Positions 1 through 39,571 of a DNA stretch of 39,571 nt are shown one piece after another. Where the stretch lies: positions 1-39,571 of the forward strand of contig NZ_JAPQFJ010000026.1 in the NCBI RefSeq assembly GCF_026738875.1, in the 5' to 3' direction. The position numbers were made by a program, and so were the translations under genes. The stretch's first letter is position 1, and every line of letters begins with the position of its first letter. The notes under the pieces are model-generated. The model was given only the letters and a program-made list of their open reading frames with translations. It was not told where the DNA came from and made no database searches. Source of the stretch: Clostridium brassicae (GTDB lineage Bacteria > Bacillota > Clostridia > Clostridiales > Clostridiaceae).

Positions 1-126
1 TTGAGAAACATTGTAAAATGCAGGCTCATCGCCTTAAAACCGATGTTGCGTAGCAATAAAAAAGCACCAGATTTTTCTGGTGCTAATAATTAAACTATTT
101 TAGGACATTTTCAAAAACAGTTGACA
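1..126 (+). mobile_element. Probable right end of an insertion sequence (partial)
   Basis: Seen: read leftward from 126 the sequence begins TGTCAAC, then TTTTTGAAAATGTCC, a terminal-repeat style I associate with IS21-like or related DDE insertion sequences of clostridia. Inside it are a hairpin at 63-84 and, on the plus strand, a short open frame at 3-53 ending in TAG that could be the C-terminus of a transposase or helper ATPase. A second plus frame stays open to TAA at 91-93. The end falls only six bases before the thrS stop. Inference: an IS inserted just downstream of thrS. The family is uncertain because the body and left end are outside the window. Confidence 0.45.
54..84 (-). terminator. 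Intrinsic terminator downstream of thrS
   Basis: The 8-bp arms AGCACCAG (63-70) and CTGGTGCT (77-84) enclose a 6-base loop. On the minus strand the hairpin is followed by a T run at 54-62, as expected for a Rho-independent terminator of leftward transcripts. It lies inside the probable insertion-sequence end, so it may belong to the element and block transcripts entering from thrS. Confidence 0.75.
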
Positions 127-132
127 CCTTTT

Positions 133-2046
133 TTATAAATTATTTTCTTTTTCTTTTACTTCCTTTTCAACCTTTTCGATGAATTCATCTAAATTCATAG
201 CTCCAAGGTCTCCACCATCTCTACTTCTTACAGCTATAGTATTATCATTCATTTCTTTTTCACCAAGTACAAGCATATATGGTATTTTTTCAAGTTGAGC
301 TTCTCTTATCTTATATCCTATTTTTTCTGCTCTATGATCAACTTCAACTCTTATTCCTTTTTCAAATAAAACATCTTTTACTTTATTAGCATATTCCATA
401 TATTTATCTGAAATTGGAAGAACTTTAACTTGAACTGGAGCAAGCCATAGTGGAAATTTACCTGCATAGTGTTCTATAAGGATACCAATAAATCTTTCTA
501 TACTACCAAAAGCAACTCTATGAATCATAACTGGTCTATGCTTTTCCCCATCTTTTCCTATATAAGTTAAGTCAAATCTTTGAGGCATTTGCATATCTAA
601 TTGAATAGTACCACATTGCCAAGTCCTTCCTATGCAATCTTCTAAATGGAAATCTATTTTTGGTCCATAGAATGCTCCATCCCCTTCATTTATTACATAA
701 TCAAGTCCTATTTCTTCTAATGCTTCTTTTAAACCATCTTCAGCAATTGCCCATTCTTCATCAGTTCCCATAGAATCTTCTGGTCTTGTTGATAATTCAA
801 CATGATATTTAAATCCAAAAGTTTTATAAACTTCATCTATAAGTTTTGCAACTCCCATTATTTCTTCCTTAATTTGTTCAGGAAGCATGAATATATGCGC
901 ATCATCTTGAGTAAATGCTCTAACTCTCATAAGTCCGTGTAGTGCTCCTGATAACTCATGTCTGTGAACCCTTCCTAATTCTGCAACACGCATTGGAAAG
1001 TCTCTATAAGAGTGAATTTGAGTTTTATAAGCAAGCATTCCCCCTGGACAGTTCATAGGTTTTATAGCATAGTCTTCTTCATCTATCTTTACTGAATACA
1101 TGTTATCTTTATAATGATCCCAATGTCCTGAATTCTCCCAAAGATGTCTACTTAATATAATAGGAGTTTCTATTTCAACATACCCTGCTTTTCTATGAAG
1201 GTCTCTCCAATATTCTAAAAGTTTGTTTTTAAGTTCAACACCTTTTGGTAAGAATAATGGGAATCCTGGCCCTTCATCCGGTATTACAAATAATCCTAAT
1301 TCTTTTCCTAATTTTCTATGGTCTCTCTTCTTAGCTTCTTCTAACATATGAATATATTCTTCAAGTTCACTTTTCTTTGTGAAAGCTGTGCCATATATTC
1401 TTTGAAGCATTTTATTTTTTTCATCGCCTCTCCAATATGCTCCTGCAACTGAAAGAAGTTTAACTGTCTTTACATCCTTTGTTGATGGAACGTGAGGTCC
1501 TGCACAAAGATCAACAAAATCTCCCTGTCTATAGAAAGATATTACTGCATCCTCTGGAAGATCTTGTATAAGCTCTACTTTATAATCTTCTCCTTTTTCT
1601 TTCATAAATTTAATAGCTTCTTCTCTTGGAAGTTCGAATCTTTCTAGTTGAAAATTTTCTTTTACTATTTTTTCCATTTCTTTTTCTATTTTTTCAAGTA
1701 TTTCTGGAGTAAAAGAAAACTCTGCATCAAAATCATAATAGAATCCACTGTCTATAGCAGGTCCTATAGCAAGCTTTACATCTGGATATAATCTCTTAAC
1801 AGCTTGAGCAAGTATATGAGATCCTGTATGTCTTAAAATCCATTTTCCATCTGCATCTTCAAAAGTTAATATTGCCAACTCACAATCTTCATTAACTTCT
1901 GTCATAAGTTCCGCTCTTTCTCCATTTATCATAGCTCCAAGAGCCTTTTTTCTAAGAGATTGGCTTATCTTACAAGCTATCTCGCTAACTTTTGATCCTT
2001 TTTCTACTTCTAAAACTTTTCCATCTTTTAAAGTTACTTTAACCAT
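133..2046 (-). CDS. thrS: Threonine--tRNA ligase
   Basis: Class II aminoacyl-tRNA synthetase that charges tRNA-Thr in the cytosol; 637 residues, full length for the family. Seen in order: an N-terminal TGS domain (about 1-60), the editing domain with HTGSH near 73-77, and the catalytic core. The core has the zinc-ligand motif MNCPGGM, motif 2 around GRVHRHE, QDDAH, and motif 3 GSIERFIG. A C-terminal anticodon-binding domain begins near PVQVKVLP. The open frame extends upstream to a TTG at 2064, but that codon overlaps the ribosome site. The ATG at 2046 has GGGAGG eight bases upstream and starts MVKVTLKDGK. Expression is controlled by the T-box leader just upstream. ytxC lies upstream on the same strand, as I recall for Bacillus. 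Confidence 0.97.
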   Translation of the reverse strand: MVKVTLKDGKVLEVEKGSKVSEIACKISQSLRKKALGAMINGERAELMTEVNEDCELAILTFEDADGKWILRHTGSHILAQAVKRLYPDVKLAIGPAIDSGFYYDFDAEFSFTPEILEKIEKEMEKIVKENFQLERFELPREEAIKFMKEKGEDYKVELIQDLPEDAVISFYRQGDFVDLCAGPHVPSTKDVKTVKLLSVAGAYWRGDEKNKMLQRIYGTAFTKKSELEEYIHMLEEAKKRDHRKLGKELGLFVIPDEGPGFPLFLPKGVELKNKLLEYWRDLHRKAGYVEIETPIILSRHLWENSGHWDHYKDNMYSVKIDEEDYAIKPMNCPGGMLAYKTQIHSYRDFPMRVAELGRVHRHELSGALHGLMRVRAFTQDDAHIFMLPEQIKEEIMGVAKLIDEVYKTFGFKYHVELSTRPEDSMGTDEEWAIAEDGLKEALEEIGLDYVINEGDGAFYGPKIDFHLEDCIGRTWQCGTIQLDMQMPQRFDLTYIGKDGEKHRPVMIHRVAFGSIERFIGILIEHYAGKFPLWLAPVQVKVLPISDKYMEYANKVKDVLFEKGIRVEVDHRAEKIGYKIREAQLEKIPYMLVLGEKEMNDNTIAVRSRDGGDLGAMNLDEFIEKVEKEVKEKENNL

Positions 2047-2120
2047 TATTTTGTCCTCCCTCAATTTTAAATTTTAATTTTGATTCTTTATAGTAATAAG
2101 GTACCTTATTTTTTCAAAAA

Positions 2121-2151
2121 ACAAAAAACTCGTCCCAAACATGGGACGAGT
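2121..2151 (-). terminator. T-box attenuator hairpin of thrS
   Basis: Ten-base perfect arms ACTCGTCCCA (2128-2137) and TGGGACGAGT (2142-2151) with a 4-base loop are followed on the minus strand by a T-rich run. This is the conditional terminator that competes with the T-box antiterminator. Confidence 0.88.
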
Positions 2152-2401
2152 ATAATCGCGATTCCACCCAAATTGTAATAATATATCATTACATATAATG
2201 TAATTACCTTAGACATATCATTACCAACTCATTAGCTATAACGCCAGCTTGCGGAAATATCTACTTAATTTCAATACTCAACTCGAAGGTGGTTTTCAAC
2301 AATTCTTGAACAAAGAACCTTGCAGCCGGTGAGTTCTTCTCTCTTAGAACAGAATTTTGTTTACTCTTCCTTTTCATAGTCTTTATTTAAAATGTTCTAT
2401 T
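2121..2401 (-). promoter_or_regulatory. T-box riboswitch leader of thrS
   Basis: The minus-strand RNA contains the T-box core GGGUGGAAUCGCG (2154-2170), followed by a strong terminator hairpin. The bulge UGGA would pair with a UCCA tRNA end, consistent with a U discriminator as in tRNA-Thr. In the stem I region two tandem ACC triplets (2291-2293 and 2288-2290) are candidate threonine specifier codons. Known for the family: uncharged tRNA-Thr binding stabilises the antiterminator and allows thrS transcription. The exact specifier register is inferred by eye. Confidence 0.9.
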
Positions 2402-2408
2402 TCCATAA

Positions 2409-2437
2409 ATTATATTCCCAATAATATTTTATGTCAA
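2409..2437 (-). promoter_or_regulatory. Sigma-A promoter of thrS
   Basis: Perfect consensus on the minus strand: TTGACA (2432-2437), a 17-base spacer, TATAAT (2409-2414). Predicted transcription start is near 2401, placing the whole T-box in the leader. Confidence 0.85.
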
Positions 2438-2533
2438 TACCTTTTTTAAAAAATTTATATTTAATTTTGTGATTTAGAGTAAATAAGATATCACTTTATA
2501 TAATTTTTTATGATATAGTCTAAAAAATATAGT

Positions 2534-3433
2534 TTATACTTTTAGAGGTGATTTTATCTTAGTACATTTAGAACATTCATCACAGAATTTAACCCTATCT
2601 TCAAAAACTTTTCGTATAGTTTCTATAATCTCTTTATTATTGCAATTTTCTACATGATGTAGCACTATGCTTTTAGGAGAATAAGTTATAAGTCCACTAA
2701 TTATTAAATCTTCAGTACTCACATTTCCTGTATACTTTGAATCCATTATATCTGTAAGCATTTCTTTCATTATATCTTTGTTTTTCTTATCGGTTATTAT
2801 ATATTCACCATTTTCTTTAATAATTATATTAACTTCTTCTATCTTACTTTCTTGAACCTCAACAAAATATTTAAGAAGTTTTATAAATTCATCGTATTCT
2901 TTTTCTACCATATGTTTTTCAGCAACTTTATTAACTATGTTTTCTAAGTCTCCTGTTAATTTTTTCATTCTAAAAGTAATAAACCCCTCTATATTTATTT
3001 CATCATTCTCTTTTATACATTCTTGTATTTTTTCAATAATATCATTTTTTTTATTTAAACAATATATTTTATCCTCATCTAGTTCCCTATCTTCGTCGTT
3101 TAAAATTCTGTAACTTTTATTTGCTATTTCTTTCATATCCTCATACTTTAAGAAAAAATACGTTTCATTCAAAAAATTTTGTATTTCCTCACTACAGTAT
3201 TCTTCAATAACTATTTTATATAATATATTCGCTAGATAAAAACTAAATTTATTTACTAATTTTTCATTATAATCATTATCATCACAAAATACTTTTATAA
3301 AATGAATACCATTATTTATAGATTCGGCTCTCCCTAGCGAAACATCTTTTGCTTCAAAAAATTCTATAACTTTATTGAGTTCATCTATTATCCTATCTTC
3401 ATTATCTTTATAAACAATAGTATGTAATAGCAT
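2534..3433 (-). CDS. ytxC: Putative sporulation protein YtxC
   Basis: A 299-residue acidic soluble protein that I recognise as the YtxC family. The family is conserved in endospore formers and usually lies beside thrS; its molecular role is not established. Seen: no signal peptide or membrane segment, mixed charged helices, and a C-terminal cysteine cluster (FCDECSKCTK) near the end that could bind metal. The frame is open up to a TTG at 3451, but that lies in the ribosome site. The ATG at 3431-3433 has AAGGAG about eight bases upstream and begins MLLHTIVYKD. It ends about 100 bp before the thrS promoter, so the two genes appear to be separate transcription units. The family call rests on size, context and C-terminus. 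Confidence 0.8.
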   Translation of the reverse strand: MLLHTIVYKDNEDRIIDELNKVIEFFEAKDVSLGRAESINNGIHFIKVFCDDNDYNEKLVNKFSFYLANILYKIVIEEYCSEEIQNFLNETYFFLKYEDMKEIANKSYRILNDEDRELDEDKIYCLNKKNDIIEKIQECIKENDEINIEGFITFRMKKLTGDLENIVNKVAEKHMVEKEYDEFIKLLKYFVEVQESKIEEVNIIIKENGEYIITDKKNKDIMKEMLTDIMDSKYTGNVSTEDLIISGLITYSPKSIVLHHVENCNNKEIIETIRKVFEDRVKFCDECSKCTKIKSPLKV

Positions 3434-3732
3434 AGTATTCACTCCTTTCAAAAGTTAGTATGTGTTTAAAATACATGTATATACTAAAATTATTTTAATA
3501 AGCTTGTATTTTTTTACCTATATCTATTCATTACTTTTAACACCTACTATAACAACCACTTTTTTATTAACTAAGAACAAATTTACAGTAATTAGTACGC
3601 CTAACCCAAAAGGCTGTTGTAGACATAATTTTTATATACTATAATTTTACTTATATATTAAACATTAGTGGTTGATTCTTAAATTATGTGACTTGATTAC
3701 CTAATAAGAAAATTAAAACTGGAGTGATATTT

Positions 3733-4437
3733 TTGAAAAAATTAATTATTGACTACAGAACATCGGATGAAGAAAAATTATCAATTTTAAATTTAGGTTA
3801 TGAATATATCGAATGTCCACCTTGTTCAAAAGTATATGAAGCTATATGTGGTCATCCAGATATCCTATTACATATTATTGACAATAAAAATATACTAGTT
3901 CATAAAGATGTACAATCAGACTTTATTAAAACATTAAAGGATAGAGGCATTAACGTAAGTTCCTCTTCAAGTTCGCTAAAGTCCTCTTATCCACTAGACA
4001 TTATTCTTAATGCAGTTAATACCTCAACCTTTTTTATGCATTATTTAAAATATACAGATTCCAAATTATTAAACAGTATTAAAGATGAAAAAAAATTGAT
4101 AAATATTAAACAAGGATATACAAAATGCTCCACAGCAATAGTATCTTCTTCTGCTTTTATAACAAGTGATAAAGGTATAGCAAAAGCTCTTTATAACGAA
4201 AATATGGATGTACTTCTGCTTCCTCCCGGTGATATAGAACTTCCTGGACTTAATTATGGTTTTATCGGCGGATGCTGCGGATTAATTGAAGATAACATTT
4301 TAGCTTTTTTTGGAAACCTTGAATGTTATACCTATGGAAAAGAAGTACTTACTTTTTTGAAAAAGAACAAGGTTGAACCTTATTTCTTAAAAAAAGGAAG
4401 GCTTATAGATAGAGGGAGTTTGTTCGTAGTAGAATAA
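3733..4437 (+). CDS. GME/pentein-fold protein of the DUF6873 type
   Basis: A 234-residue soluble protein. I recognise it as the clostridial DUF6873 family, assigned to the GME (pentein) fold shared with arginine deiminases and amidinotransferases; the substrate is unknown. Seen: a CPPC near residue 29, GHPDI near 40, and a glycine/cysteine motif GGCCGLI near 177-183 that could carry a catalytic cysteine. TTG at 3733 is the preferred start (MKKLIIDYR), with GGAG eight bases upstream. An upstream GTG at 3724 overlaps that ribosome site. It is transcribed convergently with the DUF421 gene, and the stop codon lies in the shared hairpin. The enzymatic role is inference from fold only. Confidence 0.7.
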   Translation: MKKLIIDYRTSDEEKLSILNLGYEYIECPPCSKVYEAICGHPDILLHIIDNKNILVHKDVQSDFIKTLKDRGINVSSSSSSLKSSYPLDIILNAVNTSTFFMHYLKYTDSKLLNSIKDEKKLINIKQGYTKCSTAIVSSSAFITSDKGIAKALYNENMDVLLLPPGDIELPGLNYGFIGGCCGLIEDNILAFFGNLECYTYGKEVLTFLKKNKVEPYFLKKGRLIDRGSLFVVE

Positions 4438-4460
4438 TTTTGCTATACAAAATTATTCTA
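4430..4460. terminator. Hairpin between convergent genes
   Basis: Perfect 13-bp AT-rich arms at 4430-4442 and 4448-4460 with a 5-base loop. The hairpin contains the stop codon of the rightward gene and ends one base before the leftward DUF421 stop codon. There is no clear T run on either side, so it may act as a bidirectional terminator or only as a 3'-end stabiliser. Confidence 0.5.
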
Positions 4461-5150
4461 TTACACACCCTTCTTTTGTATATATAGTGTGCCATCACTT
4501 TGTATCTCAATATAAAAAGCCTGTTTAATAGAATTTATTCCGGAGTTTTTTAACTGAGTATATAACCATTCTTTTGTTAAATTTAATTCTTTTAAATTGT
4601 GCTCTAGCAATTTTCCATCTACAACAAGTTCGGTAGGAATATACATATGTGAAGTAGTTACAATACTCATATCTTTTTTTGTAACTTCTTTTTCTTCTTG
4701 TTTTTTCAGAACACTTAGTTTTCCATCTGGTTCTAATATGGCATACTCTACTTCTTTGATTGAAAATATATCTTTATTTCTCAGCATCATACTTAAATCA
4801 TCAAGATTTAATTGAGTAGAATAAAGAGCTTTTTCAATAATCTCTCCTTTTTTTATAATAATAGTTGGTTCTCCATCAAGTATAACGCGCAATTTAACAG
4901 ATTTTAAACAAATAAATCCTATAATGCTAGTAAGCAAACACCAGCATAATAAACTTACAACGCCTTTAATAAAATATGTATTTGACTCTAATGTCATATT
5001 AGCCACAATAGAACCAATTGTAATTCCAGTTATATAGTTAAAAAAAGTTGAATGACTCATTTGTTTTTTACCTAAAATTCTAGCTATTAATAAACTAATA
5101 GAAAAAGCAATAGTGGTTTTTACTATTGTATTAAAAATCTCAATAATCAT
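4461..5150 (-). CDS. DUF421 membrane protein (YetF/YcaP-like)
   Basis: A 229-residue protein with about three N-terminal membrane helices (roughly residues 1-85), then a soluble C-terminal domain. It carries the DUF421 hallmark RILGKKQMSHSTFFNYI near residues 24-40, and GSIVAN near 47-52. The soluble part includes the LDDLSMMLR segment and the YIPTELVVDGK stretch. Members such as B. subtilis YetF/YrbG/YdfR are inner-membrane proteins, often expressed in spore formers, with no settled biochemical role. Start ATG 5150 has AGAGGTG about 11 bases upstream. No operon partner is evident: it faces DUF6873 tail to tail, and a 400-bp repeat-rich gap separates it from gltX. Confidence 0.88.
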   Translation of the reverse strand: MIIEIFNTIVKTTIAFSISLLIARILGKKQMSHSTFFNYITGITIGSIVANMTLESNTYFIKGVVSLLCWCLLTSIIGFICLKSVKLRVILDGEPTIIIKKGEIIEKALYSTQLNLDDLSMMLRNKDIFSIKEVEYAILEPDGKLSVLKKQEEKEVTKKDMSIVTTSHMYIPTELVVDGKLLEHNLKELNLTKEWLYTQLKNSGINSIKQAFYIEIQSDGTLYIQKKGV

Positions 5151-5269
5151 ACTTATAAAAACACCTCTTTAAATTAGTATTTAATCTTAAGTTACGCTTT
5201 TACATAATACATATTATAACCATCATAAGAAACTTTAATTTTCTAGAAGACAGTTGTTAAGTACTAGGT

Positions 5270-5480
5270 GCCAAGAAATGAGGATTCTATTTTCATTTAT
5301 ACAAAAAATAAAAAATAGAGGACAAAGAACAGAGAATAGAGAGTAGTAGAGGATGATTTTGTTTTAAACAAAATCTTTAACTATATTATAGAAATTTATT
5401 TATAAAATAAATTTCAACCTATACTATTCACTATGCACTATTCCTTATTCTCTAAACAAGTACTATTTCTTTGCGTACTG
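5270..5480. repeat. MITE-like imperfect palindrome in gene-free gap
   Basis: The 5151-5557 gap has no credible gene. Purine-rich units such as AGAGAATAGAGAGTAG (5331-5346) on the left recur in inverted orientation on the right as CTATTCAC and CCTTATTCTCT (about 5421-5453). The outermost arms (AGTAC...AAGAAAT) also match in inverted orientation near 5270 and 5475. Between the arms lie two small perfect palindromes, 5355-5375 (10-bp arms) and 5391-5415 (10-bp arms). The region looks like a non-autonomous, hairpin-forming repeat element. Copy number cannot be judged from this window. Confidence 0.45.
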
Positions 5481-5557
5481 AAGGTTTAATAAATAACTAC
5501 ATATATTTTAGAAAACCTATTCCTCAACATTATTCATTACGTCGCAATATTATTCTA

Positions 5558-7015
5558 TTATGCCAATTTTTCAATTCCTATTCTTATTCTTCTTAAACTT
5601 TCTTCCTTGCCTAAAATTTCAGCTAGCTCAAAAGCTCCACCTGGTGAGAAACTCTTTCCTGACAAAGCTGTTCTTATAGGCCATAGAACAACACCATTCT
5701 TGACTTCCATTTCTTTTATCAAAGCAAATGTGGCATCATGAATAGCATCAAAAGTCCAATCTTGTAAGCCTTCTAAAACCGGAAGAGCTTTTTCTAATGT
5801 AACTAATGAATTTTCAGAATTAGTTTTCATCTTTTTATGAGTATATAAATCTATATCATACTCAGGTAATGCTTCAAAGAAATCTATAAATCCAGGAACT
5901 TCATTTAAAACTTCAACTCTTGTTTGTAATAATTCACTTATTTTATCCAATTTTAAAAGTTCCATGTTTTGCTTAGAAAAAACTTTTTCATAATAAGGCA
6001 TAGCCATTTTGTGGAACTCTTCTTGTGGAAGTTTCTTTATGTATTCCCCATTCATCCACTTAAGTTTAACATCATCAAAAATAGCTGGAGATTTATTTAT
6101 GTGTCTGTAATCAAACTTTTCTATTAACTCTTCAAGAGAGAATATTTCTTGCTCTGTTCCAGAACTCCATCCTAGTAAAGCAATAAAATTTACTACTGCA
6201 TCCTTCAAATAGCCTTTAGCTAATAAATCTTCAAAAGATGCATCTCCATTTCTTTTACTTAACTTGTTATGAGCATCTTTCATTATCGGTGGGCAATGAA
6301 CATATGTTGGTACAGACCATCCTAATGCATCGTATAATCTATTGTATTTTGGTGCTGAAGATAAATATTCATTTCCACGAACTACATGTGTAATTCCCAT
6401 TAAGTGATCATCTACAACATTTGCAAAGTTATATGTTGGAAGACCATCAGATTTTATTAAAATCATGTCTTCTAATTCTGCATTTTCAACAGATATTGTT
6501 CCATATATCTCATCTTCAAATACAGTTTCTCCTTCACTTGGGTTCTTTTGTCTTATAACATATTCAACACCAGTAGCTAATTTTTCCTCTACTTCTTCTT
6601 TTGATAAAGTATGATATTTTGCATCAAATTTATAAGGCTTCTTCTCTTCCTCACAAATTTTAGCTACCACATCTTCCTTATCATTGAATACATAATAAGC
6701 TTCACCTTTTTCCGCTAATTCTCTAGCATAGTCAAGGTACATTCCTTTTCGCTCACTTTGAATATAAGGTCCTACTGGTCCCCCTATATCTGGACCTTCG
6801 TCATGTGTTAACCCAGTCATCTTTAACGTTCTATAGATAACATCAACCGCACCTTCTACATATCTTTCTTGATCTGTATCTTCTATTCTTAATATAAATT
6901 TTCCACCCTCATGCTTAGCTATTAAATAAGTATAAAGAGCAGTTCTTAAATTACCAATATGCATATAACCTGTTGGGCTAGGTGCAAATCTTGTTCTAAC
7001 TTCTCTCATCGCCAT
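5558..7015 (-). CDS. gltX: Glutamate--tRNA ligase
   Basis: Class I synthetase for tRNA-Glu. In clostridia it is often non-discriminating and then relies on GatCAB for Gln-tRNA, but that cannot be seen here. It has 485 residues, the normal length. Seen: the HIGH-equivalent in [11 protein letters not shown] at the N-terminus, the KMSKS-equivalent KLSKRNGD near residue 250, and GluRS landmarks [12 protein letters not shown] and VRGNEYLSS. The C-terminal half is an all-helical anticodon-binding domain. ATG 7015 is preferred because GAGGTG sits six bases upstream; the longer GTG at 7024 overlaps that site. It is monocistronic with its own consensus promoter. No T-box is visible in its short leader. 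Confidence 0.96.
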
Positions 7016-7043
7016 GTTTTTCACCTCTATGTAATATTTTAAA

Positions 7044-7075
7044 TGCCTTTCATCCCTAGTACTGGACGAAAGGCA
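7044..7075 (-). other. Leader hairpin of gltX
   Basis: Inverted repeat TGCCTTT (7044-7050) / AAAGGCA (7069-7075), with further pairing ATCC/GGAC inside, in the gltX 5' untranslated region between promoter and ribosome site. No downstream T run, so it is not a typical terminator. Function unknown. Confidence 0.4.
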
Positions 7076-7093
7076 ATTTTAAACGCTATTTTT

Positions 7094-7122
7094 ATGATAT
7101 ACTAAAGGCTAATTTATGTCAA
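7094..7122 (-). promoter_or_regulatory. Sigma-A promoter of gltX
   Basis: On the minus strand: TTGACA (7117-7122), a 17-base spacer, TATCAT (7094-7099). Start is expected near 7087, giving a leader of about 70 nt. Confidence 0.75.
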
Positions 7123-7145
7123 TAATAGAATCCTTCTATTGTCCT

Positions 7146-7808
7146 CTAATAAAATTCTTTCCTTGAATAAATTTCAAAAGATATTGCCAGGGAAATAATC
7201 TGTAAAATCACTGCAACTAAAAGGAAAATTAAGTGGATAGTATTTATATTATTTATTTTCGATATACTCATTAAAAAAGTATGTCCTAAACTAGATTTCA
7301 CAAACTTTGTAAACAAAGTAGGAATTATCAAAAATGTTATATAAGTAGCAAAATTCAATATAGCTAATTTTTCTTTGCTAACTTTATAATATAAAGGATA
7401 GTATAAAGCATAAAATATAGTCATTACATTAAAACAAATTACAAAATCCCATATTGATATAGCATTATCTCTATAATTAAATATTACTCCAAACACATTA
7501 CTTCCTACAAACATAACTAAAAAATAGAAAGCTAAATATACTATCATAGATAAATATTTTGAAAATACTATATTTCTTTTATTTATAGGCATACTATTTA
7601 AAGCAATATCAATTTTATATTTGCCATCATATCCATTGGCATACAAAAGAGATATATACACCATTAATATAAGAGACATTATATAAAGCATTCCTGGATG
7701 ATGAGCTTTAGATTTTATTGCTATAAAAGACATACCTAATGCATATATAAAGAATATTATATTTATCTTCTTTGTTATTTTAAAATCTTTAATAATCAGA
7801 TTGAACAC
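7146..7808 (-). CDS. ABC-2 type permease subunit (second)
   Basis: A 220-residue integral membrane protein with about six hydrophobic helices, no ATPase motifs, and the layout of ABC-2 export permeases (ABC2_membrane_5 type). Its N-terminus MFNLIIKDFKI parallels MINLIKKDLAL of the next permease, so the two are probably diverged duplicates forming a heterodimer. The GTG at 7808 fits best: AAGGAGG is nine bases upstream. A GTG at 7817 sits only one base after that site. It is the last gene of the GntR-ATPase-permease-permease operon. Substrate unknown; YtrA-type operons in Bacillus respond to cell-wall antibiotics, which is family knowledge only. Confidence 0.82.
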   Translation of the reverse strand: MFNLIIKDFKITKKINIIFFIYALGMSFIAIKSKAHHPGMLYIMSLILMVYISLLYANGYDGKYKIDIALNSMPINKRNIVFSKYLSMIVYLAFYFLVMFVGSNVFGVIFNYRDNAISIWDFVICFNVMTIFYALYYPLYYKVSKEKLAILNFATYITFLIIPTLFTKFVKSSLGHTFLMSISKINNINTIHLIFLLVAVILQIISLAISFEIYSRKEFY

Positions 7809-7823
7809 TTCAGCCACCCTCCT

Positions 7824-8480
7824 TTATAATTCTTTTTTTTCATAAATGCCTATAGAAATGAAAATTGAGAGTATAAATACACATACCATAATAACTAACA
7901 CTATGCCATTCAAAAACGTGGAACTGCTATTGAAAATACTTTTTATTTTCAAAATCAATCCTGTACTTACTTCACCATATAGTGAATTAGCTATAGCAAA
8001 GAATCCAAAGTAAATTGCAAAAGAAATTATCTTACCTACTCTATACCCTTTTGTAAAATATAAGGGAAAATTTAATGAACACATTAAAAATACAGCTATC
8101 ATAGACTTACTTATGACATTAAGATTAATATAATCTAAGTTTTCAAAAATACCTATATAAGATATTAATCCTCCTAATACACCAGTAAAAACAAGAGCTA
8201 CTATAGTATATAAAATTATTGATACATATTTTGCTAAAACTATATCTTTCCTTTTTATAGGAAGGGAGTTTATAATATAATCCCCTTTAAGTCTATCATC
8301 AAAAGAAAATGAAGCCGCTGCTATAAAATAAGCCATAGTAGACACTATTATAATATATTTATTATTTGAAGGAAGATAACTTTCTGAAGTTATTACTATT
8401 ATGAAAAAATACACAATGAATACCCATAAAGTCCTCTTATTAACATTTAAAGCTAAATCTTTTTTTATTAAATTAATCAT
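7824..8480 (-). CDS. ABC-2 type permease subunit (first)
   Basis: A 218-residue membrane protein with about six transmembrane helices. It shares with the following permease the opening MINLIKKD, a central motif of the form GDYIINSLPIKRKDIVLAKY (DGKYKIDIALNSMPINKRNI in the partner), and similar helix spacing. The N...P[IK] cytosolic loop is typical of ABC-2 permeases in YtrC/D-like systems. ATG 8480 has AGGAGG seven bases upstream. It precedes the second permease by 15 bp and follows the ATPase gene by about 120 bp. That gap holds small inverted repeats but no gene. Exported substrate is unknown. Confidence 0.83.
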   Translation of the reverse strand: MINLIKKDLALNVNKRTLWVFIVYFFIIVITSESYLPSNNKYIIIVSTMAYFIAAASFSFDDRLKGDYIINSLPIKRKDIVLAKYVSIILYTIVALVFTGVLGGLISYIGIFENLDYINLNVISKSMIAVFLMCSLNFPLYFTKGYRVGKIISFAIYFGFFAIANSLYGEVSTGLILKIKSIFNSSSTFLNGIVLVIMVCVFILSIFISIGIYEKKEL

Positions 8481-8601
8481 TTTTTTGCCTCCTGGAATTA
8501 CAAAGTATCAAGTTACTTGATTCATATAAATAAAGTAGTATTAATCTACTCATTACATTAAACATAAAAGCATCTTCAGATGATTTCGTAACTTGTAAGT
8601 T

Positions 8602-9459
8602 TTAGATATTCTTCACACTATAGACCATAATATCTTCTAAAGAAGGCTTCTCTATTAAAACTTGATTTTTAAATAGTTTTTTGATCTTCTCCACATTATC
8701 TGTAAGAGCTTCAAATCCAAAGGAATTTTCTTTTACACTTATAAATTCTTTTCTAGTGGAGCTGTTTAAGATATCTAGCCCTCCTTTTACCACACCATAA
8801 CTTTCCATTATTTCATCCTTTGATTTTGAAAAAACTATATTCCCCTTATTTATAAAAGTTATATAATCAGCTATTTTTTCAAGATCCGTAGTTATATGAG
8901 TCGAAAAGAAAACACTCTTTTTTTCATCTTGAATAAGCGATGAAAGTATATCTAAAATTTCACTTCTAAATACAGGATCAAGACCTGATGTAGGTTCATC
9001 CATTATTATAAGTTCAGCATTGTGAGATAATGCTATTGCAAGAGCAAACTTCATTTTCATTCCCTTTGAAAGCTCTTTTATTCTTTTCTTAGAATCTAGA
9101 TTGAATTCTCTAATATACCCCTTAAAAGCTTTTTCATCCCATTTAGAATAAAAAGGGGCAACTATATTTTTCATTGTTTCTATAGTTAACTCTTCATAGT
9201 AGTAATTTTCATCATATACAAACCCAATTTTGTTCTTAACTTCTATTTCATTTTCAATATTATCAACTCCAAATATTTTTATATCCCCACCATCTCTACG
9301 AATCAAATTCATAATAAGCTTTATAGTTGTACTTTTTCCTGCACCGTTAGGCCCTATAAATCCCATAATATAGCCTCTCTCAAGATTAAAACTTATATCA
9401 TTTAAAGTAAAGTCTCCGTACTCTTTTCTTAACTTTTCTACCTCTAATATCTTTTCCAT
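8602..9459 (-). CDS. ABC transporter ATP-binding protein (YtrB-like)
   Basis: A 285-residue cytosolic ATPase that would power the two permeases downstream. Seen: Walker A GPNGAGKS near 40, signature LSKGMKMKFALA near 135, Walker B LIIMDEPTSGLDP near 155, and the H-loop STH near 188. The C-terminal 70 residues are a non-conserved regulatory tail usual for ABC-2 exporters. The open frame begins 25 codons earlier at 9534, but only the ATG at 9459 (MEKILEVEKL) has a ribosome site (GGGAG, five bases). It follows the GntR gene by about 120 bp on the same strand, the classic order of YtrA-type operons. Confidence 0.92.
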   Translation of the reverse strand: MEKILEVEKLRKEYGDFTLNDISFNLERGYIMGFIGPNGAGKSTTIKLIMNLIRRDGGDIKIFGVDNIENEIEVKNKIGFVYDENYYYEELTIETMKNIVAPFYSKWDEKAFKGYIREFNLDSKKRIKELSKGMKMKFALAIALSHNAELIIMDEPTSGLDPVFRSEILDILSSLIQDEKKSVFFSTHITTDLEKIADYITFINKGNIVFSKSKDEIMESYGVVKGGLDILNSSTRKEFISVKENSFGFEALTDNVEKIKKLFKNQVLIEKPSLEDIMVYSVKNI

Positions 9460-9579
9460 ATTAACTCCCTCTTTCTTATTTTTATTCTTTAATCTCCAAA
9501 TCCTTTGTTTAAAAATTAGTACCTTATTAATCATTGCTAATCGCTACTATTTATTGCTTATCAGAAACTAATTTCCTTT

Positions 9580-9957
9580 CTAATTAGTTTCTTCAAAAAG
9601 TATTTTAATCATTTCTACAATTTCATCAAAATTAAGATTTATCATTTTGCTTTCATTTACTACTTCTAAAAGTTTCTCTTCTATTATCTTAAGCTTTTGC
9701 TCCATCAAGAACTCCTTGTTCTGTGAGGCTACAAAAGATCCTTTACCTGCAACTGTTTCTATAAATCCCTCTGTTTCAAGCTCCGAGTAAGCTCGTTTTG
9801 TAGTAATTACACTTATTTGCAACTCTTTTGCTAAACTTCTTATAGACGGAAGCCCTTCACCTTCTTCAAGAGTACCATCTATAATTTGAGATTTTATACT
9901 ATTCTTTATCTGCTCATAAATTGGCTCTCCTGAAGAATTTGAAATTATTATTTTCAT
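9580..9957 (-). CDS. GntR-family regulator, YtrA subfamily
   Basis: A 125-residue repressor with an N-terminal GntR winged helix: PIYEQIKNSIKSQI, then LPSIRSLAKELQISV as the recognition region, and the wing GFIETVAGKGSFV. A short C-terminal dimerisation helix pair replaces the large effector domain of other GntR proteins, which defines YtrA. The ATG at 9957 is the only plausible start (a stop lies three codons upstream) but lacks a good ribosome site, unlike its neighbours. It heads the ABC operon. The 47-bp inverted repeat over its promoter is its probable operator, giving autorepression. A 10-bp-arm hairpin (9564-9591) overlaps the stop codon and could trim expression of the downstream genes. 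Confidence 0.9.
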   Translation of the reverse strand: MKIIISNSSGEPIYEQIKNSIKSQIIDGTLEEGEGLPSIRSLAKELQISVITTKRAYSELETEGFIETVAGKGSFVASQNKEFLMEQKLKIIEEKLLEVVNESKMINLNFDEIVEMIKILFEETN

Positions 9958-10130
9958 AATTTATATATAGTAAGAAAGCACCTATATTTTATCTGGTATC
10001 TAACTTTCTCACTTACTCCTTTCTACTAAATTTCTCCCATGATCATGATATACAATATCTAAAATAATACTATGTAAAATCCATTCACAACAAATGAAAA
10101 ACTCAAAAGTATTTTATTATAGTTCTGTAC

Positions 10131-10177
10131 ATAGCGTATATACTGTATATGTTGTATATATACAGTATATACGCTAT
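10131..10177. promoter_or_regulatory. Operator: 47-bp inverted repeat over the ytrA-type promoter
   Basis: Perfect 20-bp arms at 10131-10150 and 10158-10177 (outer bases ATAGCGTATATACTG) with a 7-base centre. It covers the -10 box and start site of the leftward promoter, a placement typical of a repressor operator. The GntR protein of this operon is the obvious candidate ligand (inference). Confidence 0.75.
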
Positions 10178-10193
10178 TCTATTTATGTGTCAA
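10164..10193 (-). promoter_or_regulatory. Promoter of the GntR/ABC operon
   Basis: Minus strand TTGACA (10188-10193), an 18-base spacer, TATACT (10164-10169). The -10 box lies inside the inverted repeat. The start near 10157 implies an unusually long leader of about 200 nt before the GntR ATG. Confidence 0.6.
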
Positions 10194-10424
10194 TATATTT
10201 TTTTATTTTAAAGCATTTTTTTAGATAAATTGTAATTGACTAATTTTTTTATAAAGTTAGAGTATAATTAATTATATAAGCTTAATTAATTCCAGTAGTA
10301 AAACAACTATATTACTAAGGAATTTTTATTTCATATATATAAATTACCTTTAAACTACTAATATAGATTTTAATAGCTGATATAATCATCTAAATCAAAA
10401 CAACTAATCTAATGGGGGATAAAA

Positions 10425-11729
10425 ATGAATAACAAATCTAAAACATTTTTTATAATTTTTTTATTTTTATTTACATTAAGTTTTTGTATTTTCCAAGGAG
10501 AAAAATCTAGCTTAGCCATAGAAAAAAATCTTTTAATAACTACACAAAAATCTAATATACATAACACTATACTTGCTAATAACATATACCTTAATCAAAT
10601 GGAAAATACAAACAGCAACATAGGCCAAAAATACTACGAGAGTGATAGAATTGTTCAGTTACTAAAAATTATAATGAGCTTTATTGTACCTGCTTTAATC
10701 TTATTTACAGGTTTTTCTTCTAAACTAGGCCATTTTTCACAAAAAATAGGTAGAAATTTATTTTTAACTGCTGGTATTTACGGAATCTTGTATACTCTAA
10801 TTGATAATTTACTAAATTTACCTTTAACTTTTTATGGTTCTTATGTACAAAGCCATATATTTGGTATTTCTCATCAACCTTTTGTAAGTTGGATAAAAAG
10901 TTATTCTTTAGAGTTATTACTTACATCTTGTGGCTTATTATTTTTGCTATGGATTCCCTATAAGCTTATAAAAAACCATCCTAAAAGATGGTGGATTTAT
11001 ACAGGCATACTTATTATACCTGTAACTTTATTTATCTACTTAGCACAACCAGTAATAATAGATCCTTTATTTAACGATTTTAAACCTTTAGATGATAAAA
11101 CTGTTGAGAGAAGTTTAATAGAACTAACTAAAAAAGCCAACATAGAAAATTGTAAAATTCTTCAGATAGATAAAAGTAAAGATACTAATATGATTAATGC
11201 CTATATGACAGGCATAGGAAGTTCCAAAAGAATTGTTTTATGGGATACAGCTATAAAGTCTCTTAACTTGAGAGAGCTACGTTTTATAATGGCTCATGAA
11301 ATAGGTCATTATGTCTTAGGACACATTAAGAAATTAGTTGTTGTAGATATAATTATTACCTTTATAGTATTATACATAATAAGCAAACTAGCTCCTCCTT
11401 TAATAAATAAATATAGTAAAAAATTAAGATTTAAGGAACTCTATAATGTAGCTTCTTACCCAATTGCTATAATTATAATAAATTTTTGTTTTTTATTTAT
11501 AACACCTTCCATGAATGCTTATTCCTGTTACATGGAACGTCAAGCGGACAATTTTGCTTTAGAAATAACCCAAGATAAAGAGGCTGGAATTTCCGCTTTT
11601 GATAAACTAGCTCGAAATGGATTTGTAATTCCAAGTCCAGACCCATTATATAAACTTTGGAAATACGATCATCCACCTATAAATGAAAGGGTTGAACATT
11701 TTAAAAAATATAAACAACATAAAGAATAA
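10425..11729 (+). CDS. M48-family membrane zinc metallopeptidase (Ste24/CAAX-protease-like)
   Basis: A 434-residue membrane protease. Seen: an N-terminal hydrophobic segment (about residues 8-25), then several transmembrane helices through residue 215. The catalytic zinc motif HEIGH is near 290, followed by two more helices and a downstream metal-ligand region (MERQADNFALE near 368-378, with the Glu/Asp of the family). The N-terminal multi-helix domain resembles Ste24-type M48 enzymes rather than HtpX. ATG 10425 has GGGGG six to ten bases upstream. It is followed by a strong terminator and appears monocistronic. Substrates are unknown; bacterial members are thought to act in envelope protein turnover. 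Confidence 0.9.
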   Translation: MNNKSKTFFIIFLFLFTLSFCIFQGEKSSLAIEKNLLITTQKSNIHNTILANNIYLNQMENTNSNIGQKYYESDRIVQLLKIIMSFIVPALILFTGFSSKLGHFSQKIGRNLFLTAGIYGILYTLIDNLLNLPLTFYGSYVQSHIFGISHQPFVSWIKSYSLELLLTSCGLLFLLWIPYKLIKNHPKRWWIYTGILIIPVTLFIYLAQPVIIDPLFNDFKPLDDKTVERSLIELTKKANIENCKILQIDKSKDTNMINAYMTGIGSSKRIVLWDTAIKSLNLRELRFIMAHEIGHYVLGHIKKLVVVDIIITFIVLYIISKLAPPLINKYSKKLRFKELYNVASYPIAIIIINFCFLFITPSMNAYSCYMERQADNFALEITQDKEAGISAFDKLARNGFVIPSPDPLYKLWKYDHPPINERVEHFKKYKQHKE

Positions 11730-11776
11730 ACTTGAAAGTACATTCTTAAATTTAATATAATGATAAAATCAGTGAA

Positions 11777-11818
11777 ATAAAACTATAGGATATAAAAAAT
11801 CTATAGTTTTATTTTTTA
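11777..11818 (+). terminator. Terminator after the M48 peptidase gene
   Basis: Arms AATAAAACTATAG (ending 11788) and CTATAGTTTTATT (11801-11813) with a 12-base loop, followed by a T run. Rho-independent. Confidence 0.8.
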
Positions 11819-11925
11819 TATCCTATAATCTTTTAGTTTTGCACTTTTCATCTTTAAAAATTTCCAACTCTGTATACTCTACTACTATGTCTAACACTGC
11901 TAAAATCAAATATCGTATATTGCTA

Positions 11926-11954
11926 ATGACATTGTTATATAAAAATAGTATACT
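11926..11954 (+). promoter_or_regulatory. Promoter of the PAP2 gene
   Basis: ATGACA (11926-11931), a 17-base spacer, TATACT (11949-11954), about 70 bp ahead of the start codon. The rest of the 11820-12022 gap shows no gene. Confidence 0.5.
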
Positions 11955-12022
11955 ATTTATTATAACTGTTCACTTATATACTTTATAAAATTCAACAACT
12001 AAACTTAGAAAAGGAGATTACT

Positions 12023-12700
12023 ATGTTATATAAAAGTACTTATGGAGAACATAAAAAAGATCCTGTTTGTTATTTATTCATAATTGCTTTATTAGGAATA
12101 ATATGTAGCGGATTTTTTGCAACAAAAATGAGAGATAGCTTTCAAACTCAAGGAGGCAGTATTGATATACAGGTAGCAAATGCAGTAAATGGAATAAGAA
12201 CTGAGGCCTTTAATAAATTGTTTATTTTTATAAGTAGAAGCGGAGATACTTCAATAGCTATTGTAATGACTATAATAATAATTGGCTTTTTATATTACAA
12301 AAGAATGATAAAGGAAGCTGCTTTCTATGCTATAAATATGTTAGGTACTGCCTTAATAAGCCAAGGATTAAAGATGCTTATTAAAAGGCCTAGACCAAAA
12401 ATAGAATGGCTAGTAGACATTTCAAAATATACTCATGTTGGAAAATACAGTTTTCCAAGTGGACATACAATGATAGCTATGTCTGGAGCATTAGTTCTTA
12501 TTTATTTTATTTTATCTATGGTAAAAAACACAGCCCTATCGATAATTACAAGTATTTTTATCTTTGTCTATGCTTTATTAATTGGTATTAGCAGAATATA
12601 TGTAGGTGTGCATTATCTTAGTGACGTTTTAGCAGGTTGCGCTATATCTACTATATGGGTATTTTTAATACTTCTCATTTATAGAAAATTATATAAATAA
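12023..12700 (+). CDS. PAP2-family membrane phosphatase
   Basis: A 225-residue integral membrane lipid phosphatase, about six helices. The three acid-phosphatase signature blocks are present: KMLIKRPRPK (C1, near 117-126), FPSGH (C2, near 146-150) and SRIYVGVHYLSDVLAG (C3, near 190-205) with the catalytic histidines. By family it dephosphorylates undecaprenyl pyrophosphate or phosphatidate-type lipids at the outer face of the membrane; the choice cannot be read from sequence. ATG 12023 has AAAGGAG seven to eight bases upstream. It is a single gene bounded by its own promoter and a long bidirectional terminator. Confidence 0.9.
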   Translation: MLYKSTYGEHKKDPVCYLFIIALLGIICSGFFATKMRDSFQTQGGSIDIQVANAVNGIRTEAFNKLFIFISRSGDTSIAIVMTIIIIGFLYYKRMIKEAAFYAINMLGTALISQGLKMLIKRPRPKIEWLVDISKYTHVGKYSFPSGHTMIAMSGALVLIYFILSMVKNTALSIITSIFIFVYALLIGISRIYVGVHYLSDVLAGCAISTIWVFLILLIYRKLYK

Positions 12701-12741
12701 TACATAACTCAATTTCATTCTATTATTACTAACTATAAATA

Positions 12742-12790
12742 AAAAACCTACAAAGGCACTATAAAGTAAAAAGTGACTTTGTAGGTTTTT
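12742..12790. terminator. Bidirectional terminator after the PAP2 gene
   Basis: Long stem: AAAAACCTACAAAG plus CACT pairs with AGTG plus CTTTGTAGGTTTTT. A-run and T-run flanks make it usable in both directions. The following stretch to 12964 has a 22-bp palindrome (12848-12869) and no gene. Confidence 0.8.
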
Positions 12791-12964
12791 ATGTTTAAAC
12801 TTTAATAGTAAATAAACTACTTTTATTAAAAAGCTGTTTAAGCACACAACATTGTTTATAAACAATGTTCTTATTCGTATGACAAAAATTATAAGACTGT
12901 TATACTTAGTTGTAAAATCTATAAATGCTATAACCTTAAGAAATTATAACTATGATACAGCAAA

Positions 12965-12990
12965 AGAGTCTTAGTACATACTAAGACTCT
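12965..12990 (-). terminator. Terminator of the tRNA operon
   Basis: Arms AGAGTCTTAG (12965-12974) and CTAAGACTCT (12981-12990), 6-base loop, followed leftward by a short T run. It lies 10 bases past the last tRNA. Confidence 0.8.
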
Positions 12991-12999
12991 CTATGGATA

Positions 13000-13073
13000 T
13001 GGAGGCGCCACCCGGATTTGAACCGGGGATCGAGGCTTTGCAGGCCCATGCCTTACCACTTGGCTATAGCGCC
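13000..13073 (-). tRNA. tRNA-Cys(GCA), distal copy
   Basis: A 74-nt cloverleaf with encoded CCA. The anticodon loop CTGCAAA gives GCA. The acceptor GGCGCTA pairs with TGGCGCC; T-loop GTTCAAATC. It is the last gene of the six-tRNA leftward operon, nearly identical to the copy at 13114. Confidence 0.95.
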
Positions 13074-13113
13074 ATATACATTTTTTAATTCAACTGATCT
13101 TTTATTTTAAATT

Positions 13114-13187
13114 TGGAGGCGCCACCCGGATTTGAACCGGGGATCAAGGCTTTGCAGGCCCATGCCTTACCGCTTGGCTATAGCGCC
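13114..13187 (-). tRNA. tRNA-Cys(GCA), proximal copy
   Basis: A 74-nt cloverleaf, anticodon GCA, CCA encoded. It differs from its neighbour by only a couple of bases in the stems, indicating a recent tandem duplication. Confidence 0.95.
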
Positions 13188-13215
13188 TCATTCAAAAATA
13201 TTTTCAAGACTTTAA

Positions 13216-13290
13216 TGGAGCGGAAGACGAGATTCGAACTCGCGACGTTCACCTTGGCAAGGTGACGCTCTACCACTGAGCCACTCCCGC
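13216..13290 (-). tRNA. tRNA-Gly(GCC)
   Basis: 75 nt, CCA encoded, anticodon loop TTGCCAA giving GCC, acceptor beginning GCGGGAG. Confidence 0.95.
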
Positions 13291-13294
13291 ATTT

Positions 13295-13370
<76 letters not shown>

Positions 13371-13373
13371 ATT

Positions 13374-13450
13374 TGGCGACCTAGAAGGGACTCGAACCCT
13401 CGACCCCCGGCGTGACAGGCCGGTACTCTAACCAACTGAGCCACTAGGCC
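13374..13450 (-). tRNA. tRNA-Asp(GTC)
   Basis: 77 nt, CCA encoded, anticodon loop CTGTCAC giving GTC, acceptor GGCCTAG with a wobble/mismatch on the 3' side (CTAGGTC). Confidence 0.95.
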
Positions 13451-13455
13451 ATATG

Positions 13456-13531
13456 TGGTGGGCACAACAGGGCTCGAACCTGTGACCCCCTGCTTGTAAG
13501 GCAGATGCTCTCCCAGCTGAGCTATGCGCCC
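13456..13531 (-). tRNA. tRNA-Val(TAC)
   Basis: 76 nt, CCA encoded, discriminator A, anticodon loop CTTACAA giving TAC. First gene of the operon. Its anticodon and ACCA end complement the specifier GUA and bulge UGGU of the valS T-box at the other end of the window. Confidence 0.95.
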
Positions 13532-13565
13532 ACATTGTCTTGGCTTTCTTTCAGCGACAATTTAT

Positions 13566-13594
13566 ATTATATATTTTTTAGTTGATTTTGTCAA
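13566..13594 (-). promoter_or_regulatory. Promoter of the tRNA operon
   Basis: Perfect TTGACA (13589-13594), a 17-base spacer, TATAAT (13566-13571), about 35 bp ahead of tRNA-Val. It is the strongest type of housekeeping promoter, as expected for stable RNA. Confidence 0.88.
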
Positions 13595-13821
13595 GACTTT
13601 TTTATTTTTCTTGACTCATCTCCTACTTTTTCAGAAGCTTTTAATCAACCCCTGAACGCATTACTATAATATAAAATTCTAAGAAAAAAGTCAATATACC
13701 AATCTAGTATTATACTTATTTATATGGATTTTACATCATTATATTCCATGTTTCTCTATTTTACTTGCATATTTAGCCGCACTTCTGTTCTGAATATACA
13801 GTAAATTCTTACTTATAATCA

Positions 13822-14199
13822 CTAATTAATGTTCCAAGTTAAAACAAATCCACCCTCATGATTTTCACCTTCAACTTTAATAGTATATGTATCTGCTTTA
13901 TCTATTTTTACTGACTTGCTTTTTTCTATTTTAGCTACAGTATTATCTTGTGAATCTATAACTTTAGCTGAAACCCTTCCTTTAACAGTATTTATCTCAA
14001 AATCAAATTTTATATCCTCACCTTTTTCAAATTTTACTTTTTTAAAATAATTTCCTGTAAAACTTCCATAACTTCCATTTATACTATTATCCGATGCTTT
14101 AATGTCTCCCTCATTGATTTTATAGCTTCCACCAGAACATCCCATTAATAGGCATATAATAAGAAATAACATCATAGATAAACTTCTTCTTAAACGCAC
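13822..14199 (-). CDS. Small lipoprotein, function unknown
   Basis: A 125-residue predicted lipoprotein. It has a basic N-terminus (MRLRRS), a hydrophobic stretch, and lipobox LMGC with the lipidated cysteine near residue 21. The mature part is a beta-rich domain (EKGEDIKFDFEINTVKGRVSAKVID and a terminal GGFVLTWNIN), similar in feel to small bacterial pre-peptidase-like or cell-envelope domains, but I do not recognise a family with certainty. GTG 14199 has GGGGGAG five bases upstream. It is a single gene between the tRNA promoter and the opp operon. Upstream of it lies a 32-bp perfect AT palindrome (14282-14313). Confidence 0.8.
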   Translation of the reverse strand: MRLRRSLSMMLFLIICLLMGCSGGSYKINEGDIKASDNSINGSYGSFTGNYFKKVKFEKGEDIKFDFEINTVKGRVSAKVIDSQDNTVAKIEKSKSVKIDKADTYTIKVEGENHEGGFVLTWNIN

Positions 14200-14281
14200 A
14201 TTATCTCCCCCTTTAAATTCATAATTTAAAAGTTTAGATATGTTCCATTACAATTGAAAACATATCATTAATCTAAATAGA

Positions 14282-14313
14282 AATTATTAATATATAATTA
14301 TATATTAATAATT
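14282..14313. repeat. 32-bp perfect AT palindrome
   Basis: Perfectly self-complementary AT-only sequence, about 80 bp upstream of the lipoprotein start codon. It could be an operator or simply cruciform-prone promoter DNA. No T run. Confidence 0.45.
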
Positions 14314-14390
14314 ATACCACTAACTCTGATTAAATGTAATATAATGGAAATGTTTTTAAATAGTAATATCTTATATTTTCTACATATTCA

Positions 14391-14441
14391 AAAAAGAAGA
14401 GATAAAATCTTTTTTTAATTAGATTTTATCTCTTCTTTTAT
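14391..14441. terminator. Terminator of the opp operon
   Basis: 16-bp arms AGAAGAGATAAAATCT (14395-14410) and its complement (14421-14436), 10-base loop, A run on one side and T run on the other, so bidirectional. Confidence 0.88.
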
Positions 14442-14479
14442 TTATCATTCTCCGATTAAGCTATAATATTTTAAATTCA

Positions 14480-15469
14480 CTACTCATCAAATAAATGACA
14501 CGCAACAAAGTGATCATCTTCAACTTCTTTTAATTCTGGTCTTTGCTCATGACATATTTCTTTAGCATATTTACATCTTGCAGCAAATCTACATCCTGGT
14601 TTTGGATTTATAGGACTAGGCACCTCTCCCTCTAACATTATTCTTTGCCTTGTCTTTTCAACTTCTGGATCTGGCACAGGAATAGCTGAAAGAAGTGCTT
14701 GCGTATAAGGATGAAGTGGCTTGTCATATAACTTTCCACTACTTGTTAATTCAACCATCGTACCTAAATACATAACTCCAACTCTATCCGATATATGTTT
14801 AACCATAGATAAATCATGCGCAATAAACAAGTAAGTTAAACCAAATTCCTCTTGGAGTTTAATCAATAGGTTAACAACCTGTGCCTGAATTGAAACATCT
14901 AATGCTGAAATAGGCTCATCACAGACAATAAATTTTGGTTCAACAGCTAAAGCTCTAGCTATACCTATTCTTTGCCTTTGTCCACCTGAAAACTCATGTG
15001 GGAATCTTGACGCATGTTCTCTATTTAAACCTACTAATTCCAACAATTCATATATTTTATTTGTTCTTTCTTCTCCAGTATATATTCCATGTATATCTAT
15101 TCCTTCTGATATTATATCTCCTACAGTCATTCTCGGATTCAATGATGCATATGGATCTTGGAATATAATTTGAGCATTTTTAGTAAATTCTTTTTTATCC
15201 TTACCTTTAAGGCTATGAATATCTACACCTTCAAATAAAACTTCTCCCTCAGTAGCTTCATAAAGACCTAATACAGTTCTACCACAAGTAGTTTTACCAC
15301 ATCCAGATTCTCCAACTAACCCTAAAGTTTCACCTTTTCTTATATTAAAACTTACATCGTCAACTGCTTTTAATACAGCATTTTTTCCAACTTTAAAATG
15401 TTTCTTTAAGTTTTTTACTTGTATAAAATCTTCATCATTTTTATTGTTATTTAAATTATCTTTACTCAT
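14480..15469 (-). CDS. oppF: Oligopeptide ABC transporter ATPase OppF
   Basis: A 329-residue ATPase of the peptide importer. Seen: Walker A GESGCGKTT near 55, Q-loop IIFQDPYASLNPRM, signature FSGGQRQRIGIA near 160, Walker B FIVCDEPISALDV, and H-loop IAHDL. The C-terminal OppD/F domain has the cysteine cluster CRFAARCKYAKEIC. Its ATG shares one base with the oppD stop (TAATG), indicating translational coupling, with GGAGGTG upstream. It pairs with OppD as the motor on OppB/OppC. Last gene of the operon, followed by a strong terminator. Confidence 0.95.
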   Translation of the reverse strand: MSKDNLNNNKNDEDFIQVKNLKKHFKVGKNAVLKAVDDVSFNIRKGETLGLVGESGCGKTTCGRTVLGLYEATEGEVLFEGVDIHSLKGKDKKEFTKNAQIIFQDPYASLNPRMTVGDIISEGIDIHGIYTGEERTNKIYELLELVGLNREHASRFPHEFSGGQRQRIGIARALAVEPKFIVCDEPISALDVSIQAQVVNLLIKLQEEFGLTYLFIAHDLSMVKHISDRVGVMYLGTMVELTSSGKLYDKPLHPYTQALLSAIPVPDPEVEKTRQRIMLEGEVPSPINPKPGCRFAARCKYAKEICHEQRPELKEVEDDHFVACHLFDE

Positions 15470-16488
15470 TATTTTGCACCTCCAATACCAACTGGTGTTT
15501 CTACCTTAGGTGCCATAGGATGTTGAAGCCAACAACTTACTTCATGAGTATCTGTTAATTTTGTAGCTTCTGGCATTTGCTCTTTACATATTTTCATACA
15601 ATATTCACATCTTGAAGCAAATGGACATCCAACTGGCGGTTTAATTAAATCCGGTGGTGTTCCCCTTAATGAGTAAAGCGTATCTTTATTTTTTGTTTCC
15701 AATCTAGGAACTGATTGAAGTAATGCCCATGTATATGGGTGCTTAGGATTATCAAACAATTCATCTGTTGTTGCTCTTTCTATGATCTGTCCTGCATACA
15801 TTACTTGGATTTTATGGGCTATACTAGCAACAACTCCAAGATCATGAGTTATTAATATAATAGCTGTTCCTAACTTTTTCTGAAGATCGTTCATAAGCTC
15901 CATTATTTGAGCTTGAATTGTAACATCCAATGCCGTAGTAGGTTCATCTGCAATTAAAACTTTTGGATCACAAGCAAGGGCTATAGCTATCATAGCTCTT
16001 TGTCTCATACCTCCTGAAAATTCATGAGGGTATTGGTTAACCCTTTGATCAGGGTTTGGTATTCCAACAAGTCTTAACATTTCTACTGCTTCTTTAAGAG
16101 CATCTTCTTTCTTCATTCCTCTATGAATGATTAAACTTTCAGCTATTTGCTTACCTATTTTCATTGTTGGATTTAAAGAAGTCATAGGATCTTGGAAAAT
16201 CATACTTATTTCTCCACCTCTAACACTTCTTAATTCCTTATCAGACATAGCTAATATATCTTTTCCATCAAATAATATTTTTGATCCTTCTTTTATCTCT
16301 CCTGGCGGAGTAGGTATTAATCTCATTAAACTTTTAGATGTTACACTTTTTCCACAACCAGACTCTCCAACTATAGCCAAAGTTTCCCCTTTTTCTAAGT
16401 CAAAGCTTACTCCTCTAACTGATTGAACTTCACCAGCATACGTGTGGAAAGAAACTTTTAAATCTTTTACTTCTAATAATTTATCCAT
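15469..16488 (-). CDS. oppD: Oligopeptide ABC transporter ATPase OppD
   Basis: A 339-residue ATPase, partner of OppF. Seen: Walker A GESGCGKS near 40, signature FSGGMRQRAMIA near 157, Walker B VLIADEPTTALDV, H-loop ITHDL. The C-terminal family-specific domain carries CPFASRCEYCMKICKEQ and a later HEVSCW, the four-cysteine arrangement seen in many OppD/DppD proteins. ATG 16488 has a GGGGGAA site. It lies 13 bp after oppC and overlaps oppF by one base. Uptake of short peptides for nutrition and signalling is the known family role. Confidence 0.95.
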   Translation of the reverse strand: MDKLLEVKDLKVSFHTYAGEVQSVRGVSFDLEKGETLAIVGESGCGKSVTSKSLMRLIPTPPGEIKEGSKILFDGKDILAMSDKELRSVRGGEISMIFQDPMTSLNPTMKIGKQIAESLIIHRGMKKEDALKEAVEMLRLVGIPNPDQRVNQYPHEFSGGMRQRAMIAIALACDPKVLIADEPTTALDVTIQAQIMELMNDLQKKLGTAIILITHDLGVVASIAHKIQVMYAGQIIERATTDELFDNPKHPYTWALLQSVPRLETKNKDTLYSLRGTPPDLIKPPVGCPFASRCEYCMKICKEQMPEATKLTDTHEVSCWLQHPMAPKVETPVGIGGAK

Positions 16489-16501
16489 TGTCTATTCCCC
16501 C

Positions 16502-17419
16502 TTACTGACGAAGTTTTGGATCTAGAGCATCTCTTAATCCATCACCTAATAAGTTAAATGCCAACATTGTTAAACATATTGTTATAGCTGGGAATAAAAG
16601 CTCATGGGGATAAAAGTCCATTACAGCTTGCCCAAAAGAACACATAGCTCCCCAACTTGTATTTGGAGGTTGTATACCTAATCCTACAAAGCTTAAAAAT
16701 GCTTCTGCAAATATAAAACCCGGTATATCAAAAGTCATATAGACTATGATAATTCCTATTGTATTTGGTATTAAATGTCTTAATATTATTCTTCTCGAAC
16801 TTGCTCCTAACGCTTGAGCTGCAAGTACATACTCTGATTGTTTAAGTTGCATGACTTGTCCTCTAACCATACGAGCCATACCTGTCCACCCTGTTATACA
16901 CAAGGCTATTAAAAGAGGTACAATACCTTTTCCTAGAACAATAGCAATTACAATTACAACTATCATATAAGGTATACTCATTAAAACTTCAACTATTCTC
17001 ATCATTACATTATCTATTTTTCCACCAAAATATCCACTTATGCCACCATATAAGCATCCAACTACAACTTCAATAATAGTACCAACTATCCCAATTGCTA
17101 TAGAAACTCTTCCACCTATCCAAAGTCTAGAAAATAAATCTCTTCCTAAGTTATCAGTTCCAAACCAGTATTCTGAATTTGGTTCAAGGTTAACATTAGC
17201 CATATTTTGTTCAGTGTATGGATGTTTAGTTATATATGGTCCTATTATACACATAAAAACTATTATTCCTAATAAAATCATAGAAAATATAGCTACTTTA
17301 TTTTGCTTTAGTCTTCTCCAGGCATCTTGCCAATAAGTTATATTAGGCCTAACTATTGTTTCAGAATCTTGGTCATTACAGCCTACTATCTCAAACATAT
17401 CTTTGTTTAATTCTGACAT
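16502..17419 (-). CDS. oppC: Oligopeptide ABC transporter permease OppC
   Basis: A 305-residue permease. It has a cytosolic N-terminus of about 40 residues, a first helix (VAIFSMILLGIIVFMCIIG), then the BPD_transp_1 domain with the EAA loop around EYVLAAQALGASSRRIILRH and about five further helices. It forms the channel with OppB. ATG 17419 has AGGAGG ten bases upstream. It is 14 bp downstream of oppB. The domain and order make the assignment firm; the difference between Opp and Dpp substrates cannot be settled from sequence. Confidence 0.94.
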   Translation of the reverse strand: MSELNKDMFEIVGCNDQDSETIVRPNITYWQDAWRRLKQNKVAIFSMILLGIIVFMCIIGPYITKHPYTEQNMANVNLEPNSEYWFGTDNLGRDLFSRLWIGGRVSIAIGIVGTIIEVVVGCLYGGISGYFGGKIDNVMMRIVEVLMSIPYMIVVIVIAIVLGKGIVPLLIALCITGWTGMARMVRGQVMQLKQSEYVLAAQALGASSRRIILRHLIPNTIGIIIVYMTFDIPGFIFAEAFLSFVGLGIQPPNTSWGAMCSFGQAVMDFYPHELLFPAITICLTMLAFNLLGDGLRDALDPKLRQ

Positions 17420-17433
17420 TCTACTGTATCCTC

Positions 17434-18384
17434 CTATCTCTTTTCACCAGTTAATCTTATTCTTGGATCTACTACAGAGTACATTATATCAACAATCAAC
17501 AATGAAATAATATATAAAGCTGCATAGAACGTTGTAAGTCCCATTATAACATTGTAATCGTTAGTCATAATAGCATCTATCATCGAATTACCAAGACCTG
17601 GAATAGAGAAAATTCTTTCAATTACAATAGATCCTGTTAAAACAGCTGCAACTTGTGGTCCTAATATTGTGATTATAGGCAATATAGCGTTTCTTATAAT
17701 ATGTTTCCATGCTATAGCTTTTCTAGAAACACCTTTTGCTTCTGCTGTCATAATATAATCTTGACTTATTACATCTAAAACAGAAGTCCTCATATATCTA
17801 GCATAAGTTGCAATACTACTAAAACAAAGTGCTAATGTAGGTAAGATAGTGTATTTTAATCCAGTCAAGCTTTCTCCAGTGTTATACCAACCAGCAATAG
17901 GTAGTCCAGCTTTTCCTCCTAATATTTTTTGAAGTAATGCTGCAAGTACAAAACTTGGAATAGACACACCTAATATTGCAAGAAAGATTACTAAATAATC
18001 CACTTTAGTATTTCTTCTAAAGGCAGCAATAATACCTAAAATAATTCCTAGTATTACCCCTACAAATACAGCTTGAAGCCCAAGTCTTGCTGAATTTGGG
18101 AATTTATCTTTTACAATTTGTCCCACAGAATAACCTGGGGTTATAAATGAATCACCTAAATTTCCTTTGGCTATATTTTTTAAGTAAAGAACATACCTTT
18201 CTGGTATAGGTTTATCTAAACCATATTGTTGTCTTAAACTAGCTTGAATTTCTGCTGGCAACTGTTTAGTTTGAGCAGTTATAGGATCTCCAGGCATTGT
18301 ATTCATTAAAAAAAATGTTACTGTAACAACCACCCATAATGTTAATATCATGTATCCTATTCTTTTAAGTATATATTTTAACAT
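17434..18384 (-). CDS. oppB: Oligopeptide ABC transporter permease OppB
   Basis: A 316-residue permease, BPD_transp_1 fold. N-terminal helix MLKYILKRIGYMILT with the MNTMPGDP motif of OppB/DppB proteins. The EAA loop is DYIMTAEAKGVSRKAIAWKH near 205-225, and the C-terminus ends DPRIRLTGEKR. The ATG at 18384 has AAGGAGG directly upstream; the frame is open to a TTG at 18405 that overlaps this site. The 205-bp gap to oppA holds two hairpins rather than a gene. These probably set a higher level of the binding protein than of the membrane components. Confidence 0.94.
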   Translation of the reverse strand: MLKYILKRIGYMILTLWVVVTVTFFLMNTMPGDPITAQTKQLPAEIQASLRQQYGLDKPIPERYVLYLKNIAKGNLGDSFITPGYSVGQIVKDKFPNSARLGLQAVFVGVILGIILGIIAAFRRNTKVDYLVIFLAILGVSIPSFVLAALLQKILGGKAGLPIAGWYNTGESLTGLKYTILPTLALCFSSIATYARYMRTSVLDVISQDYIMTAEAKGVSRKAIAWKHIIRNAILPIITILGPQVAAVLTGSIVIERIFSIPGLGNSMIDAIMTNDYNVIMGLTTFYAALYIISLLIVDIMYSVVDPRIRLTGEKR

Positions 18385-18410
18385 TTTTATCCTCCTTCCC
18401 TTCAAACAAT

Positions 18411-18438
18411 ATTACAACAGAGACACCTCTGTTGTAAT
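18411..18438 (-). other. Inter-cistronic hairpin just upstream of oppB
   Basis: Perfect 12-bp arms ATTACAACAGAG / CTCTGTTGTAAT with a 4-base loop, located just before the oppB ribosome site. It shares the core TACAACAG...CTGTTGTA with the hairpin at 18545. No T run follows, so it is more likely a processing or stability structure than a terminator. Confidence 0.6.
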
Positions 18439-18544
18439 ATAAAATAAATTTAAATTGTATATAATAAAATCCTTATGTAATTAAGCTAAATTTTATTTGA
18501 AGCTTAATTTTAATATGTACACATTATTATCTAATAAATTATAC

Positions 18545-18580
18545 AAATACTACAACAGGAAATCTCCTGTTGTAGTATTT
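18545..18580 (-). terminator. Hairpin at the 3' end of oppA (partial terminator)
   Basis: Perfect 16-bp arms (18545-18560 and 18565-18580) and a 4-base loop, 30 bp after the oppA stop. There is only a weak T run. Its position fits a 3'-end stabiliser or leaky terminator reducing expression of oppBCDF relative to oppA. Confidence 0.6.
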
Positions 18581-18610
18581 ACTTTTTATATATTTACTTT
18601 ACATTTAAAA

Positions 18611-20263
18611 TTATTTTCCTTCTACATAAGCCCATTTAAGTTCATATTGTCCACCAAATGATGGGTATTGAACTCCTTTTAAATATTTTTGAGTAACTGC
18701 TCTCTTATCTTTATAGAATACAGGTGCTATACCAGCATCTTCATTGATAAGTAAAGTTTCAGCTTTCTTAAATATTTCTGTTCTCTTAGCAGTATCAGTT
18801 ACTCCTATTGATTGTTTTATATATTCTTCATACTTTGGATTATTATATTTTCCATAGTTATTTCCATTATCTTTTTGGAATTGCTCTATAAATGTATAAG
18901 GATCATTAAAGTCACCATTCCAACCTGACATAGCTACTTCAAAATCACCACTAGCTGATTTGTTTAGATAATCTGCAAAATTAGCTGCTGTGTCAATCTT
19001 AAAGTTAACACCTATATTTTGTCTCCAATTATTTTGGAAGAATTCAGCTGATTGTTTTTCAAATGCATCACTACCTTGTGGTAAATATCTTAAAGTATGT
19101 TTAGATGGATCTGGATCAAGTCCAAGTTCTTTTAATCCTTCTATAAATAAAGCTTTAGGATCTTTCTTGCCCATTAACTCTTTTAATGGTTCTTGAACCA
19201 TTTGTCTATATTCTTTATCACCACATAGTAATTTTGTTGGCATTAATCCATATGCAACAAAACCTCTCTTATAAACCTTATTTACATAATCTTCTCTATT
19301 TATAGCTAATGATAATGCAAGTCTTATTTTTGCATTAGTGAGAAGCTTATTTTTTCCAGACATATTATACATCATATAAAATCCTGATGGAGCTACTTCT
19401 TCTGTATAATCACATTTTCCCGCTTCAGCATCTTTTTTAAGTTGCTGTGCATATTCTCCAGTACCAGGTATACCATCTAATTCTTTATTCTTGAACATTT
19501 GATATTTTGTTTGCAACTCTTTTATTACTAAGAAATTAACTTTATCAATTTTTACTTTATCTTTATCATAATATTTATCATTTTTAACTGTTGAAAGTTT
19601 AGCACCCTTTTGCCATTCTTTTAATGCAAATGGTCCATTAAATACCATTTTAGTAACATCTGTACCATATTTATCTCCTTGTGCCTCTACTATATCTTGT
19701 CTCGATGGTACAAGTAATGTAAATGATGCCATTTGTAAGAAATAAGGAATTGGGTACTCAAGTTCAACTTTAAATGTTTTATCGTCTACTGCTTTTATTC
19801 CTACTTCTTCAGCTTTTGCTTTTCCTTTATAGAATTTTTCTGCATTTTTTATTCCAAATAAGAAAGATGCATATTGTGATTTAGTTTTAGGATCTAAAAT
19901 TCTTCTCCATGCATATTCATAATCTTTTGCAGTAACTTTTTTACCATCTGACCATTCTTGGTCCCTTAAATGGAATGTGTAAGTTTTTTGGTCCTTTGAC
20001 ACTTCCCACTTTTCTGCCCCTGCTGCTTCTGGTTCATCATTGTTTGATCTTAATAAACCTTCAAAAGATGCATTTAACGCATTAAAAGAAGCTGAGTCAG
20101 TAGCTTTTGCTGAATCCAATGTTCTAATTGCTGGCGCATCTAAATTCAACACTACTTCCTTACCACTTTTGCCTCCTTCTTTGCTACCGCCACAACCAGT
20201 TAATACTGTAGTTGTTATAACAGCTGCAGCCAAAAGCGACACTAGTATTCTTTTCCTTTTCAC
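18611..20263 (-). CDS. oppA: Peptide ABC transporter substrate-binding lipoprotein OppA
   Basis: A 550-residue extracytoplasmic solute receptor (SBP_bac_5). Seen: basic N-terminus, hydrophobic signal and lipobox VLTGC with lipidated Cys near 24. A Gly/Ser/Lys linker follows, then the family block YTFHLRDQEWSDGKKVTAKDY near 92-112 and the C-terminal GWNGDFNDPYTFIEQF region near 443-458. It captures peptides and delivers them to OppBC. GTG 20263 has a GGGGGAA site. It is the first gene of oppABCDF and is separated from oppB by paired hairpins. The 390-bp AT-rich region upstream (20264-20657) contains no gene and no promoter I can name with confidence. Confidence 0.95.
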   Translation of the reverse strand: MKRKRILVSLLAAAVITTTVLTGCGGSKEGGKSGKEVVLNLDAPAIRTLDSAKATDSASFNALNASFEGLLRSNNDEPEAAGAEKWEVSKDQKTYTFHLRDQEWSDGKKVTAKDYEYAWRRILDPKTKSQYASFLFGIKNAEKFYKGKAKAEEVGIKAVDDKTFKVELEYPIPYFLQMASFTLLVPSRQDIVEAQGDKYGTDVTKMVFNGPFALKEWQKGAKLSTVKNDKYYDKDKVKIDKVNFLVIKELQTKYQMFKNKELDGIPGTGEYAQQLKKDAEAGKCDYTEEVAPSGFYMMYNMSGKNKLLTNAKIRLALSLAINREDYVNKVYKRGFVAYGLMPTKLLCGDKEYRQMVQEPLKELMGKKDPKALFIEGLKELGLDPDPSKHTLRYLPQGSDAFEKQSAEFFQNNWRQNIGVNFKIDTAANFADYLNKSASGDFEVAMSGWNGDFNDPYTFIEQFQKDNGNNYGKYNNPKYEEYIKQSIGVTDTAKRTEIFKKAETLLINEDAGIAPVFYKDKRAVTQKYLKGVQYPSFGGQYELKWAYVEGK

Positions 20264-20657
20264 TAAGATTCCCCCTTAATATTATTTTTTAGTTTCATAT
20301 TAATAAGCTTTGGAATTATATTAAGCTAATATAATCAATTTAGGCATTATAATAAATCTACTTTTATATAGTAGTTACTTTATCATAAATAATTTATGTA
20401 AGAGAAACTTGCAACTGCAAAAAATTCACAAATAATTCTTTTTAACTTTTTTAGCACTTCAAATCTAACTTTGTTAAAAAATTAATTTTGAATATAAACA
20501 TTAATTTATTTAACAATTATTCAATTTTTATATTTTATTTTTATAATATTATCATATTTACATATAAATGTCAAACATTCTACTGAATTTAAGATAACTC
20601 TTTATATGTTAACATATTTTAGTTAAAAAATCACTATTTTTTTATTTTTGCATAATT
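20264..20657. other. Gene-free AT-rich gap between hslO and oppA
   Basis: No credible ORF on either strand. A short AT hairpin at 20625-20642 (loop CACT) could be a weak hslO terminator. A 14-bp palindrome (ATATGTTAACATAT) lies near 20603. The oppA promoter must lie here, but no box pair with good spacing stood out. Confidence 0.5.
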
Positions 20658-21539
20658 CTAATTTAATTCTTTTAAAATTTCATCAATTTCCTCGGGTGTA
20701 AACTTATAACTTTTATTACAAAAATGACACTTAAGTTCTTCAGTTTTATTTTCATCACGTATTTCTTTTAATTGTTCTCTTCCTAAACTTATTAAAGCTC
20801 TTTCAACTCTTTCTTTAGAACAATCACATTTATAAGTAGGTTCCATAGTATCTAATATTTTTATTTCCATATCATCAAATAAGAAATTCAATATATCTTC
20901 TGCATCTTTTCCTTCTGACATAGCTTTTGTTATAGATCCTAAATCCTGGAGCCTAAAAGTTATGAGATCAGCTAGCATTTCATCTGCACCTGGCATCATT
21001 TGAATTATCAATCCCCCTGCATATTTAATGCTTAAATCTCTGTCTACAAGTACTCCTAATCCAACCGCAGTAGGAACTTGCTCAGATACAGTAAAATAAT
21101 AAGCAAGATCATCACCTATTTCTCCAGTGTATATAGGCACCTGACCTATGTATGGTTCTTTTAATCCCATATCTCTTATTACAAATAAGTTTCCTTCTTT
21201 TCCAATAATGCCACTTACATCTAATTTGCCCAAATCATTAGGCGGCAAATCTGCGCTAGGATTTCCGATATATCCTTTTACTCCAGCATTACTGTGAGAA
21301 GTAACCACTACCCCCTTTGCCGAACCTCCTCCTAAAATTTTTAAAGTTACAGCATCCTTTTCAGATTTCAACATAGAACCCATTAAACTACCTGCAGTTA
21401 ACATTCTTCCAAAGGCAGCAGCAGCCGTTGGAGCACAATTATGTAATTTAACTCCTTCGTTAACTAAATTAGTTGTAGTAGCCACTATTACTCTAACCTG
21501 GCCTTCTTTTGCAACAGCTTTTATTAATTTATCTTTCAT
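20658..21539 (-). CDS. hslO: Redox-regulated chaperone Hsp33
   Basis: A 293-residue holdase chaperone activated by oxidation. Seen: the N-terminal Hsp33 domain ([15 protein letters not shown], then [15 protein letters not shown] near 40) and the C-terminal zinc site CDC near 235 with CHFC about 33 residues later, the CXC...CXXC switch of the family. The start ATG 21539 has GGGGG about eight bases upstream; upstream ATG/other starts are too close to that site. The first codons overlap the 3' end of the methyltransferase gene by 11 bases, so the two are probably co-transcribed and coupled. Confidence 0.95.
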
Positions 21540-22296
21540 TATCATTTCCCCCTGATATTTTTTTCCTAAGTACATATACTACTCTTTCTGTCTTAGTTGA
21601 AATTTTATTATCATTATAATTATCTAATTTCTCTAAGATTTCAAAACCTAGTTTACTTAGAAGATTATCTAAAAACTCTTCACTATAAGCTCTTTCTTCA
21701 TGTTCTTCATCAAATCGCTTATACAATTCTCCCTCTTTTACAAAGAATGTAAGATACATACTTACAACATCATCTTCTAGTATATTTTCCCATATATATA
21801 CTATTTCTTCATCATCATAATTATATATATTATTTCCTAGAACTTCAGTAATTTTATAATAAGAATTTATATCAAAAACAAACAATCCATTATCTTTTAG
21901 ATGATTGTATACTCTTTTAAAATAATTTTCTAATTCATTATTATCAGTAATATAATTCGTAGAATCTAGAACACAAGTTATTAAGTCAAATTTCCTCATT
22001 AAATTTAGCTCACTCATATCCTGACATACTAACTGTGCTTTTATTCTTTCTTCACTTAATTTATCTGATGCTATACCTAACATGTCACAGGATAAATCTA
22101 CAGCCCAAATGTTTTTAAACTCTTTACTAACTTCTTTTGTAACATTTGCTGTACCACAAGCTAAATCTAGATAATCATTCTTTTCAACATTATATTTTTT
22201 ACATAAGTCAATTATAGCTTTACCCATTTTTTTATAATCAATATCGTTGTATATAAGTTTGTCATATATACTTGAAAATTCTTTATAACAATTCAA
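21529..22296 (-). CDS. Class I SAM-dependent methyltransferase
   Basis: A 255-residue cytosolic enzyme. Seen: Rossmann motif [16 protein letters not shown] near 43-57, the acidic strand-2 end WAVDLS near 65-70, motif VCQDMSEL near 88 and [13 protein letters not shown] near 100-112. The pattern matches small-molecule methyltransferases of the Methyltransf_25 type; the substrate is not recognisable. The start is TTG 22296 ([14 protein letters not shown]), with GGGGG six bases upstream. It overlaps hslO and was probably recruited into its operon. No regulatory site stood out upstream. Confidence 0.85.
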
Positions 22297-22508
22297 TTTA
22301 TTCCCCCATTTCAGTTGATTTTACTTTAACTATGTCTTCATTTTACAATGTAATGTAGTTTTACATTCTTTATTATAACAGCTTAACAGCATGTGAAAAC
22401 ATAATCTAATTTATTTATTACTCTAAAATATATTATTATTTATATAAAGAAAAATCAACTAAATCTAGGATATATGTAGTTATTAGAGCATCTTTAATCT
22501 TGTTTAAA

Positions 22509-22769
22509 TTAAGTATTTCTATCTATTTTGAGTATTTCATCATTTTTAGGAATTTTCATCTCTCTCTTTCTTTTTGTCATTACACCTCCTATTCTTCCCG
22601 TTTCTTCAGAGGTCAATGCACTCCATCCATATGTATCTACTTTTTCACTAAGACCTAGTTCTTTTGCAATTTCATACTTCATCTTTTCTCTCAATTTTTC
22701 TAATTCACTTAACTCTTTATCTCTTTTTAATTTAGCTTTTATAACTTTTTTCAAAGGAGTATTCCCCAT
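22509..22769 (-). CDS. Small acid-soluble spore protein, alpha/beta type (divergent)
   Basis: An 86-residue DNA-binding spore-core protein. The two SASP blocks are present: MKYEIAKELGL (the germination-protease cleavage region, near 31-41) and SEETGRIGGVMTKR near 53-67. It is unusual for its long lysine-rich N-terminus (KKVIKAKLKRDKELSELEK) and basic C-tail, so it is a divergent member rather than a major SASP. ATG 22769 has GGGAGG upstream. It is monocistronic; expression in the forespore under sigma-G is expected from the family, but I could not find a well-spaced sigma-G promoter. Confidence 0.88.
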   Translation of the reverse strand: MGNTPLKKVIKAKLKRDKELSELEKLREKMKYEIAKELGLSEKVDTYGWSALTSEETGRIGGVMTKRKREMKIPKNDEILKIDRNT

Positions 22770-22958
22770 TTTTTTTGCCCTCCCTAAGACTTAATTTAGT
22801 AATATATTTCTCAAAAATAGAGATTTTTATACTAATCTATCTTTTAAGACCTTAATTGCACATTTTAGGTATGCTATTTATTTTTTTAATACAAGTTCAT
22901 TCTAAAATATTTTTTATCATATAAAGCTAAAATGCATATTATATAATGATAATAAAAA

Positions 22959-23089
22959 TTTATCCGATGACCAGCTCTAATACTACCACCTTCTTCAAAG
23001 TTGTAATAAAAGGCTGCTACGTCTGTGGATAACGTTTCCTAAGCTTTAGTAGGAATCAACACCCCTCTAAAGCCAAAAGCTCTGTTTAT
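22959..23089 (-). repeat. Dispersed structured repeat, copy A
   Basis: Read leftward it begins ATAAACAGAG, has a hairpin with arms GGCTTTAG/CTAAAGC, then GTTATCCA, and ends with GTATTAGAG and a terminal ATCGGATAAA. It lies upstream of, and in the same direction as, the SASP gene at 22769. See copies B-D. The rest of 22770-23228 has no gene. Confidence 0.7.
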
Positions 23090-23120
23090 GCATAATTTAG
23101 TATTTTATATTGAAAAACAT

Positions 23121-23150
23121 TTGTATTTTTGTGAATATAGGTTATATAAT
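23121..23150 (+). promoter_or_regulatory. Candidate promoter of asd-dapA-dapB
   Basis: TTGTAT (23121-23126), an 18-base spacer, TATAAT (23145-23150), 78 bp before the asd start. The implied leader is too short for a lysine riboswitch. Confidence 0.5.
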
Positions 23151-23228
23151 AAAAAATATATGTTTTTTTATTTTTATTGAATTTGACTGTGAGATAAAAA
23201 TATAAATTTATATTAGGGGGGACCTATA

Positions 23229-24215
23229 ATGCTTTATAATGTTGCTGTAGTAGGCGCTACTGGAATGGTAGGAAACAAATTTTTAGAAGTTCTTGCAGAA
23301 AGAAACTTTCCAATTGATACTCTTTATTTATTTGCTTCAAAAAGATCTGCAGGAAAAACTCTTCAATTTAAAGGAAAAGACTTTGTGGTAGAAGAGTTAA
23401 AAGAAGATAATATTAAAAACAAGAAAATAGACATAGCTTTATTTTCTGCTGGTGGGAGCACTAGTTTAGAATATGCTCCAATATTTGTAAAATACAATGC
23501 AACTGTTATTGATAATAGTAGTGCTTGGAGAATGGATCCTAAAGTACCTTTAGTTGTACCTGAAGTTAATCCTGAAGATACAAAATGGAGCAAAGGTATA
23601 ATAGCTAATCCTAATTGTTCTACTATTCAAGCTGTTGTAGCTTTAAAACCTCTTCATGATAAGTATGGAATAGATAGAATAATTTATTCTACTTATCAAG
23701 CCGTTTCTGGTGCTGGGGTTGGTGGATACACTGACTTAGAAAATGGATATAAGGGAGAAGCTCCAAATAAATTTCCTTACCCAATAGCTGGAAACCTAAT
23801 TCCTCATATTGATTCATTTTTAGATAACGGCTATACAAAAGAGGAAATAAAAATGATAGACGAGACTAAAAAAATACTTCATGATGATTCTTTAAGAATA
23901 ACTGCTACTACAGTAAGAGTTCCTGTTTTCTACGGACACAGCGAAAGTATAAATGTAGAGTTAAAAAATGATTTTAATTTAAATGATATCTTTGAATTAT
24001 ATAGGAATTCAGAGGGAATAATTTTAAAGGACGATGTTAAGAATTTAGAATATCCTATGCCAATTCATTCAGCTGGAACTGATGAAGTTTATGTAGGAAG
24101 AATTAGAAAAGATTTTAGTATAGAAAATGGATTGAATTTATGGGTAGTAGCTGATAATATTAGAAAAGGAGCAGCTTCTAATGCTGTTCAAATTGCAGAA
24201 TATTTAATAAAATAA
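23229..24215 (+). CDS. asd: Aspartate-semialdehyde dehydrogenase
   Basis: A 328-residue NADP-dependent enzyme reducing aspartyl phosphate to aspartate semialdehyde, the branch point to lysine/DAP and threonine/methionine. Seen: the nucleotide loop VVGATGMVG at 7-15, active-site NPNCSTIQ near 128-135 (catalytic Cys), the substrate-binding region YQAVSGAGVGG near 156-166, and the catalytic His in VRVPVFYGHSES near 230-240. ATG 23229 has GGGGGG about eight bases upstream. It is first in the asd-dapA-dapB operon, with dapA 27 bp downstream. Confidence 0.97.
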   Translation: MLYNVAVVGATGMVGNKFLEVLAERNFPIDTLYLFASKRSAGKTLQFKGKDFVVEELKEDNIKNKKIDIALFSAGGSTSLEYAPIFVKYNATVIDNSSAWRMDPKVPLVVPEVNPEDTKWSKGIIANPNCSTIQAVVALKPLHDKYGIDRIIYSTYQAVSGAGVGGYTDLENGYKGEAPNKFPYPIAGNLIPHIDSFLDNGYTKEEIKMIDETKKILHDDSLRITATTVRVPVFYGHSESINVELKNDFNLNDIFELYRNSEGIILKDDVKNLEYPMPIHSAGTDEVYVGRIRKDFSIENGLNLWVVADNIRKGAASNAVQIAEYLIK

Positions 24216-24242
24216 TTTGATTATTCCTAAGGAGGACTTAAA

Positions 24243-25124
24243 ATGACATTATTCAAAGGCTCTGGAGTAGCTATTATTACTCCCTTTAACGAAGAAAACA
24301 AAGTAAATTTTAAAAAATTAGAGGAAATTTTAGAATGGCATGTAAAATCTGGTACTGATGCTATTGTTATATGTGGAACTACTGGTGAAGCTTCTACAAT
24401 GTCAGAATCTGAAAAAAAAGAAACTATAAAATTTACAGTAGACGTTATAAACAAAAGAATACCTGTAATTGCAGGAACAGGAAGTAATAATACTCTAGCT
24501 GCTGCAAGCATGAGCAAGTGGGCTGAAAGTATAGGAGTTGATGGACTTTTAGTTATCACACCTTACTACAACAAGACAACACAAAAAGGGATAGTTGAAC
24601 ATTTTAAAGCAATTGATAGTAATGTTAATATACCTATAATCGTATACAATGTACCTGGTAGAACAGGATTAAACTTAGCTCCTAAAACTCTTTTAAAACT
24701 AACTGAACTTAAAAATATAGTAGGTATAAAAGAAGCTAGCGGAAATTTAAGTCAAGTTGCTGAAATGAAGGCTTTATGTGGAGATAAAATAGATATATAC
24801 TCAGGAAATGATGATCAAATTATTCCTGTATTGTCTCTTGGTGGAGCAGGAGTAATCTCTGTTGCAGCAAATATTTTTCCAAAAGACGTTCATGATATGT
24901 GTCAATATTATTTTGATAAAAAACTTGATGAAGCTTTAAACTTACAATTAACAATGCTTCCTTTAATAAATTCATTATTTATAGAAACAAACCCTATACC
25001 TATTAAAACTGCTATGAATCTTTTAGGTATGAATGTTGGAAATTTAAGATTGCCTTTATGTGATATGGAAGAAAGCAATCTAAACATACTAAAAACAGAT
25101 TTAGATAATTACAGACAAATATAG
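24243..25124 (+). CDS. dapA: 4-Hydroxy-tetrahydrodipicolinate synthase
   Basis: A 293-residue TIM-barrel lyase condensing pyruvate and aspartate semialdehyde. Seen: [10 protein letters not shown] near 42-51 (pyruvate-binding threonines), YNVPGRTG near 135-142 (catalytic Tyr and substrate Arg) and the Schiff-base lysine in GIKEASG near 163. ATG 24243 has AAGGAGG upstream. It lies between asd and dapB with short gaps, so is part of one transcript. It commits carbon to DAP for peptidoglycan and, in a sporulating cell, to dipicolinate. Confidence 0.97.
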
Positions 25125-25140
25125 AGGGGGATTAATTTCC

Positions 25141-25896
25141 ATGGTAAAAATTATACTAAGCGGATGCTTAGGAAAAATGGGTAGAGTTATATCTAACAGT
25201 ATAGCAAATTTCCCATCTTTATCTATAGTGGCTGGAATTGATAGAAATGATGATACTTCTGTAGGATACCCTGTTTATTCAGATATAAAAAAATGTAGTA
25301 ATATTGAAGCTGATGTAGTTTTAGATTTTTCTAGACCAGAAACTCTTTCTTCACTACTTCAATACTGTAAAGAAAAAACTTTACCTATTGTTTTGTGTAC
25401 AACTGGATATTCTGAAAAAGAATTATATGAAATTGAAAAAGCATCAAAAGAAATACCTGTTTTTCGCTCCGCAAATATGTCAATAGGTATAAACCTTATA
25501 AACAACATTTTAAAGGATATAAGTGCAATGCTTTATGAAAATTATGATATAGAGATCATTGAAAAACATCATAATCAAAAGGTAGATTCTCCAAGTGGAA
25601 CAGCCTTACTTTTAGCAAACACTATAAAGAATGCTATTCCCTCAGAAACAGAATTTAAAAAGGGTAGAGACGGAATATGTAAAAGAGACCATAAAGAAAT
25701 AGGGATTCATGCTATAAGAGGTGGCAGCATAGTTGGAGAACATGAAGTTATTTTTGCAGGACAAGGTGAACTAATAGAACTAAAGCACTCTGCTTTATCT
25801 AGAGAAGTTTTTGCCGTAGGAGCATTAAAAGCTTGTGAATTTATGTACCAAAAAGAAAAAGGTATGTACTCCATGGACAATATTATAAAAAAATAA
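25141..25896 (+). CDS. dapB: 4-Hydroxy-tetrahydrodipicolinate reductase
   Basis: A 251-residue reductase, the next step after DapA. Seen: N-terminal GCLGKMGRVIS near 8-18 (nucleotide binding), FSRPETL near 64, and the catalytic EKHHNQKVDSPSGTA near 141-155, with the histidine pair and the SGT substrate loop. ATG 25141 has GGGGG upstream. It is last in the operon, followed within 10 bp by a strong terminator shared with the opposing aminotransferase gene. Confidence 0.97.
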   Translation: MVKIILSGCLGKMGRVISNSIANFPSLSIVAGIDRNDDTSVGYPVYSDIKKCSNIEADVVLDFSRPETLSSLLQYCKEKTLPIVLCTTGYSEKELYEIEKASKEIPVFRSANMSIGINLINNILKDISAMLYENYDIEIIEKHHNQKVDSPSGTALLLANTIKNAIPSETEFKKGRDGICKRDHKEIGIHAIRGGSIVGEHEVIFAGQGELIELKHSALSREVFAVGALKACEFMYQKEKGMYSMDNIIKK

Positions 25897-25923
25897 AAGT
25901 GCTTAATGCACTTTTATTTTTTT
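25892..25923. terminator. Bidirectional terminator between dapB and patA
   Basis: Arms AATAAAAGTGC (25892-25902) and GCACTTTTATT (25908-25918), 5-base loop, T run rightward and A run leftward. It overlaps the ends of both convergent genes. Confidence 0.85.
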
Positions 25924-27076
25924 ATAAAGTATTTACCCACTTTTCCAATCTGTTCATAGCTTCTTCAAGTTCTTCTAAACTATAAGAATAAGAGATTCTA
26001 AAATATCCTTCTCCACCTTTTCCAAAAGCGGAACCTGGAACCACTGCTACTTTAGCTTCCTTCAAAGCTCTTTCACAAAACTCCTCACTTCTCATATTAA
26101 ATTTCTTAATAGAAGGAAATATGTAAAAAGCCCCTTTTGGGAGATTTACTTCAAAACCCATATTTATTAGTCTCTTATACACAAAATCTCTTCTCTTAAT
26201 AAATTCATTTTTCATATATTCAACATCTTCAAGACAACTCCTTATCCCCTCATAAGCCCCCCATTGTACAATAGATGGTGCACAAGATACATTATATTGA
26301 TGTACTTTCATAATATTATCCATTAACCCCTTAACAGCGCAAACATATCCTAGCCTTAACCCAGTCATAGAAAACATTTTTGAAAAACCACTTACAAGAA
26401 CAACCCTTTCTATAACGTCTTTAAACTGAGCAATAGAAAAATAATCTTCACCATAAGTTAAAGAACTATATATTTCATCAGTTATTACAACTATATCTTT
26501 GTTATTCCTTATTATTTCATATAGCTTATCTCTGTCATCTTTACTTAAAACAGCTCCTGTAGGATTACATGGATATGATAAAACTATTATTTTAGGATTT
26601 TCTTTAGCTATTATACATTTAAGATTATGAAAATCTATAGAAAAATCTTCTTTTAAATTATAATTTATAACAGTGCCCCCTAATAATTTAACACAACTTT
26701 CATAAGCTGGATATGCTGGAGTAGGTATAAGTACTTTATCCCCATTATTTATAAGAGCTGTAAAAGTAGACAAAAGACCTTCACTACCACCTATAGTCAA
26801 ACAAATTTCTTCTTTACCATAGTCAATATTAAATACCTCTTTAAGATAAATAGATATCTCACGTCTTAATTCTTCAATACCTGCATTAGATGTATAAGCA
26901 GTTTTATTTTCTTGAATCGCCTCTATCATAGCATCTTTTATATTTTGTGGTACATTAAAATCCGGCTGCCCCAAAGTAAGAGAGACTACCCCCTTTTCTC
27001 CTGCAACTTTATTATAAAATTTTCTTATTCCTGATATCTCAATATTTTGTACATTTGTAGCAATAAAGGTATTCAT
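25922..27076 (-). CDS. patA: PLP-dependent aminotransferase, probable N-acetyl-LL-DAP aminotransferase
   Basis: A 384-residue class I/II aminotransferase. Seen: TLGQPDFNVP near 33-42, YPCNPTGAVLSKDD near 167-180 (Asn/Pro), DEIYSSLTYG near 200 and the PLP lysine in SGFSKMFSMTGLRLGY near 230-245. B. subtilis PatA/DapX-type enzymes act after DapH in the acetylase route. The flanks here (dapB on one side, dapH on the other) favour that role over a generic aspartate or aromatic aminotransferase, but specificity is inference. ATG 27076 has GAGGGGG upstream. It is divergent from dapH across a 169-bp gap. Confidence 0.85.
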   Translation of the reverse strand: MNTFIATNVQNIEISGIRKFYNKVAGEKGVVSLTLGQPDFNVPQNIKDAMIEAIQENKTAYTSNAGIEELRREISIYLKEVFNIDYGKEEICLTIGGSEGLLSTFTALINNGDKVLIPTPAYPAYESCVKLLGGTVINYNLKEDFSIDFHNLKCIIAKENPKIIVLSYPCNPTGAVLSKDDRDKLYEIIRNNKDIVVITDEIYSSLTYGEDYFSIAQFKDVIERVVLVSGFSKMFSMTGLRLGYVCAVKGLMDNIMKVHQYNVSCAPSIVQWGAYEGIRSCLEDVEYMKNEFIKRRDFVYKRLINMGFEVNLPKGAFYIFPSIKKFNMRSEEFCERALKEAKVAVVPGSAFGKGGEGYFRISYSYSLEELEEAMNRLEKWVNTL

Positions 27077-27245
27077 TTTATAGCCCCCTCAATAAGTTTA
27101 TGCTTATGTATAATATACATTTTACTCAGCTCTTACCGTTATGTCTAGTATAATTAGTTTTCTTACATATTATGACTTTTAAATACTAATAATATTTATT
27201 ATAATAAGAATTATATTTAATTATTATACAGGAGGTTTAAACAAC

Positions 27246-27956
27246 ATGAATTACGATTTTACCGATCCATATGAGATAGCAAGATACATAAAAGAAGCTA
27301 AAAAATCCACTCCTTTAAAGGTATATGTGGATGGAGACCTTAGCAGTGCCAACTTAGAAACCATAGACTGCTTTGGTCAAAATAATTTTTATGTTTTGTT
27401 TGGCGAAAGCGTAGAAGTTTTATCGTTTCTAGAAAATAACAAAGATAAAATTAAAAAATACAGAATAGAAAATGACAGAAGGAACTCAGCTATACCTATG
27501 TTAGATCTGAAAAATATTGAAGCTAGAATAGAGCCAGGTGCAATTATAAGAGACAGAGTTTCTATAGGTAAAAATGCTGTAGTAATGATGGGGGCTGTTA
27601 TAAACATAGGATGCGAAATCGGTGAAGGAACTATGGTTGATATGAATGCTGTACTAGGCGCTCGTGCAAAACTCGGTAACAATGTACACCTTGGGGCTGG
27701 AGCAGTTGTAGCTGGAGTATTAGAACCACCAAGTAAATCACCTTGTGAAATAGGAGATAATGTGCTAATAGGAGCAAATGCAGTTATCCTTGAAGGAGTT
27801 AAAATAGGTGCTAATTCAGTAGTTGCCGCTGGTTCCGTTGTTGTATCAGATGTCCCTGAAAGTGTAGTAGTAGCTGGAAGCCCTGCAAAAACAATTAAGC
27901 ATGTTGATATTAAAACTAAAGATAAAACAAAATTAATGGAAGATTTAAGAAAATAA
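27246..27956 (+). CDS. dapH: Tetrahydrodipicolinate N-acetyltransferase
   Basis: A 236-residue left-handed beta-helix transferase. Seen: an N-terminal alpha domain (about 1-85), then hexapeptide repeats from [20 protein letters not shown] near 97 through [19 protein letters not shown] near 200, with the DapH-type block [17 protein letters not shown] and a proline-rich [14 protein letters not shown] insertion. It acetylates tetrahydrodipicolinate, opening the acetylase branch to meso-DAP. ATG 27246 has AGGAGG upstream. It is monocistronic, with a terminator immediately after. Confidence 0.95.
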
Positions 27957-27958
27957 AT

Positions 27959-27996
27959 AAAAAAAGTACTTAGCTTGTTTCTAAGTACTTTTTTAT
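27959..27996. terminator. Terminator after dapH
   Basis: Arms AAAAAAGTACTTAG and CTAAGTACTTTTTT with a 7-base loop. Usable by dapH and by the convergent SSB-like gene. Confidence 0.88.
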
Positions 27997-28001
27997 TTTC
28001 A

Positions 28002-28664
28002 TTACTGAGCAGATTCTCCAAAAATCTCCCTATCTTCATTATCATTTTCTCCAACAAGCTCTAATTTTGATATAGAAACTTCATAAGCAGTTTTAGTTAA
28101 AGCTTTATCTTCTGAAATTTTCTTTTGATATTGTCTACTTTGGAGTCTTCCCCAAACTCTTATATTGTCTCCTACTTTTAAGACCTTACAAAATCTAGAG
28201 TTTCTTCCCCATGAAATAGTAGGTATATAATCAGATTTATTATATGGCCTGTTTACTGCAAGCAAAATATCGGCTATTTCTCTTCCAAAAGGAGTTGTTC
28301 TATAAACAGGCGGTTTACATATGAAACCGTTTAAAAATATTTGATTTGGATTCTTACTTCTTTCTATACATGGTTGAATATCTCTTGCAAATACAGTTAA
28401 TATTAATCTATTTGAGCCATCAATAAACTTATTGTAAGACCTTAGCTGTCCCTCAACAACTAAATCTACTCCTTCCCTTATATCTATTTCAGTTAATAGC
28501 CTTTCTGAAACTGTTATAGGTAAGATATCTTTTGCATCACTAAGCCTATTTACAGCTAATTGAAAAACATAAAATCCCTCTCCATACATTTCATGACTAA
28601 ATTCTAGCCCTGCTACACAAGTACCTTCTAAATAAATTTTGTTATTCAACATTAAATTGTCCAT
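28002..28664 (-). CDS. Tandem OB-fold SSB-like protein
   Basis: A 220-residue protein that appears to be two SSB-type OB folds in one chain. The first is near residues 5-100 (IYLEGTCVAGLEFSHE ... FYVFQLAVNRLSD ... VVEGQLRSYNKF). The second is near 108-212 (IFLNGFICKPPVYRTTPFGREIADILLAVNRPYNKSDYIP ... VWGRLQSRQY). The second half keeps the SSB landmark of G-R-E-I-A-D-x-x-L-A-V-N-R. There is no acidic C-terminal SSB tip for partner binding. Start ATG 28664, GAGGGG five bases upstream. A role in single-stranded DNA handling is likely, but it is not the canonical replication SSB. Confidence 0.85.
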   Translation of the reverse strand: MDNLMLNNKIYLEGTCVAGLEFSHEMYGEGFYVFQLAVNRLSDAKDILPITVSERLLTEIDIREGVDLVVEGQLRSYNKFIDGSNRLILTVFARDIQPCIERSKNPNQIFLNGFICKPPVYRTTPFGREIADILLAVNRPYNKSDYIPTISWGRNSRFCKVLKVGDNIRVWGRLQSRQYQKKISEDKALTKTAYEVSISKLELVGENDNEDREIFGESAQ

Positions 28665-28758
28665 TGTTACCCCTCTCTCCCTTAGTTTTTTTTTAATTTA
28701 TCTTACTGAAATATAAATATTCACATAAATAGAAAAATATAACATTAAATTTGATGTT

Positions 28759-29274
28759 TTACTTTTTATTTAATGATTTATTTAGTAATTTTTCAAGGAA
28801 CTTTTCATCACCAACGTTTTCAATTAACAATATAGTTATAGCTACCATATAACAATATAATTCTTCTTCATCTTCAAATTTAAGAGATATAGGTATTTCT
28901 TGAGGTTCTATATTATGTGAGCAATCTATATTTATATATCTCTGAAGGCAGTAAACAAACCCTTCATTCTCATCTTCTATACTTGAAACAGTTATAGTAC
29001 TCTTATTTCCAAAACCATAAGTAATTAAGTTTCCATAAATGCAAAGCTCTTTTTGAAATGATTTATCCATATTAACTAGACAATACTTGCATTTTAGTAC
29101 TTCTATATCAGAGTAACTATTTGAGTTTATAACAATATAATCAGCATATTTATTACTAGTTACATACTCATTAGCTACTTCTTTATAGTCATTAGAGTAA
29201 CTATTCACAAATTCTAAAACGTTGGATTTAAAATTTCTAACCTTATCCTCTCCAATGAAAGCTATTGTTTTCAT
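28759..29274 (-). CDS. Hypothetical protein with a weak Mur-ligase-like segment
   Basis: A 171-residue soluble protein that I do not recognise. Seen: an N-terminal MKTIAFIGEDKVRN strand-loop, then DYIVINSNSYSD and NLITYGFGNKSTITVSSI near 82-99. The last resembles the inter-domain segment of Mur ligases (ITYG-type), and the protein could be a decayed or minimal Mur-ligase-like domain. That is a weak resemblance only. Four scattered cysteines; C-terminal leucine-rich helix LEKLLNKSLNKK. ATG 29274 has GGAG eight bases upstream. It has its own promoter and a long leader, and lies between pdaB and the SSB-like gene, same strand. Confidence 0.65.
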   Translation of the reverse strand: MKTIAFIGEDKVRNFKSNVLEFVNSYSNDYKEVANEYVTSNKYADYIVINSNSYSDIEVLKCKYCLVNMDKSFQKELCIYGNLITYGFGNKSTITVSSIEDENEGFVYCLQRYINIDCSHNIEPQEIPISLKFEDEEELYCYMVAITILLIENVGDEKFLEKLLNKSLNKK

Positions 29275-29416
29275 TTAACCAACTCCATTTTTAGAATATT
29301 TTGCTTGACCACTTCTTAACCATAGTTTAAACAGATAAATAAATTTTATTAGTCTATTTAAACTACAAGCTATATTGTCATTAAATATTCCCCAAAATAT
29401 AATTGGTTATATTTCC

Positions 29417-29446
29417 ATTATAATACATTTATGATTTATATTTCAA
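29417..29446 (-). promoter_or_regulatory. Candidate promoter of the 171-residue hypothetical gene
   Basis: Minus strand TTGAAA (29441-29446), an 18-base spacer, TATAAT (29417-29422). The leader of about 135 nt contains a 9-bp inverted repeat (29323-29331 / 29357-29365). Confidence 0.55.
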
Positions 29447-29455
29447 TGGGTATTT

Positions 29456-30226
29456 TTAATTATTTAATATTTGTTTACCTGTATTGTCTAAATGGTAGTT
29501 TTCTTTATATATAAGATCTGATATTTTTACAAATTCGTAGCCTTGTCCTTTTAGCTCTTCTATTATCTTTGGAAGATTCTCTGGAGTGTACTTTGCTGCA
29601 TTATGGAATAAAACTATTGATCCAGGCTTTACTTTAGTTATTACTCTATTGTATTCTTTTTCTGCCCCTAATTCCTTCCAATCTATACTATCCACATCCC
29701 ACTGTATGCAATAGTGCTTTGTACTTTCAACTGCACTCACACTTCTATTATCATAAGCTCCACCTGGAAATCTAAATAATTTAGTATCTGTTCCTATAAG
29801 TTGCATTAATTTCGCATCTGTAGCAGCTAATTCTTGTATAATTTTACTATCTTGTATTTTAGTCATATCTGGATGAGAATTGGAATGATTTCCTATTTCA
29901 TGTCCTCTTTTATATATTTCTTTTGTTTCTTCTGGGAACTCATCTACCCATCTTCCAACTAAAAAAAATGTTGCTTTTATATTATATTTATCTAATGTGT
30001 CCAATATTTTTATTGTGTTGTTTGCTCCCCAACTGGCATCAAAGGAAATTGCTATCTTTTTTTCTTTAGTATCTACACAATATATAGGTAACTTTCTGTC
30101 TTTTGTAAATACTCCTTTGCTAATATAATTAGCCATAACTCCAATGACTCCGACTATGAAAAGCATCCCCACTATTAAAAGAATTTTTTTTGACTTTTTC
30201 ATTTTTGATATAACTACTATTTTCAT
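29456..30226 (-). CDS. pdaB: Sporulation polysaccharide deacetylase PdaB
   Basis: A 256-residue membrane-anchored NodB-family deacetylase. Seen: an N-terminal transmembrane anchor (about residues 12-35), the metal Asp in ISFDASWG near 62-69, HSNSHPDM near 112-119 (metal His pair), RFPGGAYDNRS near 149 and LFHNAAKYTPE near 205. The length and DASWG motif fit the PdaB sporulation subgroup, acting late in spore cortex or peptidoglycan maturation. The frame is open 51 codons further, to 30379, but only ATG 30226 has AGGAGG. It is divergent from a SASP gene, consistent with shared forespore timing. Confidence 0.9.
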   Translation of the reverse strand: MKIVVISKMKKSKKILLIVGMLFIVGVIGVMANYISKGVFTKDRKLPIYCVDTKEKKIAISFDASWGANNTIKILDTLDKYNIKATFFLVGRWVDEFPEETKEIYKRGHEIGNHSNSHPDMTKIQDSKIIQELAATDAKLMQLIGTDTKLFRFPGGAYDNRSVSAVESTKHYCIQWDVDSIDWKELGAEKEYNRVITKVKPGSIVLFHNAAKYTPENLPKIIEELKGQGYEFVKISDLIYKENYHLDNTGKQILNN

Positions 30227-30331
30227 AACTCCTCCTATATAAATTCCTATATTGAATTTATATATAAACTTCTTTATAAATATTACAAAAATTCTCTTCC
30301 AAGAAACCACTATTTTGGTTTTATATATACA

Positions 30332-30360
30332 GTATAAAGCTTGTTTTCCAAGGCAAACTA
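30332..30360 (+). promoter_or_regulatory. Candidate sigma-G promoter of the SASP gene
   Basis: GTATA (30332-30336), a 17-base spacer, CAAACTA (30354-30360). Compared with the recalled sigma-G consensus GHATR-N17/18-CATAHTA this has one mismatch. It is 40 bp before the SASP start codon. Confidence 0.5.
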
Positions 30361-30399
30361 AATACAACATATAATCCATACATAAAGGAGGAATATATA

Positions 30400-30633
30400 A
30401 TGGCTTTAGGAGAATCTGGCAGTGGTAGAACTCAAGTAGTACCTGACTGCCATAAAGTATTAGATAAAATGAAATACGAAATAGCAGAGGAACTTAATTT
30501 AGGGGTTCATGAAGGTTCTGAAGATTATTGGGGAGAAGTTTCATCTAAAAACTGCGGTAAAGTTGGAGGCACAATGCTTAAAAGACTAGTTAATTTAGCT
30601 GAACAAGAGCTGGTTAATGGAAAAAAAGCTTAA
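30400..30633 (+). CDS. Small acid-soluble spore protein, alpha/beta type
   Basis: A 77-residue alpha/beta SASP that coats spore DNA in an A-like form and is digested at germination. Seen: MKYEIAEELNL near 24-34 with the germination-protease site (after the first E of EIA), and SSKNCGKVGGTMLKRLV near 49-65, the DNA-contact block. It is longer at its N-terminus and has a cysteine in the second block, so is not one of the major near-identical SASPs. ATG 30400 has AAGGAGG eight bases upstream. It is single, divergent from pdaB, with a terminator right after. Confidence 0.93.
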   Translation: MALGESGSGRTQVVPDCHKVLDKMKYEIAEELNLGVHEGSEDYWGEVSSKNCGKVGGTMLKRLVNLAEQELVNGKKA

Positions 30634-30641
30634 AAATTTTA

Positions 30642-30668
30642 AGCACCGATTTATTTCGGTGCTTTTTA
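30642..30668 (+). terminator. Terminator after the SASP gene
   Basis: Arms AGCACCGA (30642-30649) and TCGGTGCT (30656-30663), 6-base loop, then T run. Confidence 0.85.
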
Positions 30669-30712
30669 TGATATAATATTCTATGTAATTCTTATATAAG
30701 GAGTGAAGGACA

Positions 30713-31237
30713 ATGTACGGAAATACAGCAGAACTAGCTGAAGATAAGCTTCTTTTACTTTATATATTAGATAAGATAAAACTACCTATCTCTAATAATA
30801 AACTTACTGAAGTAATTTTAGAAAATAATTTTATTAACTACTTCACTCTTCAGCAGTACTTATCAGAGCTTGCTAATGCAAACTTTATAGATTATATAGA
30901 ACAAGAAGGAAAACATAGAATTATTATATCAAAAAAAGGGTTGACGGTTTTATCCTTGTTTGGAAATAGAATATCTGACTCAAAAATGCACTCAGTAGAT
31001 TCTTACTTGAAAAAACAAATAAACAATATAAAGAATGAAATTTCCATATCCGCTGATTATACTATTCAGGGAAATAATTATATCGTAAACCTTAAAGCTT
31101 TAGAAAACGACTCTATTTTAATTGACCTTAAATTAAATGTGGCCTCAAATGAACAAGCTAAACAACTTTGTTCTAAATGGAAAAATAATTCTTCTGAACT
31201 TTATAATAACCTATTTAAAGTACTTATAGAGGATTAA
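30713..31237 (+). CDS. DUF4364 winged-helix protein
   Basis: A 174-residue cytosolic protein recognised as DUF4364, a clostridial family with an N-terminal winged helix. Seen: helices in AEDKLLLLYILDKIKLPISNNKLTEVIL near 9-36, the likely recognition helix LQQYLSELANANFIDY near 46-61, and the wing HRIIISKKGLTVLSLF. A C-terminal alpha/beta half (about 85-174) is of unknown function. ATG 30713 has AAGGAG and GAAGGA upstream. Its last 14 bases overlap the end of the opposing beta-propeller gene, with no terminator between. A DNA-binding role is inference. Confidence 0.85.
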   Translation: MYGNTAELAEDKLLLLYILDKIKLPISNNKLTEVILENNFINYFTLQQYLSELANANFIDYIEQEGKHRIIISKKGLTVLSLFGNRISDSKMHSVDSYLKKQINNIKNEISISADYTIQGNNYIVNLKALENDSILIDLKLNVASNEQAKQLCSKWKNNSSELYNNLFKVLIED

Positions 31238-32117
31238 AGAAAGTCATTCCATTAGGTTCTCCACCAATGGATATGACTCTTTTCTTCTCTTCTTTTTCAT
31301 TAACTCTTATTAAAATATTATTATAATTATCTCCAACGTAAATATAATCTAATCTTTTTATTATACCTCTAGGCATGCCTCCTACATTAATTTTTTTAAT
31401 TTCATTATATAAATTAATGTCCGCTATGCTTATAGTTCCTTCTCCAAAATTGGAAACATAACAATAAGAAGTGTCAAGATACATGTCCACTGGACAATTG
31501 CCTACTAAAATTCTATTCAATAACTTATAGTTCTTTGAAGATATTATACTTATACTTCCTTTAACATCTGTTCCAATATTACTTTCACATACAATTATAT
31601 AATCTCCATCAATTGTAAATAAAGCCTTAGTAGGATAAGCTCCAACTCTTACATGTTTAATGCTTTTGTTATCATTTAAGTCAACTAAAGTTATACTATC
31701 ATTTTCAAAGTTAGTTATAAGCATACGTTTTCTCTGTTTGTCTATTTTTATGCTATGAGGCAAATTTCCACATGGTATTTCCTCCTCTACCTTATTTGTA
31801 AGTAAATTAAAAACTATAATATAGTTTAATTCTCCACAAATTACATAAGCTTTATCTTTATATATATCAACATCATTACAATGCATACCTATAAAATAAT
31901 CTGCAATTTTCTTATTAGACTGAGTATCTATTATTGAAATAGTATTACTATAATTATTTGCAATCACTAATTTATCTTCATAGGTACATATACCATGGGG
32001 ACCTATTCTATGCTCACTATTATAACTTAAAGGAATTTTATAAACTTCTTTAAAATTTTCAATATCAACTACAGATATATTATCCGAAGAAGTATTACAC
32101 ACATATAAACTACTCAT
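31224..32117 (-). CDS. YVTN-type beta-propeller protein
   Basis: A 297-residue protein made of about seven 40-residue beta-propeller blades (YncE/YVTN style). The repeated pattern is of the form YVCNTSSDNISVVDI, VIANNYSNTISIIDT, LITNFENDSITLVDL, YVSNFGEGTISIADI, with intervening G-x-x-P-x-x-I/A turns (GPHGI, GNLPHSI, GAYPTKA, GNCPVDM, GGMPRGI, GGEPNGM). No signal peptide, so it is predicted cytosolic, unlike many secreted relatives. ATG 32117 has GGGGGTGA upstream. Ligand or partner is unknown. It overlaps DUF4364 tail to tail. Confidence 0.88.
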   Translation of the reverse strand: MSSLYVCNTSSDNISVVDIENFKEVYKIPLSYNSEHRIGPHGICTYEDKLVIANNYSNTISIIDTQSNKKIADYFIGMHCNDVDIYKDKAYVICGELNYIIVFNLLTNKVEEEIPCGNLPHSIKIDKQRKRMLITNFENDSITLVDLNDNKSIKHVRVGAYPTKALFTIDGDYIIVCESNIGTDVKGSISIISSKNYKLLNRILVGNCPVDMYLDTSYCYVSNFGEGTISIADINLYNEIKKINVGGMPRGIIKRLDYIYVGDNYNNILIRVNEKEEKKRVISIGGEPNGMTFFNPL

Positions 32118-32351
32118 AGTCTCACCCCCCTACACTATAATATGTGACAATCATATATTTTGAGAGTCATTATTTAATATTTTTTCAAATCTTATTCTCA
32201 TAATTTATAAATTTCAACTTAATAGAAATACTTTTTCCTTCTCCTAGCTACTTTGTACTAATCTTTAATACATCCCTAGTATTTAGTCTTGAATAGTGAT
32301 CCTAAATCATTTATAATTTTTATTATATTTTATAAAAAAGGAGTGGTTTTT

Positions 32352-32597
32352 GTGCATATTTACAAACCTACAGGAGTTTGTTCAAGAGAAATAAGCTTCG
32401 ATCTAGAAAATGGGAAAATTAAAAATGTTTCTTTTGTAGGTGGCTGTTCTGGAAATTTACAAGGAATATCTAGTCTTGTAGAAAATATGGATATTAACGA
32501 GGTTATAAAAAAGCTAAAAGGTATCAAATGTGGAAATAAATCTACCTCTTGTCCAGACCAATTGTCTAAAGCTATAGAGGCATTAAAAAACAAGTAA
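32352..32597 (+). CDS. TSCPD-domain protein (TIGR03905-like)
   Basis: An 81-residue protein with the TSCPD domain otherwise found at the C-terminus of B12-dependent ribonucleotide reductases. Seen: TGVCSREI near 7-14, FVGGCSGNLQGIS near 28-40, IKCGNKSTSCPDQL near 60-73. This gives four conserved cysteines likely to bind metal or act in redox. The stand-alone family is common in anaerobes and its function is unknown. GTG 32352 has AAGGAG about eight bases upstream; the frame is open to an ATG at 32289 without a ribosome site, so the longer form is unlikely. Confidence 0.88.
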   Translation: MHIYKPTGVCSREISFDLENGKIKNVSFVGGCSGNLQGISSLVENMDINEVIKKLKGIKCGNKSTSCPDQLSKAIEALKNK

Positions 32598-32706
32598 ATC
32601 CTTAAACATATTTTAAAAAGAGTTTTAGTTATAATTTCTAAAATTCTTTTTTTATATTTATATATAAAAATTGAAAACACTTTTTAAACTTATGCATATA
32701 CTATTA

Positions 32707-32735
32707 TTGACAGGACAAGCGGTTGTCCTTATCAA
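32707..32735 (+). promoter_or_regulatory. Promoter with an operator-like dyad in its spacer
   Basis: TTGACA (32707-32712), a 17-base spacer, TATCAA (32730-32735). The spacer is almost entirely occupied by the perfect inverted repeat AGGACAA-GCGG-TTGTCCT (32712-32729), extended imperfectly by TTGA/TCAA on the outside. It lies 26 bp upstream of the cysteine-rich gene's start codon. It could instead be an RNA hairpin if transcription starts further upstream. Confidence 0.55.
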
Positions 32736-32760
32736 CTTCCTTATGAAGGGAGGCTAGACT

Positions 32761-32928
32761 ATGAATAACTCATGCAACTGCAACTGTAACTGTAATAGAC
32801 GAGATGATCTTCTAATACTAATCGTCTTAATCATAATATTCTGCTGCTGCTGTGGTGGAGGTTTCTTAGCTTCTGGAATAGGTTCTTCTTGTTGCTTACC
32901 TTGTTGCTGTTTACCTTGCTGCTGCTAG
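32761..32928 (+). CDS. Cysteine-rich membrane microprotein (55 residues)
   Basis: I do not recognise this gene. Translation gives 55 residues with 16 cysteines. The N-terminal part has CNCNCNC (residues 5-11), followed by charged NRRDD. Next come a hydrophobic stretch LLILIVLIIIF (17-27) that could be a membrane helix, CCCC (28-31), GGG, a short linker, and a C-terminus of CCLPCCCLPCCC (44-55). ATG 32761 has a strong GGGAGG seven bases upstream and a promoter 26 bp ahead, so expression is credible. Runs of TGC codons make it look repetitive. Metal binding, disulfide cross-linking (for example in a spore layer) or membrane assembly are possibilities, all inference. A terminator lies 240 bp downstream. 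Confidence 0.75.
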   Translation: MNNSCNCNCNCNRRDDLLILIVLIIIFCCCCGGGFLASGIGSSCCLPCCCLPCCC

Positions 32929-33162
32929 TATATAACTTTTAGTTCATATATTAAAAATTTTTAATCTTTATATAAGACTTTTATCTAAAACTTTATCTAA
33001 AATTATCTTTAATTTTCTTAAGCTATGTTTTAGATTATTAACTGCATTGCGATAAGAACCTTACATTTCACAAAATATAGCACAAGATGAAGATAATTAT
33101 AAAAAATTATAAGTTTTTTACTATATATATTAATATTTCAACAAAATTCTTTGAGAAAATTC

Positions 33163-33193
33163 AGCGGTATATTTTATAATATACCGCTTTTTT
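33163..33193 (+). terminator. Terminator downstream of the cysteine-rich gene
   Basis: Perfect 11-bp arms AGCGGTATATT (33163-33173) and AATATACCGCT (33178-33188), then a T run. The 230 bp between the cysteine-rich stop codon and this hairpin contain no ORF. Confidence 0.82.
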
Positions 33194-33202
33194 AGATGAA
33201 AT

Positions 33203-33368
33203 ATAAACAGAGTTCTAAGCTTTAGAGAGAGTTTTTATTCCCTCTAAAGCTTATTAACAGAATTCTTAGGACTTTTACTCCTTAGAAGCCGTTATCCTTT
33301 AAGAGAAATCGTTATCCATGGTAATTTTAAAGAAGATGGGAGTATTAGAATGGTTATACATCAAATAA
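33203..33368 (+). repeat. Dispersed structured repeat, copy D
   Basis: The longest copy. Plus strand: ATAAACAGAG, a hairpin with AAGCTTTAGAG / CTCTAAAGCTT arms, a second hairpin TTCTTAGGA / TCCTTAGAA, two GTTATCC segments, then GATGGGAGTATTAGAATGG. The 3' end is degenerate. It lies upstream of and co-directional with the AI-2E-family gene. Confidence 0.7.
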
Positions 33369-33488
33369 ATTATTAATTTATTCTTTACATAGTATTAAAA
33401 TTTTGTATATATGTCAAAAATACTAGAATAATAAAAAAATTGGTGATATAATCAAGCTAGTTATTTCATAGAAATGGAGGATTATGTC

Positions 33489-34604
33489 TTGTTCAAAAAC
33501 AAAAAAGTCCCTTACTTAAATTTAATACCTATTTTAATAATTTCTTTTCTACTTTTTAAAGTTATAGATAATGTAGAATTTCTAGCAGAAGGTTTTGGAA
33601 TGTTACTCTCTATTTTAACACCTTTCTTTTGGGCTTTTGGGATAGCTTATCTTTTGAATCCTCTTATGATTCACCTAGAAAAAAGATTTAAGTTAAAAAG
33701 AGGAATAAGCCTTCTAATTGTCTATGCTATAGTAATTGGGTTTATAACATTATCAGTTACAATAATTTCACCTACAATCGCAAGTAATATTGGTGACTTA
33801 GCAAACAATATTCCTGAATATGCTATTAAAACAGAATCTTGGATTAGATCAAATATTCAAAAATTAAATTTAAATAATAATAAGGATATTATTTCATGGA
33901 TAAATAATCTTTTAAGTACTTCTTCTGGCAAATTAACAGAAATATTAAATACAGGAGTTAATACAATTTTCAACAAAGCCGTTAGCTTTACTTCTTCATT
34001 TTTAAAAATGGTTTTTGGATTTATTATATCTGTATACATACTAAATGACAAAGAATTATTTAAAAATACAATTAAAAGATTTTTGTATGCTACTTTTAAT
34101 ACAAAATCAGTTGACAATTTTTTAGTTTTTACAGATGAAGTAAATAGATTATTTTCTCAATACATAATTGGTAAATTTATAGACTCATTAATAATAGGAA
34201 TTTTATGTGCCATAGGCTTAACTATTTTAAAAGCACCTTATGCATTACTTATAAGTATTATAGTGGGTATAACTAATATGATACCTTATTTTGGACCATT
34301 TATTGGAATGATACCTGCAGTAATAATAACTGTCTTCTTCAGTCCAATAAAAGCTCTAGAAGTATTAATATTTATAATCATCTTACAACAATTTGATGGT
34401 TGGTTCTTAGGTCCAAAAATACTTGGTGATAAAGTTGGTTTAAACCCTTTCTTAATAATTTTAGCCATCACTATTGGTGGAGGAATTTCTGGAGTATTAG
34501 GAATGTTCTTAGGAGTTCCTATAATGGCAGTTATTAAAACTTTTTTACAAAGATATATGACTAAAAAATTAGAAGAAAAAAATATTCAAGAGAGTACAAA
34601 ATAA
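33489..34604 (+). CDS. AI-2E-family membrane transporter
   Basis: A 371-residue membrane protein of the AI-2E/PerM family (PF01594 type), with about seven or eight helices. Seen: paired N-terminal helices (LIPILIISFLLFKVID and a second near 45-65), a central soluble region about 100-160, and the family motif IIVGITNMIPYFGPFIGMIPA near 257-277. A late PKILGDKVGLNPFLIILAITIGG segment is followed by GVLGMFLGVPIMAVIK. Members have been linked to autoinducer export or ion antiport, so the substrate is open. The TTG at 33489 has GGAGG eight bases upstream; the ATG at 33474 overlaps that site and is unlikely. Confidence 0.9.
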   Translation: MFKNKKVPYLNLIPILIISFLLFKVIDNVEFLAEGFGMLLSILTPFFWAFGIAYLLNPLMIHLEKRFKLKRGISLLIVYAIVIGFITLSVTIISPTIASNIGDLANNIPEYAIKTESWIRSNIQKLNLNNNKDIISWINNLLSTSSGKLTEILNTGVNTIFNKAVSFTSSFLKMVFGFIISVYILNDKELFKNTIKRFLYATFNTKSVDNFLVFTDEVNRLFSQYIIGKFIDSLIIGILCAIGLTILKAPYALLISIIVGITNMIPYFGPFIGMIPAVIITVFFSPIKALEVLIFIIILQQFDGWFLGPKILGDKVGLNPFLIILAITIGGGISGVLGMFLGVPIMAVIKTFLQRYMTKKLEEKNIQESTK

Positions 34605-34640
34605 AAATTAGTGAAAAGTAAACTTTTCACTAATTTTTAT
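34603..34640. terminator. Bidirectional terminator between the AI-2E gene and folC
   Basis: Near-perfect 17-bp arms AAAAATTAGTGAAAAGT and ACTTTTCACTAATTTTT with a 2-base centre. It starts at the stop codon of the rightward gene and ends just before the folC stop. Confidence 0.88.
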
Positions 34641-34641
34641 T

Positions 34642-35940
34642 TTAAAGATTTTTAGTAACAATTTTTCTCATATCTCCTATCATATAAAGAGAACCTGAAG
34701 CCAATAAAAGATCCTTAGATTTACAATAATTAAGTCCTATTTTATAGGCTTCTTCATAACTTTCAACTGCTTCACAATTAATATTGTATTTTTCTACTTC
34801 TTTTTTAAGTTCTTCTGCTAATTCTGCCCTTTCACTGTGAGGAGTTACACATATTACTTTTTTAGCCATAGGCACAATTGTTTTTACCATATCTGAAACC
34901 TGTTTATCTGCTAAAATCCCTAAAATTAAAATTAAATTATCATATTTCACATAAGAATTTATACTTTCCTTAAGTTTTGTTATACCATCAATATTATGAG
35001 CACCATCCATTATAACCCAAGGATTCTTATTTATTATTTCAAATCTTCCCATCCATGTAACCTTTGAAAGAGCTTTTATTATATTCTCATTATCTGTAAC
35101 CACACCACTCTTTTTTAAAGCTTCTATAGCATATATAGCTGTAGCACAATTTAATAATTGGTGCTTGCCTAAAAGAGACAAATCTATATTATAGGAATCA
35201 CATTCCCCTTTTACGCTTATTCTTTGCAATATTTTATCTTCTTCAACACATCCTAAAAATTCCACACTGTCCTTTCTAACCTTTATTATTGGAGCTTTTT
35301 TATCACTACATATTTTCTTTATCACTTCTTCTGCTTCCTTCTCTTGTGGATACAATATAACAGGAACTTTATATTTAATAATTCCTGCTTTTTCTCCAGC
35401 AATTTCAGAAAGAGTATTTCCCAAAATATTCATATGATCATAACTTATAGAAGTAATCACACTTAATATAGGATGTATTACATTCGTGGAGTCTAATCTT
35501 CCTCCTAATCCTACTTCTATAACTGCAAAATCAACCTTCTGCTCATAAAAATATAAAAAAGCTGCACAAGTTATTATTTCAAATTGAGTTGGATTATCAT
35601 ATCCTAATTCTAAGACCTTATTAACAGCTTTGAAAACTTTAGTTATTATTTCTGCTAATTCTTCTTTTTCTATATATAATCCATTCACCTGAATTCTCTC
35701 TTCAAATTCCTCTATATATGGAGATGTGTACATACCTACTTTATAACCCGATTCTTTTAGTACAGCAGTTATCATAGCTGTAGTAGAACCCTTTCCATTA
35801 GTACCTGCTATATGTATACATTTTAATTCTTTATGGGGATTTCCTAGAATCTCAAGTATCTTCTCTGTTCTTGAAAGTCCTAATTTCATACTAAATCTTG
35901 CTGCTTCATCAATATACTTTCTTGCTTCTATATAATTCAA
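34642..35940 (-). CDS. folC: Folylpolyglutamate synthase / dihydrofolate synthase
   Basis: A 432-residue Mur-ligase-family enzyme adding glutamate to folates. Seen: P-loop AGTNGKGSTT near 44-53, the folate loop YTSPYIEEFEERI near 74-86, GLGGRLDSTNVI near 148-159, TSISYDHMNILGNT near 167-180 and EIAGEKAGIIK. The C-terminal ligase motif is MDGAHNIDG near 318. The start is TTG 35940 with only a weak GGGG site; the next methionine, at residue 18, would cut the conserved N-terminus. It follows valS on the same strand, an arrangement frequent in Firmicutes, but a 350-bp gap with repeat copy B separates them. Confidence 0.95.
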   Translation of the reverse strand: MNYIEARKYIDEAARFSMKLGLSRTEKILEILGNPHKELKCIHIAGTNGKGSTTAMITAVLKESGYKVGMYTSPYIEEFEERIQVNGLYIEKEELAEIITKVFKAVNKVLELGYDNPTQFEIITCAAFLYFYEQKVDFAVIEVGLGGRLDSTNVIHPILSVITSISYDHMNILGNTLSEIAGEKAGIIKYKVPVILYPQEKEAEEVIKKICSDKKAPIIKVRKDSVEFLGCVEEDKILQRISVKGECDSYNIDLSLLGKHQLLNCATAIYAIEALKKSGVVTDNENIIKALSKVTWMGRFEIINKNPWVIMDGAHNIDGITKLKESINSYVKYDNLILILGILADKQVSDMVKTIVPMAKKVICVTPHSERAELAEELKKEVEKYNINCEAVESYEEAYKIGLNYCKSKDLLLASGSLYMIGDMRKIVTKNL

Positions 35941-35970
35941 ATTTTTCGCCCCAATCTTTTGTTAAATAAA

Positions 35971-36084
35971 TTTATCCGATGTCTAGTCATTCTAATATCT
36001 TCACTTTTTTAAAGTGGAAATAAAGAATGGCACAACCCTGGATAGCGCCTTCTAAGGAGTAAAACTCCTAAGAATCCTGTTTAT
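35971..36084 (-). repeat. Dispersed structured repeat, copy B
   Basis: Leftward: ATAAACAGGATTCTTAGGAG, loop TTTT, ACTCCTTAGAA (a perfect hairpin), GCTATCCAGG, a second hairpin CACTTTAAAAAAGTG inside CATTCT/AGAATG, ending ACATCGGATAAA. It lies directly upstream of and co-directional with folC. Confidence 0.72.
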
Positions 36085-36168
36085 CCTAAATTTTATCATA
36101 AATAAACTTTAGAACAAATCCAAAGTAAATTCAACTATTTTTACTGAAAATTTAGCTGTATTGAAATA

Positions 36169-36219
36169 AAAGAGTCAAAGATAAGCAGAAGAACTCTATC
36201 CTACCTACCCCGACTCTTT
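36169..36219 (-). terminator. Possible valS terminator
   Basis: AAAGAGTC (36169-36176) and GACTCTTT (36212-36219) could pair across a 35-base loop, with a T-containing tail leftward. It is weaker than other terminators in the window. Otherwise 36085-36287 shows no gene. Confidence 0.35.
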
Positions 36220-36287
36220 AATAATTTTACCTAACCTTAAAAATTTTATTTTTAAAATATAAAATTAAATTATAGTATAAGCAACCT

Positions 36288-38930
<2,643 letters not shown>

Positions 38931-38959
38931 TTGTATAACCTCCTATATTTTATATCATT

Positions 38960-39089
38960 CTATCCGGTGTCTAGCCACTCTAATACTCCCATCTTTTTTA
39001 ATAGTGTAAAAGATTGCCACGACTCTGGATAACGGTTTCTACCTTTCAGCGGGGTGAGAAAACCCCTTGAAACCAAGAACCCTGTTTAT
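38960..39089 (-). repeat. Dispersed structured repeat, copy C (in the valS leader)
   Basis: Leftward: ATAAACAGGGTTCTT, a hairpin with GGTTTC/GAAACC and GGGG/CCCC arms, GTTATCCAGAG, CGTGGCAATCTTTT, then AAAAAAGATGGGAGTATTAG and ACACCGGATAG. It lies between the T-box terminator and the valS ribosome site, so it must be transcribed whenever valS is expressed. Confidence 0.72.
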
Positions 39090-39106
39090 TCATTAATTTT
39101 TAAATA

Positions 39107-39147
39107 TAAAAAACAAAGCGCTGACATCCTTCAAAGGACGACAGCGC
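39107..39147 (-). terminator. T-box attenuator hairpin of valS
   Basis: Arms GCGCTG...TCCTT (39118-39131) and AAGGA...CAGCGC (39134-39147) with two internal mismatches, followed leftward by a T-rich stretch. Confidence 0.85.
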
Positions 39148-39386
39148 GCGTTACCACCTTAATTCCTGCAATTGCAAGCACTCATTAAAATTAACGATGT
39201 GACCACCGTCTTTACTTACTGATATTTCAGTAAAGAAGCTCCAAAGCTACCTTCAAGACGATTTGTATAGAAAGACTCTCAGCTAATAATCTTTCCTCTC
39301 TTAATACTTCTCTATCTCTACTCCTCTTTTTCTCTGCTTTTAAAAAATTAATTAAATTTGAAACCAAAATCTTATACTAAAATATA
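39107..39386 (-). promoter_or_regulatory. T-box riboswitch leader of valS
   Basis: The minus-strand RNA contains the T-box core AAGGUGGUAACGCGCG (39141-39160), followed by the terminator. The stem I region has a purine-rich 5' strand (AGGAGUAGAGA). Its specifier region AAGGUAGC gives GUA (39248-39250), a valine codon. The UGGU bulge pairs with an ACCA end, as on tRNA-Val(UAC) at 13456-13531 in this window. Uncharged tRNA-Val would permit valS transcription. Confidence 0.9.
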
Positions 39387-39392
39387 TCTCCT

Positions 39393-39420
39393 ATTATAAC
39401 TTTATTTTGAAAACTGTCAA
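39393..39420 (-). promoter_or_regulatory. Promoter of valS
   Basis: Minus strand TTGACA (39415-39420), a 16-base spacer, TATAAT (39393-39398). Start near 39386, giving a leader of about 455 nt. Confidence 0.8.
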
Positions 39421-39452
39421 TACTTATTTATATTTTTCGAATTATTCTCTGA

Positions 39453-39480
39453 TTGATATATGATAATGTCTTAATATAAC
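39453..39480 (+). promoter_or_regulatory. Candidate rightward promoter at the window end
   Basis: TTGATA (39453-39458), a 16-base spacer, TATAAC (39475-39480). Direct repeats TGATAATGTC and TGATTATGTC flank the -10 box and could be an operator. Confidence 0.4.
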
Positions 39481-39542
39481 ACATGTGATTATGTCCCAAA
39501 TATAAATTTTAGTATACAATAAACCTCATAACTTGAAATGAG

Positions 39543-39571
39543 GTGGACATACTGAGAAAGGTTGCTTTAAG
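39543..39571 (+). CDS. Possible start of a rightward gene (cut by window end)
   Basis: GAGGTGG at 39540-39546 is a good ribosome site. Six bases on, CTG (39552) opens a frame reading LRKVAL to the window edge; an in-frame GTG at 39543 overlaps the ribosome site. The opening would fit a P-loop protein of the MinD/NifH kind, but too little is present to name it. A CTG start would be unusual. Confidence 0.3.

Follow-up and report, generated by a model that had tools for sequence, protein, structure and literature searches.

Cysteine-rich proteins that share no homology with one another form disulfide-linked spore layers (PMC7333573, PMC6101409; here and below, statements from the literature follow excerpts of the cited papers). 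CsxA of C. sporogenes and ExsY/CotY of Bacillus are mutually unrelated examples that build such layers (PMC7333573), and for CdeC and CdeM, cysteine-rich sporulation proteins of the C. difficile exosporium, disulfide cross-linking has been proposed, with cdeC depending on both sigma-K and SpoIIID (PMC6101409, PMC10681294). At the RNA level, 5′ hairpins stabilize B. subtilis mRNAs (PMC3997798), and a hairpin that occludes the ribosome-binding site (RBS) dampens translation of sigG in the same species (PMC5942855).

The locus described here lies in a 39,571-nucleotide stretch of Clostridium brassicae DNA (the window) and resembles both groups in part. CdeC (405 residues, 9% cysteine) and CdeM (161 residues, 8.7%) are the larger proteins, whereas the predicted product here has 55 residues, 29% cysteine and a membrane-like helix, and is set apart from them by description and by family scans. 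CsxA and ExsY/CotY self-assemble into lattices; the 55-residue peptide, known here from its sequence, is likened to them by description. Its leader shares with the sigG leader and with 5′-stabilizing hairpins such as that of aprE a predicted hairpin at the RBS, or at or close to the 5′ end of the mRNA, but carries two predicted hairpins in tandem and precedes a different gene. In our best reading, the product would belong to an unnamed small family of membrane-anchored proteins whose functional kind, cysteine-rich sporulation proteins, is already known.

The cysteine-rich gene and its relatives

The features discussed below are as follows; genomes (G) and loci (L) carry numbers where they need to be told apart, G000 being the genome of the window.

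32677–32703, forward strand: sigma-K-type promoter, with ACA at 32677–32679, a 15-base gap and CATATACTA at 32695–32703; found in 8/8 genus genomes.
32707–32735, forward strand: hairpin 1, at the predicted mRNA 5′ end and containing the dyad at 32712–32729; predicted in 8/8, weak in G002 and G007.
32736–32753, forward strand: hairpin 2, pairing the Shine–Dalgarno sequence AAGGGAGG; predicted in 8/8.
32761–32928, forward strand: gene for a 55-residue, cysteine-rich, single-helix protein; synteny in 8/8, dN/dS 0.25, hydrophobic stretch.
33163–33193, forward strand: terminator-like hairpin AGCGGTATATT..AATATACCGCT (arms also given as GCGGTATATT..AATATACCGC) with a T run; after the open reading frame (ORF) in 8/8.

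The ORF starts at an ATG at 32761, stops at 32926–32928 and encodes 16 cysteines. The Shine–Dalgarno sequence occupies 32746–32753, with seven bases between its end and the ATG. The start, ribosome-binding site, length and cysteine content given in the initial annotation were all re-found in the sequence. Six-frame translation of the window gives 104 ORFs of 40 residues or more, and the next-highest cysteine fraction among them is 6%, which argues that 29% is not a chance composition. The proposed membrane-like helix is likewise supported: residues L17–C31 have a mean hydropathy of 3.65, and each of the eight genus members has a hydrophobic stretch, with best 15-residue values of 3.1–3.7.

The closest relative of the downstream AI-2E transporter gene (33474–34604) was found in all eight genus genomes, and directly upstream of it there is in each case a short ORF with a poly-cysteine end (43–55 residues, 7–18 cysteines). 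All eight follow one plan, consisting of a short head with Asp (mostly Asp-Asp), the hydrophobic stretch, CC-x-C-G, a Gly-rich link, Pro and a Cys run; the common core is Asp-helix-CCxCG..P..CCC, in which CC-x-C is CCC (CCCG) in G002 and G007. The CNCNCNC head and doubled tail singled out earlier are present in the window, but the head occurs in no other genus genome (1/8) and the doubled CCLPCCCLP-type tail only in the window and G006 (2/8). These two are also the closest pair, with 90% protein identity. A hand-placed codon alignment of the pair has 5 synonymous changes over 32.8 sites and 5 nonsynonymous changes over 120.2, a dN/dS of 0.25 that rests on these ten changes.

Conservation of the frame in relatives had been named beforehand as the refuting test. 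On comparison, the ORF is kept in synteny in 8/8 genus genomes and every indel within it between the window and G006 is a multiple of three, which already contradicts its being a chance ORF or repeat expansion. The number of Cys codon runs does differ between close relatives, as an expansion would have it; however, the synteny, the dN/dS, the conservation of start, Shine–Dalgarno sequence and promoter, and the existence of a distant member in synteny in G097 make this explanation extremely improbable. Judged by these comparisons, the ORF is a real gene, one so short that annotation may overlook it.

Beyond the genus the gene is scarce. A first genome scan with a small-protein pattern matched 587 stretches, with no relative among them, perhaps because of low complexity, and the AI-2E neighbour was used in its place. 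This neighbour search found the ORF at 2 of 80 loci, one in C. ganghwense (L075, the same ORF as in G003) and one in C. aestuarii (L076, the same as in G001); L116 and L153 also passed the filter, with unrelated ORFs. Searches outside the genus covered 206 family genomes and 225 order genomes, 20 of the latter matching at E 0.001, and yielded two convincing members. The member in G097 is syntenic, with TSCPD on one side, a Mur-ligase-type folC-like gene on the other, and both CATATAATA and GGACAAGC upstream of it; that in G078 lies elsewhere, among different neighbours. They have 39 and 44 residues, respectively, counted from inner ATGs that we picked. This brings the total to ten members of 39–55 residues, each with one hydrophobic stretch.

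Other weak matches are longer two-module proteins or 27–37-residue ORFs of uncertain relation. Six genomes of one genus, g21 (L060, L061, L062, L064, L068 and L070), hold ORFs of the latter length that start at ATG with a good Shine–Dalgarno sequence and have the plan Glu, about 12 hydrophobic residues, CCG. The two-module proteins of other Clostridiaceae (about 110 residues, tail NTNII; profile matches at E 2e-5 to 5e-4 in G118, G119, G122–G124 and G147) share the module Asn/Asp, hydrophobic stretch, CxCG, but differ in having two modules, a basic middle and no poly-cysteine tail, and the relation may be convergent. Proteins at seven loci (L010, L011, L012, L013, L016, L017 and L067) have about 110 residues, two hydrophobic/cysteine modules, a middle part that is basic or rich in His, and the NTNII tail. 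Three NTNII-tailed proteins and two similar ones matched no NCBIfam family, and several of the genes appear by eye to have a TATATAnTA-like stretch in common upstream. These proteins are possibly another unnamed sporulation family.

At TSCPD neighbourhoods in 29 other genera (40 loci, one per genome, taken from 172 genomes with TSCPD), none of the 40 had a short, cysteine-rich, hydrophobic ORF with a Shine–Dalgarno-like site by our own filter. The gene thus looks like a lineage-restricted insertion. At 21 of the 40 loci an opposite-strand ORF of 429–456 residues, folC-like by size and place, is found there. The genus has the cysteine-rich gene and the AI-2E gene inserted where other genera show TSCPD followed by the folC-like ORF, an arrangement also seen at L004, L041, L039, L040 and L053. 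Within the genus, G007 had no TSCPD at E 1e-15. In G004 a methylpurine-DNA glycosylase gene (PF02245) lies on the other strand, and G002 and G007 seem alike by eye.

The proposal that the protein has no named family was borne out: the ten members had no credible match in Pfam (best E 0.16), NCBIfam (best E 0.19) or PHROGs, where 2 of the 10 matched one unnamed PHROG, at best with E 0.0084. Additionally, no description appeared among the best matches listed from open-access literature on small cysteine-rich sporulation proteins, C. ganghwense and C. aestuarii. A phage origin was rejected, as a search of 50,697 phage records gave no matching DNA.

A sigma-K-type promoter

The arrangement ACA-N15/16-CATAnnnTA stands at the same place, just upstream, in 8/8 genus genomes and arises in 0–9 of 2,000 dinucleotide shuffles per sequence. 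In the published consensus for sigma-K the 5-base and 10-base elements are 15 ± 1 bp apart (PMC517825), and in C. difficile the −35 element is AC for sigma-K and ATA for sigma-E (PMC3789822). In the leaders, AC lies 16–17 bases before CATA in 8/8, and in G097 likewise at 17, whereas ATA at 11–20 bases before CATA occurs in none of the eight genus leaders (one stands at 10 in G001). A sigma-E promoter was rejected on this −35 element. The sigma-K gene itself is present in 8/8 genus genomes (TIGR02846 above cut-off). Because the eight genomes are related, conservation of the promoter does not amount to eight independent tests. Taken together, these observations indicate that the gene is probably under sigma-K control.

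The initial annotation had instead placed the dyad in the spacer of a promoter formed by TTGACA (32707–32712) and TATCAA (32730–32735), 17 bp apart, and had proposed metal or redox control. This reading did not hold up. TATCAA agrees with TATAAT at 4 of 6 places, TTGAYA-N17-TATCAA is found in only 4/8 genus genomes (G000, G006, G003 and G004), and the conserved element lies upstream instead. Since the hexamers form the feet of hairpin 1, each is almost the reverse complement of the other, and a better −10 (TANNNT at 16–18 bases) occurs in 0/8 genus genomes, the window included. On these grounds a sigma-A promoter with the dyad in its spacer was rejected. A membrane-associated cysteine peptide responding to metals or redox state, transcribed from a sigma-A promoter and unrelated to sporulation, could draw on the 16 cysteines and on TTGACA being a perfect −35 hexamer, but the hexamer pair follows from the hairpin feet. 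Further, the seven neighbours scanned (TSCPD, AI-2E transporter, DUF4364, SASP, polysaccharide deacetylase, YNCE-like and Mur-ligase-type) include no known metal or thiol-stress gene, and nothing in the analysis points to such control. We regard this alternative as very improbable.

Two further elements lie nearby. A gene for an alpha/beta-type small acid-soluble spore protein (SASP; 30400–30633; PF00269, E 3.6e-20) is 2.1 kb upstream of the cysteine-rich gene, a weak context. A conserved stretch like TACTAGAA..TTGGTGATATAATC at 33420–33454, upstream of the AI-2E gene and found as a pattern in 7/8, is probably that gene's own promoter.

Leader hairpins and a possible SpoIIID site

The perfect dyad AGGACAA-GCGG-TTGTCCT reported at 32712–32729 was confirmed, and a genome-wide search found it as a single copy in 4.10 Mb. 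With the sigma-K-type promoter just upstream, the dyad would fall at the mRNA 5′ end; the foot of hairpin 1 stands 2–3 bases past CATAnnnTA in 8/8 genus leaders.

Several lines of evidence bear on hairpin 1. First, two of its pairs have two-sided compensatory changes (T-A to C-G and C-G to T-A), both through G001, in addition to G-U exchanges, which lends the hairpin modest support. Second, single-base shuffles reach an energy as low as that of hairpin 1 in 0–6 of 500 cases for five leaders, 29 of 500 for G097, and 119 and 129 of 500 for G002 and G007; for the whole leader, dinucleotide shuffles do so in 0–7 of 300 cases for six leaders and in 43 and 42 of 300 for G002 and G007, two leaders whose folding energies are thus unremarkable. 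When seven leaders were simply aligned with MAFFT, RNAalifold returned 12 pairs, one of them with a two-sided change, because the arms were out of register; stems were consequently compared sequence by sequence.

A covariance model (R1) was trained on four of the eight leaders, so that four of its eight strong matches are training sequences. It has one strong match per genome in 8/8, always at the cysteine-rich gene; the next-best match scores 28.4 bits (E 0.23), with 150 of 2,505–3,951 first-look candidates scored per genome. The exact leader pattern is present in 6 of the 206 family genomes, all within the genus and all at this gene. With one perfect copy of the dyad in the window's genome and one strong model match per genome, the dyad is unlikely to be the operator of a general regulon there. 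A known RNA family was rejected as well: across 32300–33500, Rfam returned nothing above the gathering score, and nothing overlapping the leader even at E 5.

Hairpin 2 fared less well. It is predicted to pair the Shine–Dalgarno sequence in 8/8, yet the pairing does not exceed that in shuffled-upstream controls (20–137 of 300 shuffles reach it), and sequestration by hairpin 2 was rejected. The terminator-like hairpin, by comparison with its relatives, is nearly unchanged across the genus, has a weak or absent T run in G002 and G007, and in G001 (C. aestuarii) has changed in both arms with pairing kept. It is the probable downstream end of the transcription unit.

An alternative account of the dyad is that it serves primarily as a DNA operator, for SpoIIID or another repressor, over the transcription start, the RNA hairpin being a by-product. 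SpoIIID of B. subtilis recognizes the consensus WWRRACARNY. The left arm of hairpin 1, GGACAAGC / AGGACAAGC, resembles such a site, with modest support. Across nine leaders the best match on either strand is 10/10 in five (for G000 and G006 this match is to the minus strand and falls in the right arm), 9/10 in three and 8/10 in G004; in G001 the 9/10 match is at another place and the left arm falls below 9/10. Shuffles reach 10/10 in 14–64 and 9/10 in 320–483 of 1,000, which tempers these matches. The left arm is kept as GGA[CT]AAGC in 7/8 genus leaders and in G097, whereas the right arm drifts, which speaks for an operator; however, the right arm retains a complementarity that a one-sided operator does not need, and G004 is without a SpoIIID-like match though a stem of at least 8 pairs is kept.

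The spoIIID gene is present in 8/8 genus genomes (TIGR02844 above cut-off). Separately, the window's own genome, alone among the eight, has a second SpoIIID-like gene (G000:C23:175319-175555; 109.7 bits against a cut-off of 111.5). Published work places the sites of SpoIIID-repressed genes over RNA polymerase sites (PMC517825) and considers it possible that in C. difficile some late sigma-K genes are delayed by SpoIIID (PMC10681294). The C. difficile consensus, KRTAACARK (PMC5025042), is matched at 6–8 of 9 places in the leaders, as 125–997 of 1,000 shuffles are. We hold a primarily operator role to be possible, and lean somewhat against it.

A candidate spore-envelope peptide

The initial annotation had also offered, as its other guess, a spore-layer component, and this gains support from the sigma-K-type promoter and from the sigma-K and SpoIIID genes, each in 8/8. 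We favour, with confidence a little better than even, a late mother-cell, membrane-anchored, cysteine-rich spore-envelope protein. The greater length of CdeC and CdeM, and their cysteine content of about 9%, count against this reading. Whether its cysteines would act through disulfides we judge to be about evenly balanced.

SpoVM-like peptides are small morphogenetic proteins that act by localization or curvature, and a peptide of this type, with cysteines for lipid or metal contacts and not for cross-linking, would also fit one hydrophobic stretch in ten members of 39–55 residues behind a mother-cell-type promoter. Within the C terminus, however, conservation is highest in the poly-cysteine tail, a pointer to thiol chemistry, and no family match was found; we consider a morphogenetic role of this kind unlikely.

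Under the favoured reading of a spore-envelope protein, the gene would be monocistronic and expressed in the mother cell late in sporulation, using sigma-K. Transcription would start upstream of the dyad, giving an mRNA that begins with hairpin 1 followed by the hairpin over the Shine–Dalgarno sequence. The 5′ hairpin would probably guard the transcript against decay from its 5′ end, and SpoIIID may also bind the overlapping GGACAAGC in DNA and set the timing. The 55-residue product would insert into a membrane by its one helix, probably the mother-cell-side membrane around the forespore, with cysteines probably disulfide-linked to one another or to coat proteins.

A bolder version, which we consider improbable, would give one stretch of about 29 bases a double use: in the DNA it would be a SpoIIID site that restrains a late sigma-K promoter, and in the transcript a 5′ hairpin that preserves the message in the dying mother cell. 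It would thereby control a membrane 'rivet' whose poly-cysteine tail ties the forespore outer membrane to the disulfide-linked coat. We know of no description of such a rivet as a spore-envelope part.

Cysteine-rich proteins build disulfide-linked spore layers, and the examples compared here, CdeC and CdeM, are larger than this peptide. If the favoured reading is true, a family of single-helix poly-cysteine peptides, 39–55 residues long and transcribed from a late mother-cell promoter, would hint at the way in which a membrane is fastened to the cross-linked coat. In the leader, the sharing of one sequence by a regulator site and an mRNA hairpin can also be put to the test.
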